Of a stretch of 64,000 nt of DNA, positions 1 through 64,000 are shown piece by piece. The notes beneath the pieces are model-generated. The model had not been told where the DNA came from and made no database searches. It saw nothing but the letters and a program-made list of their open reading frames with translations. Both the position numbers and the translations under genes were made by a program. Each line of letters opens with the position of its first letter. Within the stretch, counting starts at the first letter, position 1. The stretch comes from Mesorhizobium sp. GbtcB19 (GTDB taxonomy: Bacteria > Pseudomonadota > Alphaproteobacteria > Rhizobiales > Rhizobiaceae), in assembly GCF_019091085.1 (NCBI RefSeq), contig NZ_JAGXJY010000015.1, positions 1 to 64,000 of the forward strand. Direction: 5' to 3'.

Positions 1-70
1 CAGCCACCGCATCAAGAAATGCGCATGGAACGACGACTACCTAATCCAGGCCCTGACCCATATGCGATAG
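1..70 (+). CDS. C-terminal end of an unidentified protein (partial)
   Basis: The frame starting at base 2 is open from the window edge and ends at TAG (68-70), giving about 22 residues that finish in QALTHMR. Only the tail is visible, so no family can be assigned. A palindromic repeat element begins directly after the stop codon. Codon use is compatible with coding, but the stretch is too short to exclude a chance open frame. Confidence 0.35.
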   Translation, partial: SHRIKKCAWNDDYLIQALTHMR

Positions 71-239
71 CCCTGCCGTTTACGGGGAGAAGGTGCCCGA
101 AGGGCGGATGAGGGGCGGCGCCAAGCTTGGTAACTATCGCACCCACAGCCTCTGAGGCCGAAAGCCAATCTCGATAACTCGGCGCTGCCCCTCATTGCCC
201 TGCCGGGCATTTCTCCCCGTATAGTGACGGGGAGAAAGA
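71..239. repeat. Dispersed palindromic intergenic repeat, copy A
   Basis: Two outward-facing hairpin modules, each built on TCTCCCCGT...ACGGGGAGA next to a GATGAGGGGC or GCCCCTCAT arm, are separated by about 65 bases of non-repeated sequence. Related copies occur at 24366-24519, 32870-33013, 33957-34081 and 36250-36310. The elements lie only between genes and have no coding capacity. They resemble the small dispersed palindromes known in rhizobial genomes. Confidence 0.8.
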
Positions 240-258
240 CGCTGTCACCGACGCCCCA

Positions 259-1071
259 TCAAGCCCTCCCAGGCACAGTCCTGATCACAGTGCCCCACGG
301 ATCCTCGTGGCTCGTCCCTGCCGTCACATTGTCCGAGCGCATCTCTACCCAGGCGAGGCCTGAACGGGACGTGTCGCGGCGGCCGGCGCCGGCGCTCTGC
401 CAGGCATTGGCGCCGATATGGTGGTGATAATGGCCGGAAGACAGGAACACCGCCTGGCCGCCATACTTGGCGACGGTGTCGAAGCCGAACTGGTCATGCC
501 ACCAGGTTTCCGCATCTTCCGGACGGCCGACGCGCAGATGGACATGGCCGACAATGGTGTTTTCCGGCGCGCCCTGCCAGCCGGCGTCACCGGCCGGCAC
601 GCTCGCTACCACCCCGGGCAGATTCAGCCGCTCGGTCGCCATGGCGATACGGTCGCCATTCCATTTCCAGTCCTGCGGCCGGCGGTCGGCATAGATCTCG
701 ATGCCGTTGCCTTCGGGATCGGTCAGGTAAAGCGCCTCGCTGACCAGGTGGTCGGAGGCGCCCTCGATGCCGATGCGGTTGGCGGCGGCGTGGCTGATCC
801 AGCGGCCGAGATCGGCGCGCGACGGCAAAAGGAAAGCGGTATGGAAAAGCCCGGCGCTGCGCGGATCGTCGGGCTTGGCCGAAGCATCCTGCTCGAGCAC
901 CAGCAGCGGCCGGCTGGCGGCGCCAAGCGTGATCGCGCCGTCGGCGCGGCTCAGTTCCTGCAGGCCGACAACGGCGCGGTAATAGGCGGCCAGGCTCTCG
1001 GCATCACGCGCCTTCAACCCGACGCGCGACACGCTGACCGGGGTGGTCGCGGCAAAAGGCAATTCGCTCAT
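259..1071 (-). CDS. VOC family protein, catechol 2,3-dioxygenase (CatE)-like
   Basis: This 270-residue protein has two tandem vicinal-oxygen-chelate modules, the architecture of extradiol ring-cleavage dioxygenases of the Bacillus CatE type. The second module carries GHVHLRVG and GHYHHHIGAN, and the first module ends in a DPEGNGIEIYAD segment typical of VOC metal ligands. The ATG at 1071 was chosen because GGAGAG lies 6-7 bases upstream; the longer frame begins only at a TTG. It is divergent from the hydrolase gene at 1273. The true substrate (catechol or another ring-cleavage compound) cannot be read from sequence. Confidence 0.82.
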   Translation of the reverse strand: MSELPFAATTPVSVSRVGLKARDAESLAAYYRAVVGLQELSRADGAITLGAASRPLLVLEQDASAKPDDPRSAGLFHTAFLLPSRADLGRWISHAAANRIGIEGASDHLVSEALYLTDPEGNGIEIYADRRPQDWKWNGDRIAMATERLNLPGVVASVPAGDAGWQGAPENTIVGHVHLRVGRPEDAETWWHDQFGFDTVAKYGGQAVFLSSGHYHHHIGANAWQSAGAGRRDTSRSGLAWVEMRSDNVTAGTSHEDPWGTVIRTVPGRA

Positions 1072-1272
1072 CAAACTCTCCGTCCAGGCAGCGCCTCTCC
1101 CCGATATGGGATTTTCCAGGTCGCCAGTTATTGTTGTTTGTTCCCTCTCCAAATCGTCGATTGCGATCGTTCACACAAGACAGCAAGAATCGAACAGGTT
1201 GTTCACAATTGTGATCATCCCGATATTCCCGACGGGGTTGCAGGCGGGAAAGCCGCTCGCTACATCGGCGCC

Positions 1273-1830
1273 ATGAAAGTCAAAGACGCAGATATTCTGA
1301 TCGTTCCGGGCTACACCAATTCCGGTCCCGAGCACTGGCAGACCCGCTGGCAGTCGAAACTGTCGACGGCGCGCCGGGTTGAGCAGGCCGAATGGACGAA
1401 GCCGGTGCGCGAGGACTGGACGGCAAGCGTGGCGAACGCCGTCAACGAAGCCGAGCGGCCGGTCGTGCTCGTTGCCCATTCGCTTGGCGTCGCGGCGGCA
1501 GTGCAAGCCATCCCGCAATTCAAGAAGACGGTCGCCGGCGCCTTTTTCGTGGCGCCGCCCGACGTCTCCAATCCGGAAATCAGGCCGAAGCATCTGATGA
1601 CCTTCGGCCCCTATTCGCGCGACCCGCTGCCCTTTCCGTCGGTCGTGATTGCCAGCCGCAACGATCCGTTCTGCGCCTTCGACGTCGCCGAGGACATTGC
1701 CGCCGCCTGGGGATCGCTGTTCATCGACGCCGGCGAGGCCGGTCACCTCAACCAGGACGCTGGATTCGGCCCCTGGCCGGAGGGCTCGATGACCTTCGCC
1801 AAGTTCCTGACGGAGCTGAAGCAGCCGTAA
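1273..1830 (+). CDS. Alpha/beta hydrolase of the RBBP9/YdeN family
   Basis: This 185-residue serine hydrolase belongs to the RBBP9/YdeN (DUF452-like) group. A candidate catalytic triad is visible: the nucleophile elbow AHSLG (Ser about 70), Asp about 131 in RNDPF and His about 158 in EAGHLN. An early glycine-rich VPGYTNSGPEHWQ loop is typical of the family. Length matches the family's usual 180-190 residues. Its physiological substrate is unknown. It is convergent with the aldolase gene that ends at 1839, with only eight bases between the stops. Confidence 0.85.
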   Translation: MKVKDADILIVPGYTNSGPEHWQTRWQSKLSTARRVEQAEWTKPVREDWTASVANAVNEAERPVVLVAHSLGVAAAVQAIPQFKKTVAGAFFVAPPDVSNPEIRPKHLMTFGPYSRDPLPFPSVVIASRNDPFCAFDVAEDIAAAWGSLFIDAGEAGHLNQDAGFGPWPEGSMTFAKFLTELKQP

Positions 1831-1838
1831 GGCTCGCC

Positions 1839-2612
1839 TCAAGAACCGATCGAATCCCGCATGCTCTTCAGCAGCGTCTTGGCGCCGAGCGAGATCAGCG
1901 TGTGGTCCGAGCCCATGGCGAGCAGCCGGTAGCCCATCGACACGACCCGGCCGGCAATGGCCGGCTCGATGACGTAGATCGCCGCATGCTTGCCGGCCTT
2001 GCGCGTCCGCTCGGCGATCGAGGCGACCGTCTCCATCATGCTTTCCAGCGTCGAATTGATGGTGGTGCCGTTCGACCAGGCGATCGAGAAATCCGACGGA
2101 CCGACGAAGATGCCGTCGATGCCGGGCGTGTCCAAAATACCGTCGAGTGCCTCGAACGCCGCCCGCGTCTCGACCATCGCGAAAGCCATGGTGCGCTGGT
2201 TCGAATCGCGCAGCCATTCGGCGTGGTCGCCCTTGCCGTGGCGCGGAAAGGCGTAGGTCGGGCCCCAGGAGCGTTCGCCCAGCGGCGGATATTTCATCGC
2301 GGCGGCGAACTGCCTGGCATCGGCCACCGAATTCACCATCGGCGCGATCACCGCTTCGGCGCCGAAATCGAGCGCGCGGCTCGCCATGTCGAAGCGTCCG
2401 ACCGGAATGCGCACCAGCGCCGGCTTGCTGGCGGCCAGCACCGGCACCAGCCCGCGCAGAACGCTGTCCTCGTGATGGCCGCCATGCTGCATGTCGAGGG
2501 TGACGGCGTCAAAACCCTGCTTGGCGATGATTTCGACCGTCAGCGCGTCCGGCACGCCCGACCAGGCGGTGAACAGCGTTTCGTCGGCGGTCAGACGGGA
2601 CTTGAGCGACAT
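1839..2612 (-). CDS. HpcH/HpaI family aldolase
   Basis: The 257-residue product fits class II pyruvate aldolases (2,4-dihydroxyhept-2-ene-1,7-dioate aldolase type), metal-dependent TIM barrels that cleave 4-hydroxy-2-oxo acids. Visible signatures are TLDMQHGGH, RIPVG, AEAVIAPMVN, GERSWGP and the substrate/metal loop GIFVGPSDFS, with VETRAA supplying the acidic metal ligand. The ATG at 2612 is preceded by AAGGAAAG at good spacing; an in-frame start 21 bases upstream lacks this. The gene stands alone here, with a terminator hairpin of the upstream zeta gene just before it, so the pathway is not evident. Confidence 0.85.
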   Translation of the reverse strand: MSLKSRLTADETLFTAWSGVPDALTVEIIAKQGFDAVTLDMQHGGHHEDSVLRGLVPVLAASKPALVRIPVGRFDMASRALDFGAEAVIAPMVNSVADARQFAAAMKYPPLGERSWGPTYAFPRHGKGDHAEWLRDSNQRTMAFAMVETRAAFEALDGILDTPGIDGIFVGPSDFSIAWSNGTTINSTLESMMETVASIAERTRKAGKHAAIYVIEPAIAGRVVSMGYRLLAMGSDHTLISLGAKTLLKSMRDSIGS

Positions 2613-2665
2613 CGGAACTTTCCTTGTTAACAATCCGCAGTTTCAGCCGGAAACGGCGGCGAGGC

Positions 2666-2696
2666 AAAGAAAAACCGCCCGGCTAGGTCGGGCGGT
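2666..2696 (-). terminator. Intrinsic terminator downstream of the zeta-subunit gene
   Basis: The inverted repeat ACCGCCCG/CGGGCGGT (2674-2681 with 2689-2696) has a 7-base loop. Read on the minus strand it is followed by TTTTTCTTT. Position and orientation fit termination of the gene at 2832-3152, before the aldolase gene. Confidence 0.75.
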
Positions 2697-2710
2697 CGAT
2701 TGGTCCAGTC

Positions 2711-2823
2711 AGAGCAATTCAAGGAAAAGTGTGTAACGGTTTTCCGTCCGGAATTGCGTAAAAACAAAGAGATAGAGCATGATGGCGAAAAGCGTGAAGC
2801 GGCTTTCGGACGACATCATGCTC
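2711..2823. repeat. Dispersed repeat, AGAGCAATTCC family (copy 1) with REP-like tail
   Basis: The block begins AGAGCAATTC, contains GGTTTTCCGTCCGGAATTGCGT, and continues into an imperfect palindrome, AGAGCATGATG...CATCATGCTC, that is shared with the element at 44859-44909. Related copies of the first part are at 7173, 18163 and (inverted) 46478. It is non-coding. Confidence 0.8.
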
Positions 2824-2831
2824 ATCCAGCC

Positions 2832-3152
2832 TCAGCTGTTCTTGATCTGCTCGATCGCCTGCGCCATCAATTCGTCCATGGTGCGGCGGATCTGATGGTC
2901 GGACTGGTTGACGCCGGCGGCATCGAAATCCTTGCGGATCTTGCGGAAGACGTCATGGTCGCCGGCTTCCTCGATATCGGAGACCACCACTTCCTTGGCA
3001 TAGGCTTCGGCATCGGCGCCGGATTTGCCCAGCTTCTCGGCGGCCCACAGGCCGAGCGCCTTGTTGCGGCGGGCCGAGGCCTTGAAGCGAAGTTCCTCGT
3101 CGAAGGCGAATTTGCGCTCAAAGCCCTCTTCGCGGTCTTTCATGCTGCTCAT
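2832..3152 (-). CDS. ATPase inhibitor subunit zeta (DUF1476)
   Basis: The 106-residue protein matches the alphaproteobacterial DUF1476 family, known in Paracoccus as the zeta inhibitor that binds F1-ATPase and blocks ATP hydrolysis by insertion of its N-terminal segment. The opening, MSSMKDREEGFERKFAFDEE, carries the conserved inhibitory FExKFAxDEEL-type motif. The remainder is predicted as helices, as in the family's four-helix fold. The ATG at 3152 is preceded by GGAGGG at about five bases; a longer frame to 3218 has no such site. The gene is monocistronic, with its own terminator. Confidence 0.9.
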   Translation of the reverse strand: MSSMKDREEGFERKFAFDEELRFKASARRNKALGLWAAEKLGKSGADAEAYAKEVVVSDIEEAGDHDVFRKIRKDFDAAGVNQSDHQIRRTMDELMAQAIEQIKNS

Positions 3153-3427
3153 GACGTCCCTCCGGTCAATCCGATTCGCGTTCGCGGTGAATATGTGTGA
3201 TGGGCAAGCACAAATCAAAAGGCCGCGAGCCGGTCAATATGCTTCGTCGCATGCTGCGCTGCGGCATTTCGGTCCCGAAAGCGGTTGATTCGCCGGATTT
3301 CGCGATTGAGCAAACAAGGCGATTGCGATAACACCGGCATTGAACGCCACCGTCGCCATACTAATTTAGGCAGACGGACAGGAACTGGTCACTTGCCGCC
3401 TGCCCGCAGACCCAGAGAAAAAATCAT
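3153..3427. other. Divergent intergenic region between zeta-subunit gene and purC
   Basis: These 275 bases separate two divergent genes and must hold both promoters. No gene, repeat of the dispersed families or clear hairpin was recognised. No hexamer pair was convincing enough to call. Confidence 0.5.
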
Positions 3428-4222
3428 ATGAAAAATCGCCGCCGCATTTACGAAGGCAAGGCCAAGATCCTCTATGAAGGACCTGAGCCGGGGACGCTGA
3501 TTCAGTTCTTCAAGGACGACGCCACCGCCTTCAACAAGAAGAAGCATGAAGTGGTCGATGGCAAGGGCGTGCTCAACAACCGCATTTCCGAGCACATCTT
3601 CAACCATTTGAACCGCATGGGCATCCCGACCCACTTCATCCGCCGGCTCAACATGCGCGAGCAGCTGATCAAGGAAGTCGAGATCATCCCGCTCGAGATC
3701 GTCGTGCGCAATGTCGCCGCCGGCTCGCTGTCCAAGCGCCTCGGCATCGAGGAAGGCACGGTGCTGCCGCGCTCGATCATCGAATTCTATTACAAGGCCG
3801 ACGCGCTCGACGACCCGATGGTGTCGGAAGAGCACATCACCGCCTTCGGCTGGGCAAGCCCGCAGGAAATCGACGACATCATGGCTTTGGCCATCCGCGT
3901 CAACGACTTCCTTTCCGGCCTGTTCCTCGGCGTCGGCATCCAGCTCGTCGACTTCAAGATCGAGTGTGGCCGCCTGTTCGAGGGCGACATGATGCGCATC
4001 GTCGTCGCCGACGAGATTTCGCCGGATTCCTGCCGGCTGTGGGATGTCGCCACCCAGGACAAGCTCGACAAGGACCGCTTCCGCCGCGACATGGGCGGTC
4101 TGGTCGAGGCCTATCAGGAAGTTGCCCGCCGTCTCGGCATCATCAACGAGAACGAGCCGCCGCGCCCGACCGGCCCGGTGCTCGTCGCCTCCACCGAGTC
4201 GCCCAAGGGCCTGAAGCACTAG
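3428..4222 (+). CDS. purC: Phosphoribosylaminoimidazole-succinocarboxamide synthase (SAICAR synthase)
   Basis: PurC condenses CAIR with aspartate using ATP, a late step of de novo IMP synthesis in the cytoplasm. The 264-residue product opens with [15 protein letters not shown], the nucleotide-binding strand-turn of the family, and has [18 protein letters not shown] and [10 protein letters not shown]. The C-terminal half shows [11 protein letters not shown] and [12 protein letters not shown], the conserved SAICAR synthase signatures. The length is typical for alphaproteobacteria. It is followed by a strong hairpin and then purS, so it may be partly uncoupled from purS-purQ. Confidence 0.96.
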
Positions 4223-4230
4223 TTACTGCC

Positions 4231-4258
4231 GGGCCTGCCGGACAATGGCAGGCCCTTT
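4231..4258 (+). terminator. Hairpin between purC and purS
   Basis: GGGCCTGCC (4231-4239) pairs with GGCAGGCCC (4247-4255) across a 7-base loop and is followed by a short TTT. It could be an intrinsic terminator for purC or a partial one that lowers purS expression. The weak T tract favours partial read-through. Confidence 0.6.
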
Positions 4259-4287
4259 CGCAAACGACCATCTGCCCAGGAGTATCG

Positions 4288-4527
4288 ATGAAAGCCCGTA
4301 TCACCGTGACCCTCAAGAACGGCGTTCTCGACCCGCAGGGCAAGGCGATCGAGCACGCGCTGTCGGGGCTGGGCTTCGACGGCGTCGGCCAAGTGCGCCA
4401 GGGGAAGGTCTTCGACATCGAGCTCACCGGAACCGACAAGGCCAAGGCCGAAACCGATCTCAAGGCGATGTGCGACAAGCTTCTGGCGAACACGGTGATT
4501 GAGAATTATAGTGTGACCCTTACCTGA
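4288..4527 (+). CDS. purS: FGAM synthase, PurS subunit
   Basis: PurS is the small structural subunit of the three-part formylglycinamidine ribonucleotide synthase PurLQS; it bridges PurL and PurQ. The 79-residue protein has the KARITVTLKNGVLDPQG start, GKVFDIELTG and LLANTVIENY motifs. An AGGAG ribosome-binding site sits before the ATG at 4288. It lies 60 bases after purC, and purQ follows two genes later. Confidence 0.95.
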   Translation: MKARITVTLKNGVLDPQGKAIEHALSGLGFDGVGQVRQGKVFDIELTGTDKAKAETDLKAMCDKLLANTVIENYSVTLT

Positions 4528-4545
4528 GGTTGTGCCGGAGGCACT

Positions 4546-4800
4546 ATGCCTGAAGTCACCAATGAGCTGATGTACGAACTTCTCAAGAAAATCCATTCAC
4601 GAATGGATCGGCTTGAGAACGGTCTCGGCGAGGTCAGGCACGAGATTGTTGCTGTGAGGTTGCAGGCATTGGGCACCCAAACGGACATCAACAACATCTA
4701 CGCGATAACCGGCCGTATCGACCAACGCCTTGAACGCATCGAGCAGCGACTGGAATTGCGCGAACTGGCCGAGGCCCAAAAGCCGTTTGAGCCGAAATAA
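4546..4800 (+). CDS. Small coiled-coil protein of unknown function
   Basis: This 84-residue, charged protein is not recognised. Heptad-like spacing of Leu/Ile from about residue 10 to 75 (MDRLENGLGEVR, then IDQRLERIEQRLELREL) points to a long coiled coil with a short break near residues 40-55. No signal peptide or membrane segment is present. GGAGG stands four bases before the ATG, so translation is likely. It sits between purS and kptA in the same direction with 18- and 35-base gaps, suggesting co-transcription with the purine genes. Confidence 0.75.
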   Translation: MPEVTNELMYELLKKIHSRMDRLENGLGEVRHEIVAVRLQALGTQTDINNIYAITGRIDQRLERIEQRLELRELAEAQKPFEPK

Positions 4801-4835
4801 CGTCAACTCGGCATGCGGACTGAAACCATCTCACC

Positions 4836-5387
4836 ATGCCGAACGACATCCATATCTCGAAATTCATGAGCCTTGTGCTCCGGCACGCGCCGGAGGAAGC
4901 TGGGCTTGCCCTAGACGAGAACGGCTGGGCCGATCTCGGCGCGCTCTGTGCGGTGATTGAGCGGAAATTCGGCGCCTCGCCCACCGATGTAGCACGTGTC
5001 GTGGCGGAAAACCCAAAGAAGCGGTTTGCCATTGAAGGCGATCGCATCCGCGCCGTGCAGGGCCACAGCGTCGACATCGACCTCGGACTCGCACCGAGCG
5101 TGCCGCCGGTTTTGCTCTATCACGGCACCAAGGAAGAGTTTCTTCCCGCAATCCTGCGTGAAGGCCTCACCAGCCAGTCGCGCCAGCATGTGCATCTGTC
5201 GAAGGATATCGAGACCGCCCGCATCGTGGCGCGGCGCCGCAAGGGAAAAGATGTTATCCTTCAGGTCGACTCGGCGGCCATGGCTGGGGATGGGCTGATT
5301 TTCTTTCTCTCCGACAATGGCGTCTGGTTGACCGATAGCGTTCCGCCCCGGTATCTGCGTGACATCAGCGAACGGGAACTGCCATGA
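4836..5387 (+). CDS. kptA: RNA 2'-phosphotransferase (Tpt1/KptA family)
   Basis: KptA removes an internal RNA 2'-phosphate by transfer to NAD+, forming ADP-ribose 1'',2''-cyclic phosphate. The 183-residue product has the two-lobe layout: an N-terminal winged-helix lobe with [13 protein letters not shown] (the conserved Arg-His pair) and WADLGAL, and a C-terminal ADP-ribosyltransferase-like lobe with [13 protein letters not shown] and the conserved Arg near [18 protein letters not shown]. Its stop overlaps the purQ start by four bases (ATGA), so it appears translationally coupled inside the purS-purQ unit. The bacterial substrate of KptA proteins is uncertain. Confidence 0.93.
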
Positions 5388-6052
5388 AATCAGCCGTCGT
5401 CCTCCTGCCTGGCCTCAACCGCGACCGCGACATGATCGCGGCGCTGACCAAGATTTCCGGCCAGGCGCCGGTGACCGTCTGGCAGACCGACACCGAAATC
5501 CCCGATGTCGACCTCATCGCCATCCCCGGCGGCTTCTCCTTCGGCGATTATCTGCGCTGCGGCGCGATCGCGGCGCGCATGCCGGTGATGCGGGCGGTGG
5601 CCGAAAAGGCCGCCAAGGGCGTGACCGTCATCGGTGTCTGCAACGGTTTTCAGATCCTGGTCGAGGCGGGACTGCTGCCCGGAGCGCTGATGCGCAATGC
5701 ATCGCTGAAATTCGTCTGCCGGCAGGTGAAGCTCCAGATCGCCAACGCCAACACCATGTTCACGCGCGGCTACCAGCCGGGGCAGGTCATCCGCTCGCCG
5801 GTGGCGCACCACGACGGCAACTATTTCGCCGATGCGGAAACGCTTGCCCGGCTCGAAGGCGAGGGCCAGGTGGTGTTCCGCTATGCTGACGGCACCAACC
5901 CCAACGGCTCGATCAACGACATCGCCGGCATCGTCAACGACAAGGGCAACGTGCTTGGCCTGATGCCGCACCCGGAAAACCTGATCGAGGCGGCGCATGG
6001 CGGCAATGACGGGCGGGCGCTGTTCGAAAGCGCGCTCGGCATCGCGGCTTGA
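5384..6052 (+). CDS. purQ: FGAM synthase, glutaminase subunit PurQ
   Basis: PurQ is the class I glutamine amidotransferase that feeds ammonia to PurL in FGAM formation. The 222-residue protein has the nucleophile elbow VIGVCNGFQ (Cys about 86), the oxyanion region [14 protein letters not shown], and the His-Glu pair in LMPHPENL (His about 196, Glu about 198), completing the triad. Length is normal. The start overlaps the kptA stop. purL is located separately at 9193. Confidence 0.97.
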
Positions 6053-6093
6053 TCCTTTGACATCCTGATGCGGAACGCGGGGGCGGACTGACC

Positions 6094-6504
6094 ATGAGAC
6101 CGACGATTGCTCGCCTTGCTCTCCTGGCCGCCGCCGGGTTCGCTTTGGCTTCCTGCCAATCCAGCCCCAAGACTGCACCGGTGCCGTCGGGCAAAAGCGC
6201 CTCGCTGCTGGCTATGGAACAGGTCGCCATCGCGGCGCATAAATGCTGGATCGCCAGCAAGGATCCGGCCTTCAAGGCCTACCAGATGGCCAATGAGCTC
6301 AATTCCTACAGCGGCACGCCGCGCTTCCTGCTGGTACCCGCCAAGCATTATGGCGGCAAGCCGCTGCTGGTGGTGCAGGCGCAGGGCAATTCCAGCCGCG
6401 TCGACGTGTTCGGGCCGCTGATGAACGATCCACTAGGCGCGCGCATCGGCTCCGACATCGCCCGCTGGCAGGCCGGCAATCCGTCCTGCGCGGCTGCCGC
6501 CTGA
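6094..6504 (+). CDS. Putative lipoprotein of unknown function
   Basis: The 136-residue product begins with a typical lipoprotein signal: basic MRPTIAR, a hydrophobic stretch, then the lipobox LASC with acylated Cys about 21. The mature part is compact, without recognisable domains. It has one further pair of Cys residues (KCWIAS near residue 50 and NPSCAAAA at the end) that could form a disulfide. It lies 42 bases after purQ and seven bases before the next membrane gene, so it may belong to the end of the same transcript. Function is unknown. Confidence 0.75.
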   Translation: MRPTIARLALLAAAGFALASCQSSPKTAPVPSGKSASLLAMEQVAIAAHKCWIASKDPAFKAYQMANELNSYSGTPRFLLVPAKHYGGKPLLVVQAQGNSSRVDVFGPLMNDPLGARIGSDIARWQAGNPSCAAAA

Positions 6505-6511
6505 GGTCGCC

Positions 6512-7174
6512 ATGGGCCGGTTCCTGCAAATGGCGGGGCTGGTTATCGGGCTTGTCGGGCTCGTCCTGCAGTTTGCGATCACCATTCCGGCGTCGATGGC
6601 GGCGGGGCGCAGCCTGCTTGGCTCGATCGTCTTTCTCTTCAGCTTCTTCACCATCCTGACCAACATCGCTGCGGTGATGGTGCATGCTTCGCTGCTGTCA
6701 CCCGCCGGCTATGCCTGGTTCCCGGCCTTCGCCGGCAGCCGCATGCGCGCCGGCGTCGCGGTCGCCATCACGCTGGTCTTCATCGTCTATGCGACCGTGC
6801 TGGCGGGCCTTTGGCAACCGCAGGGCCTGTTCCTGCTTTGCGACATCCTGCTCCACTACATCACGCCGTTTATTTTCGTCGTGTGGTGGCTCATCGCGGG
6901 CGCCGACGGCAGCACGCGCTGGCGCGATATCTCCTGGTGGATGATCTATCCGCTCGCCTACCTCGCCTATGCGCTGATACGCGCCCCATTCGCCGGCGAA
7001 GTGCCCTACCCGTTCCTTGACGTCGCCAGGAACGGCGCGGCCAGCGTCGCCGTTTCGGCCCTGGCCGTCACCGCGCTGTTCATCGGATTGAGCGTGCTTG
7101 CCGTGCTCATCGATCACGGCATCGGCCGATTGCGGGGAAAGCCCGCAGCCCGGATTGCACCGGGCCGACGCTAA
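6512..7174 (+). CDS. Pr6Pr family integral membrane protein
   Basis: This 220-residue protein has six evident hydrophobic segments and resembles the bacterial Pr6Pr (FAR-17a/AIG1-like) membrane family. Notable features are the FTILTNIAAV segment in the second helix, CDILLHYITPFIFVVWWL with polar residues inside a helix, and WWMIYPLAYLAYALIR. Related eukaryotic proteins hydrolyse hydroxy-fatty-acid esters using a buried Thr and His; a Thr (FTILTN) and a His (LLHYITP) are present here, but equivalence is inference. The stop codon is embedded in the start of a dispersed repeat. Confidence 0.75.
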   Translation: MGRFLQMAGLVIGLVGLVLQFAITIPASMAAGRSLLGSIVFLFSFFTILTNIAAVMVHASLLSPAGYAWFPAFAGSRMRAGVAVAITLVFIVYATVLAGLWQPQGLFLLCDILLHYITPFIFVVWWLIAGADGSTRWRDISWWMIYPLAYLAYALIRAPFAGEVPYPFLDVARNGAASVAVSALAVTALFIGLSVLAVLIDHGIGRLRGKPAARIAPGRR

Positions 7175-7275
7175 GAGCAATTCCAGGAAACGTGTGAGCG
7201 GTTTTCCGCCAGGAATTGCGTCAAAACAAAGAGATAGAGCGGTTCGCCGTTTCAGTGAAACGGTGAAACGCTCTA
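7173..7275. repeat. Dispersed repeat, AGAGCAATTCC family (copy 2)
   Basis: It starts AGAGCAATTCCAGG, overlapping the TAA of the preceding gene, contains GGTTTTCCGCCAGGAATTGCGT, and ends with GTTTCAGTGAAACGGTGAAACGCTCTA. The outer ends (TAAGAGC...GCTCTA) form a loose palindrome. Copies are also present at 2711, 18163 and 46478. Confidence 0.8.
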
Positions 7276-7294
7276 GGTCGTCATCCGATAGAGA

Positions 7295-7543
7295 TCACTC
7301 CCAGAAGGCCCTGATGCCTTCGCGATGGGCATCGCAGCGCGAGACACCGATATCCTTGAGCTGCTCGTCGGTCATCTCCAGCAGCGCGAGGCGGCCGCGC
7401 CGACGCTGCAGCATGCGGTCGATCTGCCTTGCGAGAGAACGGAGCACGACCAACACGCGACCGACGAAGCCGCGCTGAGTCAGCGGATCGGCCTGTGCGC
7501 CAAAAGCCGGGGCTGCGTAGCGAATTGTCTCAATTGTATCCAT
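7295..7543 (-). CDS. DUF1127 domain-containing protein
   Basis: This 82-residue product ends in a DUF1127 module: RRRGRLALLEMTDEQLKDIG followed by SRCDAHREGIRAFWE, the usual 'L..L.D..L.DIGL.R.....E' pattern. DUF1127 proteins are small Arg-rich proteins; some bind RNA and influence phosphate or carbon metabolism in alphaproteobacteria, but the role here is unknown. The ATG at 7543 was chosen because it has AAGG upstream, and the longer frame runs into the divergent regulator. It is divergent from a MocR regulator across 91 bases, an arrangement suggesting control by it. Confidence 0.85.
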   Translation of the reverse strand: MDTIETIRYAAPAFGAQADPLTQRGFVGRVLVVLRSLARQIDRMLQRRRGRLALLEMTDEQLKDIGVSRCDAHREGIRAFWE

Positions 7544-7572
7544 TGTCGTTCTGCCTTGTCTCGATTGTACCT
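7525..7572. promoter_or_regulatory. Direct-repeat operator candidate between DUF1127 and MocR genes
   Basis: TTGTCTCAATTGTATCC (7525-7541) and TTGTCTCGATTGTACCT (7556-7572) agree at 14 of 17 positions and are offset by 31 bases, about three helical turns. The first copy overlaps the DUF1127 start codon. MocR regulators commonly bind two direct repeats in the intergenic region with a divergent target, so this is a plausible autoregulatory/target site. Function is inferred. Confidence 0.5.
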
Positions 7573-7634
7573 TATCAATCGCGGGCTCGATATGGATTGA
7601 CTCATCGCGCGTTGCAATATAGAAAATTGTCACC

Positions 7635-9044
7635 ATGACAAATTGGCTCCCTGACCTTTCCAATGGCTCCGGCCCTCTCTATCAGCGCCTTGCTGACAGC
7701 ATTGAGTCAGATATCGACAAGGGCGTCATCGATGCCGGTGCAAAACTGCCGCCGCAGCGCGATCTCGCCTATGACATCGGCACGACCGTCGGCACCGTAG
7801 GCCGCGCCTATCAGCTGCTGCGCGAACGCGGCCTGGTGAGCGGCGAGGTCGGCCGCGGCACCTATGTGCTCTCCCAGCGCGCCGAGACCCCGAAACCCGA
7901 TGTCGAACCAGGCCTGCAGGGCACGCGCCCCATCGATGCGCCGAGTGGCAAGCTGCGCTTCGACAGCACCGCGGCCCCCGATGTCGGCCAGGGCGCGGTG
8001 ATTGCGGAGATCCTGGCCCGCACGGCGCAGGAGCACCCGCACGACATTTCGAGCTACACGCGTGATTTTCCCGAACGCTGGTACGAGGCGGGCAGCCGCT
8101 GGCTGGCGCGCAATTCCTTCCGCCCCTCCCCCGATTCAATAGTTCCGACGCTTGGCACCCATGCCGCGGTCATGGCGGCGATCGCGGCCCTGACCATGCC
8201 CGGCGATTACGTGGTCTTCGAGCACCTGACCTACTCGCAGATCGCGCGCAGCGCCGGGCTGATCGGGCGCCGCATCGCGCTGGTTTCGACTGACGATAAC
8301 GGCATCGACCCGGACGATTTCGAGCGCGTCTGCGCCCAGAAACATCCAAAAGTGATGTTCCTGATGCCGACCGCGAAGAATCCGACGCTGGTGACGCTGT
8401 CGGCCGAGCGCCGGCAGGCGATCGCGCAAATTGCGCGCGAATACAATGTCGCGCTGATCGAGGACGATCTTTACGGCGAACTCACTGACGACCCCACACC
8501 GCTGCTCGCCGAATATGCCCCCGAGCGCACGATCGTCGCCGGCGGCTTGTCCAAATCTGTCGCCGCCGGCGTGCGCGGCGGCTGGCTTTCCTGTCCGCCG
8601 TCCTATCGCCATCGCATCCGCGTCGCCCACAAGATGATGACCGGCGGCCTGCCCTTCCTGCTGGCCGAGGTCGGCACAAGGCTGGTGATGTCGGGCCAGG
8701 CGACCGAAATCCGCAAGCGCTGCATTGGAGAGATCAGGACTCGTCTCGCCATCGTGCGCGACGTTCTGGCGGGATTCGACCTCAGGACAAGGGATAACGT
8801 GCCCTTCATCTGGCTGACCCTGCCGGACCCGTGGCTGTCCGGCACCTTCAAGAACGCCTGCCTGGCGCAGGGCGTGCTCATCGACGACGAGGACGAGTTC
8901 AAGGCCGGCCGCTCCGAGCAGGTCTTTCACGGCGTGCGCTTCGGCGTATCGCAACCACGGCAAAGCAAGGATGTCGCCGGCGGCGTCGCCGTCATCCGCC
9001 GCCTGCTCGACGAAGGCCGCGCCGGCTACGACAGCTTTTCCTGA
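7635..9044 (+). CDS. MocR-family (GntR-aminotransferase) transcriptional regulator
   Basis: The 469-residue protein has a GntR winged helix in residues 10-80 ([46 protein letters not shown]) joined to a class I aminotransferase-fold domain from about 115 onward. The PLP site is visible: the expected lysine in [24 protein letters not shown] in the PLP-ring region and [10 protein letters not shown] with the pyridine-binding Asp. MocR proteins sense PLP or amino compounds and act on a divergent gene; the divergent neighbour here encodes a DUF1127 protein. The effector is unknown. Confidence 0.9.
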
Positions 9045-9192
9045 TCGACCTTGCATGCCCCAGACCGTAAGCCATCACCGGCAGGGGCAGTTTTCCGGCG
9101 TTTTTCGTCATCCAGTGGGGTGTATCGCGCGAAAGCTTGCGATAAGAGGGGGACTCGAAAACTCCCCTTCCCACGGACAAAAATCGCCGCTC

Positions 9193-11424
9193 ATGACCAT
9201 TTCCAATTCCGTGCCGATCACCCCTGAGCTCGTCGCCGCGCACGGGCTGAAGCCCGACGAATACCAGCGCATTCTCGACCTGGTCGGCCGCGAGCCAAGC
9301 TTCACCGAGCTCGGCATCTTCTCGGCGATGTGGAACGAGCACTGCTCCTACAAGTCTTCCAAGAAATGGCTGCGCACGCTGCCGACCAGCGGCCCGCAGG
9401 TGATCCAGGGGCCAGGCGAGAATGCCGGCGTGGTCGATATCGGCGACGGCGACTGCGTGGTCTTCAAGATGGAGAGCCATAACCACCCGTCCTACATCGA
9501 ACCCTATCAGGGCGCGGCGACCGGCGTCGGCGGCATCCTGCGTGACGTCTTCACCATGGGTGCGCGGCCGGTTGCGGCGATGAACGCGCTGCGCTTCGGA
9601 GCGCCGGACCACCCCAAGACCCGCCATCTGGTCGCCGGCGTGGTTTCGGGCGTCGGCGGCTATGGCAATTCCTTCGGCGTGCCGACGGTCGGCGGCGAGG
9701 TCAATTTCGACGCCCGCTACAACGGCAACATCCTGGTCAACGCCTTCGCGGCGGGCCTTGCCAAGACCAACGCCATCTTCCTGTCGGAGGCCAAGGGCGT
9801 CGGCCTGCCGGTGGTCTATCTCGGCGCCAAGACCGGGCGCGACGGCGTCGGCGGCGCCACCATGGCCTCGGCCGAGTTCGACGACAAGATCGAGGAGAAA
9901 CGCCCGACCGTGCAGGTCGGCGACCCCTTCACCGAAAAATGCCTGTTGGAGGCCTGCCTCGAGCTGATGGCTTCCGGCGCCGTCATCGCCATCCAGGACA
10001 TGGGTGCGGCAGGCCTCACCTGCTCGGCGGTCGAGATGGGCGCCAAGGGCGATCTCGGCATCGAACTGGACCTCGACAAGGTGCCGGTGCGCGAGGAGCG
10101 CATGAGCGCCTATGAGATGATGCTGTCGGAAAGCCAGGAGCGCATGCTCATGGTGCTGCGCCCCGAGAAGGAAGAGGAAGCCGAGGCGATCTTCGGCAAA
10201 TGGGGCCTCGACTTCGCCATCGTCGGCAAGACCACCGACGATTTGCGTTTCCGCGTCATCCATCAGGGCGACGAGGTCGCCAATTTGCCGATCAAGGAAT
10301 TGGGCGACCAGGCGCCGGAATATGACCGCCCCTGGGTCGAGGCGAAGAAGCCGACGCCGCTTGCCGCGAACGATGCTCCGAAGGCCGATGTCGCCGACGC
10401 GCTGCTGAAAATGCTCGGCGGGCCGGACCTCTCCTCGCGCCGCTGGGTGTGGGAGCAGTATGACACGCTGATCCAGGGCAATTCGCTGCAGCTTCCCGGC
10501 GGCGATGCCGGCGTCGTGCGCGTCGAAGGCCACCCGACCAAGGCGCTCGCCTTCTCCTCCGACGTCACCCCGCGCTATTGCGAGGCCGATCCTTACGAAG
10601 GCGGCAAGCAGGCCGTCGCCGAGTGCTGGCGCAACCTGACGGCCACCGGGGCGCTGCCGCTGGCCGCCACAGACAACCTCAATTTCGGCAATCCGGAGCG
10701 GCCCGAGATCATGGGCCAGTTCGTCGGCGCGGTGAAAGGCATCGGCGATGCCTGCCGGGCGCTCGGCTTCCCGATCGTTTCGGGCAATGTTTCGCTCTAC
10801 AACGAAACCAATGGCCGCGGCATCCTGCCGACACCGACCATCGGCGGCGTCGGGCTGATTGCCGACTGGTCGAAGATGGCGAAGATCGGCTTTGCCGCCG
10901 AGAATCAGATGATCGTGCTGGTCGGCGCGCCGCCGAGCTGGGGCAGCCATCTCGGCCAGTCCGTCTATATGCGCGACATCCATGGCCGTGCGGACGGTCC
11001 GCCGCCGCCGGTCGATCTCGCGCATGAGAAGCGCGCCGGCGACCATGTGCGTGCGCTGATCGCTTCGGGCATCGTGACCGCCGCCCACGACGTCTCCGAC
11101 GGCGGCCTCGCGGTTGCGCTTGCCGAAATGGCGATGGCCTCCGGCATCGGCGCCACCATTCCGGGGCTAACCGGCACCGACCCGATCCCGGTCTGGTTCG
11201 GCGAGGACCAGGGCCGCTACCTGCTGACGCTGTCGATCGACCCGCAGAGCGGCGAATGGGACAGGATTCGCGAGGAGCAGGGCAAGCTCGGCATCTTCGC
11301 GCCCTGGATCGGCACCACTGGCGGCAGCGCGCTGAAACTCGGCGATGCGCGTGCGATCCCGGTCAGCGAATTGACCGCGGCGCATGAAGGCTGGTTCCCG
11401 CGCTTCATGGATCAGGCCAGTTGA
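9193..11424 (+). CDS. purL: FGAM synthase, PurL catalytic subunit
   Basis: PurL is the ATP-dependent synthetase of the PurLQS complex that converts FGAR to FGAM. The 743-residue length fits the small-PurL class that requires PurS and PurQ, both encoded upstream. Signatures include [18 protein letters not shown] with the catalytic His, [42 protein letters not shown], and a second AIRS-like half with [15 protein letters not shown]. The ATG at 9193 begins the conserved N-terminus ([13 protein letters not shown]); the frame extends upstream only because it is open. Confidence 0.97.
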
Positions 11425-11945
11425 CCAGGCTGACTGCCAGGGCGCTGATTGCAGTCGTCTTCTGGCCTTCGCTGTTCTTCTTCTGGTTCCTCGGCCCGTT
11501 CGTCCTGTTCCTGCTGTCGACGACCTCGAGCGAGGTCTGTCCACGGCTGGAGACCCGCGCAGAGTTCCTGGCGGCTGCCAACGGCACGCTGCCGATGCTC
11601 ATCGCACAGAACCTGATCTACGCGGTTCCGATCGTCTGCCTGATGCTGTGGAACAGGCTTTCCCTGGAGCCCGCGCGGGCACGGCACATCGCGACATGCA
11701 TCAAGCTCTTCGCCGCCGCCGCGGTGATCGGGGCGGTGTGGGAATATGGCTCGTCCTTGACCTGCGACGGCTACGGTCAGGCCTTCTTCTCAACCGCGTG
11801 GCAGATGACGAGTTATCTTCCGGTCGTCGTCCTGCTGATCAACATCCCGCTCTACGTCCTGGTCTTCAGCCTCGGCCGCGCCTATTCAACGCGCGATGAC
11901 ATCACGGAAGACGGCGTGGTTCATTCGAGCCAAGATAACCCATAG
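11421..11945 (+). CDS. Hypothetical integral membrane protein with a TTG start
   Basis: This frame of 174 codons begins at a TTG overlapping the purL stop (TTGA) and encodes four hydrophobic segments, near residues 9-31, 60-77, 92-112 and 128-150. Cys residues (VCPRLET, LTCDGYG) sit in the two predicted extracytoplasmic loops and could form a disulfide. No family is recognised. There is no early ATG; the first internal Met is about residue 59, so TTG is the best start. Overlap with purL suggests coupled translation, but no clear ribosome-binding site is seen. Confidence 0.6.
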
Positions 11946-12042
11946 GGCTTCATCACCCGACGGAACGGCTTCAATCCGGGCCGGAAAGGCTTTAGGCTCA
12001 GCCCGAGTCACGTAGCCTGCCCGCTTGAAACAGGATTTTGCC

Positions 12043-12276
12043 ATGGCAATGGATGCCCACGACATCGAAAAACTGATCAAGGAAGGCATTCCGGACGCCA
12101 AGGTGACGATCCGCGATCTGGCCGGCGACGGCGACCATTACGCCGCCGAGGTCGTTGCCGAAAGCTTCCGCGGCAAAAGCCGCGTCCAGCAGCATCAGAT
12201 GGTCTACAACGCCTTGAAGGGCAATATGGGCGGCGTGCTGCATGCGCTGGCGCTACAGACCAGCATTCCCGACTGA
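12043..12276 (+). CDS. BolA family protein
   Basis: The 77-residue protein is a BolA-type class II KH-like fold: the [35 protein letters not shown] core contains the conserved GDGDHY and [17 protein letters not shown] helix. BolA proteins pair with monothiol CGFS glutaredoxins to hold and transfer [2Fe-2S] clusters; the conserved His at QQHQMVY is the usual cluster ligand. The CGFS glutaredoxin gene follows 154 bases downstream, supporting that role. The ATG at 12043 has AGGA upstream. Confidence 0.9.
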
Positions 12277-12430
12277 GCGCTGTCGCCGCCGCTCCGGCTT
12301 GGCCCAAAATCGCGTTATCCCTTGCGCCATTGGAGTAGCGTCGCGGCTAACGTCTTGTTTCAGCCACCCTATGGGTTTATTTGAAGGACATGCTTCGAGC
12401 CTGACTCCCACAGGCGTGAAAGGATCGTCC

Positions 12431-12766
12431 ATGACCGGCATCAACGACTACATCGACAATGAAGTGAAGAGCAACGACGTCGTGCTCTTCATGAAGGGCA
12501 CTCCCGGCTTTCCGCAATGCGGCTTCTCCGGTCAGGTGGTGCAGATCCTCGACTATATCGGGGCCGACTACAAAGGCGTGAACGTGCTCGACTCGGCCGA
12601 ACTGCGCCAGGGCATCAAGGATTATTCCAACTGGCCGACGATCCCGCAGCTCTATGTGAAGGGCGAATTCGTCGGCGGTTGCGATATCGTGCGCGAAATG
12701 TTCCAGGCTGGCGAGTTGCAGGACTTCCTGGTCGAAAAAGGTGTCAGCGTCAAAGGCGCCGCCTGA
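12431..12766 (+). CDS. grxD: Monothiol CGFS glutaredoxin (Grx4 type)
   Basis: This 111-residue monothiol glutaredoxin carries the CGFS active site (Cys about 30 in FPQCGFS), preceded by VVLFMKGTP and followed by [20 protein letters not shown], which provide glutathione-binding contacts. Proteins of this class form glutathione-ligated [2Fe-2S] dimers or BolA heterodimers and deliver clusters to acceptor proteins. Placement right after bolA fits. AGGA lies six bases before the ATG. The downstream gene is an unrelated exporter with its own upstream region. Confidence 0.95.
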
Positions 12767-12927
12767 TTTTCAATTTTTTGCTCGTCGGCGCGGAGGCAAA
12801 CCCTCCGACCGGCAAGCATCCCCGGGGCCGCCCCCACCTCGGCAATTATGAACCCGCATCTCGGGGATGAAACGAACCAGCGCGCCGGCCAGCCGGCGCT
12901 TGTTCGTTTGAAAGATCGGACTTTGCC

Positions 12928-14172
12928 GTGGACAAGCAGGTAGAAGCGTCGCAACGGGCAAGCAGCTTGCCCATTCCGCGCTGGGAATTCATTGCGCTTT
13001 GTGCGGCGCTGATGGCGCTCAATTCCTTGGCCATCGACATTATGCTGCCGGCGCTGCAGCAGATCGGCGCCTCGCTTGGTGTCGAAAACGAAAACCACCG
13101 CCAATACGTCATCACCGCCTATATTCTCGGCTTCGGCACCGGACAGCTTTTCTTCGGCCCGATCTCCGATCGTTTCGGCCGCCGCGCGCCGCTGGTCGCC
13201 GGCCTGATCATCTATGTCGCGGCCGTTGCCGCCGCCGCTGTCGCGCCCACCTTTGCCATCCTGCTCGCCTGCCGTACCGTGCAAGGCATCGGCGCCGCCG
13301 CGACCCGCGTGATCGCCGTCTCGATCGTGCGCGACACATTCGAGGGCCGTCGCATGGCCGAGGTGATGTCGCTGATCTTCATGGTGTTCATGGCGATCCC
13401 GGTCGTCGCGCCCGGCATCGGCCAGTTCATCATGCTGTTCGCCACCTGGCACTGGATCTTCGTCACCATGGCCATCGGCGCGCTGATCGTGTCGGCGTGG
13501 TCGCTGCTGCGCCTGCCGGAAACGCTGCATCCGGAGTACCGCCGGCCGCTGACCCTCAACGCGGTCGTCGGCGGCTTCCGCATCGTGCTCACCAACCGCG
13601 TCGCGGTCTGCTACGCGTTTGCCAGCACCTTCATCTTCGGCGCCATGTTCGGCTTCATCAATTCCGCGCAGCAGATCTATCTCGATGTCTTCCATGTCGG
13701 CGAGCTGTTCCCGCTGATCTTTGCCGGTGTCGCCGGCGTGCTCGCCTTCTCCAATTTCCTCAACGCGCGCCTTGTCGGGCGTATCGGCATGCGCCGCCTG
13801 TCGCAAAGCGCGCTGCTGCTCTTCCTCGCCATCAGCCTGATATGGCTCGTCGTCTCGCTGGAGATGCAGATGCCGCTCTGGCTGTTCATCACCTTCTTCG
13901 CAGGCGCGATGGTGCCCTTCGGCTGTCTCGGCGCGAATTTCAACGCGCTGGCGATGGAGCCGCTCGGCGCGCTCGCCGGCACCGCGTCATCGATCCTCGG
14001 CTTCATGCAGACCTTTCTCGGTGGCATCCTCGGCACGCTGATCGGCCAGGCCTATAACGGCACGGTCACACCCCTGGCCGCCGGCTTCTGCAGTGTCTCG
14101 GTCGCCGCTTTGCTGATGATCCTGGTCGCCGAAGGCGGACGGCTGTTCCAGCCGCACAATCCGCCGGTCTGA
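12928..14172 (+). CDS. Bcr/CflA-type multidrug efflux MFS transporter
   Basis: The 414-residue protein has 12 predicted membrane helices. The first half carries LNSLAIDIMLPALQQIG, the loop 2-3 signature GPISDRFGRRAPLVAGL and the motif C-like GIGAAATRVIAVSIVRDTFEGRR of drug/H+ antiporters. Overall order matches Bcr/CflA transporters that export bicyclomycin, sulfonamides or chloramphenicol; the actual substrate is unknown. The start is GTG at 12928, since no ATG precedes the conserved N-terminus. A dispersed repeat starts at the base after the stop codon. Confidence 0.88.
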   Translation: MDKQVEASQRASSLPIPRWEFIALCAALMALNSLAIDIMLPALQQIGASLGVENENHRQYVITAYILGFGTGQLFFGPISDRFGRRAPLVAGLIIYVAAVAAAAVAPTFAILLACRTVQGIGAAATRVIAVSIVRDTFEGRRMAEVMSLIFMVFMAIPVVAPGIGQFIMLFATWHWIFVTMAIGALIVSAWSLLRLPETLHPEYRRPLTLNAVVGGFRIVLTNRVAVCYAFASTFIFGAMFGFINSAQQIYLDVFHVGELFPLIFAGVAGVLAFSNFLNARLVGRIGMRRLSQSALLLFLAISLIWLVVSLEMQMPLWLFITFFAGAMVPFGCLGANFNALAMEPLGALAGTASSILGFMQTFLGGILGTLIGQAYNGTVTPLAAGFCSVSVAALLMILVAEGGRLFQPHNPPV

Positions 14173-14277
14173 TGCATGTCGCCCAAAAGTGCGCAGCGGT
14201 TTTGGGAGAACGACTTGCATCAAAACAAAGACTTAAAGCGCGTCGCCTGAACCCATTTCAGCGCGACGCGCTTTAAG
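14173..14277. repeat. Dispersed repeat, GCATGTCGC/AGCGCG family (copy 1)
   Basis: A two-part palindromic element: GCATGTCGCCCAAAAGTGCGCAGCGG... pairs with ...CGACTTGCAT, then TTAAAGCGCGTCGC pairs with GCGACGCGCTTTAA. It begins at the TGA of the MFS gene. Similar copies are at 14781-14885 and 27361-27465; a shorter relative is at 44859. Confidence 0.8.
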
Positions 14278-14297
14278 CCCCAAGCAGCACCGTCCGA

Positions 14298-14705
14298 TCA
14301 GGATCTGCCTTCGTCTGCCGCCGCAAAGAGCGGGGACAACATGCGCCCCGCGATCGCGCCACCCATGCTATCGGTGAAAGGCACCGGCAGGGCCTTATCG
14401 AGCGCCTCGAGGACTGAAGCCACAAAGGCTCTGTTCAAACCGTCGTCCGGCCCGAGCTTGGAGACAGTGGCGCGGGGCTTGCCGATAAGCGTTCCGTCGC
14501 GGCGAAGCGAAAACCGCAATGTCAGCGACAGGCCGCCGGTCCCCGGTGGCGGCTGCCAGCAAGCGTAAATGGCATCGAACATCGCCGCTATGGTGTTGAC
14601 CGGGTCGCGGCTGCCGCAGGCGCGCTGCTGCGCCCAGGCCTCCACGCAACTCGCGTTCACGAAGACGGCGCACGCAAGGGCGGCCATCGCATGGCGGAAG
14701 TTCAT
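14298..14705 (-). CDS. Secreted protein of unknown function, TonB-C-terminus-like
   Basis: The 135-residue product has a cleavable signal peptide (MNFRHAMAALACAVFVNASCVEAWAQ), then a single domain with YACWQPPPGTGGLSLTLRFSL and a closing LPVPFTDSMGGAIAGR segment. The pattern 'W.PP...... L.F.L.RDG....P' resembles the C-terminal beta-alpha-beta unit of TonB/TolA-like energy transducers, although no membrane anchor or Pro-rich linker exists; this is tentative. The ATG at 14705 follows GGGGGG at good spacing; another ATG lies two codons upstream. Confidence 0.65.
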   Translation of the reverse strand: MNFRHAMAALACAVFVNASCVEAWAQQRACGSRDPVNTIAAMFDAIYACWQPPPGTGGLSLTLRFSLRRDGTLIGKPRATVSKLGPDDGLNRAFVASVLEALDKALPVPFTDSMGGAIAGRMLSPLFAAADEGRS

Positions 14706-14780
14706 GTGCATCCCCCCGGACCTTCGATGAAGCCACGGATCGTGGTCGACCTGCCGGGCTTCACCAGCGAGCCTATCCTA

Positions 14781-14885
14781 ATGCATGTCGCGCAAAAGTG
14801 TGCAGCGGTTTTGCGACAACGACATGCAGAAAAACAAAGGCCTGAAGCGCGTCGTCTGAATCCGGTTCAGCACGACGCGCTTTAA
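14781..14885. repeat. Dispersed repeat, GCATGTCGC/AGCGCG family (copy 2)
   Basis: It starts ATGCATGTCGCGCAAAAG and ends AGCACGACGCGCTTTAA, close in sequence to copy 1 at 14173 only 0.6 kb away. Its right end contains the stop codon of the inositol-phosphatase-like gene (14882-14884). It is non-coding on the other side. Confidence 0.8.
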
Positions 14886-15709
14886 TCGGCCCAGAGCTCG
14901 CGGCGCAACTCGTTCCAGCTTTCTCTGTCCGGTGCCACAAGCAGACCGCCGTCGATATGCGATGGCAGATAGGCGCTGCCGTCGACGCGAGCGGCATGGC
15001 CGCCAGCTTCCTGATGGATCAACGCGCCCGCCAGATGATCCCAGGGCATCAGCTTGTTGTAGAGGACGAAATGGGCATGGCCGCTGGCCAGCAGCCGGTA
15101 TTCATGCGCGGCGCAGCGATAGGCGAATTGCGACAGCGTTTTGGTCTGGTTGCGGGCGAGCCGCGAGCGTTCGGGCTCCGCGAGAAACTGCCAGGACACC
15201 GAGCCGGTCATCTGCGACATCGGCACCGGCGCCGCCACACGTACCTTCTCCAGCGCGCCATGCGCATGGCGGATATGGCTGCCGGCGCCCTTGGCGCCGA
15301 TCAGCCAGTCCTTGCCGACCGGATCGTGGATAATGCCCGCGACGGTCTCGCCATTGACGACGACGCCGGCCATGACGCCGAACAGCGGCACGCCGGAGGC
15401 AAAGTTGAAAGTCCCGTCGACTGGATCGATGACGAAGGCAAGCTCAGCGTCGCCAAGGCCACTGAGCAGCGCCGGATTGTCGGAGCAGGCCTCCTCGCCG
15501 ACCACCATGGCGTCGGGATAGCGCTCGCGCAGCCGGGCGGTGATCAGCCGCTCGGCATTGACGTCCGCCTCGGTCACGAGGTCCGCGGCCGAGGTTTTCT
15601 GGCGGACGTCGCCCTCGCCCAGCCGGCGGAAACGCGGCATGATTTCTGCCCTGGCGGCATCGGCGAGAAGCTCGGCCAGCCAGTCGATCGAACGGTAGTC
15701 AAATTTCAT
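14882..15709 (-). CDS. Inositol monophosphatase family protein
   Basis: The 275-residue product fits the Mg2+-dependent IMPase/CysQ/FBPase superfamily. The metal-binding motifs are visible: VVGEEA (Glu ligand), FVIDPVDGTFNFASG (the DPxDGT signature) and the C-terminal MPWDHLAGALIHQEAGG with the WDxAAG-type Asp. The substrate could be inositol phosphate, histidinol phosphate or PAP; it cannot be decided from sequence alone. The start codon at 15709 lies 10 bases from the ttcA stop, so the two genes are probably co-transcribed. Confidence 0.87.
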   Translation of the reverse strand: MKFDYRSIDWLAELLADAARAEIMPRFRRLGEGDVRQKTSAADLVTEADVNAERLITARLRERYPDAMVVGEEACSDNPALLSGLGDAELAFVIDPVDGTFNFASGVPLFGVMAGVVVNGETVAGIIHDPVGKDWLIGAKGAGSHIRHAHGALEKVRVAAPVPMSQMTGSVSWQFLAEPERSRLARNQTKTLSQFAYRCAAHEYRLLASGHAHFVLYNKLMPWDHLAGALIHQEAGGHAARVDGSAYLPSHIDGGLLVAPDRESWNELRRELWAD

Positions 15710-15719
15710 CGGAAATGTC

Positions 15720-16622
<903 letters not shown>

Positions 16623-16640
16623 TTAACGGACATAGCGACC

Positions 16641-16670
16641 AAAGAAAAGGCCGCCTCGAGAGGCGGCCTT
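16641..16670 (-). terminator. Intrinsic terminator of rpsD
   Basis: AAGGCCGCCT (16647-16656) pairs with AGGCGGCCTT (16661-16670) around a CGAG loop. Read on the minus strand the stem is followed by TTCTTTGG. It is placed 25 bases after the rpsD stop codon. Confidence 0.85.
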
Positions 16671-16695
16671 GGATGTTGCGGCTGATCGAAATCGA

Positions 16696-17313
16696 TCAGC
16701 GCGAGTAGAATTCGACGACCAGGTTCGGTTCCATCTGCACGGCGAACGGAACGTCCGACAGGCCGGGAACGCGCGCGAAGGTCGCAACCATCTTGTTGTG
16801 GTCGGCTTCGATGTAGTCCGGCACGTCGCGCTCGGCGAGAGCGACCGATTCCAGAACGATGACGAGCTGCTTCGATTTCTCGCGCACCTCGATCACGTCG
16901 CCCGGCTTGCAGCGATACGAACCGATGTTGGTGCGCTTGCCGTTGACGTTGACATGGCCGTGGTTGACGAACTGGCGGGCGGCGAAGATGGTCGGGACGA
17001 ACTTGGCGCGGTAGACGATCGCGTCGAGGCGCGATTCGAGCAGGCCGATCAGGTTCTCGGAGGTGTCGCCCTTGCGGCGGTCGGCCTCTTCATAGACCTT
17101 GCGGAATTGCTTTTCCGAAACGTCGCCGTAGTGACCCTTCAGCTTCTGCTTGGCGCGCAGCTGCAGGCCGAAGTCGGAAAGCTTGCCCTTGCGGCGCTGG
17201 CCGTGCTGGCCGGGGCCGTATTCACGCTTGTTGACCGGGGACTTCGGGCGGCCCCAGATGTTTTCGCCGAGACGGCGGTCAATCTTGTATTTCGCGGATT
17301 CGCGCTTGCTCAT
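16696..17313 (-). CDS. rpsD: 30S ribosomal protein S4
   Basis: The 205-residue S4 protein nucleates 30S assembly by binding 16S rRNA. The sequence starts [21 protein letters not shown], lacks the N-terminal zinc Cys cluster (as in many alphaproteobacteria), and contains the S4 RNA-binding domain around residues 95-155 with [12 protein letters not shown] and [17 protein letters not shown]. It ends in the conserved NLVVEFYSR. The gene is monocistronic, with a promoter about 170 bases upstream and a terminator downstream. Confidence 0.97.
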
Positions 17314-17684
17314 CGCATTCCCTTTCAAAACAACATACCCGGAACCCCATGGCTCCGGGCGAAGGAAACGCGCCCTCCTCTGGCCTCCGTTTTCGAGACC
17401 TGACAGGGTTTTCCACGCAAAGCGACGGAAAACCCACGGGACACGTCAAAAGAAACCACCGGGCGTCGCCACCCGGTGTTGGTGGGCCTGTTAAACACAG
17501 ATTTAACCGCTGTCAAGCTTGTGGCTGGCGACGCTGAGAGCAACCCTATACCATTCCCGCGTTGCACACAGTGCTGGACGTGGCGGAAAGTTGCACGCCG
17601 GCGGCATCGGGGCGAATGCGGCGTCTTCGGACGCAAACGCCCTGCATTTGATGAAGGGACCGGAGCAGAGGAGTCCGAAATTCG
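17314..17684. other. Intergenic region with rpsD leader
   Basis: These 371 bases separate rpsD from the divergent small secreted-protein gene. They contain a probable rpsD promoter (17488-17516) and a hairpin CACCGGG/CCCGGTG (about 17457-17478), which would lie at the very start of the rpsD leader. The rest of the roughly 165-base leader shows no recognised riboswitch or gene. Confidence 0.5.
17488..17516 (-). promoter_or_regulatory. Probable sigma-70-type promoter of rpsD
   Basis: On the minus strand CTTGACA is followed after exactly 17 bases by TAACAG. The -35 is a perfect match to the alphaproteobacterial housekeeping consensus and the -10 is weak. The predicted transcript start near 17481 gives a leader of about 168 bases before rpsD. 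Confidence 0.5.
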
Positions 17685-17888
17685 ATGAAGAAGTTCTTCC
17701 TTACCCTGACCGGCGCCGCCGTGCTGGCCGGATCGATGGCGGTCATGACGCCTGAACCGGCCATGGCCAGGCATTGGCATGGCCACAAGCAGGTGTGCCG
17801 GGCCGTGGTGAAGAAAAGAGTCGTCTGGCGCCACGGCCACCGCCACGTCGTCCGCTACAAGACCAAGCACTGCTGGTGGCGCAGCTAG
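17685..17888 (+). CDS. Small His/Arg-rich secreted protein
   Basis: The 67-residue protein begins with a clear signal peptide (MKKFFLTLTGAAVLAGSMAVM, cleavage near AMA-RHW). The mature 38 residues are rich in His, Arg, Lys and Trp (RHWHGHKQVC, RHGHRHVVRY, KHCWW) with two Cys that may pair. Similar small basic periplasmic proteins are common in rhizobia but uncharacterised; metal binding by the histidines is a guess. A GGAG-type site precedes the ATG and an intrinsic terminator follows. Confidence 0.75.
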   Translation: MKKFFLTLTGAAVLAGSMAVMTPEPAMARHWHGHKQVCRAVVKKRVVWRHGHRHVVRYKTKHCWWRS

Positions 17889-17914
17889 GTTATTTTGCAG
17901 CAAGAAATTGATAG

Positions 17915-17945
17915 AGGCCCGCCGCCGACGCCGCGGGCCTTTTCG
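17915..17945 (+). terminator. Intrinsic terminator after the small secreted-protein gene
   Basis: AGGCCCGC (17915-17922) pairs with GCGGGCCT (17933-17940) around a 10-base loop, followed by TTTTCGTT. It also faces the convergent DUF3008 gene. Confidence 0.8.
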
Positions 17946-17959
17946 TTCGACCTCGCGAT

Positions 17960-18142
17960 CTACGACTTCTTCGCCGGCAGGCCCTTGCGCTTGGTCTCGG
18001 CGAACTCCTCGAGCTGCTTCTCGCTCATCGAGTCGTACATCTCGCGGGAAGCGCCTTTGAGTTCGCTTTTCTTGGTTTCTCCGCGCTTGGCGGAAAGTGC
18101 TGCGCCGGCGGCCTTTTGCTGGGCTTGCGAGGTGGCGGGCAT
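17960..18142 (-). CDS. DUF3008 family protein
   Basis: This 60-residue protein starts MPATSQAQQKAAGAALSAKRG, the hallmark of DUF3008, and ends in a Lys-rich tail (RKGLPAKKS). The middle has KGASREMYDSMSEKQLEEFAET, a pattern seen in the family. It is small, basic and without a signal sequence; its role is unknown. AAAGGAG lies seven bases before the ATG at 18142, which excludes the longer frame that would start inside the adjacent repeat. Confidence 0.85.
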   Translation of the reverse strand: MPATSQAQQKAAGAALSAKRGETKKSELKGASREMYDSMSEKQLEEFAETKRKGLPAKKS

Positions 18143-18162
18143 GGCGGTTTCTCCTTTGCTGG

Positions 18163-18213
18163 AGAGCAATTCCAGGAAAAGTGTGAAACGGTTTTCCGTC
18201 CGGAATTGCGTCA
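18163..18213. repeat. Dispersed repeat, AGAGCAATTCC family (copy 3, short)
   Basis: AGAGCAATTCCAGGAAAAG followed by GTGTGAAACGGTTTTCCGTCCGG and AATTGCGTCAA. It is a near-identical but shortened copy of the elements at 2711 and 46478, and it lies directly upstream of the DUF3008 gene. Confidence 0.8.
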
Positions 18214-18366
18214 ATCAGATATCGTAGAAACGCCGCGCCTCAGTGCCAGTTCCAGGGACCGCAACTCAGTTTTCTCGGCCTCCCGGTATCGGCCGTCAGA
18301 CGGCCGGCTTTGGCGATTCTGGTTGGCAGCCTTCCCGTGTCTGGAACGCCAGTGTAGGACGGTTGC

Positions 18367-19758
18367 ATGAAATCGCTGACCGATCCCTCACAGGCGCTTG
18401 CCGCCGGCCTCGCGAAAATCCGCACCGAATTCCACGTGCCGGATGGATTTCCGCCCGACGTAGTGGCGGCAGCCGAGGCGGCGGCCAAGGGTGTGCCCAG
18501 CCAGCATGCCGATCGCACGGCGATGCCTTTCGTCACACTCGATCCGGCGAGTTCCACCGATCTCGACCAGGCCTTCTCGATCGAGGCAAGCGGCAGCGAT
18601 CTTCTCTTGCACTACGCCATTGCCGACGTGGCCTGGTTCGTCGAGGACGGTGACGCGGTCGATCTCGAAGCCTGGAACCGGGGCCAGACGCTTTATTTGC
18701 CCGACGGCAAGGCCGGGCTTTACCCGCCGGTGCTAGCCGAGGCCGCGGCGAGCCTGTTGCCTGACGGCCCGCGCCCCTCAGTCATCTTCACGGTTCGGGT
18801 CGCCGGGGACGGTGCGGTCAAGTTGGACGGCGCGGAGCGGGCCATCATCCAAAGCCGATCGAAGCTTGCCTATGACAGCGTGCAGGCCTCGGATGTTCCG
18901 GCCGGCTTCGCCGAATTGGCGCGACGCATGGCGGCAAACGAAGAGCGCCGCGGCGCTTCGCGCGTCGACCCGCCGGAGCAGGAGGTGGAAGAGCTCGCCG
19001 ACGGCACGTTTCGGCTTTCGTTCAGACCGCTGCTGCAATCCGAGCAGGACAATGCAGCACTTTCGCTGGCCGCCAATATGGCGATTGCCGACGCCATGCT
19101 GGCGCACAAGACCGGCCTGTTCCGGGTGATGTCCGGGCCGGACGCTTCCAAGGTGCAGCGACTGCGCAACGCGGCACAGGCGCTCGGCCTGTCCTGGCCA
19201 GCCTCCACCGGGCTGCGCGACTATCAGCGCACGCTCGATCCGTCCGATCCGAAACAGGCGGCGCTGATGCTGGAAATCCGCCGTGCGGGCAATGGCGCGT
19301 CCTACCAGCCCTATCAAGAGGGCGCTGTCCCCTGGCACGAGGCGATGGCCGCCACCTATGCCCACGCCACCGCGCCGCTCAGGCGGCTGGCCGACCGCTA
19401 CGTCGTGCGCTGCGCGCTGGCAATCGCCAACGGCCAGCCCGTGCCGCAGGCCGTGACAGACGCGTTCACCAAATTGCCGAAGGTGATGGGGCGTTCGGAT
19501 GCCCGCGCTTCGCAGATCAACCACGCGGCCATCGACCTTGCCGAGGCAGTAATGCTCAAGGGACACGAGGGTGAGACGTTCAAGGCCGTCGTCACCGACA
19601 TCGTCGATCATGGCGTGCGCGTGCAGCTTGCCGACATGCCTGTCGTCGCCAACGTCAAGGCTTCCGGACTCAGGCAGGGCGACGATCTCGAGCTGAAGCT
19701 GGTCTCGGCCGATCCTGATCAGCGCAGCATCGTCTTCGAACCTGCTGCGTCAGCTTGA
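18367..19758 (+). CDS. RNB-domain (RNase II/R-like) exoribonuclease
   Basis: The 463-residue protein is almost entirely an RNB catalytic domain with a short S1-like end (from about residue 405: GETFKAVVTDIVDHGVRVQL). It lacks the N-terminal cold-shock domains of RNase II and R. The active-site loop reads TLDPASSTDLDQAFSIE, so three of the four acidic metal ligands are present while the fourth is Gln. HATAPLRRLADRYV matches the conserved substrate-binding Arg region. It probably degrades or trims RNA 3'-5'. It is convergent with murI, with three bases between stop codons. Confidence 0.85.
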   Translation: MKSLTDPSQALAAGLAKIRTEFHVPDGFPPDVVAAAEAAAKGVPSQHADRTAMPFVTLDPASSTDLDQAFSIEASGSDLLLHYAIADVAWFVEDGDAVDLEAWNRGQTLYLPDGKAGLYPPVLAEAAASLLPDGPRPSVIFTVRVAGDGAVKLDGAERAIIQSRSKLAYDSVQASDVPAGFAELARRMAANEERRGASRVDPPEQEVEELADGTFRLSFRPLLQSEQDNAALSLAANMAIADAMLAHKTGLFRVMSGPDASKVQRLRNAAQALGLSWPASTGLRDYQRTLDPSDPKQAALMLEIRRAGNGASYQPYQEGAVPWHEAMAATYAHATAPLRRLADRYVVRCALAIANGQPVPQAVTDAFTKLPKVMGRSDARASQINHAAIDLAEAVMLKGHEGETFKAVVTDIVDHGVRVQLADMPVVANVKASGLRQGDDLELKLVSADPDQRSIVFEPAASA

Positions 19759-19761
19759 GCA

Positions 19762-20568
19762 CTAAGGTACGGTAAGGCCAAACCCCTGGATCAGGCGCCT
19801 GGTGGCGAAATCCACCTTGCCCGAGGTGAAGACGGCAAGATCGGGCTCGTTTTCGCCCGACGTCTCCCCGACAGGTTCGAGCAGCGACATGGCGCGCCGC
19901 GCGATCGCCTCGGCCGGATCGATCCAGTCGACCGGCCAGGGCGCGGTCTTGCGCATACGGTTGGCGAGAAACGGGTAATGCGTGCAGGCAAGCACGACGA
20001 TGTCGGTGCGGTTGCCCTCGCGCTCGATGAAGCAGGGCGCGATTTCGGCGCCTACGGCTTCCTCATCGACGAAGCCCTGGCGCATATAGATCTCGGCGAG
20101 CCCCGCCAGGCGGTCGCTGCCGACCAGGCGCACATGGCATTTCTGCGCCCATTTGCTGATCAGGTCGCGCGTGTACTGGCGCTTCACCGTGCCCGGCGTC
20201 GCCAGCACGGAAACGAGGCCGGATCGCGTGCGCTCGGCGGCCGGCTTGATCGCCGGCACGGTGCCGACGAACGGATGTCCAGGGAATTTCTCGCGTAGCG
20301 CCTCGATCACCAGGGTCGAAGCGGTGTTGCAGGCAATGACCGAGATCGCCGGCTGAAGCCGGTCGAGCAGCTTGCCGAACAGCGTAAGGATGTGGTCCTT
20401 GAGTGCCGGTTCCTCCCAGGCGCCGTAAGGAAATGCCGAGTCGTCGGCGACATAGACGAAGCGGCGGTCGGGCATCAGCACGCGCGCCTCGCGCAGCACG
20501 GTCAGCCCGCCAACGCCGGAATCGAACATCAGGATCGGGCGTTGGCTTGATCGATCGCTCATTGTCAT
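19762..20568 (-). CDS. murI: Glutamate racemase
   Basis: MurI interconverts L- and D-glutamate for peptidoglycan. The 268-residue protein shows [11 protein letters not shown] (catalytic Asp and Ser region), [10 protein letters not shown], the first catalytic Cys in IACNTAST and the second in VLACTHYPF, with the expected spacing of about 110 residues. Two closely spaced ATGs (20568 and 20562) are possible starts. An uncharacterised membrane protein gene lies upstream on the same strand. Confidence 0.95.
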
Positions 20569-20684
20569 CCGGTCTTTAGAAACGGCAGGTCCGTGATTGG
20601 ACCGAAGGCGCTTCTATCGCGAATGATCTTGGTCTTGAAGAGGCGAATGCGAGCAGCTTTTGCGCAGCCGTCTCCTGGACCCGC

Positions 20685-21290
20685 TCATACGCCGCGCTTG
20701 CCGAAGCCGGCCGGGCGCGGCCTGCCGAAGGGCTGCGGCGCGGGTGGGACGCGAGCGGTTGAAGCAGCGATGGCAGCGCGCGGGGTTGCCGGCACGGCAG
20801 TGCGTGCAGTGCGTGTCGATGCCGGCAGCGGACCGTCGAACTCGAAGACATCCGTCAGTTCATCGATGTTGCTGCCCGCGACGGGCTTCGCCCACAGGAT
20901 CGTGCACCAAAGGCCGAATATCGAAAGCCCAAGCAGGTTCAGCCCGCCGGGAATGCTCTCGGGATCGCCGAATTTGACGACCAAAAGCACGCCCGCCTGC
21001 AGAAGGGCGTAGACGGCCGAAAGGGCGATGTAAGCCCATAGGATCCAGCGGCGCCCGTTGGCGTCGCGGGTGCGGCAAGCGGCGAGGTTGCCGCGCAGCG
21101 CGACAAAGATGAGGGAAGCGACGAGGACCGCGCCCGCCATGCCCTGACGCGACGGACCGGGTGCCGAATTGAGCAGCCCTTCGAAGCCGATCGCGCTGAC
21201 AATGCAGATGACGATCACCACAGTCTCGGCCACCGCAAGGCCGAGCGAGTAAAGGAAAAAGCGCAGTCGGCCAATATTGGACGTAAACAT
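20685..21290 (-). CDS. Hypothetical membrane protein with Pro/Ala-rich tail
   Basis: The 201-residue product starts MFTSNIGRLRFFLYSLGLA and has four predicted membrane helices within residues 12-135. A hydrophilic C-terminal tail of about 50 residues is rich in Ala, Pro, Thr and Arg. The N-terminal GRLRFFLYS resembles the start of DUF805 proteins (R.xfw), a tentative similarity only. It is probably inserted in the inner membrane with the tail in the cytoplasm. No operon partner is evident. Confidence 0.6.
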   Translation of the reverse strand: MFTSNIGRLRFFLYSLGLAVAETVVIVICIVSAIGFEGLLNSAPGPSRQGMAGAVLVASLIFVALRGNLAACRTRDANGRRWILWAYIALSAVYALLQAGVLLVVKFGDPESIPGGLNLLGLSIFGLWCTILWAKPVAGSNIDELTDVFEFDGPLPASTRTARTAVPATPRAAIAASTARVPPAPQPFGRPRPAGFGKRGV

Positions 21291-21371
21291 GTGCCACCCC
21301 CACTATTGCAGCAAGGATGACGCGCAACCGAATAAAATTCGGTTACTTCAAATGCTCATAGCTTACTGATT

Positions 21372-22220
21372 TTAACTTTCTTCGTCTTTGGCGCGACTGC
21401 GCGCGGCGGCCGGCAAACGCCTCGGATCATCCCCGGGCGAGCCGTCGCCGCGCGGCATGGCCGGCGAGAACCGGTCGAGCGACGAGATGATGCCGCGCAG
21501 CACCTTGAGCTCCGGCTCGGCAAAGCCCGCGCGCGTCAGCACGGCGCGCAGATTGTCGACCATCTTCGGTTTCTTCTCTTCCGGGCGGAAATAACCTCGC
21601 ACCTCAAGGGCATTTTCTAAGTACGCGAACAGGCTGTGCAACTGTTCTTTCGTCGCCGGCGCCAGCTCCGGGCCTGAAAAGTTGGTCTGGGTTTCGTCGG
21701 CGAGGCCGGACTTCATCCACTCATAGGACATGAGCAGCACCGCCTGCGCGATGTTGAGCGAGGAGAAGCCCGGATCGACCGGAAAGGTGACGATCTCGTC
21801 GGCGAGCCCGACCTCATCGTTGTAAAGGCCGAAGCGTTCGCGGCCGAACAGGATGCCGGTGCGCAGTCCGGCTTCGGCGCGTGTCCTGAGCGCCCTGCCC
21901 GCTTCCACCGGGCCACGCACCGGCTTGAAGCCGTCGCGCTCGCGCGCCGTCGTGGCAAAGACGAAGTTGAGATCGGCGACCGCGGAGGCCAGGTCGTCGA
22001 AGACCTTGGTGGCGTCGATGACATGGTCGGCGCGGCTGGCGGCGGCGCGCGCCTTCTCGCTCGGCCAGCCGTCGCGCGGATTGACGAGCCTGAGCTCGGA
22101 CAAGCCGAAATTCGCCATCGCCCGCGCGACCATGCCGATGTTCTCGCCGAGCTGCGGCTCGACCAGGATGATCGCCGGTCCGGCGGAAGCGATCTTGGTT
22201 GTATCTTCGATGGCTGGCAT
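21372..22220 (-). CDS. tRNA (cytidine/uridine-2'-O-)-methyltransferase TrmJ-like
   Basis: The 282-residue protein is a SPOUT RNA methyltransferase of the TrmH family, closest in pattern to TrmJ, which methylates the ribose of tRNA position 32. The motifs are visible: IILVEPQLGENIGMVARAM (motif 1 with Asn and Arg), LFGRERFGLYNDE (motif 2), and FSSLNIAQAVLLMSYE (motif 3, forming the SAM-binding knot). A C-terminal helical extension matches TrmJ length. The ATG at 22220 begins the conserved domain; the longer frame overlaps the icd leader. It is divergent from icd. Confidence 0.85.
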   Translation of the reverse strand: MPAIEDTTKIASAGPAIILVEPQLGENIGMVARAMANFGLSELRLVNPRDGWPSEKARAAASRADHVIDATKVFDDLASAVADLNFVFATTARERDGFKPVRGPVEAGRALRTRAEAGLRTGILFGRERFGLYNDEVGLADEIVTFPVDPGFSSLNIAQAVLLMSYEWMKSGLADETQTNFSGPELAPATKEQLHSLFAYLENALEVRGYFRPEEKKPKMVDNLRAVLTRAGFAEPELKVLRGIISSLDRFSPAMPRGDGSPGDDPRRLPAAARSRAKDEES

Positions 22221-22431
22221 GGGCTCTGGGTAACCGGTGTTTGCGGCGTTTCGGCGTCCCCTGCCACATCCGGTCCGGAAAATGAAGCATTCACAACAGC
22301 GGCACCTCGCCCGCCAAGGCGCGGATCGCGGTTTGCGCGCTGAAAAAGCCTTTGATATACGCTCCCGCATCCCCGGCCGAAACCATGCGGGCAAGGCCGT
22401 TCAGATCCCCCAGCAACGAGGCATTCTTTCC

Positions 22432-23643
22432 ATGGCGAAGATCAAGGTGGCGAACCCGGTCGTCGAACTCGACGGCGACGAGATGACCCGCATCATCTGG
22501 CAGTTCATCAAGGACAAGCTGGTCCACCCCTATCTCGACCTGAAGCTTGAATATTACGACCTCGGCATCGAGCACCGCGACGCCACCAACGACCAGGTCA
22601 CGATCGACTCGGCCAACGCCATCAAGAAATGGGGCGTCGGCGTGAAGTGCGCGACCATCACCCCCGACGAGCAGCGCGTCGAGGAATTCAAGCTGAAGAA
22701 GATGTGGAAGTCGCCCAACGGCACCATCCGCAACATCCTCGGCGGCACCATCTTCCGCGAACCGATCATCATGAAGAACGTGCCGCGCCTGGTGCCCGGC
22801 TGGACCAAGCCGATCATCGTCGGTCGTCACGCCTTCGGCGACCAGTACCGCGCCACCGACTTCCGCTTCCCCGGCAAAGGCAAGCTGACGATCAAGTTCG
22901 TCGGCGAGGACGGCCAGGTGATCGAGCACGACGTGTTCGACGCGCCCTCCGCCGGCGTCGCCATGGCCATGTACAATCTGGATGAATCGATCCGCGAGTT
23001 CGCCCGCGCCTCGCTGAATTACGGCCTGCTGCGCAACTATCCGGTCTATCTGTCGACCAAGAACACCATCCTCAAGGCCTATGACGGCCGCTTCAAGGAC
23101 ATTTTCCAGGAAGTCTACGAGAAGGAGTTCGAGGCCGAATTCAAGGCGCGGAAGCTCTGGTACGAGCACCGCCTGATCGACGACATGGTGGCCTCCAGCC
23201 TGAAATGGTCGGGCGGTTACGTCTGGGCCTGCAAGAACTATGACGGCGACGTGCAGTCCGACACGGTGGCGCAAGGCTTTGGTTCGCTCGGCCTGATGAC
23301 CTCCGTGCTGATGACGCCGGACGGCAAGACGGTGGAAGCGGAGGCCGCGCATGGCACCGTGACCCGCCACTATCGCCAGCATCAGAAGGGCGAGGAAACC
23401 TCGACCAATTCGATCGCTTCGATCTTCGCCTGGACGCGTGGCCTCGCCCATCGCGCCAAGCTCGACGACAATGCCGAGCTGAAGCGCTTCGCCGAAACGC
23501 TGGAAAAAGTCTGCATCCAGACCGTCGAGGCCGGCTTCATGACCAAGGACCTGTCGCTGCTGATCGGCCCCGACCAGCCCTGGCTCTCGACCACCGGCTT
23601 CCTCGACAAGATCGACGAGAACCTCCAGAAGGCGATGGGGTAA
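22432..23643 (+). CDS. icd: Isocitrate dehydrogenase (NADP+)
   Basis: Icd oxidatively decarboxylates isocitrate to 2-oxoglutarate. The 403-residue protein belongs to the homodimeric eukaryote-like subfamily found in rhizobia: [57 protein letters not shown] (substrate Ser/Asn/Arg), [20 protein letters not shown] and [14 protein letters not shown] with the NADP-specific Arg-His region. The ATG at 22432 starts the conserved N-terminus. A strong terminator follows the stop codon. Confidence 0.97.
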
Positions 23644-23662
23644 AACCAAATTCCGGTAATGT

Positions 23663-23692
23663 CGAAGGCTCCGAAAGGAGCCTTCGTTTTTT
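23663..23692 (+). terminator. Intrinsic terminator of icd
   Basis: CGAAGGCTCC (23663-23672) and GGAGCCTTCG (23677-23686) form a perfect 10-bp stem with a GAAA tetraloop, followed by six T. This is a textbook rho-independent terminator 20 bases after icd. Confidence 0.95.
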
Positions 23693-23717
23693 CCAGGGTA
23701 AGCAAAAGAGCTGATCG

Positions 23718-24344
23718 ATGGCTAGGCCAACTCTCTACGGCGCCGACTACAGCGTCTATGTGCGCATCGCGCGGATGGCGTTGCAGGAGAAGGGCGTCGA
23801 CTATGAGCTCGTGCCGCTCGACATCTTCGCCGCCGAAGGCATTCCGGCCTGGTATCTGGACCTTCACCCGTTCGGCCGCATCCCGGCCTTCGAGCATGAC
23901 GGCTTTCGCCTGTTCGAGACCGGCGCCATCGCGCGATATGTCGACGAAGCCTTTGCCGGCCCGGCCCTGCAGCCTGCCGACGCCCTCGGCTGCGCCAGGA
24001 TGGGCCAGATCATCGGCATGCTCGACGCCTATGGCTACCGCGCCATGGTCTGGGACGTTGCGGTAGAGCGGCTCGAAAAGACGCCGCCGGATGAGGCGCT
24101 GATCGCCAGCGGCCTCGCTCAGGCCGGGACGGTGCTCAAGGTGTTGACGTCGCTGAAGGCAAAAGGGCCGTGGCTGCTCGGCGACCAGCTGACGCTGGCC
24201 GACCTGCACGCCGCGCCGATCATCGCCTATTTCGTCAAGGTCACGCAAGGGCGCGATCTGTTGGCGCGGTTCGCTGATATCTGGGAATGGTATGAGCGCG
24301 TCGCTGCTCAGCCGAGTTTTGTGCGAACCGAGAAGGTCGACTAA
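23718..24344 (+). CDS. Glutathione S-transferase family protein
   Basis: The 208-residue product has the GST layout: a thioredoxin-like N-terminal domain (RPTLYGADYSVYVRIARMAL, FGRIPAFEHDGFRLFETGAI with the cis-Pro and the glutathione gamma-glutamyl-binding Glu-Thr pair) and an all-helical domain from about residue 90 with the N-capping box LTLADLHAAPI. It resembles phi/theta-like bacterial GSTs; the acceptor substrate is unknown. It follows the icd terminator and has a purine-rich stretch before the ATG. Confidence 0.88.
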   Translation: MARPTLYGADYSVYVRIARMALQEKGVDYELVPLDIFAAEGIPAWYLDLHPFGRIPAFEHDGFRLFETGAIARYVDEAFAGPALQPADALGCARMGQIIGMLDAYGYRAMVWDVAVERLEKTPPDEALIASGLAQAGTVLKVLTSLKAKGPWLLGDQLTLADLHAAPIIAYFVKVTQGRDLLARFADIWEWYERVAAQPSFVRTEKVD

Positions 24345-24365
24345 TTCGAGAGAACTTCCGAGCGT

Positions 24366-24519
24366 CGGCGCTGCCCCTCATTGCCCTGCCGGGCATTTCT
24401 CCCCGTAAACGGGGAGAAAGAGGCGGTTGCAACGCCGGCGATTGGCGAAAGCCGCGATGAGAGCTCCTTCTCCCCGTTCAACGGGGAGAAGATGGCGGCA
24501 GCCAGATGAGGGGCAGCAC
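24366..24519. repeat. Dispersed palindromic intergenic repeat, copy B
   Basis: Two inverted modules, GCCCCTCATTGCCCTGCCGG..TTCTCCCCGTAAACGGGGAGAA and TTCTCCCCGTTCAACGGGGAGAA..GATGAGGGGC, are separated by a short spacer containing CGGCGATTGGCGAAAGCC. It occupies most of the space between convergent genes for GST and AlaS. The spacer motif recurs in copy C at 32870. Confidence 0.85.
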
Positions 24520-24570
24520 TGCCCTCAGAGGGTTAGGAGCCGGCCTGAGTTAAGCCGGTCACTTCGGCCT

Positions 24571-27240
<2,670 letters not shown>

Positions 27241-27360
27241 TGCATACTGCCTTTTTCGCAAGAACCGCCGGCGCTGCCGGCGGCAAATGGGCTTCGGTGT
27301 TTCAGAAGATAGATGGGCCTTTTAGCGATAGCTCTTGAGCCTGTCCAGAAACACGGAGTT

Positions 27361-27465
27361 AAAGCATGTCTCCCGAAAGTTGGAACCGGTTTCGGGATAA
27401 AGACATGCGTAAAATCAAAAACCTAAAGCGCATGGAGCGAATCTGAAAGATCGCGACGCGCTTTG
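27361..27465. repeat. Dispersed repeat, GCATGTCGC/AGCGCG family (copy 3)
   Basis: GCATGTCTCCCGAAAGT..CCGGTTTCGGG..AGACATGC forms the first imperfect palindrome, and AAAGCGCATGG..CGCGACGCGCTTT the second. It is more diverged than copies at 14173 and 14781 but keeps the same two-stem plan and length of about 105 bases. Confidence 0.75.
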
Positions 27466-27509
27466 GGCCAATTAAACGATCCGCCGGCCGCTCGACGCTA
27501 CCCCGAAAC

Positions 27510-27539
27510 GCAAAACCGCCGGCACGAGGGCCGGCGGTT
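27510..27539 (-). terminator. Intrinsic terminator of recA
   Basis: AACCGCCGGC (27514-27523) pairs with GCCGGCGGTT (27530-27539). On the minus strand the stem is followed by TTTTGCG. It lies about 145 bases beyond the recA stop and just before the alaS region. Confidence 0.75.
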
Positions 27540-27683
27540 CGGGTACGCAGTACTCAAGAACTCGATTACATAAGCATATACCGATAAACCAGGATTGTGG
27601 CCGAACTCCGGCCAAGCCGGCTAATTGGTCGGCTAAATCCCGAACAGGAAACCGCTGCGCGATCTTCCTGGAACGAGCCGGCC

Positions 27684-28781
<1,098 letters not shown>

Positions 28782-28927
28782 GATACATCACCCCTTGGTC
28801 GTCAATGAAGGCCGGACAATCCGTGATCCCTGCGGCTTTTGTACCTTTTTTGTTCTCATTTGGCAAGGGGCAACAAATATCTGAAAAACAATCAATATCT
28901 GGATTTGTTCTATTTTCGTTTCATCCG
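28782..28927. other. recA upstream region truncated by the IS insertion
   Basis: About 146 bases remain between recA and the left target duplication of the insertion sequence. They hold the SOS operator and presumably the recA promoter. No other feature is recognised. Confidence 0.6.
28850..28866 (-). promoter_or_regulatory. LexA/SOS operator of recA (TTG-N11-CAA)
   Basis: TTGTTCTCATTTGGCAA exactly fits TTG-N11-CAA, the operator defined by mutational work on Rhizobium etli recA; on the minus strand it also shows a GAAC half-site. It is centred about 77 bases upstream of the recA start codon, suitable for repression of its promoter. Confidence 0.75.
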
Positions 28928-28935
28928 GCTAGCCT
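28928..28935. repeat. Left 8-bp target-site duplication of the IS
   Basis: GCTAGCCT directly precedes the left inverted repeat and is exactly repeated at 30765-30772 after the right inverted repeat. Eight-base duplications are characteristic of the IS1595 family. Confidence 0.9.
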
Positions 28936-28959
28936 CGGATGTATCCCCTTGAAACATGT
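28936..28959. repeat. Left terminal inverted repeat of the IS
   Basis: The 24 bases begin CGGATGTATCCCC and end ACATGT. The first nine and last six positions are identical to the right end read on the opposite strand; mismatches are confined to positions 10 and 16-18. Confidence 0.92.
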
Positions 28960-28977
28960 AGCATGAAGTGCTACATA
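28949..28977 (+). promoter_or_regulatory. Transposase promoter with overlapping palindrome
   Basis: TTGAAA (28949-28954, inside the left inverted repeat) and TACATA (28972-28977) are 17 bases apart. The predicted start, 6-8 bases after the -10, falls at or next to the transposase ATG at 28985, so the mRNA may be leaderless; no ribosome-binding site is seen. The perfect inverted repeat TGTAGCA/TGCTACA (28957-28963, 28969-28975) lies in the spacer and could be an operator. Confidence 0.6.
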
Positions 28978-28984
28978 TTCTCGC

Positions 28985-29866
28985 ATGAGCACGACCCCTA
29001 AACCCGAAACCCTCAAATCGTTCCTCGAACGGTTCCCGACCGATGATTCGTGCCTCGATCACCTCATGGTGACGCGATATGGCAAGCGGCACGTTTGCGC
29101 CAAATGCGGCAAGGAAGCCAACTTCCATCGCGTGAAGTCGCGCCGTTGCTACGAATGCGATTTCTGCGGCTATCAGGTCTACCCGACCGCTGGCACGCCG
29201 TTTGAAGCCACGCGCACGTCCTTGCGCGATTGGTACACCGTCATGTTTCTATTCTGCACGTCCCGCAACGGCGTGTCGGCGAAGGAAGTGCAGCGCACGA
29301 TTGGCGTGACCTACAAGACCGCTTGGCGCATGTGCAACCTGATCCGTCAGTACATGGGTTACGTTGACGGCGACGCGCCGATTGGGGGCAAGGACGGCGG
29401 CATCGTTGAAGCCGACAAGATGTTTTACGGGGGCAAGGACAAGATGGGCGAGGACGATAAGACGGTCGTTTTCGGCGCCATCGAACGCGGGGGCGAAGTC
29501 ATCACCCGCGTCCTTCCAGGCCGTGGCCGCAAGCATGTGATGCCGGCGATCTTCGCTTGGGTAAAGCCCGGCTCCCGCATCGCCACGGATGAGGCTGGCG
29601 CGTTCCGTGAACTGTCAGAGCTTGGCTACCTGCATGGCACCGTGAACCATAGCCAAGGCGAGTATGTGAATGGTGCGGTCCACACGAACAACATCGAAGC
29701 TTTCTGGTCGCACGTTAAGCGCTCTATGCGCGGGACTTACGTGGCCGTTTCGGAGAAGTGGTTGCAGACCTACCTTTGGGAGTTCGAGTTCCGGCAGAAC
29801 CTTCGGAAGCATCCGCACTTGATGCTTGACCTTTTGCTGCAATCGTTCCCGCGCCCGGGACCGTGA
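28985..29866 (+). CDS. IS1595-family (ISXO2-like) transposase
   Basis: The 293-residue enzyme catalyses excision and insertion of the element. The N-terminal zinc ribbon is visible (CAKC about 38-41, CYECDFCGY about 55-62), followed by the ISXO2-like DDE domain: VEADKMFYGGK (first Asp), GSRIATDEAGAF (second Asp) and the family-specific HTNNIEAFWSHVKRSMRGTY, where Asn/Glu replaces the usual terminal Glu. Full length, no frameshift. A minus-strand small frame overlaps its last 143 bases. Confidence 0.93.
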   Translation: MSTTPKPETLKSFLERFPTDDSCLDHLMVTRYGKRHVCAKCGKEANFHRVKSRRCYECDFCGYQVYPTAGTPFEATRTSLRDWYTVMFLFCTSRNGVSAKEVQRTIGVTYKTAWRMCNLIRQYMGYVDGDAPIGGKDGGIVEADKMFYGGKDKMGEDDKTVVFGAIERGGEVITRVLPGRGRKHVMPAIFAWVKPGSRIATDEAGAFRELSELGYLHGTVNHSQGEYVNGAVHTNNIEAFWSHVKRSMRGTYVAVSEKWLQTYLWEFEFRQNLRKHPHLMLDLLLQSFPRPGP

Positions 29867-29930
29867 GCGGCGGCTTGGTAGCCATCGCCTTTAGGAGTTT
29901 GTCGAAGCGTTCCTTATTCTCAGCCGCCAC
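29724..29930 (-). CDS. Possible third passenger gene of the IS (small basic protein)
   Basis: A GTG at 29930 opens a 68-codon frame beginning MAAENKERFDKLLKAMATKP. The GTG lies 11 bases inside the end of the preceding passenger gene, suggesting coupled translation. The first 35 residues look like a short helix-forming protein; the rest runs antisense through the transposase 3' end and is low-complexity, Ser/Arg/Lys-rich. Because the second half is a shadow of the transposase, existence as a real protein is uncertain. Confidence 0.3.
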   Translation of the reverse strand: MAAENKERFDKLLKAMATKPPLTVPGAGTIAAKGQASSADASEGSAGTRTPKGRSATTSPKRPRKSRA

Positions 29931-30408
29931 TTTTCGAAGTCCTTTCGCGGATTGCGCGTGCCAATTCGTCAGGGCCGGATACGGTCGGCTTTCTTGATAT
30001 AAGCATTCCCATCAGGCATGCGACGACGAAACCAGCGAAAAAGATCGCGCATTCTGCCAAGTCCCAAAAACCGAAATTTGGCGACGATGTATAAAGCCCG
30101 TGCATGGCCTGTAGCGCTGGCGCTAATGCACCGCACGACGCGCCGATAGCTGCCCAAAGGACATCTTTCTCGAAGGGGCGAGAATTCTCAGATCGAAGCA
30201 TGGTTAGCTCCTCATCTGAAATGTCGTGCCGTAAGAGGGCGTCGGGGGCTGTCCTCCGGATTGGGATCGACATCCCGTTGCCGCCAGCGAGGGCGCTTTG
30301 GATCGGCTGCTCTGGAAAATCGCTAGAGCGGATGGCCGGGATCGCCGGAAGATTTTGGGTTTCGTTGCGGCCTCCGCCGCCAGCTCTACCCGTTTTTGGC
30401 TGTGCCAT
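29920..30408 (-). CDS. IS passenger gene: two-helix membrane protein of unknown function
   Basis: This frame of 162 codons starts 23 bases inside the end of the upstream passenger gene. The N-terminal 90 residues are polar; two hydrophobic stretches follow (about 83-105, DVLWAAIGASCGALAPALQAM, and about 114-138, ending AGFVVACLMGMLI), then a short basic tail. An alternative start at Met 46 (30273) exists. No family is recognised. It lies wholly inside the IS and is translated opposite to the transposase. Confidence 0.65.
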   Translation of the reverse strand: MAQPKTGRAGGGGRNETQNLPAIPAIRSSDFPEQPIQSALAGGNGMSIPIRRTAPDALLRHDISDEELTMLRSENSRPFEKDVLWAAIGASCGALAPALQAMHGLYTSSPNFGFWDLAECAIFFAGFVVACLMGMLISRKPTVSGPDELARAIRERTSKSGG

Positions 30409-30691
30409 CGGCGGCGGCTTTCGCAGCTTCGAAGTCGGAAAGTGCTTTCTCTATTTCCGCTTCGAATGGCTTCAAAAGATTGTTCAGCACCGCGCGGAGT
30501 TCGTACGCCTCCATGGGAGTCATAGAAAGCGCAATGCGCCAGTTTATTTTCCCGTTGAAGACCCGAGAGTCTCCAAAGACGAGTCGGAAATTGGTGGAAG
30601 TCGTGCTGACAACGAATCGGTTCGTGACAATGGTCGGAACCGCGTAAGTCGTCTCCATAAATTCGTCGTCTACCGGAATCCCGTGTTCCAT
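30386..30691 (-). CDS. IS passenger gene: 101-residue protein, DUF3467-like pattern
   Basis: First gene of the minus-strand passenger unit. The protein has a beta-rich middle (NRFVVSTTSTNFRLVFGDSR, NWRIALSMTPMEAYELRAVLNNLL) followed by an acidic helix. The order 'phenylalanine-rich strand, FRLxFG, then V.MSP..A..L...L' resembles DUF3467 proteins; this is a tentative similarity. GAGGGTG is well placed before the ATG, and a promoter lies in the adjacent IS end. No signal or membrane segment is present. Function is unknown. Confidence 0.7.
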   Translation of the reverse strand: MEHGIPVDDEFMETTYAVPTIVTNRFVVSTTSTNFRLVFGDSRVFNGKINWRIALSMTPMEAYELRAVLNNLLKPFEAEIEKALSDFEAAKAAADGTAKNG

Positions 30692-30721
30692 GCATCACCC
30701 TCTGCGCTATGGCAGGGGCCG

Positions 30722-30750
30722 ACATAGCACGATTCCGATTACATGTCCAA
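30722..30750 (-). promoter_or_regulatory. Passenger-gene promoter in the right IS end
   Basis: On the minus strand TTGGAC (30750-30745, inside the right inverted repeat) is followed after 17 bases by CTATGT (30727-30722), close to the alphaproteobacterial CTTGAC-N17-CTATAT consensus. The start would be near 30715, giving a leader of about 24 bases with a ribosome-binding site before the ATG at 30691. Confidence 0.6.
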
Positions 30751-30764
30751 AGGGTATACATCCG
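30741..30764. repeat. Right terminal inverted repeat of the IS
   Basis: It ends ...GGGTATACATCCG and is the inverted partner of 28936-28959 (20 of 24 identical). Confidence 0.92.
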
Positions 30765-30772
30765 GCTAGCCT
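30765..30772. repeat. Right 8-bp target-site duplication of the IS
   Basis: GCTAGCCT, identical to 28928-28935. The six bases before each copy are also identical (CATCCG); on the right these belong to the IS end, on the left to the host target. Confidence 0.9.
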
Positions 30773-30900
30773 GAAGCAGAACCGCTGGTCCAGAAGAGAT
30801 TTCGATATCCGCCTGTCCCGAATCGCGGCCCCGATTGCGGGGCGACCTGAGGAAACCTAGTGTGCGCAGCCGCACGATCAACGAAAGTCACCGACCCATA

Positions 30901-31839
30901 ATGCCGACATCCCCAACAATCCTGGCGCTGGGCGGCGCCCATATCGACCGGCGCGGCCAGGTCTCGGGCACCTATGTGCCGGCCGCCTCCAACCCCGGCA
31001 TGATGCGCGAGGACGTCGGCGGCGTCGTTTTCAACGCGCTGCGCAGTGTCGTGAAACGAGGCGTGTCCGCCTCGCTGATTTCGGTGCGCGGCGGCGACGC
31101 GGCGGCCGACACGGTCGCCTCGGCGATCGACAGCGCCGGAATAACCGACCTCTCGGTGGTGTTCCTCGATCGCACCACGCCAAGCTACACGGCGATGATC
31201 GACGCCGAGGGCGAATTGATTGTCGGGCTGGCCGACATGGCGCTCTATGACCTCGCCTTCCCCAAGCAGATAAGGCGTTCCAAGGTGCGCGAAGCGATCG
31301 CCGCCGCCGACGCGATCCTATGCGACGCCAACCTTCCGACGGCGGCGCTGGAGCGCCTGGTGGCACTGGCCGGCGGCCGGCCGGTCTTTGCCATCGCCGT
31401 CTCGCCGGCCAAGGTCGTTCGGCTGACGCCGCTGCTGAGCCGTCTGTCGCTGCTTTTCATGAACCGTCGCGAGGCTGCAGCACTGGTCGGCGCCGAGCCG
31501 TCCGGGCAGACCCTTGTCGACCTGCTAAGGCAGGCTGGCCTCAATGCCGGCGTCGTGACGGCCGGCAGCGCTCCGGTGCTGGGCTTCGACGACACCGGCG
31601 TCTTTGAGATCGACCCACCCGCGCCGCGCCGTGTCGCCGACGTCACCGGCGCCGGCGATGCGCTGACCGGCGCGACCGTCGCCGCGATGCTGCGCGGCCT
31701 GCCGTTGCGCGCCGCGCTGCGCGAAGGCGTCGCGGCTGCCATGCTCGCCATCGAGAGCCCCGAGGCCGTGCCATCCTTCACCACCGCCAATTTCACGCAG
31801 GCGCTTGCCCTTGTGCCTGAGGCACGGGAGGTGGCATAG
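30901..31839 (+). CDS. psuK: Pseudouridine kinase (PfkB family)
   Basis: PsuK phosphorylates pseudouridine to pseudouridine 5'-phosphate, which PsuG then splits. The 312-residue protein has the PfkB fold: ILALGGAHIDRRGQ at the start, the substrate region AASNPGMMREDVGGV, and the C-terminal signature DVTGAGDALTGATVAAML with the catalytic Asp. The assignment to pseudouridine rather than another sugar or nucleoside rests on the adjacent psuG, 39 bases downstream in the same direction. Start ATG at 30901 begins the conserved strand. Confidence 0.88.
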   Translation: MPTSPTILALGGAHIDRRGQVSGTYVPAASNPGMMREDVGGVVFNALRSVVKRGVSASLISVRGGDAAADTVASAIDSAGITDLSVVFLDRTTPSYTAMIDAEGELIVGLADMALYDLAFPKQIRRSKVREAIAAADAILCDANLPTAALERLVALAGGRPVFAIAVSPAKVVRLTPLLSRLSLLFMNRREAAALVGAEPSGQTLVDLLRQAGLNAGVVTAGSAPVLGFDDTGVFEIDPPAPRRVADVTGAGDALTGATVAAMLRGLPLRAALREGVAAAMLAIESPEAVPSFTTANFTQALALVPEAREVA

Positions 31840-31878
31840 GGCCACCAATCATCCACTTCCTCCTGATCGGAGACCGCC

Positions 31879-32796
31879 GTGACGCCCGAGACCGCCCGCC
31901 CCTTCGTCGACATCCATCCGCCCGTGGCGGAGGCGCTCGCCGCCGGCCGGCCGGTGGTGGCGCTGGAGAGCACCATCATCACCCACGGCATGCCCTACCC
32001 CGACAATGGGGCCATGGCGGGCAAGGTCGAGCAGATCATCATCGACGGCGGCGCGGTGCCGGCGACGATCGCCGTGGTCGACGGCCGCATCAAGATCGGC
32101 TTGTCCGACGGCGAGCGCGAATCGCTGGCCATGACCGGCGATGCCATGAAGCTGTCGCGCGCCGATCTCGGCTTTGCGGTTGCGCAAGGCCGCACCGGCG
32201 GCACCACAGTGGCGGCCACCATGATCGCCGCGCATATGGCCGGCATAAAAGTCTTCGCCACCGGCGGCATCGGTGGCGTCCACAAGGGCGCCGAGAAAAG
32301 CTTCGACATCTCGGCCGACCTCGACGAGCTGGCGCGCACGCCGGTCATTGTCGTCTCGGCCGGCGCCAAGGCGATCCTCGACATCGAAAAGACGCTGGAA
32401 GTGCTGGAAACGCGCGGCGTGCCGGTCATCGGCCACGCCTGCGAGACCATGCCCGCCTTCTGGTCCAGGCAGTCGCCATTCCGCGCGCCGCTGACGCTGC
32501 ACAAGCCGGAAGACATCGCGCATTTCTACCGGACGCGGCAGGCGCTGGGTCTCGGCGGCGGCATCCTGATCGCCAATCCGGTGCCGCAGAATGACGAAAT
32601 CCCGGCCGCCGAGATGGACGGTTATATCCAGGCCGCGCAGAAGGCGGCCGAAGCGCAGAACGTCACCGGCAAGGCGGTGACGCCGTTCCTGCTGTCGAAG
32701 ATCCTGGAACTCACCGGCGGCCGCAGCCTCAAGACCAACATCGCGCTGGTCGAGAACAACGCGCGGCTGGCGGCGGAGATTGCGAAGGCATTGTAG
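31879..32796 (+). CDS. psuG: Pseudouridine-5'-phosphate glycosidase
   Basis: PsuG cleaves the C-glycosidic bond of pseudouridine 5'-phosphate to uracil and ribose 5-phosphate. The 305-residue protein (GTG start) shows VALESTIITHGMPYPDN, GRIKIGLSDGE, KLSRADLGFAVAQGRTGGTTVAATM (catalytic Lys region), FATGGIGGVHKGAEKSFDISADL and GILIANPVP. Length equals the family norm. With psuK it forms a salvage unit for modified nucleosides released by RNA turnover. Confidence 0.95.
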   Translation: MTPETARPFVDIHPPVAEALAAGRPVVALESTIITHGMPYPDNGAMAGKVEQIIIDGGAVPATIAVVDGRIKIGLSDGERESLAMTGDAMKLSRADLGFAVAQGRTGGTTVAATMIAAHMAGIKVFATGGIGGVHKGAEKSFDISADLDELARTPVIVVSAGAKAILDIEKTLEVLETRGVPVIGHACETMPAFWSRQSPFRAPLTLHKPEDIAHFYRTRQALGLGGGILIANPVPQNDEIPAAEMDGYIQAAQKAAEAQNVTGKAVTPFLLSKILELTGGRSLKTNIALVENNARLAAEIAKAL

Positions 32797-32869
32797 GCGC
32801 GGAAAGCTCAGCTACCGGCAAGCGATAGCCAAAAACCAACGCCGCGTTCCGTCACACCCCGCTCTGGCC

Positions 32870-33013
32870 TGCCGGCCATCTCCCCCGCAAAGGGGGAGAT
32901 CAGCAGTTCGGCCGCTGGCTCTCCTTTCAACGTCGGCGATTGGCGAAAGCCGGGGCGACATCCAATCTCCCCCCTTGCGGGGGAGATGTCCGGCAGGACA
33001 GAGGGGGGTGCTG
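32870..33013. repeat. Dispersed palindromic intergenic repeat, copy C
   Basis: A variant in which the hairpins read ATCTCCCCCGCAAAGGGGGAGAT and ATCTCCCCCCTTGCGGGGGAGAT, joined by a spacer with CGTCGGCGATTGGCGAAAGCC (shared with copy B). Flanks carry TGCCGGCC and GTCCGGCA arms. It fills the gap between the convergent psuG and TfoX-like genes. Confidence 0.85.
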
Positions 33014-33040
33014 TCCCGCCAGCATTTCGAACATCGGGCG

Positions 33041-33364
33041 TCACTTCCCCGCCCGTCTTCCTGCCTCATAAGCCCGCCGCGCCCAGACCGCCATCTCGTC
33101 GGGATCGTCAAAGGCGTCGTCAGGCACGCTCCAGTACGGCATCGCCACCTCTTTGCCGTGGCGTGAGCCGATATAGGTCCACTGGCTGCAGCCCGCGGCT
33201 TCGAAATCGGGAATGGTTTTCTCATCCGCCTTGAGCATCAGCTCGCCGCGCACGACGACCGCGACGATGACACCGTCGCAATAGATGCCCTTGCCGCCGA
33301 ACAGTTTTCGGATGCTGATCGGCCCCAGGCTTTCGAACAATTCTTCAAGGCGTTCATTGTCCAT
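33041..33364 (-). CDS. TfoX/Sxy N-terminal-domain protein
   Basis: The 107-residue protein consists of a single TfoX N-terminal domain: LEELFESLGPISIRKLFGGKGIYCDGVIVAVV followed by LKADEKTIPDFEAAG and MPYWSVPDDAFDDPDEM. In Gammaproteobacteria TfoX/Sxy activates competence together with CRP, but short one-domain homologues in rhizobia have no established function and no C-terminal domain. It is divergent from the GFA-family gene. Confidence 0.85.
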   Translation of the reverse strand: MDNERLEELFESLGPISIRKLFGGKGIYCDGVIVAVVVRGELMLKADEKTIPDFEAAGCSQWTYIGSRHGKEVAMPYWSVPDDAFDDPDEMAVWARRAYEAGRRAGK

Positions 33365-33454
33365 GCCGCGATCATCTCATCCGTCATCGGCCTTGTCATG
33401 GCCGCAACCAAAGGCATGCTGACAGGTTGAGACCTGGAAACGGAGTTCCCCGCC

Positions 33455-33952
33455 ATGCCTGTCCTGCTCAAAGGCTCCTGCCGCTGCGGCGCCGTCCGCT
33501 TCGAAGTGGAGAGCCACACGCCGGTGCCGTTCATGCTCTGCTACTGCTCGATCTGCCGCAAGCAGCAGGGCGGCGGCGGTTTCGCCATCAATCTCGGCGC
33601 CGACTACAAGACGATGATCATAAGGGGCAAGCGCAGCCTCGGCGTCTATCGCGCCGAGATCGAGGATGACGAGCACCCGCATTGCGAGGTTTCGACCGGC
33701 GAGCGCAATTTCTGCAAAAAATGCGGCTCCGCGCTCTGGCTCTACGACCCGACCTGGCCGGACCTGGTGCATCCCTTCGCCTCGGCCGTCGACAGCGACC
33801 TGCCGACGCCGCCGGAAAAGGTGCATCTGATGCTGAAATACAAGGCGAACTGGGTCGAGCCGGTGATCGGACCGAAAGACAAGGTGTTCGAGGTCTATCC
33901 GGAAGAATCGATCGCCGATTGGCACAAGCGGACAGGGGTATGGGTGGAGTAG
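33455..33952 (+). CDS. GFA (CENP-V-like) family zinc protein
   Basis: This 165-residue protein is of the glutathione-dependent formaldehyde-activating (GFA)/CENP-V fold. Zinc ligands are visible as GSCRCGAVRF, LCYCSICRKQQGG and NFCKKCGSALWLYDP. The family includes enzymes acting on glutathione S-hydroxymethyl adducts, though most members, including this one, have no proven substrate. The start has GGAG about eight bases upstream. A dispersed repeat follows immediately. Confidence 0.88.
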   Translation: MPVLLKGSCRCGAVRFEVESHTPVPFMLCYCSICRKQQGGGGFAINLGADYKTMIIRGKRSLGVYRAEIEDDEHPHCEVSTGERNFCKKCGSALWLYDPTWPDLVHPFASAVDSDLPTPPEKVHLMLKYKANWVEPVIGPKDKVFEVYPEESIADWHKRTGVWVE

Positions 33953-33956
33953 CTTT

Positions 33957-34081
33957 CTTCTCCCCATTCCACGGGGAGAAGATGCCGGCAGGCAGATGAG
34001 GGGCGGCGCCAGCCTCTCAAAACTTTACACTTACCCCTCATCCGGCCCTTCGGGCCACCTTCTCCCCGTAAACGGGGCGAA
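33957..34081. repeat. Dispersed palindromic intergenic repeat, copy D
   Basis: TTCTTCTCCCCATTCCACGGGGAGAAGATGCCGG..GATGAGGGGC and an inverted partner CCCCTCATCCGGCCCTTCGGGCC..CTTCTCCCCGTAAACGGGGCGAAG. It spans the whole gap between convergent GFA and sufA genes and abuts both stop codons within about six bases. Confidence 0.85.
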
Positions 34082-34086
34082 GGAAC

Positions 34087-34467
34087 TCAGGCCGATGCTC
34101 GTGCCTCGGCCAGCGCCTTGAGGTCGGCGGGCTTCAGTTCGACGGATTCGCCGCAGCCGCAGGCCGAGCTCTGGTTGGGGTTCTTGAAGGTGAAGCCGGT
34201 GCGCAGCGTCGTCTGTTCGAAATCCATCTCGGTGCCGAACAGGAACAGTGCTGCTTCCGGCGCCACATAGACATGCGCGCCGTCGCGCTCGATATGGTCG
34301 TCCTTGAGGTTCGGCTCGGTCACCAGATCCACGGTGTATTCCATGCCGGCGCAGCCGCCCTTCTTGATGCCGAGGCGGATGCCATGCGCGTTGTCGCGCG
34401 CAGCGACGATCTCGCGCACGCGATCGGCGGCCTTGTCGGTCATCGTGATGACGGCGAAGCGTCCCAT
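34087..34467 (-). CDS. sufA: Iron-sulfur cluster carrier protein SufA
   Basis: This A-type carrier of 126 residues accepts [2Fe-2S]/[4Fe-4S] clusters from the SufBCD scaffold and passes them to targets. The three conserved Cys are present: KKGGCAGMEY and the C-terminal SACGCGES pair. ITMTDKAADRVREIV starts the conserved fold. The ATG at 34467 has AAGGA upstream. It is the last gene of the suf cluster, about 100 bases after sufT, so it may also have its own promoter. Confidence 0.93.
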   Translation of the reverse strand: MGRFAVITMTDKAADRVREIVAARDNAHGIRLGIKKGGCAGMEYTVDLVTEPNLKDDHIERDGAHVYVAPEAALFLFGTEMDFEQTTLRTGFTFKNPNQSSACGCGESVELKPADLKALAEARASA

Positions 34468-34570
34468 GTTTTTCCTTCTCCATTCCATGCAGGTTCAAGG
34501 CCTGCCGAATGATTCTCACCTAAAATGGTGAAGTTTTACCGCTGGCGCAAGTGCGTCAGCCCGTGCCTGC

Positions 34571-34969
34571 CTAGTACCACCCGACCGCGACCTGCGCCTC
34601 TTCCGACATACGGTCGGGCGTCCACGGCGGATCGAACACCATGGCCACCTCGACGCCGGACACGCCCTCGACGGCGCCGACGGCATTCTCGACCCATCCG
34701 GGCATCTCGCCGGCCACCGGGCAACCCGGCGCGGTCAGCGTCATGTCGATCTTGACCGACCGGTCGTCCTCGATGTCGATCTTGTAGACTAGGCCGAGCT
34801 CGTAGATATCCGCCGGGATTTCCGGGTCGTAGACGGTCTTCAAGGCCGAAACGATGTCGTCGGTCAGCCGCGCCAGCTCATCGGCGGGGATCGCCGAGGC
34901 CGAAACGATGCCGTCGCCGGCCACCTCCGGCGCGGTTTCTGCGGTGGTGCTCACATCGTCCATCATCAT
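34571..34969 (-). CDS. SUF-associated DUF59/MIP18 protein (SufT-like)
   Basis: The 132-residue protein is a MIP18/DUF59 domain: LTDDIVSALKTVYDPEIPADIYELGLVYKI carries the conserved DPEIP, and LTAPGCPVAGEMPGWVENAV the conserved Cys region. Such proteins assist Fe-S maturation and are usually the penultimate gene of rhizobial suf clusters. The N-terminus has several consecutive Met codons; ATG at 34969 overlaps the sufS stop (TGATG), indicating coupled translation. The first 35 residues are poorly conserved-looking. Confidence 0.88.
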   Translation of the reverse strand: MMMDDVSTTAETAPEVAGDGIVSASAIPADELARLTDDIVSALKTVYDPEIPADIYELGLVYKIDIEDDRSVKIDMTLTAPGCPVAGEMPGWVENAVGAVEGVSGVEVAMVFDPPWTPDRMSEEAQVAVGWY

Positions 34970-36210
34970 CACCCGAAGAACTTTCGCGCCTTTTCCAAGG
35001 CTTCGGCCAAAGCGTCGACTTCGGCCCTGGTATTATACATGCCGAACGATGCCCTGCATGTGGAGGTGACGCCGAAGCGTTTCAACAGCGGCTGGGCGCA
35101 ATGAGTGCCGGCTCGAACGGCCACGCCCTGCCGGTCGATCACCATCGACACGTCATGCGCATGGATACCCTGCAATTCGAACGAGATGATGGCGCCCTTG
35201 CCGGGCGCGTCGCCGAAGATGCGCAGCGAGTTGATCGCCCGCAGCCGCTCATGCGCATAGGTCTTCAGGTCCGCCTCATGCGCGGCGATACGCTCGCGGC
35301 CGATTTTTTCCATGTAGTCGAGCGCCGCGCCCAGCCCGATCGCCTGCACGATCGGCGGCGTGCCGGCCTCGAAGCGGTGCGGCGGCTCATTATAGGTGAC
35401 GATATCCTCCGTCACCTCCTCGATCATCTCGCCGCCGCCCATGAAGGGCCGCATCTCTTCCAGCCTGTCCTTCTTGCCGTAGAGCACGCCGATGCCCGAG
35501 GGGCCGTAGACCTTGTGGCCGGTGAAGACGAAGAAATCGCAATCGAGGTCCTGCACGTCGATCGGCATATGCACCGCGCTCTGGCTGCCGTCGACCAGCA
35601 CGGGAATGCTGCGCGCATGCGCGATGCGCACGATCTCCTTGATCGGCGTCACCGTGCCCAGCGCATTCGACATCTGGGTGATGGCGACGAGTTTTGTGCG
35701 CGAAGTCAGACGCTTCTCGAATTCCTCGATATGGAACGCGCCGAGATCGTCGACCGGCACCCAGACCAGCTTGGCGCCCTGCCGCTCGCGGATGAAATGC
35801 CACGGCACGATGTTGGAATGGTGCTCCATGATCGACAGCACGATCTCGTCGCCCTCGCCGATCCGAGGCATGCCATAACCATAAGCGACCGTATTGATCG
35901 CCGAGGTGGTGTTGGAAGTGAAGACGATGTTGTCGGTGCTCGGCGCATTGAGAAACCGCTGCACCGATTTGCGCGCGTTCTCATAGGCATCGGTGGCGGC
36001 GTTCGACAGGAAATGCAGGCCGCGATGGACGTTGGCGTATTCCTGGGAATAGGCGTGCTGGATGGTGTCGAGCACGATCTGCGGCTTCTGCGCCGAGGCG
36101 CCATTGTCGAGATAGACCAGCGGCTTGCCATAGACCTGGCGCGACAGGATCGGGAAGTCGCGGCGGATCGCCTCGACATCATAGGGGGTGGTTTCGATCT
36201 TCTGGTCCAT
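34969..36210 (-). CDS. sufS: Cysteine desulfurase SufS (class II)
   Basis: SufS mobilises sulfur from cysteine for the Suf scaffold. The 413-residue PLP enzyme has YLDNGASAQKP, EHHSNIVPWH, DGSQSAVHMPIDV, the Schiff-base Lys in FTGHKVYGPSG, and the catalytic Cys in RAGTHCAQPLL with the short class II loop. The ATG at 36210 has AAGGA eight bases upstream. A 106-base gap containing a repeat element separates it from sufD. Confidence 0.96.
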   Translation of the reverse strand: MDQKIETTPYDVEAIRRDFPILSRQVYGKPLVYLDNGASAQKPQIVLDTIQHAYSQEYANVHRGLHFLSNAATDAYENARKSVQRFLNAPSTDNIVFTSNTTSAINTVAYGYGMPRIGEGDEIVLSIMEHHSNIVPWHFIRERQGAKLVWVPVDDLGAFHIEEFEKRLTSRTKLVAITQMSNALGTVTPIKEIVRIAHARSIPVLVDGSQSAVHMPIDVQDLDCDFFVFTGHKVYGPSGIGVLYGKKDRLEEMRPFMGGGEMIEEVTEDIVTYNEPPHRFEAGTPPIVQAIGLGAALDYMEKIGRERIAAHEADLKTYAHERLRAINSLRIFGDAPGKGAIISFELQGIHAHDVSMVIDRQGVAVRAGTHCAQPLLKRFGVTSTCRASFGMYNTRAEVDALAEALEKARKFFG

Positions 36211-36249
36211 TTCGAAGTCCTTGTCGGCCAAAGCCGCGATCCTTCCAAC

Positions 36250-36310
36250 ACCCCTCATCCGTCTCGACGCTTCGCGCCGATCCACCTTCTCCCACAAGGG
36301 GAGAAGGGGA
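36250..36310. repeat. Dispersed palindromic repeat, copy E, inside the suf operon
   Basis: CCCCTCATCCGTCTCG..CTTCTCCCACAAGGGGAGAAG is a single-module relative of copies A-D. It sits between sufD and sufS, so it would be transcribed as part of the operon mRNA and may form an internal processing or attenuation hairpin. Confidence 0.75.
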
Positions 36311-36315
36311 GCGTG

Positions 36316-37587
36316 CTAGCCGTGCGTCGAAAACCAGCCGTCGAGCCGCGCTTCCAGTGCCTCGACCAGCGCCTCGTCGTCCAGTTCTTCGATAACTTCG
36401 GCCACGAAAGCCTTCACCAGAAGCCCCCGCGCGCTCTTCTCGTCGATGCCGCGCGCCATCAGGTAGAACAGATGGTTGTGGTCGATCTCGGTGACCGTCG
36501 CGCCATGGCCGCAGACGACGTCGTCGGCGAAGATTTCCAGCTCCGGCTTGGTCGAGAACTCGCCGTCGTCCGACAGCAACAGCGTGTTGCAGGCCATCTT
36601 GGCGTTGGTCTTCTGCGCGTATTGATGCACGTTGATGCGGCCCTGGAAGACGCCGCGCGCCTTGCCGGTCACCACATTGCGGATCACTTCCGTCGAGGTC
36701 GTGTGCGGCACGGCGTGGTCGAGCACCATGGTGGTGTCGGTATGCGTGTCGCCGGCCAGAAGGTTGATGCCGCGCAATTTGAAATCGGCGCCCTCGCCGG
36801 TCGTCCTCACGACGACCTCCTGGCGCACGAGCTTGCCGCCGGCATTCATCACGAACAGGGTCAGCTTGGCGTCCTTGCCGATATGCGCCTTGAACTGGGC
36901 GAGATGCGTGGCTGTCTCCGGCTGCTCCTGCACGATCAGCCAGGTCACCTCCGCGCCGTCGCCGACCACGAGTTGGCTGACGGAAGAGACGAACGCCTCG
37001 TCGCCCTCGCCCGTCTGGCGCTCGAGGATGATCGCCTTGGCGCCGGCGCCGACGCGCGCCAGCAGCCGCACATGCGACTGGCCGCCGGCCTGCAGGTTCT
37101 GCAATTCGATCGGCTTTTCCAGCTCGGTGCCGTCGGCAATGTCGACGAAATAGCCGTCGGCGACGAACGCCGTGTTCAGAGCACCGATCGCGTCGTCGTC
37201 GCCATAGGGATCGAGCCCAGGCGCGACGCTGCCGTCGGTGAGTTTTTCAGACAGGCGCTGCACGGTGACGCCGTCGATCTCCGGCAGCTTGGCGCTGGAG
37301 ACGCCGTTCAGCACCGGCAGAACGGCGGAGCCTTCCAGAACCGGCGCAAGCGCCTTCGCGACCGCGCCTGCTTCGAAAGCCGGCACCTTGGTCAGCAGCC
37401 GGCGCAGATCGGTGTAATGCCAGGATTCGACGCGCCGTGTCGGCAGGCCGTGCTTGATCGCCTCGATCGCGTCGTCGCGCTTGACCATCACCGCGCCGTC
37501 GCCCGGCAGCAGCGACAGCCGCTCGCCGAAGGCATCGATCAACGCCGTCTCGGCCAGTGTCCGCTGGGGCTGTGCGTGCATGTTCAT
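36316..37587 (-). CDS. sufD: Fe-S assembly scaffold subunit SufD
   Basis: SufD partners SufB and the ATPase SufC in the SufBC2D scaffold. The 423-residue protein is a right-handed beta-helix; the C-terminal core contains GVFQGRINVHQYAQKTNAKMACNTLLLSDDGEFSTKPELEIFADDVVCGHGATV with the conserved His near its end. Two starts are possible (37587 MNMHAQ or 37581); the first is used. It follows sufC after 25 bases. Confidence 0.94.
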   Translation of the reverse strand: MNMHAQPQRTLAETALIDAFGERLSLLPGDGAVMVKRDDAIEAIKHGLPTRRVESWHYTDLRRLLTKVPAFEAGAVAKALAPVLEGSAVLPVLNGVSSAKLPEIDGVTVQRLSEKLTDGSVAPGLDPYGDDDAIGALNTAFVADGYFVDIADGTELEKPIELQNLQAGGQSHVRLLARVGAGAKAIILERQTGEGDEAFVSSVSQLVVGDGAEVTWLIVQEQPETATHLAQFKAHIGKDAKLTLFVMNAGGKLVRQEVVVRTTGEGADFKLRGINLLAGDTHTDTTMVLDHAVPHTTSTEVIRNVVTGKARGVFQGRINVHQYAQKTNAKMACNTLLLSDDGEFSTKPELEIFADDVVCGHGATVTEIDHNHLFYLMARGIDEKSARGLLVKAFVAEVIEELDDEALVEALEARLDGWFSTHG

Positions 37588-37612
37588 GACTTTCGCCTCG
37601 ACCGCCCCCATC

Positions 37613-38368
37613 TCACGCGGCTTCGCCGATCACGCCGGCATAGCCATTGGCCTCGAGGTCGAGCGCCAGCGACTTGTCGCCAGACTTGATGACCTGGCCC
37701 TTGTAGAGCACGTGCACCGAGTCAGGCACGATGTGTTCGAGCAGGCGCTGGTAGTGGGTGATGACGACGATGGCGCGGTCGGGCGAACGCAGCGCGTTGA
37801 CGCCGTCCGAGACGATCTTCAGCGCGTCGATGTCGAGGCCTGAATCGGTCTCGTCGAGCACGCAGAGCTTGGGCTCGAGCAGCTTCATCTGCAGGATCTC
37901 GGCGCGCTTCTTCTCACCGCCGGAGAAGCCGACATTGAGCGGCCGCTTCAGCATGTTGATGTCCATGCTAAGCGAGGCGGCGGCTTCCTTCACGCGCTTC
38001 AGGAACTCCGGCACCTTCAGCGGCTCCTCGCCGCGCGCCTTGCGCTGCTCGTTCATCGCGACCTTGAGGAATTCCATGGTCGCCACGCCCGGTATCTCCA
38101 TCGGATACTGGAAGGCGAGGAAGATGCCCGCCGTGGCGCGCTCGGCCGGATCCATCTCGAGGATCGACTGGCCGTTATAAAGGATGTCGCCCTCGGTGAC
38201 TTCATAGTCCTCGCGGCCGGCAAGGATATAGGACAGCGTCGACTTGCCCGAGCCGTTCGGCCCCATGATGGCGGCGACCTCGCCGGCTTTCACCGTCAGG
38301 TTCAGGCCGCGGATGATCTCGGTGCCGTCATCGACGATGCGGGCATGCAAATTCTTGATCTCAAGCAT
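37613..38368 (-). CDS. sufC: Fe-S assembly ATPase SufC
   Basis: This 251-residue ABC-type ATPase energises the SufBCD scaffold. Motifs: Walker A IMGPNGSGKSTL, Q-loop FQYPMEIPGV, signature VGFSGGEKKRAEILQM, Walker B LCVLDETDSGLDIDAL and the H-loop VVITHYQRLL. It is soluble, with no membrane partner domain. AGGAAG lies upstream of the ATG. Neighbours are sufB (27 bases upstream) and sufD. Confidence 0.97.
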   Translation of the reverse strand: MLEIKNLHARIVDDGTEIIRGLNLTVKAGEVAAIMGPNGSGKSTLSYILAGREDYEVTEGDILYNGQSILEMDPAERATAGIFLAFQYPMEIPGVATMEFLKVAMNEQRKARGEEPLKVPEFLKRVKEAAASLSMDINMLKRPLNVGFSGGEKKRAEILQMKLLEPKLCVLDETDSGLDIDALKIVSDGVNALRSPDRAIVVITHYQRLLEHIVPDSVHVLYKGQVIKSGDKSLALDLEANGYAGVIGEAA

Positions 38369-38395
38369 AGTTTCTTCCTGAATAACTTTTTGCGG

Positions 38396-39916
<1,521 letters not shown>

Positions 39917-40106
39917 AAGCGTTCTCCATCCACGCCGGGGTCAAGGCCCGACAGTTTTCAAACTATGGCACCGCTGTGACCGTATCCCGGCAGGGATGCG
40001 CAGCGGAGTAAGTTCCATATAGTGCGTGTCCGCCGGAAATTCACCCGGCCAGGACAAAACGCACGGCTCTACCAGGCCGCAAGGCCTGAATTCTTCTTCG
40101 CCGCCG

Positions 40107-41267
40107 TCAGGCAGCCTCTTCCTTGCCCGCGCGGCGGGCGACGATCCCGGCCAGCGCCGCCCGGAAGGCCGCGATGTCCTCGGCGCCGGTCGCGCGGCCG
40201 ATCGTGACGCGCAAAGCGCCCAGGCTGTCGCCACGACCCATCGCCTTCAGCACATGGCTTGGCCCGACTTTTCCCGACGAGCAGGCCGAGCCCGCCGACA
40301 GCGCGACGCCGGCAAGATCGAAAGCGATCTGCGCCGTCTCGGCCTTGACGCCGGGAATAGCGAAGAATGTCGTGTTGGCAAGCCTCTGAGCGCCATTTCC
40401 GAAGATTTCCGCGTCCGGCGCCAATTCGGTCACGATCGCCTCGATCTCGTCGCGGCGCCGCTCAACGGCATCGATGTCGTCCAGGCCCGCTAGTGCTGCC
40501 CGCGCAGCGGCGCCGAAACCGGCGATCCCGGCGACGTTTTCCGTGCCGGCGCGATGGCCCTTCTCCTGGCCGCCGCCATTGACCAGCGGACCCGGCATCA
40601 TCAGGTCGGACGCGGCGACGATCGCGCCGACGCCCTTCGGGCCGCCGATCTTATGCGAGGACAGGATCAGATAGTCGGCATAAGGAACTGACATATCGAG
40701 CGGAATCCGCCCGGCGGCCTGCACGGCGTCGACCACCAGCACTCCGCCGGCGGCCTTGACGATTTCGGCAATGCGCCGGATCGGTTGGACAACGCCCGTC
40801 TCGTTGTTGGCGGCGTGGATCGCCACCAGCGGCAGGCCGGCAGCCTTGTCATGCGCGGCGAGCGCGGCGGCCAGCGCCTCGATATCGGCAATGCCGTTCC
40901 GGTCGACGCCGATCTTCGTGACCTGTGTCGCCGCAAACCGCCCGCCATTCAGGATGCAGGGATGATCGGCCGCGGAGACGTAGAGATGGCTCATGCGGAT
41001 GGCGCCGCGCCCCATCTGCCAGTCTGGCCCAAGCAGCGTCGAGGCGGCTTCGGTGGCGCCGGATGTGAAGACGACATGTTCGGGCCTGGCGTTGACCAGC
41101 CGCGCCACGTCGCGGCGCGCATCCTCGACCAGCCGGCGCGAGGCGCGGCCCTCGGTGTGGACCGATGACGGATTGGCGGCATCGAGCGCGGCGACCATCG
41201 CCGCCCGCGCTTCCGCAATGAGCGGCGCGCTGGCGTTGTAGTCGAGATAGGCGCGGGTTGCGGCCAT
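40107..41267 (-). CDS. NifS/IscS-type (class I) cysteine desulfurase at head of suf cluster
   Basis: The 386-residue PLP enzyme begins with RAYLDYNASAPL and has AIHAANNETGVVQP, the Schiff-base Lys in LSSHKIGGPKGVGAI, and the class I mobile loop with catalytic Cys in SAGSACSSGKVGPSH. It is thus different from the class II SufS in the same cluster. In rhizobia the leading gene of the suf operon is commonly such an enzyme. The ATG at 41267 starts the conserved region; the frame is open a further 72 bases. An iron-control element lies 134 bases upstream. Confidence 0.93.
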   Translation of the reverse strand: MAATRAYLDYNASAPLIAEARAAMVAALDAANPSSVHTEGRASRRLVEDARRDVARLVNARPEHVVFTSGATEAASTLLGPDWQMGRGAIRMSHLYVSAADHPCILNGGRFAATQVTKIGVDRNGIADIEALAAALAAHDKAAGLPLVAIHAANNETGVVQPIRRIAEIVKAAGGVLVVDAVQAAGRIPLDMSVPYADYLILSSHKIGGPKGVGAIVAASDLMMPGPLVNGGGQEKGHRAGTENVAGIAGFGAAARAALAGLDDIDAVERRRDEIEAIVTELAPDAEIFGNGAQRLANTTFFAIPGVKAETAQIAFDLAGVALSAGSACSSGKVGPSHVLKAMGRGDSLGALRVTIGRATGAEDIAAFRAALAGIVARRAGKEEAA

Positions 41268-41400
41268 TTTCGCCCTGTTCGTCCTTCCGCCAACTATCCC
41301 GCGAGGATAGCGCGTTATTTCCTTGAAATTGCAAGGCAAGCCGTCCTATTTACCCGGCTTGCGGCGCGGGCGGCCGGACCATACGGTTTCGGCCTCCCAG

Positions 41401-41417
41401 TTTTGAACAATTCTAAA
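41401..41417. promoter_or_regulatory. Iron-control element (Irr/ICE-box) upstream of the suf cluster
   Basis: TTTTGAACAATTCTAAA differs from the ICE consensus TTTAGAA-N3-TTCTAAA at one position. A further TTCTAGG half-site follows at 41425. Irr binds such elements in rhizobia and represses or modulates iron- and heme-linked genes. It lies between the divergent suf cluster and the alpha/beta hydrolase gene and could serve either. Confidence 0.6.
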
Positions 41418-41533
41418 CTAGCTTCTAGGAAGACGCTCGCCCTGCGTCAAGGCCACACAAGGTATGGGGCCGCGGGAGAGCTGGATCAGAAAAGTTCCGG
41501 GCTAGCGCCTTCGTATGCCACGTGGAGTATTTT

Positions 41534-42208
41534 ATGCCTGAGGTCATTTTCGCCGGTCCGGCTGGTCGCCTGGAGGGACGCTATCAGCCCTCGAAGGAAA
41601 AGAGCGCCCCGATCGCCATCGTGCTGCACCCGCACCCGCAATTCGGCGGCACGATGAACAACAAGATCGTCTACGACCTCTTCTATATGTTCCAGAAGCG
41701 CGATTTCACCGTGCTGCGCTTCAATTTCCGCGGCATCGGCCGCAGCCAGGGCGAGTTCGACCATGGCACCGGCGAATTGTCGGATGCGGCCGCGGCGCTT
41801 GACTGGGTGCAGTCGCTGCATCCGGATTCGAAGAGCTGCTGGGTCGCCGGCTATTCCTTCGGTTCGTGGATCGGCATGCAGCTTCTGATGCGCCGGCCGG
41901 AGATCGAGGGCTTCATCTCGGTCGCGCCGCAGCCCAACACCTATGATTTCTCGTTCCTGGCGCCCTGCCCGTCATCCGGCCTGATCATCCACGGCGATGC
42001 CGACAAGGTGGCGCCGCCCAAGGACGTGCAGGGCCTGGTCGACAAGCTGCACACGCAAAAGGGCATCACCATCACCCAGAAGACGCTGCCGGGCGCCAAT
42101 CATTTCTTCGCCAATGACACCGAACTGCTGATCCAGGATTGCGCCGACTATCTCGACCGCCGCCTGGCGGGCGAGCTCGCCGATCCGAGGCCGAAGCGCC
42201 TGCGCTAA
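41534..42208 (+). CDS. Alpha/beta hydrolase, YfhR-like short family
   Basis: The 224-residue hydrolase has HPHPQFGGTMNNKIV near the oxyanion loop, LRFNFRGIGRSQG, the nucleophile elbow VAGYSFGSWIGM (Ser), IIHGDADKVAPPKD (Asp) and LPGANHFFAND (His), a complete triad. Length and pattern match a widespread proteobacterial family of unassigned esterases. The ATG at 41534 is chosen because GGAG lies six bases upstream; a GTG four codons earlier is the alternative. It shares its promoter region with the divergent suf cluster. Confidence 0.88.
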   Translation: MPEVIFAGPAGRLEGRYQPSKEKSAPIAIVLHPHPQFGGTMNNKIVYDLFYMFQKRDFTVLRFNFRGIGRSQGEFDHGTGELSDAAAALDWVQSLHPDSKSCWVAGYSFGSWIGMQLLMRRPEIEGFISVAPQPNTYDFSFLAPCPSSGLIIHGDADKVAPPKDVQGLVDKLHTQKGITITQKTLPGANHFFANDTELLIQDCADYLDRRLAGELADPRPKRLR

Positions 42209-42237
42209 GTACGGAAGGCAGCCTCAATCCGATCGCT

Positions 42238-43107
42238 TTAGTGGGTCGGCGTCCGGTCGGCGCCGATCTCGCTGCCTTCGACTGAGCCGACCATCGAAGC
42301 CCTGCCCCTCGGCGCGCGGGATGGTATCAGCCGGAATGTCCGCTTGCGCACCGGCAGCTTCGAGCCTGTCTGGCCGAAGATGAAACCGAGCCGGGCAAAC
42401 GCCAGGCCCGAGACCACCGAGAACGCCAGCCCGAGGCCGAAGCCCGCGACCGTGTCGCTTGGATAATGCGCGCCTACGAAGACGCGTGTCGAGGCGATGC
42501 AAGCGGTGACCGCCAGCGCGACATACCAGCGCCGCGGGAACAAAAGCAGCAGGATGCCGAAGACCGCGCCCATCGTCGTGGCATGGCCGGATGGAAAGCC
42601 GGCGAAACGCGCATCCATGGCGAAGGGATGCAGCGAGAGCACGCCGAAACTGTCGAAATAAAGCGGCCGGGCCCGGCCGATGCCGTATTTCAGGAAATTG
42701 ACCGCCAGGCCGGACAGGCCGGCGGCGCACAGCACCAGGAAAGCGAAGCACGTCCAGTTGTAGACGAGCATCCGGCCTTGCCGGGACAGGCCGCGCCAAT
42801 CCGTCAGGTTGGCGGCGACGAGGCAGAGCGCCGCCGGAATGAGGTACCAGCCGCCCAGGCCGAACTGCGTGAAGAAGTCGGTGAAGCGCACGAATCCGGG
42901 TGACCATTCGCCGCGCATCTCGCCAGCGGCGGCGTCGAGGCGCAGAAAGGTCGCCGCGATGAGCAGCACCCAGGCCAGCAGCCAGACGCTCCACAGGATT
43001 CTCGGATAACGCGCCGGACGCACGGCAAAGCGCCGCCTCACGATCGTCATCGTGTCGCGGAAATTGCCGAGCGAACGGCGGTAGAGGGCAAGGGGCGCGG
43101 CGGACAT
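42238..43107 (-). CDS. PAP2-family membrane phosphatase
   Basis: This 289-residue membrane protein has about six predicted helices and the three-part phosphatase site of PAP2 enzymes: KYGIGRARP (KX6RP), AGFPSGHATT (PSGH) and STRVFVGAHYPSDTVAGFG (SRX5HX3D). It probably dephosphorylates a lipid such as phosphatidic acid, undecaprenyl pyrophosphate or lipid A at the periplasmic face. It is followed upstream on the same strand by the ArnT-like gene, suggesting cell-envelope lipid modification. Confidence 0.9.
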   Translation of the reverse strand: MSAAPLALYRRSLGNFRDTMTIVRRRFAVRPARYPRILWSVWLLAWVLLIAATFLRLDAAAGEMRGEWSPGFVRFTDFFTQFGLGGWYLIPAALCLVAANLTDWRGLSRQGRMLVYNWTCFAFLVLCAAGLSGLAVNFLKYGIGRARPLYFDSFGVLSLHPFAMDARFAGFPSGHATTMGAVFGILLLLFPRRWYVALAVTACIASTRVFVGAHYPSDTVAGFGLGLAFSVVSGLAFARLGFIFGQTGSKLPVRKRTFRLIPSRAPRGRASMVGSVEGSEIGADRTPTH

Positions 43108-43152
43108 GGCGTTAGCGCAGTCTATAGGGCATTCGACGCCCGGGGCTATTGT

Positions 43153-44796
43153 TCACGGCGCCACCCGATAAAGGCCGAGCGAAAGCTTGTCTCCTGACGA
43201 ATAGTTGATGCCGTCGATCTCGGTCAGGCGCTTCGCCGACTTGCCCTGGGCAGCCAGCACATCGGTAAGCTTCTGCTCATCCTTGATCGGCGCGAGGCCG
43301 AGCGCGCATGACGGATCGGTGAGCAGATGCTGCGCCACGCCCTCGACGTCGGTAAGCACCGTCTTGGTGCCGACCAGGAAGACGAGGCTCGGCTCCTCGA
43401 ATCTCGCCGAGGCAAGCACTGTGGTGTCGCACAGGCGGTTGGCGTCGACAGCTGCCTTGATCGCGGGGCTGAGCCAGATCGGCTTCAGCGACGGCGCAAT
43501 GACGCCGAACAGCAGGCTGAAGGTCATGCCGGCGCCGACGGCAATCGCGGCGATGCGCGGAAGCGGCACCTGCAGCTGTCTGGGAAATGCAAGATAGCCG
43601 GTAACCAGTGCGGCGATCGCCGCCGGTATGCTCCACCAGGAGAAGGTCTTCGCCACATAAAGCGGCGCGCCGACGCACACCACAGCCAGGCCGATCGCCA
43701 CCACGGCAAGGCCGAAGGCCGTCGCCCACCACAGCCACGTCTGCCAGCGCTTCAGCGGCGCGTTAGCCTCGTCCGCCGGCAAGGTGAGCAGCCAGCCGAT
43801 CAGCAGCGCCATGCCCGGATAGGCCGGCATAACATAATGCGGCAGCTTGGTCGGGATCGCCTCGAACACCAGCCAGAACGGGATATACCAGGCGAGGCAG
43901 AAGCGCAGCCGCGGGTCGTCCCAGAAGCGGTTGATCGCCTGCAGCCCGGCGCCGACCGCGATCAGCCCGAACGGCCACATGAACAGCGAATAGGTCAGCA
44001 TGTAGAAGCCGGGCGGCAGGCCGTGCGATTCCTCGCCCTGCGCCACCTTGTTCAGCATGTCCTTGCCGACCGCCTCTTGGAAGAAGGCGCCGCCGCTTTT
44101 CCAGGTGATGAGGATCAGCCAGGGCAGGACGATCACCAGCACGATGGCGACGCCACGCACGAGCTTGAGCTTCAACAGCCAGCGCCAGTCGCGGTCGAAG
44201 GCAACCAGCGCCGCCGCCGTCAGCAGCGACAGCAGCGGCGAGACGGGCCCCTTGATCAGGACGCCCAAGCCTTGCGCGATCCAGAAGATCCACGGCAGAT
44301 GCCCGGGAACCGGTTCATTGCGCCTTGCCGCGATATAGACCTGCGCCAGGGCGCCTTGCGCCATCACAGAGCAGGCGAGAAGCATGGCGTCGGTCTTGGC
44401 GTCGCGCCCTTCGAAGGCGGTGGCGAAGATCGCCGCCATCATCAGGCCTGCGGCCAGCCCGGCATTGGCGCCGAAGAGTTTCGTGCCGGTCCAGCCGATG
44501 CCGACGACGGCGATCGCGATGCCCAGCATGGAGACAAGGCGATAGACCCAGATCGGTGCGGCGGCCCCCTCGCCGCTCAGCGCCACCGCCGCCGACTGCA
44601 GCCAGTAGATGCCGATCGGCTTCTTGTAGCGTGTGACGTCCTGCAGGCGGATGTCGACATAGTCGCCCGTCTCCACCATCTGCTTGGTCGCCTGGACGAA
44701 GCGGGATTCATCGCGGTCGACCGGTGGCAGGCTGGCCAGCCCGCTGACCGTCATGACGATGCTGAACAGAAAGAGGAAGAGGTAGTTCCTGTTCAT
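43153..44796 (-). CDS. ArnT-like glycosyltransferase family 39 membrane protein
   Basis: The 547-residue protein has about 12 membrane helices and starts the family pattern LPPVDRDESRFVQATKQMVETGDYVDIRLQD, where the Asp-Glu pair is the catalytic region of polyprenyl-phosphate-dependent GT-C transferases such as ArnT. RYKKPIGIYWLQ also matches. It likely transfers a sugar from a lipid-phosphate donor to lipid A or another periplasmic acceptor. The ATG at 44796 begins the hydrophobic N-terminus. The PAP2 gene lies 45 bases downstream. Confidence 0.88.
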   Translation of the reverse strand: MNRNYLFLFLFSIVMTVSGLASLPPVDRDESRFVQATKQMVETGDYVDIRLQDVTRYKKPIGIYWLQSAAVALSGEGAAAPIWVYRLVSMLGIAIAVVGIGWTGTKLFGANAGLAAGLMMAAIFATAFEGRDAKTDAMLLACSVMAQGALAQVYIAARRNEPVPGHLPWIFWIAQGLGVLIKGPVSPLLSLLTAAALVAFDRDWRWLLKLKLVRGVAIVLVIVLPWLILITWKSGGAFFQEAVGKDMLNKVAQGEESHGLPPGFYMLTYSLFMWPFGLIAVGAGLQAINRFWDDPRLRFCLAWYIPFWLVFEAIPTKLPHYVMPAYPGMALLIGWLLTLPADEANAPLKRWQTWLWWATAFGLAVVAIGLAVVCVGAPLYVAKTFSWWSIPAAIAALVTGYLAFPRQLQVPLPRIAAIAVGAGMTFSLLFGVIAPSLKPIWLSPAIKAAVDANRLCDTTVLASARFEEPSLVFLVGTKTVLTDVEGVAQHLLTDPSCALGLAPIKDEQKLTDVLAAQGKSAKRLTEIDGINYSSGDKLSLGLYRVAP

Positions 44797-45089
44797 CGCG
44801 GGAGCTCGTCCGATCTGCAACTGCGGGATGGCCCCGTGGCGGCGCGTGGGCGCATGTCTAGAGCATGATGCCGAAAAGTGCGAAGCGGTTTTCGGACGAC
44901 ATCATGCTCCATGTCTTTGATTTGCGCGGCGCCTCATTACGCCAGCAAGATGGGTGAAGCAAGGATGCGCGGCGTGACGCGCGATCGGACGCAAAACCGG
45001 AAACCACTTTTGCTAGCGGCGGTTGGATGCTAAACGCGCGCCTTCATATCCAGCTTGGCCTTGGCGCCGGCGATCTCCAGGAAGAAAAC
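44797..45089. other. Divergent intergenic region before tyrS
   Basis: This 293-base gap holds one short dispersed palindrome (44859-44909) and otherwise no recognised gene or hairpin. It should contain promoters for both the glycosyltransferase and tyrS. Confidence 0.5.
44859..44909. repeat. Short REP-like palindrome
   Basis: TAGAGCATGATGCCGAAAAG..GCGAAGCGGTTTTCGG..ACGACATCATGCTC forms an imperfect hairpin nearly identical to the tail of the repeat at 2711-2823. Confidence 0.8.
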
Positions 45090-46343
45090 ATGTCCGCCTT
45101 CAAATCCGATTTCCTGCGCATCATGAGCGAGCGCGGCTTCATCCACCAGATTTCGGATGAATCGGCCCTCGACCAGCTTTTCGCCAAGGAAACGGTAAGC
45201 GCCTATATCGGCTTCGACGCCACCGCCAAGAGTCTGCATGCCGGGTCGCTGATCCAGATCATGATGCTGCACTGGCTGCAGCAGACCGGCCACCGGCCGA
45301 TCGCGCTGATGGGCGGCGGCACCTCGATGATCGGCGACCCTTCCTTCAAGGACGAAGCGCGCAAGCTTCTGACACCGCAGGACATCGACGACAATCTCGT
45401 CGGCATCCGCCGCAATTTCGCGCCTTACCTGGAATTCGGCAGCGGCCCCGGCGACGCGGTCATGGTCAACAACGCCGACTGGCTGATGCAGATCAACTAC
45501 GTGAATTTCCTGCGCGATGTCGGCCGGCATTTCTCCGTCAACCGCATGCTCGCCTTCGATAGCGTGAAGCTGAGGCTCGACCGCGAGCAGTCGCTATCCT
45601 TCCTCGAATTCAACTACATGATCCTGCAGGCCTACGACTTCGTCGAGCTCTACAAGCGCGTCGGCTGCCGGCTGCAGATGGGCGGCTCGGACCAGTGGGG
45701 CAACATCGTCAACGGCATCGATCTCGGCCACCGCATGGAGGGCGTCCAGCTCTTCGCCATGACCACGCCGCTGCTCACCACCTCGTCCGGCGCCAAGATG
45801 GGCAAGTCGGCCTCGGGCGCGGTCTGGCTCGACGGCGACATGCTGAGCCCTTACGAGTTCTGGCAATACTGGCGCAACACCGAGGACGCCGATGTCGGCC
45901 GCTTCCTGAAGCTCTACACGACCCTGCCGTTGCACGAAGTCGCGCGCCTGCAAAAGCTCGGCGGCTCGGAGATCAACGAGGCGAAGAAGATCCTCGCCAC
46001 CGAGATCACCGCCATGCTGCATGGCCGCGAGGCAGCCGAGACGGCGAGCGAGACCGCGCGCAAGACCTTCGAGGAGGGCGCGCTCGCCGACACGCTGCCC
46101 AGCGTCGAGGTGGCGAGGTCCGACCTGGAGGCTGGCATCGGCATCCTGGCGCTGTTCGTCACCGCCGGGCTGGCCGGCTCGAACGGCGAAGCGCGCCGCC
46201 ACATCCAGGGCGGCGCCGTGCGCGTCAACGACCAGCCGGTGACGGACGATAAGCGCATGGTCACGGCTGGTGATCTCAGCCCCGAAGGCGTCGTGAAGCT
46301 TTCGCTCGGCAAGAAGAAACACGTGCTGGTGAGGCCGGTCTGA
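45090..46343 (+). CDS. tyrS: Tyrosyl-tRNA synthetase
   Basis: The 417-residue class I synthetase has the HIGH-equivalent [11 protein letters not shown], the tyrosine-binding YMILQAYDF and [11 protein letters not shown], and the KMSKS-equivalent [18 protein letters not shown] marks the TyrRS subgroup of many bacteria. The C-terminal S4-like RNA-binding module ([18 protein letters not shown]) is complete. The ATG at 45090 has AGGA upstream; the frame is open 63 bases further but lacks a start site. Confidence 0.96.
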
Positions 46344-46577
46344 CCATCTGTCAGGCGCGCGAATTCGGATCACTCGCAATCGCCACGGCTTTCGGAGGTC
46401 GCGGACCAGGCCGGGGCATACTTTGTTTGAAACGGCGGCCGGACGTCGTGCGACCGATCATCCGGCCGGGGATTCCCAGAGCGGTTCAGCGTTTCACGGA
46501 ATTGCCGAACCACTCTAAGTATTTGTTTCTACGCAATTCCGGACGGAAAACCGTTCCACGCTTTTCCTGGAAGTGCT
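46344..46577. other. Intergenic region after tyrS
   Basis: The 234 bases between convergent genes contain the inverted dispersed repeat at 46478-46580 and no recognised gene or strong terminator. Confidence 0.5.
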
Positions 46578-46580
46578 CTA
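46478..46580. repeat. Dispersed repeat, AGAGCAATTCC family (copy 4, inverted)
   Basis: AGAGCGGTTCAGCGTTTCACGG..ACGCAATTCCGGACGG..GGAAGTGCTCTA is copy 2 (7173-7275) in the opposite orientation. Its last bases (CTA) supply the stop codon of the minus-strand cupin-like gene. Confidence 0.8.
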
Positions 46581-47000
46581 GGCAGGTATCAGCATCGCGA
46601 TGCGATGCACCCCGACCTCCTTGCTTGTGTTCGTCGCTTCATCGGTCTTGCCCTTGGAGCAGGTGTATACGTCACCCACCTTCAGCTTAAATTCCTTGTC
46701 CGCTTTCTTGATGGTGAATGCGCCGGAAGTGATGGTGCATACCATGTCGTTGTCCATCACGGTTTGAGGCGCGTGTGCTCCGGGCTGAAAGACCGCATCG
46801 ACAATCGAGATGCTCTTATAGGCGGGAATGTCGGAATTGCCGGTGCCGACCTCAACCACTCTGACACCGGGCGCAATCTCCTTGCCATCCTTCGGGCCGT
46901 ACTTCTTGGTCTTTGCAGATGCCGCCAGGGTGAACAAAGGCGATACGGCGGCAGCTGTCACACCGAGAGCTATTGCAGACCTGCGATTCATGGTTTTCAT
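46578..47000 (-). CDS. Secreted cupin-like protein, distal gene of the copper/thiol cluster
   Basis: The 140-residue product has a twin-arginine-containing signal (MKTMNRRSAIALGVTAAAVSPLFTLAASA) and a mature part that looks like a single small beta-barrel: VFQPGAHAPQTVMDNDMVCTITSGAF and KLKVGDVYTCSKG, the pattern of cupins but with few metal-ligand His. Two Cys residues (MVCTIT, YTCSKG) could pair. GGAGG lies five bases before the ATG. Stop codon is within a repeat. It is transcribed in the same direction as the multicopper-oxidase cluster, about 130 bases beyond its last Cys-rich gene. Confidence 0.65.
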   Translation of the reverse strand: MKTMNRRSAIALGVTAAAVSPLFTLAASAKTKKYGPKDGKEIAPGVRVVEVGTGNSDIPAYKSISIVDAVFQPGAHAPQTVMDNDMVCTITSGAFTIKKADKEFKLKVGDVYTCSKGKTDEATNTSKEVGVHRIAMLIPA

Positions 47001-47128
47001 CGCATCCTCCCTAGACGCTGGTCGCGCACGAAAGTGCATGACCATGTTATATTAGCACAACCGCAGATAAGCTGCAGAGGATTCAGCAAGCGTAAGGCTG
47101 GCGCCGCTAACTTCGCCGGAGGATGTCA

Positions 47129-47365
47129 TCAGCCCTGACAATCTCCGTCGCCGCGAGATGCGGGCCGCCCCCTCGCCGCCTCCTGGACCGGTGGGCACGG
47201 CACATCTCCGAAGGAGCAGAAAACACAACAATCCCCCGTCTTGGGTCGAAGCACCGTCCCGCACCCCTTGCACTCGTAAAAGAACTGGCAGGCGTCGCCG
47301 GGCATCACTTCGCAAGCCCGAAATCCGCAATGCGGGCAGGTAAGGGTGGATGTGAGCTGCGTCAT
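47129..47365 (-). CDS. Small Cys-rich protein with GDCCVFC motif
   Basis: The 78-residue protein carries two zinc-ribbon-like pairs (TCPHCGFRAC and ECKGCG) and then GDCCVFCSFGDVPCPP, giving 10 Cys in about 60 residues. Proteins with the GDCCVFCSYG-type motif are seen beside mercury and copper resistance genes but remain uncharacterised. No signal peptide is visible, so it is probably cytoplasmic; metal or cluster binding is inferred. ATG at 47365 is favoured over a GTG three codons upstream. Confidence 0.7.
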   Translation of the reverse strand: MTQLTSTLTCPHCGFRACEVMPGDACQFFYECKGCGTVLRPKTGDCCVFCSFGDVPCPPVQEAARGRPASRGDGDCQG

Positions 47366-47478
47366 CAACTGCACTCTGCCAATCCGACGACCGGCGCATG
47401 TCGGCGACTGCGTGGAAACCTAGCTCACCGCACCAAGACGACAAGGCTGCGGCCGCGGGGCGACGTCCTGCCCAAACC

Positions 47479-48039
47479 TTACATCTCTCCGCCGCAGCCG
47501 TCGGAAAGGTTCCATACATCGACGATCTGCTCGCCGCTGAAGTGGTGCTCGTGGATCAGGTATTTCGCCAATCCGCCATACAGCTTCCAGCGCCAGCATG
47601 GGCAGCAGCATGGCCCCTGCTCCTCGGAATTGGCCACCGCGAAGTCATAAGCCTTCTGCTCGTCGCCGGTGAGCTTGAGATCGTAGTACGGCATCATCTG
47701 CTGCGCTGTCGCCGCCGCAATGTCGTAGGGATCGCCGGGGATCATCGGGATGGCGCGATACTTGGCGAGCCCCCTCACCTGCTCGCCATAGCGCTTCAGT
47801 TCCATTGGACTACAGCACGAGCCCTTGATGCGGGCCATCGCCGGCATCGTCGCGATCGAGTCCGTGAATTTGGCCGAGCAGGTGCTGTTCCCGTTCTCGC
47901 TGAGATCCTTGAAACGCTTGGCCAATTCGGGATCGTCGGCGGCCACCGCGAAATCCGAATTATCGAAGAGGCCGGCCAGCGTGGCAGTTCCAAGGATGCC
48001 ACCGAGAATGACCGTCCGCCGGTTTGGGATACGGGTCAT
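47479..48039 (-). CDS. Tat-type secreted Cys-rich protein of unknown function
   Basis: The 186-residue product starts MTRIPNRRTVILGGILGTATLAGLF, a twin-arginine-like signal, and its mature domain holds clustered cysteines: STCSAKF, GSCCSPMEL, QGPCCCPCWRWKLYGGLAKYL and SDGCGGEM. The spacing, with a CCCPC cluster near residue 145 and nearby His (HEHHFSGEQ), suggests metal or Fe-S/copper binding at the periplasmic face, but no known family is recognised. Its ATG overlaps the stop of the DsbA-like gene (ATGA), so translation is coupled. Confidence 0.75.
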   Translation of the reverse strand: MTRIPNRRTVILGGILGTATLAGLFDNSDFAVAADDPELAKRFKDLSENGNSTCSAKFTDSIATMPAMARIKGSCCSPMELKRYGEQVRGLAKYRAIPMIPGDPYDIAAATAQQMMPYYDLKLTGDEQKAYDFAVANSEEQGPCCCPCWRWKLYGGLAKYLIHEHHFSGEQIVDVWNLSDGCGGEM

Positions 48040-48827
48040 TTGTCAATCCTCGCCTGCTCGATCAGTTTCTTCAGGTTCGCAAGATCGGTAGCCCCAGGGA
48101 AAATCTGACCACCGGCCACAAAGCCCGGCGTTCCCGTGATCCTGAGCGCCTGCGCCAGTTCCGCGTTGCGATCGATCAACGCCTGGATATCGGGCTTCTG
48201 CATGTCGCCTTTCATGCGCTCGACATCGAGGCCGGTCTCCGCCGCGATCTTGAGCACGACGGCTTCTGTCACCCTTGTGCGGGATCCATAAAGCGCCTTG
48301 TGGAACTCCCGATATTTGCCCTGGCGCTCGGCCGCCAGTGCCGCCTTGGCCGCGAACACCGAGTCCGGGCCGAGGATGGGAAATTCCTTGTAGACGATCC
48401 GCAGCTGCGGATCGTCGGCCATGGCCTGGTCCATGATCGGCGCCATCAACCGGCAATATGGGCAATTGTAGTCGAAGAATTCGACCAGGGTGACATCGCC
48501 TTGCGCATTGCCGCCGACCGGGCTCTGTTTATCCTGGAAGATGTCGTTTGCGCGCGCCTTGAGCGTTTCCTTGGCCTGGGCCGCGTCCGCCTCGCGCTGG
48601 CGCTCATCCAGGCTTTGCAGCGCCTGCACGAGAACCTCGGGATGCGCCAGTATATAGTCGTGGATCCGCTGATCGAGCTGGTCCTGGGACATTTCGCCGG
48701 CCGCGAAGGCCGCTTCCCGCGTGCCCGGATTGAGCAGGAGCCACCCCGCGATGATTGCGATGACGAGTCTGCGGAAGATACCGGGACTGCACCAGCCCGT
48801 AAGTCTTGCGCTTGCGCTGGTAACCAT
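48036..48827 (-). CDS. DsbA-family thiol-disulfide oxidoreductase
   Basis: The 263-residue protein has an N-terminal membrane/signal segment (about 18-35), a helical stretch with LDQRIHDYILAHPEVLVQALQSLDERQ typical of Com1/ScsC-like DsbA proteins, and a thioredoxin fold with the active site FFDYNCPYCRLM (CPYC) and cis-Pro in ITGTPGFVAGG. It is predicted periplasmic and membrane-anchored or secreted. It likely oxidises, reduces or isomerises the disulfides of the Cys-rich neighbours. Coupled to the next gene by a 4-base overlap. Confidence 0.88.
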   Translation of the reverse strand: MVTSASARLTGWCSPGIFRRLVIAIIAGWLLLNPGTREAAFAAGEMSQDQLDQRIHDYILAHPEVLVQALQSLDERQREADAAQAKETLKARANDIFQDKQSPVGGNAQGDVTLVEFFDYNCPYCRLMAPIMDQAMADDPQLRIVYKEFPILGPDSVFAAKAALAAERQGKYREFHKALYGSRTRVTEAVVLKIAAETGLDVERMKGDMQKPDIQALIDRNAELAQALRITGTPGFVAGGQIFPGATDLANLKKLIEQARIDK

Positions 48828-48870
48828 ATGTCTTTCCCTCTCTTGTCGATTGAGCCATTTCTGCGCTGCC

Positions 48871-49623
48871 TCACAGCAGGTTTTTCAGTTTCGCCAGCCA
48901 GCCTTCGTCCTGCTCATGGTGCGGGCGCTCGACATTGTTGGTGAGCGCGTTGACGAAGGTGACGAGGTTGATGGGCTGGAAGTTGAGCCCGTGGAAATTC
49001 GCCCGCCAGCGGCCTTCCCTGTCGATCACATGGGTGACGATGCCGTGCATCTGGTAGCCGTCACTGGTGAGGGTGAACTTGTGGCCGAAGGCTTCCGCCA
49101 GCTTGCGGGTCGCATCCTCCGGCTGGCCCGGGACCGTTGTCAGGAACAGCCAGTTGACCGGGTCGAGCCCATGCGTCGGCCCATAGGCCTTGAGCGCATC
49201 GGGCGTGTCCTTCCGCGGGTCGGTGGTTATGCTGATGAAGACGACCCGATCCTTCATCGGCGTCGAGTTCACCATCTTCTGAATTTCGGCGATCTTCTCG
49301 GCATGCAGCGGGCAAACGTCCGGGCATGAGGTGTAGATGAAATGGAGCACGACGACCTTGCCGGCGAGATCGGCCGGCCGCACGACGCGCCCGTCAGCGG
49401 CGCGCAGCGTGAAGTCGGGCATCGGCTTATCGATCTGCTGGAAATACTTCTCGTCGCTCTGCAGCATGGCGTCGATGTCGTCCAGCGAATGCGCCCGTGC
49501 CGCATGGGCGAAACCGACCGCCAGCGCCGTCAACGCGAACAAGCCGCACATCAAGCGCATCCACTGGTCCCGAACCGACGAAACACACCGGGCCGCCGGC
49601 TGATTTTGTGCCGGGGAAAACAT
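48871..49623 (-). CDS. SCO1/SenC family copper chaperone
   Basis: The 250-residue protein is an SCO-type thioredoxin fold: HFIYTSCPDVCPLHAEKI provides the copper-binding CxxxC and DGYQMHGIVTHVIDREGRW the conserved His region. A membrane/signal segment precedes it (about residues 25-47). SCO proteins deliver copper to the CuA centre of cytochrome oxidase or manage periplasmic copper/thiols. The ATG at 49623 overlaps the stop of the upstream gene (TGATG); the frame extends upstream in an unrelated reading. Confidence 0.9.
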   Translation of the reverse strand: MFSPAQNQPAARCVSSVRDQWMRLMCGLFALTALAVGFAHAARAHSLDDIDAMLQSDEKYFQQIDKPMPDFTLRAADGRVVRPADLAGKVVVLHFIYTSCPDVCPLHAEKIAEIQKMVNSTPMKDRVVFISITTDPRKDTPDALKAYGPTHGLDPVNWLFLTTVPGQPEDATRKLAEAFGHKFTLTSDGYQMHGIVTHVIDREGRWRANFHGLNFQPINLVTFVNALTNNVERPHHEQDEGWLAKLKNLL

Positions 49624-49952
49624 CAACCGCCGCCTCTCATGTCGGCGGAAAGCGCTTTCGGACCGTCGGCGGTTTCTCCGGAAGAAGCGTTTTCGGTCGC
49701 GCATGAACGGCCCGTCATCCGGTTCATGCACAGCCCGAGTACGCACATGGCCACGCAAGGCAGGACGCTGAGCAGCACCGGCGCGACGCCGGCGGCGACC
49801 AGCCACGACCAGTTGAAGGCAAGGCCTGCGACGACAATGCCGGCGCCGGCGGCTATCAGGCGGCACCGCCCGCCGAAAGTGGAGCGGAGGATGGATCGGG
49901 CACCGCGGCTTGGCGATGCCTGCCGGGTCGGGATCAGTTCTGTCGAGGTCAT
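49623..49952 (-). CDS. Small membrane protein with Cys-containing helix
   Basis: The 109-residue protein has two hydrophobic helices (about 31-52 and 53-74); the second reads SVLPCVAMCVLGLCMN, placing three Cys on one helix, with another Cys in the following basic loop (RSCATEN). The tail is Ser/Gly-rich. No family is recognised; the Cys-bearing helix is reminiscent of small metal-transport proteins such as MerT/MerF but the match is only in style. It is tightly packed between TlpA- and SCO-like genes. Confidence 0.7.
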   Translation of the reverse strand: MTSTELIPTRQASPSRGARSILRSTFGGRCRLIAAGAGIVVAGLAFNWSWLVAAGVAPVLLSVLPCVAMCVLGLCMNRMTGRSCATENASSGETADGPKALSADMRGGG

Positions 49953-49965
49953 ATGATTCCCTTTC

Positions 49966-50499
49966 TCATTTGGCGGCGATGCGGCCGCGAATGAAGTCGA
50001 TCATGTCGGGGGCGTCCCATTCGGCCGGCCCAATCAGCCGGCCGATCTCCTTGCCTTGCCGGTCGATCAGCAGCGTCATCGGCAGGCCGACAGCGCCAAG
50101 CGTGAACATCGCCTGGGCCGAGGTGTCGATGTTGAGGGCGAGGTGCGTGACCCCGATCTCGGCGTAGAATTTCTTCACGACGTCCCGGCCCTTGCGGTCC
50201 ATCGACAGCGCAACGACCTCGAAATCCGACCCGCCGAGCTTGGCCTGCAGCCGGTCGAGCGTTGGCATCTCCTTGCGACAGGGTGCGCACCATGTCGCCC
50301 AGATGTTGAGCAGCACCACCTTGCCCGAATAATCGGCGAGCGTTTTCGGTTGGCCGGCGGCGTCCGCGAAGCCGATCTCGGGTACGACAGCGGGTGTGTC
50401 GAGAACGGCGAAGTTCTGCGGCGCCTCGGCTGCTGCGGCGGGCAGCGAAGCTGCGAGCAGCATCGCCGCAAGGGCCACGGCCAGTTTGCCTGCGGTCAT
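49966..50499 (-). CDS. TlpA-like periplasmic thioredoxin
   Basis: The 177-residue protein begins with a signal peptide (MTAGKLAVALAAMLLAASLPAAAA) and continues as a TlpA/ResA-type thioredoxin with the active site NIWATWCAPCRKEMPTL (CAPC) and the cis-Pro loop GLPMTLLIDRQG. TlpA proteins keep SCO and cytochrome-oxidase copper sites reduced; an SCO-like gene two positions downstream fits that pairing. The DUF411 gene precedes it by six bases. Confidence 0.9.
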   Translation of the reverse strand: MTAGKLAVALAAMLLAASLPAAAAEAPQNFAVLDTPAVVPEIGFADAAGQPKTLADYSGKVVLLNIWATWCAPCRKEMPTLDRLQAKLGGSDFEVVALSMDRKGRDVVKKFYAEIGVTHLALNIDTSAQAMFTLGAVGLPMTLLIDRQGKEIGRLIGPAEWDAPDMIDFIRGRIAAK

Positions 50500-50505
50500 G
50501 GACGC

Positions 50506-50946
50506 TCATTCCGTCGCGTAGACGGTCGGCGCCTTGCCGTCCTTGGTGAAGGCATAGACCGTCCAGGTTTCGCTCTTTTCACCGCCCATGCCAGGCGCCC
50601 CCGCCGGCATACCGGCCAGCGTGATGCCCGCGATGGCCGGCCGTTCGGTGAGAAGCTTCTTGACGATCTCGACAGGCACCAGGCCATCGACGACATAGCC
50701 GTCGACCATCATCGTGTGGCAGCCTTCGAGGTCGGCCGGCACGCCGGCGTCGCTGCTGATCTGGGAGAGATTGTTGACGGGCTTGATGTCGACCTTGAAG
50801 CCGTTCTGCTCGAGATAGGCTGCATAGGCCTCGCAGCAGCTGCATTGCGGGTTCTTGTACATCACCGCGCTGATCGTCGCGGCAAGCGCCGGCAGCGGTG
50901 TTGCGATTGCGAGGCCGAAGGCGGTCAGCACGTAGGTCAATTTCAT
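50506..50946 (-). CDS. DUF411 metal-binding periplasmic protein
   Basis: The 146-residue product has a signal peptide (cleavage near ALAA-TIS) and the DUF411 domain: VMYKNPQCSCCEAYAAYLEQNGF (CxCC) and GVPADLEGCHTMMVDGYVVDGLVP with a further Cys-His. DUF411 proteins occur with copper-resistance oxidases and are thought to bind copper or other soft metals. The C-terminal end carries a Met-rich AGMPAGAPGMGG loop. It sits directly downstream of the multicopper oxidase gene. Confidence 0.92.
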   Translation of the reverse strand: MKLTYVLTAFGLAIATPLPALAATISAVMYKNPQCSCCEAYAAYLEQNGFKVDIKPVNNLSQISSDAGVPADLEGCHTMMVDGYVVDGLVPVEIVKKLLTERPAIAGITLAGMPAGAPGMGGEKSETWTVYAFTKDGKAPTVYATE

Positions 50947-50983
50947 TTTGCAGTTCTCCTTGGTTGTTGGGTTGGATTGAAAA

Positions 50984-52465
50984 TCAGGTCACCCGGAACA
51001 CGGTCATCAGGCCGGCCATCTGGTGGTCGGCGACATGGCAGTGCAGCATCCAGTCGCCGGGATTGTCGGCGACGAAGGCGCATTCGATCGTGTCCTTCGG
51101 CGCCAAGAGCACCGTGTCCTGCCATTGCCGGTGCGGCACCGGCGCGCCGTTGCGGGAAAGCACCGAGAGGCTGAAGCCATGGACATGCATCGGATGCCAC
51201 CATGCGGTTTCGTTGCGCATGGTGAGGCGGCAGGTGGAGCCGCGTTCGAGCGTGAACTGCGGCGCCATGCCCGCATGGCCGTCGCCGGTCATCGACATGC
51301 CGTTGATCGCCCAGGCTGGAGTGCCGTTCATACCGGGCATCCCCATGCCCATCATGCCGCCGACGCCGGCGAGTTTGCCGCCGCCCATCATGCCGCCCTG
51401 CAGCAAGACCTCCTGGCGCACTGCATTCGCGAGGTCGGGTTTGGGCAACGGATTGCGTGGCAGGGCAAGGGGCGCGTCGAGCGGATGCAGCCGGATCGGC
51501 ACCGCCTTGCTGTAGGCAAGCGTGGTCAGCCGGTAGGCGAGGCCGTTGTAAAAATCATCGATCACGTCGTGCCGGCTGCCGGGATCGCCCTGCATCTCGA
51601 GCGCGATGTCGATGCGCATCGCCGGCGCCAGCACCAGGCGGCCGTTCTCCGGCTCGTGCGGCTCACAGGGCTGGCCGTCAATGGCTATGACGACCGGCCT
51701 GTGCCCTTCGAAGCGCAATGCCATCATGCGGGCAAGCGCGGCATTGACGAGCCGCAGCCTCACCCTCTCGCCGGCCCTGACGTCGAGGTCGGCCGGCACG
51801 ATGCCGTTGATGGTGACCAGATTGCCGACGCGGCCGGACATCGACGCATCCATGGCGCTGCCGAAGCCGCCCGCGATCTGGCCGTCCTTGGCAAGCCGCC
51901 AATCCTGCAATAGCCACAGAAGGTCGCGATCGAACGCGACGGACTCGGCCTCCTCGACGATCAGCGGGCCGGCCAGCCCGCGACCAAGCTGCACGAGGCT
52001 GTCAGCGTGCGGGTGGTACCAGAAGGTGCCTGCATCCGGCGGCGTGAACTCGTAGACGAAGCTTTCGCCAGGTCTGATTGGCGGCTGCGTGAGGCCCGGC
52101 ACGCCGTCCATGGCGTTCGGCAATCGAATGCCATGCCAGTGGACGGTGGTGTCCTCATGCAATCCGTTTTCGACGGCGATGCGGACCGGCTGGCCTTGCC
52201 TCAAGCGCAACGCCGGACCGGGGACGGCGCCGTTATAAGTCCAGACAGCGGTCGACAGGCCATCCTGCCCGGTGAGCCGCGCCTGGCCGGGCGCGATCCT
52301 GATGCTGCGCTCGTCGACGCCGGAGGCCACGGCGGGACATAATGAAGCGGATACGGCAAGCCCCGCCGTCGCGGCGAGAAAGCCTCGGCGCGATAAGCGA
52401 TATTTGAAATCGTAATTCACCTTGTAGCCCTTTGCGATCTCGATCGATGGCGAGTGGCTCGACAT
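50984..52465 (-). CDS. Multicopper oxidase (CueO/CopA-like)
   Basis: The 493-residue enzyme has a Tat signal (LSRRGFLAATA) and three cupredoxin domains with all four copper motifs: TVHWHGIRLP, GTFWYHPHAD, WWHPMHVHGF and MLHCHVADHQMAGLM (type 1 Cys-His-Met). A Met/Gly-rich insert (about 357-385, GGMMGGGK..GMMGMGMPGM) resembles the copper-binding loop of CueO/PcoA. It probably oxidises Cu(I) in the periplasm. The ATG at 52465 has no clear binding site; a GTG at 52420 with AAGG upstream is a good alternative. Confidence 0.93.
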   Translation of the reverse strand: MSSHSPSIEIAKGYKVNYDFKYRLSRRGFLAATAGLAVSASLCPAVASGVDERSIRIAPGQARLTGQDGLSTAVWTYNGAVPGPALRLRQGQPVRIAVENGLHEDTTVHWHGIRLPNAMDGVPGLTQPPIRPGESFVYEFTPPDAGTFWYHPHADSLVQLGRGLAGPLIVEEAESVAFDRDLLWLLQDWRLAKDGQIAGGFGSAMDASMSGRVGNLVTINGIVPADLDVRAGERVRLRLVNAALARMMALRFEGHRPVVIAIDGQPCEPHEPENGRLVLAPAMRIDIALEMQGDPGSRHDVIDDFYNGLAYRLTTLAYSKAVPIRLHPLDAPLALPRNPLPKPDLANAVRQEVLLQGGMMGGGKLAGVGGMMGMGMPGMNGTPAWAINGMSMTGDGHAGMAPQFTLERGSTCRLTMRNETAWWHPMHVHGFSLSVLSRNGAPVPHRQWQDTVLLAPKDTIECAFVADNPGDWMLHCHVADHQMAGLMTVFRVT

Positions 52466-52555
52466 CGAACTGATTGCCGTGCGCGCCCGCGGCGCAGCGA
52501 TGCGCGCGCAGGCGATCAGGCGCCGGGTATCAGCCGAGTTGCGGCTGAAACGGCG

Positions 52556-52939
52556 TCAGGCGATGGGTCTGGGAGGGTATGGATCGGGCAGGGAACTTCG
52601 CCCACGCAGGAATGGAGCCGGCAAGGCTGATGGCTGCTGCGCCGAGGCAACCGGCGTCACCCCGAAATCCTGCGGCAGCACGGCGAGCGCCGGCGCGATG
52701 CAGACCGTCGAACACTGCATCGGTCTGCTTTTGTTGCCCGTGTCCTTGAGGCAGGCGCTGCAATCGCCCTTCATGGGTGTCGCGGCCATTTCGCCCATGC
52801 CGGTGTCGGCCGGCATCGCCGCTGCGCCCGACATACGGACTGACATGGCGCTGGCCTGGGCAACGGACAGGCTGAACCCCGCAGTCAGGAAGACCGCGAG
52901 CAGCATGACCAGAAGATGTTTTGGCGAAAGCCGAGCCAT
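52556..52939 (-). CDS. Secreted protein with CSAC/CSTVC motifs at head of copper cluster
   Basis: The 127-residue product has a signal peptide (KHLLVMLLAVFLTAGFSLSVAQA) and a Met-rich mature start (AMSVRMSG, TGMGEMAATPM) followed by KGDCSACLKD and MQCSTVCIAP, then a Pro-rich tail. Met-rich segments and paired Cys are typical of periplasmic copper-binding proteins, but no named family is recognised; similar proteins accompany copper genes in other rhizobia as far as I recall. It is the first gene of the minus-strand cluster, about 90 bases before the oxidase. Confidence 0.72.
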   Translation of the reverse strand: MARLSPKHLLVMLLAVFLTAGFSLSVAQASAMSVRMSGAAAMPADTGMGEMAATPMKGDCSACLKDTGNKSRPMQCSTVCIAPALAVLPQDFGVTPVASAQQPSALPAPFLRGRSSLPDPYPPRPIA

Positions 52940-53053
52940 AGCCCGCTCAAGCTGACGGCAAAGCATGGCTTTTGCAAGTCCCAAACCCATGGTCGCGTCG
53001 AGCTGCGACATCAAGGTCGAAACAGCCCCACATTCTCGCCACACGCAACCGGC

Positions 53054-56000
53054 TTACCGGTACTCGAAGATCGAGCGGAATATACCGGGCGCCACGACGG
53101 ACAATGGATTGATGTTGAGCGTCGGCTTGTTGGCGTTGCCCTTGAGCCTGTAGGTGACGCCGATCAGGCCGCGGTCGCGCCCGTTGCCGAGCAGCGGTCC
53201 GAACAGCGGCAATTCGCCAAAAATGCGGTTCAGCCCGTAGACCGGCATGAAGGTGCCGGTCATATCCATATTGTTGTTCGGATCGTAGAGCGTGCCCTGG
53301 AAGGTCGTGCCGATGCGCGGGCCGCGCAGCAGGCCGTTCGCCAGTTTCAGGTAGCCGGAACCCTTGTCGATTTCGGCGAAACCGCGCTCGAACTTCATCC
53401 TGGACGTATCGATGTTGCTTTTGACGGCCTCGTTCAGGCTGCGTGTATCGCCGGCCGGCGTCGTCGACACGATCGAGGCCAGCTTGGGCTCGTTGACCAC
53501 ATAGAAATTGCTGGCGTCTACCTGTCCCTTCATCGGCCCGTCGGCGGCGCCGGAGAGCGACAGGGTGATCGCGCCGCCTTCCATATGCTCGTAGACGTTG
53601 AGGAAACGCAGGATCGCGCCGGCATCGGCAGACTTCACCCTCAGCACGCGGCCGCCTTCGCCGGTGGTGTTGCTGATCGCGATCGCGGCGCCCGAGCTTG
53701 CCGCGGCGGTGACGTCGAGCCCGTTCACGCGCGATCCGGCGGCGCTGTATTCGAGCTTCAGGTTGGAAAGCACCTCGTCATGGAAACCGGTCAGCGACGC
53801 CACATCGGCGCTCACCGAGATGGCATCACTGCCGGCGCCCTTCGTGGCGGTGTCGACATCGGAGGTGAACTGCTTGATCAGCGAGCGGGCGTCGAGCGAC
53901 GCGCCGCCGACATCGACCGCATAGCTCTTGCCGGAGCGCTTGACCGAGACTGCGATGTCATCGCCCCTGTTCAACGCGACTTTGCTGAAGCGGGCGGCTG
54001 ACAACGCGCCGTTGACCAGCGTCACGCTGCCTTCGATCGAAAAGCTTTTTCCGTCGAGATCGAAATCCGTCAATGTGGTGGTGCTGCCAGACTTCGCCAT
54101 GTCGAAAGTGACCTTGGCGGGAATGCCGGCGCCCTTGCTCCAGCCTGCCCAGGGAATGTCGAGCCTGGCGCTGGTCAGGTCGGCCGAGACCTGCTGGGCG
54201 CCCTCGCCGCTCTTGTCGATCGCCACCTTGATGGTTCCCGAAAGCAGGTCCGACAGGCCGGGCATGCTGGCATTGCGCGTCTTGTCGTCGAGAATAAGCG
54301 TAACCTTGCGGCTGCGCGCCGGCCCGTCATCGGCGAGCGGCTCGACCAGGTCGAGTTCCGCCGGAATGCCGTTGAGCTTGGCCTCGGCCGAAATCACCGC
54401 TTGCTTCGGGCCCACGGTGATGGAGCCGTCGGCCTCGGTCACCGTCTGGTCTTCGAACGGCTTGGCGAGAGACAGGTCCTTGTAGTCGAGCGACACCAGC
54501 CAATCGAGCGTCGAGGTGTCCATGCCCCTTGTCAGCGGAATGTCCGCCCTGACATGGCCGGTGACGGTGCCGGACAGGTCTTCCGGCGCCAGTCCGACAT
54601 GGCGCATGGCATTGATCGGCTCATAGGAGGCAAGCTCGGCGATCGCCGGCGCCTCACCCGCGACATCGATGTCGAGCCCGCCGACCACGATCGGCCGGTT
54701 CGCGTTCTTGATCGTCAGCGTGCCGCCGCTTGCCGCCACGGTCCGGCCGCTCGGCATATAGACGGTGCCCGAGGAAAGCGCGATGTCGACATCGTTGCCG
54801 TGGAACGCGACGACGCCGACGGCGTCGCGGATCGGCGGAATGCGGCCGGCGGTATCGAAACGCGAGCCGTCGATCTGGAAGCGGCCGAACACTTCGTCGC
54901 CGGAAAGCGGCACGCCGTTGCCCAGGCGGCCCGGCGCGACCTGGAACTGCAGATTGGCATCGGTCACGGTGCCGCCGAACAGATTGCCCAGCACCCAAAG
55001 CCGCGCGTTGCGGGCCGAGAACCAAGGCCACAATTGCTTGACATGCGAGACCGGCATGTCGTGGACGTTGAGCGACAGCGACACACCGGGAGGGCCGTTG
55101 TCGATGAAGGCGACCGTCGCCGCGCCAAGCACCTCGCCCGATCCGCCGGACCGTACGCCGATCTGCTCGGCGACAAGCTTGCGGCTCTTCGGCTGGTAGA
55201 CGCCGGCGATACGCGCCAGGAACTGAAGCGCCGGTTCCGGTGATTCCGAAGGCGCCAGCGTCGAGCCGTCGCTGGTGAGGTCATAGCGATAGGCGGGCTC
55301 TTGCCCCGCGACCGCCGGTTTCGGGCCGATCGATCCGGCAAAGTCGAAGCTGGAGCGGCCGGTCTTGATCAGCAGCCGGTCGACCGAGATCTTGTTCGAA
55401 CCGGCCACAAGCGTGGCGTCGGCATCGACGTCGGCCGGCATCAGGCCGCGTTCGTCCAGGTCGAGCACCGAACCGGTCAGCGACAGCGAGGCCGCCAGGC
55501 GGGACGGGTTGTCGCCGGACGCTTCCGAGCCCGAAAGCTTCAGCGCGATCGAACCCAGCTTCGCGCCCCCGGCCGTCGGCGAAGCCCCGGTCGAACTCTC
55601 CTCACCGGAGGCGCCGGCAATCGCGAGGCTGGCGTCCAGCGACGCGATCCGCCTCGCCGTCGCATCGCGGGTCGCCGTGGCGGTCAAAGTCGCGTGCCGG
55701 CCGTCGACATCGGCGTCGTAGGAGAACTGCATGCTTCCCGTGCCGGTCTGCGCGACGGTGGCCGAGGTGACGGTCACCCGCTTGACCGGCCCTGTACCCG
55801 GCAGTTCGAACGCGACATTGCGCAGATCGACCTGGCGCATGGAGTCCTCGCGCACGGCATCCAGCGCGTCGTTGACGCCGACGAACACCGCCGCCGACAC
55901 TTTCTCCGGATCGATCAGGCCGTCCCCGTTGCGCAGCGCCGCCGTCCAGTCACCACCGCCGGAGGGCATGGCGGCCACAACGATATGCGCGTCGGAAAAT

Positions 56001-56503
56001 CTGGCGCTGGTCAGCCGGACATCGCCTGAAAGCAGCGGAAGCAGGCGCATGCCGAAACGCACGCGCCCGATATCGGCCATCGGCTTGCCGTCGGCTGTCT
56101 TCAGGCTGACATCGCTGACCTGCAGGGCGACGAAGCTCGATCCGTCGAGCGTCAGCCGCGCCGCGCCGACCGTGACGTCGACGTCGACGCCGGCCAGCTT
56201 CTCGATGGCCGTCTCCGCCTCGGCCCGCAGCCGTTCCGTGCCGATGCCCGAGGCGCCAAGGATATAGACGCCGGCCGCCGCCAGAAGCAGCAGCGCGCAA
56301 AGCCCGGCAAACACGCGCCCAACGAAGCGGAAGCGGCGGCGCACCGCTGCCCGGCCGAGCGGCGGCACGCCGCACGCGGACGGAAGCCTCGCCAGGTCGG
56401 TGATCTCGTCACGCCTGAACCTGATCTTCTCGTGCTGCGGTTCTTCCTGATCCAAGCAATATTCCGTTGTGACGAACTCGTCGTGGACGAATCCCCGCTT
56501 CAC
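53054..56503 (-). CDS. AsmA/YhdP-like large envelope protein (DUF3971)
   Basis: The 1149-residue protein has one N-terminal transmembrane anchor (about residues 63-85, FAGLCALLLLAAAGVYILG) and a very long repeated beta-rich part, the rod-like layout of AsmA/YhdP/TamB phospholipid-transport proteins that bridge the periplasm. The C-terminus (FGELPLFGPLLG, GVTYRLKGNANKPTLNINPLSV) matches the AsmA-like C-terminal domain. GTG at 56503 is chosen as start because earlier codons look untranslated and the first 60 residues are cytoplasmic and charged. It is divergent from the peroxiredoxin gene. Confidence 0.85.
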   Translation of the reverse strand: MKRGFVHDEFVTTEYCLDQEEPQHEKIRFRRDEITDLARLPSACGVPPLGRAAVRRRFRFVGRVFAGLCALLLLAAAGVYILGASGIGTERLRAEAETAIEKLAGVDVDVTVGAARLTLDGSSFVALQVSDVSLKTADGKPMADIGRVRFGMRLLPLLSGDVRLTSARFSDAHIVVAAMPSGGGDWTAALRNGDGLIDPEKVSAAVFVGVNDALDAVREDSMRQVDLRNVAFELPGTGPVKRVTVTSATVAQTGTGSMQFSYDADVDGRHATLTATATRDATARRIASLDASLAIAGASGEESSTGASPTAGGAKLGSIALKLSGSEASGDNPSRLAASLSLTGSVLDLDERGLMPADVDADATLVAGSNKISVDRLLIKTGRSSFDFAGSIGPKPAVAGQEPAYRYDLTSDGSTLAPSESPEPALQFLARIAGVYQPKSRKLVAEQIGVRSGGSGEVLGAATVAFIDNGPPGVSLSLNVHDMPVSHVKQLWPWFSARNARLWVLGNLFGGTVTDANLQFQVAPGRLGNGVPLSGDEVFGRFQIDGSRFDTAGRIPPIRDAVGVVAFHGNDVDIALSSGTVYMPSGRTVAASGGTLTIKNANRPIVVGGLDIDVAGEAPAIAELASYEPINAMRHVGLAPEDLSGTVTGHVRADIPLTRGMDTSTLDWLVSLDYKDLSLAKPFEDQTVTEADGSITVGPKQAVISAEAKLNGIPAELDLVEPLADDGPARSRKVTLILDDKTRNASMPGLSDLLSGTIKVAIDKSGEGAQQVSADLTSARLDIPWAGWSKGAGIPAKVTFDMAKSGSTTTLTDFDLDGKSFSIEGSVTLVNGALSAARFSKVALNRGDDIAVSVKRSGKSYAVDVGGASLDARSLIKQFTSDVDTATKGAGSDAISVSADVASLTGFHDEVLSNLKLEYSAAGSRVNGLDVTAAASSGAAIAISNTTGEGGRVLRVKSADAGAILRFLNVYEHMEGGAITLSLSGAADGPMKGQVDASNFYVVNEPKLASIVSTTPAGDTRSLNEAVKSNIDTSRMKFERGFAEIDKGSGYLKLANGLLRGPRIGTTFQGTLYDPNNNMDMTGTFMPVYGLNRIFGELPLFGPLLGNGRDRGLIGVTYRLKGNANKPTLNINPLSVVAPGIFRSIFEYR

Positions 56504-56550
56504 GTTATATCGATGATTTCCCGCGCGTAACCGCAAACAAGGGCATCGAC

Positions 56551-57018
56551 ATGGCTGATCTCGACGTGGGCGACGCAGCACCCCAATTCGATCTTCCGCG
56601 TGACGGCGGCGGCTCTATCAGCCTCGCCGCGCTCCGGGGCAAGCCCGTTGTACTCTACTTCTATCCGCAGGACGACACCACGAGTTGCACCAATGAGGCA
56701 ATCGGCTTCTCACAGTTGAAACCGGAGTTCGAGAAGGCCGGCGCCGTGGTGATCGGGCTGTCGCCGGATAGCGTGAAGAAACATGACAAATTCAAGGCGA
56801 AACACGATCTTACCGTCGATCTCGTCGCCGACGAGGAGCGAAAGGTGATCGAGGCCTATCATTTGTGGGTCGAGAAGACGATGTACGGGCGCAAATATAT
56901 GGGTGTCGAGCGCGCCACCTTCCTGATCGGCAAGGATGGCCGTATCGCCCGTATCTGGCATCAGGTTCGCGTCAAAGGCCATGCCGAAGAGGTGCTCGAG
57001 GCCGTGCGCGCGCTCTGA
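56551..57018 (+). CDS. bcp: Bcp/PrxQ-type thioredoxin-dependent peroxiredoxin
   Basis: The 155-residue peroxiredoxin reduces hydroperoxides. The peroxidatic site reads YFYPQDDTTSCTNEAIGF, with Cys about 46 in the usual place. The resolving Cys normally five positions later is replaced by Ile (SCTNEAI), so the enzyme is a 1-Cys variant of the PrxQ group. A conserved Arg in RATFLIGKDG completes the active site. The start is at ATG 56551, 48 bases from the divergent AsmA-like gene. Confidence 0.9.
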   Translation: MADLDVGDAAPQFDLPRDGGGSISLAALRGKPVVLYFYPQDDTTSCTNEAIGFSQLKPEFEKAGAVVIGLSPDSVKKHDKFKAKHDLTVDLVADEERKVIEAYHLWVEKTMYGRKYMGVERATFLIGKDGRIARIWHQVRVKGHAEEVLEAVRAL

Positions 57019-57148
57019 GACGGACGGACAACCGATCACGCGCAACACGCGAATTGGTTACGCAGACATTGCGGCCGGCAAAACTTTGTTAACCCTAATA
57101 ATGTGTAATTCGGAGCTGTCGTTGGTGTCGTAACGAAAGCTCGGTCCC

Positions 57149-58429
57149 GTGAAATCAACCGGTCAGTCAGCGGTCTTCGGCAGGCGCAAGGAGCCCCACA
57201 CGGTCATCATCGCCCGGGGCAACGAAATTAGGCACTTCACGATCCGACCCTGGCTCGCCGCCTTCATCGGCTCGGCGCTGGCGGCGATCGCCATCGGCTA
57301 CCTGCTCGCCACCTCCTACCTCGTGCTGCGCGACGACCTGATCGGCGCCACCACGGCCAGACAGGCGCGCATGCAGCAGGCCTATGAGGACCGTATCTCC
57401 GCGCTGCGCGCCCAGGTTGACCGCATCACCAGCCGCCAGCTTCTCGACCAGCAATTGATGGAGACCAAGGTCAGCGAGCTGTTGGCCAGGCAGACCCAGC
57501 TCAGCGAGCGCCACGGGCGGCTCGGCCCGATTCTCGAGCGCGCCGAGAACGAGGTCGGCGACGCGCCTGCAACGAATGCGGCGGCACCTAAGCGTGACGA
57601 ACACGCGGAGGTCACCGGCAGCCTTTCGCAGGCGCCGACCTATTCCGTCGCATCCTTGAGCGCTGGCGATACGAGACCCTTCTCGCTCTGGTCGACAAGG
57701 TCCGATCCGCTTGACGGCGAAACGGCCGCCGACCGCGCCGACAAGCTGTTCGTCTCGATCAATGCGTCGCTGAAATCCATCGAGAACCAGCAGTTGTCGC
57801 GCATCACCACACTTGCCGACAACGCCTATAAGAATGCGGATGGCATCGTGCAGGCGCTGGAAGCAGCGGGCCTGCCGGTCGACAGCGAACTCAACAAGAG
57901 CGATGTCGGCGGCCCCCTGGTTCCGCTTGATCCCTCGCTGGTTTTCGACAGCAAGGTCAAGGAGTTGGACGAAGCGCTCGACGCACTCGACGAGGTCAAG
58001 AAAGAGGCGCGCAAGCTGCCGCTCACCAATCCCGCCCCTGGTCGCACGGTGACGAGCCCGTTCGGTGTGCGCACCGACCCCATCCTTGGCACCGCCGCCC
58101 TGCATACGGGAATGGATTTCCGTGCGCCGATCGGCATGCCGGCCAAGGTCACCGCCGCCGGTGTGGTTACCAGAGCGGGCTGGGCCGGCGGCTACGGCCG
58201 CATGGTCGAGGTCGACCATGGCAACGGCTTCGCGACACGCTACGGCCACTTGAGTGAGATCGATGTCGCCGTCGGCCAGAAGCTTGCCGCCGGCGACGTG
58301 ATCGGCAAGACCGGCAGCAGCGGCCGCTCGACGGGACCGCACCTCCACTACGAAGTGCGCCACGATGGCGAGGCGGTCGACCCGCTGCGCTTCCTGACCG
58401 TCGGCAAGAAAGTCGCGCAATATCTTTGA
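57149..58429 (+). CDS. M23-family peptidoglycan endopeptidase with coiled coil
   Basis: The 426-residue protein (GTG start) has a cytoplasmic N-terminus, a membrane anchor (about 36-60, LAAFIGSALAAIAIGYLLAT), a coiled-coil stretch (about 75-130, RMQQAYEDRISALRAQVDRI) and a C-terminal LytM domain with HTGMDFRAPIG (first metal His/Asp), YGRMVEVDHGNGF and GPHLHYEVR (HLH). The layout matches DipM/NlpD-type or EnvC-like proteins involved in cell-wall cleavage at division. All metal ligands are present, suggesting it is catalytic rather than only an activator. Confidence 0.9.
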   Translation: MKSTGQSAVFGRRKEPHTVIIARGNEIRHFTIRPWLAAFIGSALAAIAIGYLLATSYLVLRDDLIGATTARQARMQQAYEDRISALRAQVDRITSRQLLDQQLMETKVSELLARQTQLSERHGRLGPILERAENEVGDAPATNAAAPKRDEHAEVTGSLSQAPTYSVASLSAGDTRPFSLWSTRSDPLDGETAADRADKLFVSINASLKSIENQQLSRITTLADNAYKNADGIVQALEAAGLPVDSELNKSDVGGPLVPLDPSLVFDSKVKELDEALDALDEVKKEARKLPLTNPAPGRTVTSPFGVRTDPILGTAALHTGMDFRAPIGMPAKVTAAGVVTRAGWAGGYGRMVEVDHGNGFATRYGHLSEIDVAVGQKLAAGDVIGKTGSSGRSTGPHLHYEVRHDGEAVDPLRFLTVGKKVAQYL

Positions 58430-58462
58430 CCGATCGATCCAAAGCCGGCGCCCGCGAGCTCG

Positions 58463-59689
58463 CTAAGCGCCAGGATTCTCCTGCCCGGCCAGATACATCG
58501 TTGCCGCCGAAACCACAGTAAGGACACCGTTCTTCAATGCGGCCTCGTCGACGCGAAATCTCGCGTGGTGGAGCGGATAGACCGATCCGACCTCTTCGTT
58601 GCGGATGCCGAGCCGGAAATAGACCGACGGGCGTTTCTCGCTGTAATAACCGAAATCGTCGGCAATGCTCCATCCGGGCATGGTGAGCGCGTTGTCCGCG
58701 CCGATGCTGGCCCTGGCGCCGGCAAGGATCAGCGCGGTCATCTGGGCGTCGTTGACGACGCCAGGTTCGCCGCGGTGGATCTCGACTTGCACGCTCGCGC
58801 CATGGCTTGCGGCTATCCCTTCCAACACCCCGCGAAGCCGGCGCCAGGCGCGCTCGCGGGTGGCGTCGCTGCCGCTCCGGATAGTGCCTTTCAACGCCAC
58901 CTTGCCCGCCGTCACATTATAGGCATTGCCGCCGTTGATCGTGGTCACCGAGATGACCAGCGGGTCGTAGGGGTCGGTCTCGCGCGAAACGATCTTCTGC
59001 AATTCGCCCACCATGGAACAGGCCACTGTCAGCGCATCGATACCCTCGTAGGGTTTTGCGGCATGCGCCGCCGAGCCGGTGACCAGCACATCGAACGTGT
59101 CGCACGCCAAAGTGTAAGGACCGGACCCGACGGCGACCTTGCCGGACGGGGTATACGGATCGACATGAACGCAGATCGCGGCATCGACGTCGTCGAGAAG
59201 TCCCTCCTCGACCACCCGCCTGCCGCCTGACGGTTCATCTTCCTCGGCCGGCTGGAAGATGAGGCGGACGGTACCGCCGAAACTGTCGCGCGAGCGATTG
59301 AGATGCGCGGCCACCGCGAAGCCCATCGCGGCATGCGCATCATGGCCGCAGGCATGCATCACGCCTGGATTTTCCGACGTATAGTCGACGCCGGATTCTT
59401 CCTCGATCGGCAAGGCGTCGATATCGGCTCGGATAGCCACCTTACGGTTCGACGGCCTGCCGGTGCCGACGATGTCCACGGCAAGGCCATAGCCTGCGAC
59501 ATCGCGGATCTCGGCGATGCCTTCGCTGGCGAGCATTTCGCGCAAATAACGCTGCGTGCCCGCCTCGCGGTTCGAAAGCTCCGGATGGCGATGCAGATGA
59601 CGGCGGATCTCGATTATCCGATCGAGAATCCCGGCATCGATCCCGGGCGCGGTATCGCTTGCTGAAGACGGCCGGTCAGGATTTGACAT
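58463..59689 (-). CDS. M20-family amidohydrolase
   Basis: The 408-residue metallohydrolase has RRHLHRHPELSNREAGT, the metal site VMHACGHDAHAAMG, FQPAEEDEPSGG (catalytic Glu pair), and a dimerisation domain with HAAKPYEGIDA. It belongs to the IAA-amino-acid/hippurate hydrolase (amidohydrolase) branch, acting on N-acylated amino acids; substrate unknown. The ATG at 59689 lies 14 bases inside the end of the M24 gene, so the two are translationally linked and likely act on the same compound. Confidence 0.9.
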   Translation of the reverse strand: MSNPDRPSSASDTAPGIDAGILDRIIEIRRHLHRHPELSNREAGTQRYLREMLASEGIAEIRDVAGYGLAVDIVGTGRPSNRKVAIRADIDALPIEEESGVDYTSENPGVMHACGHDAHAAMGFAVAAHLNRSRDSFGGTVRLIFQPAEEDEPSGGRRVVEEGLLDDVDAAICVHVDPYTPSGKVAVGSGPYTLACDTFDVLVTGSAAHAAKPYEGIDALTVACSMVGELQKIVSRETDPYDPLVISVTTINGGNAYNVTAGKVALKGTIRSGSDATRERAWRRLRGVLEGIAASHGASVQVEIHRGEPGVVNDAQMTALILAGARASIGADNALTMPGWSIADDFGYYSEKRPSVYFRLGIRNEEVGSVYPLHHARFRVDEAALKNGVLTVVSAATMYLAGQENPGA

Positions 59690-60854
59690 GGATATCCCGC
59701 GGGAACTTCGTCAGCGTCTCGTTGCCGGTCTCGGTCACCAGAATGGTCTCGCTGATCTCGATGCCCCAGCCGTCCATCCACATGCCCAGGATGGAATGAA
59801 GGACATTGCCGGGTTGGAGCACTGTTTTGTCGCCGGGCCGCAGGCTGATCGTATGCTCGCCCCAATCGGGCGGATAGGCAACGCCGATCGAATAGCCGAT
59901 GCGCGATTCCTTCTTCAGCCCGTAACGCGCGATGACCTTGCGCCATGCCGCTTCGACCGCTTCGGCCGTGGCGCCAGGCCGCACCGTGTCGAGCACGGCA
60001 TCCATGCCTTCGATCACCGCCTTCGCGGTGTCCGCGACGCGGGTCGGCGTCTGGCCGAGCTGCATCGTCCTGGCGAGCCCGGCGGCATAGCGGCGGCAGA
60101 CGCCGGCCAGCTCAAGGGCGATCGTTTCGTCCTTCCCGAACCGCCGGTCGCTCCACATGATGTGCGGCGCCGAAGCATTTTCGCCGCCGAGGATCGTCGG
60201 CGGCAGCGCGGTGATGTCGCCGGCGAAATCCGGACTGCCGGCGATCTGCGCCGCCTGGATGGCAGCGATCGCGTCGCATTCGCGCACGCCCGGCGCAATG
60301 ACGTCGTAGGCGCGCGCGACTGCCGCTTCGGCCAGTTTCGAGGCCTTGCGCAGATAGGCGATTTCCGGCGCCGATTTCACCGCGCGGATCCAGTTCACGA
60401 GCAGATCGGCGTCGTGCCATTTCGCATTGGGCAGTCCGGCAACCAGCCGGGCATGGGCCTTCGGCGAGAAATAATAGGCTTCGAGCTCAATGCCGATCTG
60501 ACGGTTACCCCAGCCCTTGGCGACGATCCAGGCCGCGATCCAGTCCATCGGATGCCGGTCGGCGCGCTGAACGTGATCCTCCGGGAAGCCGACCACGTTT
60601 TCGGGCTTCATCCACGCCGTCAGCAAGCCGCCGGCCGCATCCATGGCGCGGCCGATCCAGACCGGCTCGGCATCCTCGATGGGAACAAGCACCACCTGGG
60701 GCGTGTAGAACGACCAGCCGTCATAGCCGGTGATATAGTGCTGATTGGCGACGTCGTTGACGATCAGGAGCTCGATGCCGCGTCTGGCCATCTCGGCGCG
60801 GATCTTTGCGAGCCGCTGCCCGTATTCTTCGCGGGCAAAAGGCAGTTCAATCAT
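59676..60854 (-). CDS. M24-family hydrolase, creatinase/ectoine hydrolase-like
   Basis: The 392-residue protein has the two-domain creatinase fold: an N-terminal domain beginning MIELPFAREEYGQRLAKIRAEM and a pita-bread domain. The metal-ligand Asp/His positions of aminopeptidase P appear replaced (IALELAGVCRRYAAGLARTM, RIGYSIGVAYPPDWGEH), as in metal-free creatinase-type enzymes and the ectoine hydrolase EutD/DoeA; the N-terminus and RHPMDW segment are also reminiscent of DoeA. A GGAG site precedes the ATG at 60854. Followed by the M20 amidohydrolase. Ectoine as substrate is an inference. Confidence 0.8.
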   Translation of the reverse strand: MIELPFAREEYGQRLAKIRAEMARRGIELLIVNDVANQHYITGYDGWSFYTPQVVLVPIEDAEPVWIGRAMDAAGGLLTAWMKPENVVGFPEDHVQRADRHPMDWIAAWIVAKGWGNRQIGIELEAYYFSPKAHARLVAGLPNAKWHDADLLVNWIRAVKSAPEIAYLRKASKLAEAAVARAYDVIAPGVRECDAIAAIQAAQIAGSPDFAGDITALPPTILGGENASAPHIMWSDRRFGKDETIALELAGVCRRYAAGLARTMQLGQTPTRVADTAKAVIEGMDAVLDTVRPGATAEAVEAAWRKVIARYGLKKESRIGYSIGVAYPPDWGEHTISLRPGDKTVLQPGNVLHSILGMWMDGWGIEISETILVTETGNETLTKFPRDIHVKS

Positions 60855-61084
60855 CTTTTCTCCTCGCCGGATCGATATGGTCGGGGACAAGCCGAAGCTC
60901 CCCTTTGTCGTCCACCTTTGCGGCGGTTTCGACCGACCGGCAATCGGCCAGAGCCATGCATAGGCAGGGCCTAATACCGGCCTCCTTGGGCAGCATCGTC
61001 AACTTGCCCGCCCCGTTTCGAGAGATCGGCGACTTTGTCCACCGATCATGGAAGCCGTTGACTCAAGTTAAGTTGTAGGATGAT

Positions 61085-62551
61085 ATGTATCACCCGATAT
61101 CCAGACACGATCTTATGACCATCCATCGCCTCTCACCGGAAACCCTCAGCGCAATGGAAGGCGCCGTCGGACGAAACGGCATTGCCGTCGAAGCGGCCGG
61201 CATGGCGAAATATCTGGGCGACTGGGCCGGTGATTATCGTGGCAACGCGCTTGCCGTGCTGCGGCCCGGCTCGGTCGGCGAGGTCCAGGCCCTGATGCGC
61301 CTGTGCAGTGGGCTCGGGCTCGGCGTCATCCCGCAGGGCGGCAACACCGGACTGGTCTCAGGCGCGATCGACAGCGCTGGCGCCGGTTTGGTCGTCCTTA
61401 GCCTTGAGCGACTGAACAGCATCCGGCAAATCGACACCGAGAACTTCACATTGCGCGCCGATGCCGGCTGCGTGCTGCAAACGATCAAGGACGCATGCGA
61501 GGCGCAGGATTGCCTGTTCCCGCTGGCGCTCGGCGCGCAAGGCAGCTGCCAGATCGGCGGCAACGCAGCGAGCAATGCCGGCGGCGTCAACGTGCTGCGC
61601 TATGGCATGGCGCGCGACCTGATCCTCGGGCTGGAGGTCGTGCTTGCGGATGGCGAACTGTGGAACGGCTTCTCCGGCCTGCGCAAGAACAACAGCGGCT
61701 ACGACTTGAAGCAGCTCTTCATCGGCTCGGAAGGCACGCTGGGTATCGTCACCGGTGTCGAGGTGAAGCTGTTTCCAAAGCCGGCTCAGATAGAGACAGC
61801 CTATCTCGGCCTCGCTTCTTTCGAAGCTGCCATCCAGTTGTTCAACCGCGCGCGTCGGGCCTGCTCCGATTTGATCTCGGCCTTCGAGATCATCGGCGCC
61901 GAATGCATCGAGCTTGCCCGGCTGATCGATCCCGGCATGGCGGCGCCGGTCTCGGCTCCCGTGCAAGTGCTTGTCGAATTGTCCTCCGGACCGGGCATCG
62001 ATCTCGACGGCCTGTTGGCCGGCTTCCTCGCCGATGCCATGGAGAAAGGCCTGGTGACCGACGCGGTTCTCGCTGCAAGCAGCGTGCAGGCAAGGAGTTT
62101 CTGGGCGATCCGCGAAGGCCTGGTCGAAGGCCAGGCCAGGCGCGGCTACCATGTGCGCACCGACCTGTCGGTGAGGATTTCCGACATCCCGGCTCTGATC
62201 GAGCAAGCCCGCCGCTTCGTCGCGAATGAGCATCCCGGCTGGATTCCGCTGGCCTACGGCCACGCCGGCGACGGCAACATTCATTTCAACGTGCTGCCGC
62301 CGTCACATCTGGCCGATGCCGAGGCCCGCACTCGCGGCGCTGCGATCACTGCCGGGCTCTACGACACAGCCGTCGGCCTCGGCGGCTCGATCAGCGCCGA
62401 GCACGGTATCGGACGCAGCCGCGCCCACGAATTCTGGGCCGGGCTCTCGCCGGCGCATCGCCGCATGGTCGCGGCGCTGAAGAACGCCCTCGACCCCAAC
62501 GACTTGATGAATCCCGGCTGCCTGTTGCCCGCGACGGAGACCTTTCCATGA
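61085..62551 (+). CDS. FAD-binding oxidoreductase, D-2-hydroxyacid dehydrogenase type
   Basis: This 488-residue flavoprotein belongs to the GlcD/D-lactate/D-2-hydroxyglutarate dehydrogenase family. The FAD-binding domain is visible (GVIPQGGNTGLVSGA, ALGAQGSCQIGGNAASNAGGVNVLRYG, GSEGTLGIVTGVEVKL), as is the C-terminal substrate domain with YGHAGDGNIHFNVL and GGSISAEHGIGRSR, which carry metal-binding His. AGGA lies before the ATG at 61085; a later ATG (61115) is possible. It overlaps the FadR gene by four bases. Confidence 0.88.
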   Translation: MYHPISRHDLMTIHRLSPETLSAMEGAVGRNGIAVEAAGMAKYLGDWAGDYRGNALAVLRPGSVGEVQALMRLCSGLGLGVIPQGGNTGLVSGAIDSAGAGLVVLSLERLNSIRQIDTENFTLRADAGCVLQTIKDACEAQDCLFPLALGAQGSCQIGGNAASNAGGVNVLRYGMARDLILGLEVVLADGELWNGFSGLRKNNSGYDLKQLFIGSEGTLGIVTGVEVKLFPKPAQIETAYLGLASFEAAIQLFNRARRACSDLISAFEIIGAECIELARLIDPGMAAPVSAPVQVLVELSSGPGIDLDGLLAGFLADAMEKGLVTDAVLAASSVQARSFWAIREGLVEGQARRGYHVRTDLSVRISDIPALIEQARRFVANEHPGWIPLAYGHAGDGNIHFNVLPPSHLADAEARTRGAAITAGLYDTAVGLGGSISAEHGIGRSRAHEFWAGLSPAHRRMVAALKNALDPNDLMNPGCLLPATETFP

Positions 62552-63282
62552 AGCAAAGACTGGCCGCCATCGGCACCGTAGAGACCCTGCCGCATCGGGT
62601 CGCCGCCTTCCTCAGCCGCGAGATCGAATCCGGCGAACTGAATACCGGCGCGCGCCTGCCGACAGAGCAGGAGCTTTCCGAAAAATTCGGCGTCAGCCGC
62701 AACGTGGTGCGCGAGGCGATCGCCCAGTTGAGGGCCGACGGCATGATCGAGGCACGGCAAGGCATCGGCGCCTTCGTGCTGGCGCCCGAGCAGCGGGCGG
62801 CGATCCGCATCGACCGCGAGGCGCTCAAGGACACACACAACATGGAGCGGCTGTTCGAGCTGCGCTGCATCCTCGAGGCCGAATCGGCGGCGCTCGCCGC
62901 AACGCGGCGTGGGAAAGAACATCTCGATTCGATCAAGGCGGCGCTCGACCGCATGGGCGGAGAGGAGCGCTGGGAAGAAGGCAGTATCGACGCCGACCTG
63001 CTCTTCCACCGTGAAATCGCGCGCGCCACCGGCAACAGCTACATCCACACCTTCATTTCCTTCGTCTGCGAGCAGATCCGCCAGTCGATCCACTACGCCC
63101 GCCTGACCAACCCGCTGCACGACCTCGTCGAAATCAATGTCGGCGAGCATGTGCGCATCTATGACGCGCTGGTGGCGGGCGATCCGGAAGCTGCGGAAGC
63201 GGCGATGCGGGCACATATCATCGGCGCCGCCAACCGCGTCGGCGTCAAGCTGCCACTTTCGAAAACCGGCGGAGCGAAATAG
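62548..63282 (+). CDS. FadR/GntR-family transcriptional regulator
   Basis: The 244-residue regulator has an N-terminal GntR winged helix (LPHRVAAFLSREIESG, ARLPTEQELSEKFGVSRNVVREAIAQL, GMIEARQGIGAFV) and a C-terminal all-helical FCD domain with the metal ligands Asp/His in DLLFHREIARATGN and HVRIYDAL. It probably binds a carboxylate or dicarboxylate ligand and controls the surrounding catabolic unit. Translationally coupled to the flavoprotein gene (ATGA); the VOC gene follows after two bases. Confidence 0.92.
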   Translation: MKQRLAAIGTVETLPHRVAAFLSREIESGELNTGARLPTEQELSEKFGVSRNVVREAIAQLRADGMIEARQGIGAFVLAPEQRAAIRIDREALKDTHNMERLFELRCILEAESAALAATRRGKEHLDSIKAALDRMGGEERWEEGSIDADLLFHREIARATGNSYIHTFISFVCEQIRQSIHYARLTNPLHDLVEINVGEHVRIYDALVAGDPEAAEAAMRAHIIGAANRVGVKLPLSKTGGAK

Positions 63283-63284
63283 CC

Positions 63285-63719
63285 ATGCCGGCAAGCATCA
63301 CCCGCATCTCCGACGTCTGCCTGCTGGTCGAAAGCATCGAGAGGACCGTCGACTTCTACGTTGAAAAGCTCGGCTTCCGCCTGCGCCGCCGCGCCGAAGG
63401 CTTTGCCGATTTCCATGGCCAGGGCGTGACGCTTGCCGCCTGGGAGCTCGACCACATCAACCGCCATACCGGCGTCTCCAACCTGAAGTCGCCGCGCCAT
63501 GCGCACAAGGTCTGCGTCGCCGTGCAACTCGACACGCCGGCCGACATCGACCGGCTGTATGGCGAACTGAGCGCCAGGGGCGTTCCCTTCTACGGCCCGC
63601 CGCAAGACTGTGTCTGGAACGCGCGCTGCGCCTATTTCACCGACCCGGACGACACACTTTGGGAGCTTTACGCCTGGCTCGACGGCGGCCCTGGCGACTA
63701 TCACGACGAACAGCCGTAG
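63285..63719 (+). CDS. VOC-family (glyoxalase/bleomycin-resistance fold) protein
   Basis: The 144-residue single VOC-fold protein has ITRISDVCLLVESIERTVDFY at the start, a central HKVCVAVQL strand and CAYFTDPDDTLWELYAW with the terminal Glu metal ligand. Whether it is an isomerase, dioxygenase or hydrolase cannot be told from sequence. Packing after the FadR gene (two bases) and before an ABC-transporter gene suggests a role in metabolising an imported compound. Confidence 0.85.
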   Translation: MPASITRISDVCLLVESIERTVDFYVEKLGFRLRRRAEGFADFHGQGVTLAAWELDHINRHTGVSNLKSPRHAHKVCVAVQLDTPADIDRLYGELSARGVPFYGPPQDCVWNARCAYFTDPDDTLWELYAWLDGGPGDYHDEQP

Positions 63720-63786
63720 ACGACGCCGCACTGGCAAGGAGCGGCGCCTGAAGAAGAGACGAGAAAGTCTGCAACAGGAGCGAAAA

Positions 63787-64000
63787 ATGAGTGGGAACAG
63801 GGACTTCGCATTGAATCGTCGCGCTTTCGTGAAAGGCGGCATGGCAGCCGTGGCCGCTGTGTCTGCCGGCATGCAGCTGGTGCTGACGCCCGGCGCGAAA
63901 GCTGCCGGCAAGGTCGTCATCCAATATGACTGGCTGATGTCCAACGGCCAGATCGGCGACATCGCCGCCGTCGCCAATGGCTACTTCAAGGATGCCGGGC
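63787..64000 (+). CDS. ABC-transporter substrate-binding protein, NMT1/SsuA-like (partial, 3' end beyond window)
   Basis: The first 71 residues are visible. A Tat-type signal (LNRRAFVKGGMAAVAAVSAGM) precedes a mature start VVIQYDWLMSNGQIGDIAAVANGYFKDAG, the opening strand and helix of NMT1/THI5/SsuA-like periplasmic binding proteins for small nitrogen- or sulfur-containing organics. CAGGAG precedes the ATG. Truncated by the window edge, so ligand and partners are unknown. It probably continues the catabolic unit from 61085. Confidence 0.8.
   Translation, partial: MSGNRDFALNRRAFVKGGMAAVAAVSAGMQLVLTPGAKAAGKVVIQYDWLMSNGQIGDIAAVANGYFKDAG

Follow-up and report, generated by a model that had tools for sequence, protein, structure and literature searches.

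A cargo-carrying IS1595-family element beside recA in Mesorhizobium and the probable targeting of LexA operators by its relatives

A complete insertion sequence (IS) of the IS1595 family, 1829 bp in length, lies between recA and psuK at positions 28936-30764 of the 64,000-nucleotide stretch of Mesorhizobium sp. GbtcB19 DNA analysed here (the window). On comparison with its relatives, we consider it very probable that this is a cargo-carrying element that targets LexA operators (SOS boxes) when it transposes. The spacing and polarity with which such elements sit beside the operator, their choice of SOS genes and their repeated use of one position are established. The features concerned are as follows.

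27684-28781, minus strand: recA (label from the sequence-only reading), downstream of the LexA box; open reading frame (ORF) with homologues beside 30/79 elements
28907-28921, plus strand: recA's LexA (SOS) box, GTTC-TATTTTC-GTTT, which departs from GTTCN7GTTC at one base and is proposed to determine the target
28922-28927, plus strand: 6-bp spacer CATCCG from box to duplication, on the box side and identical to the IS tip; 17/29 relatives have CACCAG there
28928-28935, no strand: left target duplication GCTAGCCT, direct repeat, 8/8 match
28936-28960, plus strand: left terminal inverted repeat, 21/25 (84% over 25 nt)
28936-30764, plus strand: element, IS1595 family, 1829 bp, delimited by inverted ends plus duplication
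28985-29866, plus strand: transposase, 293 aa, Zn ribbon and DDE domain; open frame with family matches
29920-30408, minus strand: cargo gene 2, 162 aa; ORF with homologues in element L038 and, weakly, at locus L166
30386-30691, minus strand: cargo gene 1, 101 aa, DUF3467-like; ORF whose homologues are cargo elsewhere
30740-30764, minus strand: right terminal inverted repeat, 21/25 (84% over 25 nt)
30765-30772, no strand: right target duplication GCTAGCCT, direct repeat, 8/8 match

An earlier sequence-only reading of this DNA had taken the element for an intact member of the IS1595 family, and this is borne out by an open frame for a 293-aa transposase which matches the DDE_Tnp_IS1595 domain (PF12762, E-value 1.4e-35), the Zn ribbon (PF12760, 4.1e-08) and NF033547 (7.7e-52), all above the curated cut-offs. 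The inverted repeats, given there as 24 bases, are seen as 25-bp ends with 21/25 matches and are present in the relatives as well, and the claimed 8-bp duplications agree at 8/8 positions on the two sides. Duplications of 8 bp are a trait of the IS1595 family, and they are perfect (8/8) in 66 of the 79 delimited elements described below. Among acidic residues of catalytic type, D144 and D202 are invariant and E238 is retained in at least 90% of 32 aligned rows, and these three residues probably form the catalytic triad. The structure model of the transposase (pLDDT 88) matches the ISCth4 transposase and retroviral integrases, with no obvious extra domain in its modelled secondary structure, and a sequence search gave no relative of solved structure. 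The element may belong to the ISNwi1 subgroup of the family; a copy from Nitrobacter winogradskyi (L063) is one of its relatives. Siguier, Gagnevin and Chandler (2009, cited in PMC3129680) reportedly wrote of the IS1595 family and its 'transporter IS', of which passenger genes unrelated to transposition are the mark, and two cargo ORFs do lie within the ends of the window element. It is present as a single copy in its own genome, a 6.72-Mb draft, and a sigma-70 scan of positions 28700-29050 gave no promoter-like site.

Relatives were collected by searching genome contigs with the transposase; out of 130 candidates the 80 best (51-97% identity) were kept, and element limits were set by the inverted ends plus the duplication, which gave 79 delimited elements of 1479-2979 bp, including that of the window. 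From the first locus set only L001, L010 and L012 entered, L002-L009, L011 and L013-L030 being left out as copies of other loci, poorly delimited or distant; with L031-L110 these make 83 loci, of which L085 offered no candidate ends; the other 82 went through the delimitation, and it succeeded for 72. Seven of the 23 loci L142-L164 were added (L142, L149, L150, L159, L160, L161 and L163), the rest being duplicates or undelimited. The ends of L150 were set by hand, and L170, L173, L174, L175 and L176, delimited or read later, stand outside the 79.

LexA sites of alpha-proteobacteria are of the forms GTTCN7GTTC and GAACN7GAAC, according to PMC3091678. The window box lies 14 bp from the element and 125 bp upstream of the recA start codon. 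When all 79 elements were examined, GTTCN7GTTC with at most one mismatch was found 13-16 bp from one end in 38 of them (class A; 26 exact), in a single polarity, with GTTC reading towards the element; 37 of these 38 boxes lie at 14-16 bp (13 bp, n=1; 14 bp, n=17; 15 bp, n=17; 16 bp, n=3). Other distances within 300 bp in the same flanks yield a mean of 0.195 matches per distance, and the empirical chance of such a box is about 1% per element. The binomial P for the excess is 1.9e-54, a value that ignores relatedness and depends on class limits (one mismatch; 13-16 bp; 11-14 bp for opposite polarity) chosen after looking at the flank data. Five further elements (class A2; L031, L038, L041, L142 and L150), all at recA, have the two-mismatch box GTTCN7GTCT at 14 bp, and boxes at 14 bp were read by eye in L170 and L173, outside the 79. 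The opposite polarity, at 12-13 bp, was seen in 11 of the 79 (six exact), from Brevundimonas, other Caulobacteraceae, several sphingomonad groups and unplaced Alphaproteobacteria; the one-mismatch calls among them (L069, L076, L079, L084 and L087) are less certain, and in L087 recA is on the opposite side from the counted box. In a transposase tree of 74 rows, all 14 rows of the window's clade have the box, four in the two-mismatch form, as does the distant pair L149 and L150. An element targeted to LexA operators should recur independently at a set distance from a box and in one polarity, and this was observed. Within the elements themselves, an exact-motif scan of the 79 gave no LexA box.

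These figures bear directly on the view that this is an ordinary member of the IS1595 family which carries passengers and has no particular target. The structure and the family are indeed the usual ones for a transporter IS, however, unless the sampling has produced an artefact, a box in 38 of 79 elements against a chance of about 1% each makes that view barely credible. The sequence-only reading had found a hint of target choice in the flank CATCCG, which mirrors the IS end; target choice was right in spirit, but the feature was the wrong one, the aligned feature being the adjacent LexA box.

Among the genes on the box side, recA and lexA are established SOS genes. In 30 of the 79 elements recA lies within 0.5 kb and is transcribed away from the element, and the relatives that adjoin it come from many genera and in both orientations. 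On the box side of seven elements is lexA, by NCBIfam in L039, L047, L048, L051, L056 and L058 and by similarity in L161. DNA polymerase III alpha (dnaE) was assigned by NCBIfam in L061 and L083; in L061 its frame begins some 0.68 kb away from the element and a doubtful ORF intervenes. UvrD/PcrA-like helicases were recognised in L059 (below the curated cut-offs) and L149 (by similarity), ComM/YifB (comM) in L069 by NCBIfam, CoaBC (coaBC) in L070 and L073 by NCBIfam and in L062 by similarity, and MraZ (mraZ) in L067, below the cut-off. For dnaE, comM, mraZ and coaBC, the box seen here is the sole hint of LexA control. In L052, L066 and L104, which have boxes, the box-side ORFs match no NCBIfam family, and the same holds for the scanned ORF of L107. 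The elements L010 and L045 lie between lexA and recA, both genes being transcribed away from the element.

A landing site at a short distance upstream of genes is also known from TnGBS/ISLre2, whose insertions lie 15-17 bp ahead of the -35 boxes of sigma-A promoters (PMC3942029). General promoter targeting of this kind would account for the similar distance and the position upstream of genes; however, no -35-like hexamer was found at a fixed short distance from the elements, which disfavours it; what aligns between the elements is the box, and most of the genes assigned belong to the SOS regulon. We regard promoter targeting as quite improbable.

The box is absent in 25 of the 79 elements, 19 of which are of sphingomonad origin, and in L174, L175 and L176 outside the 79. 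L174, the first copy in genome G426, is 76-78% identical, has a broken transposase and lies in a different palindrome without a box. L055, 0.2 kb from recA, shows neither box nor duplication as delimited, while in L043 the box is doubtful, the duplication does not match and no SOS gene was found; the closest gene assigned on its box side is an amidohydrolase at 1.8 kb. Since some box-less sphingomonad copies are hosted by palindromes such as CCCTGAACTTGTTTCAGGG, where the duplication reads as 9 bp, several types of target may be in use within the family. The sphingomonad elements L088, L089, L095, L100 and L103 interrupt REP-like palindromes at their centre, with the sequence CCCTGAA-CTTGTTT-CAGGG or one close to it, and apparently have 9-bp duplications.

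Repeated use of one position is seen within Mesorhizobium. In 146 genomes of the genus, the transposase (E-value 1e-60 or better) was found in 11, and in seven of these it is at recA. When the regions upstream of recA from 29 relatives were aligned with the window, 26 proved uninterrupted and three occupied at the same place. The element of G410, with 97% transposase identity, sits at the identical base as that of the window, in the opposite orientation and with different cargo, which argues for repeated insertions and against one old event; that of G400 (41-43% identity, ends set by hand) has the same position. Similarly, L070 and L073 share one coaBC position in opposite orientations. The empty site in close relatives had been expected to hold one GCTAGCCT, but none of the 29 aligned regions has it; the native sequence at the site is commonly ...CACCAGGGCTAGTGCGG, and hence the target site of the window differs locally from that of its relatives. 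Positions 28922-28935 differ from the relatives though the recA-side flank is 94-97% identical, and this local difference is perhaps a trace left by some earlier event. Some Mesorhizobium loci (L113, L114, L119, L124, L126 and L136) have an extra stretch, absent from the window, further downstream between recA and psuK.

In six elements (L032, L035, L036, L040, L045 and L080) a sequence like the element's own end abuts the duplication, with 13-21 of 22 bases matching. End-like flanks of at least 13/22 number seven in all: six are in class A, all six on the side away from the box, and the seventh is at the box-less L072 (13/22); shuffled flanks reach at least 14/22 in 0.03% of cases. Such flanks may well be remnants of older copies, as repeated insertion at one measured distance would be expected to leave.

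It could be argued that there is no targeting at all, and that the elements are old recA-side insertions passed on by descent, or random insertions followed by selection. The recA neighbourhood is common to many hosts, which would suit descent, but the duplications differ, both orientations occur, the cargo differs, 26 of 29 close relatives have empty sites and the lexA, uvrD and dnaE loci show the same spacing; no case of orthologous position, orientation and cargo shared across genera was seen among the compared elements. Random insertion with selection would hardly fix the spacing to 2-3 bases. Both variants are, in our judgement, highly improbable.

According to the explanation that we favour, targeting of LexA operators, the transpososome would insert in either orientation on the upstream side of the operator, in a fixed order that runs from the operator through 6-8 bp and the 8 bp to be duplicated to the element. 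By landing upstream, the element leaves the operator and the stretch from there to the SOS gene undisturbed, and expression of that gene is probably spared. The element would gain an address expected in most alphaproteobacteria, and its benefit is presumably that of a safe harbour.

As to how the address is read, we lean towards LexA bound to the operator over naked DNA. In the window's own genome GTTCN7GTTC has 134 exact matches versus 135 for the reversed control motif, and most motif matches there are therefore due to chance; that the motif is at chance level and yet the element is found at a degenerate recA box favours sensing of LexA. More tentatively, though as a possibility of some weight, the elements may form a widespread class in which the transposase docks on LexA-occupied operators, reads the SOS state and inserts only where LexA is bound, and landing 14-16 bp away may couple the promoter of transposase or cargo to DNA damage. 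The transposase might instead read the SOS-box DNA by itself with LexA uninvolved, a version of the mechanism that overlaps with the targeting claim and that we think rather unlikely. It fits the fixed spacing and polarity, and the relatives with palindrome targets suggest that target reading by the transposase can evolve. However, the naked motif, at 134 occurrences, is not above control while the element is at a degenerate box, and the assignable nearby genes of the 43 class A/A2 elements are recA, lexA, uvrD-like and dnaE (L043 apart), although selection against intragenic insertion could explain part of this.

The right end of the window element lies about 0.9 kb beyond the transposase and extra space there is seen in 79/79 elements, which places the two ORFs of the window inside the element; from the end of the transposase match to the right end there are 556-2056 bp in each of the 79, and none ends right after the transposase. 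The two cargo frames overlap each other, both on the minus strand and inward from the right end. All 79 elements have at least one mechanical ORF beyond the transposase match, usually on the minus strand. The sequence-only reading had regarded the small proteins as element cargo, two or three in number, and had looked to other copies with the same minus-strand genes; the 101-aa and 162-aa ORFs do lie inside the ends, the pair recurs inside the Pseudohoeflea element L038, and the 26 empty recA sites are too short for the frames. Its doubtful third frame, a 68-aa ORF at 29724-29930, was not counted as a gene, being mostly antisense over the 3' end of the transposase; relatives have frames like it, which is the behaviour of a shadow frame.

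The L038 homologue of the 162-aa protein is 62% identical over residues 42-162; this protein had no match in Pfam or PHROG and no credible one in NCBIfam. The 101-aa protein, whose homologue is also in L038, matches DUF3467 with an E-value of 0.02, below the Pfam cut-off, and its family is represented among the cargo of other elements, by direct match in L038 and L049 and by clustering and alignment in L047, L059, L077 and L095. Its structure model (pLDDT 73, pTM 0.48) gave no significant fold match, the weak ones including some nucleic-acid binders (PURA, MRP1/2, Sub1) at E-values of 0.6 or worse. Among 297 genomes of the family, cargo gene 1 has matches in three, its own included, and at the other two no transposase match was found in the 3.2 kb examined at either. 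At one of them, G278 (L166), divergent homologues of both window cargo genes lie side by side at 1050-1743, from which it follows that the two genes can occur together outside elements of this kind.

Cargo differs between elements and is mostly without known family. In all, 90 cargo ORFs were scanned, picked mechanically at 95 aa or longer together with the window's two, under a longest-ORF rule that is liable to mistake the frame, as happened with the window's own element. Few of the 90 match Pfam or PADLOC models well: four are M78 peptidases, also matched by the capP/RmrA models, a few are PDC-S42, one each is Panacea, DUF7946 and DUF7947, and the others are single weak matches. The idea that the cargo consists mainly of known defence genes was set aside, the 90 ORFs having given only a few such matches. 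The elements L032, L034, L036 and L040 share a cargo pair, one L032 gene of which matches capP/RmrA (M78, ImmA/IrrE-like), and L149 and L150 carry a single large gene whose product by eye resembles a trypsin-like serine protease. The cargo is presumably carried for the benefit of host or element.

A literature search retrieved no report of IS1595 elements at SOS boxes, the founding IS1595 paper being outside its scope and earlier notice thus being possible. A simple transposon with one transposase gene would here have a base-level choice of target set by the operator of a regulator, and target selection through contact with a bound repressor becomes directly testable in harmless alphaproteobacteria of the laboratory. 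Such targeting would explain why the upstream regions of recA and lexA gather elements with changing cargo, it would let the elements serve to mark LexA operators naturally in genome sequences, and it could become a tool for inserting DNA at operators without gene disruption.

With the IS1595 'transporter IS' the window element and its relatives share the transposase domains, 8-bp duplications and passenger genes, and differ in their fixed placement at LexA operators. Tn7, which inserts at attTn7, has a safe-harbour address beside a conserved gene. The present elements resemble it in this, however, no separate targeting protein is apparent here, and many loci of one regulon are used instead of one site. 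The title of a 1999 report by Minakhina, cited in PMC7765201, states that insertion of Tn5053/Tn402 senses the occupied site of a DNA-binding protein. Insertion near the binding sites of such a protein is common to both cases, but the tniABQ module is absent here and there is one transposase of another family; the protein sensed there is a resolvase, and here it would be LexA. Tn5053/Tn402 are termed res-site hunters (PMC7765201). There is also a likeness in geometry with TnGBS/ISLre2/ISKra4 (PMC3942029), which keep a short, constant distance from an expression signal downstream of them and in which the signal may be found next to either end if the ends are symmetric, as here; they differ in belonging to another transposase superfamily and in that their signal is a -35 box, whereas here it is an SOS box.
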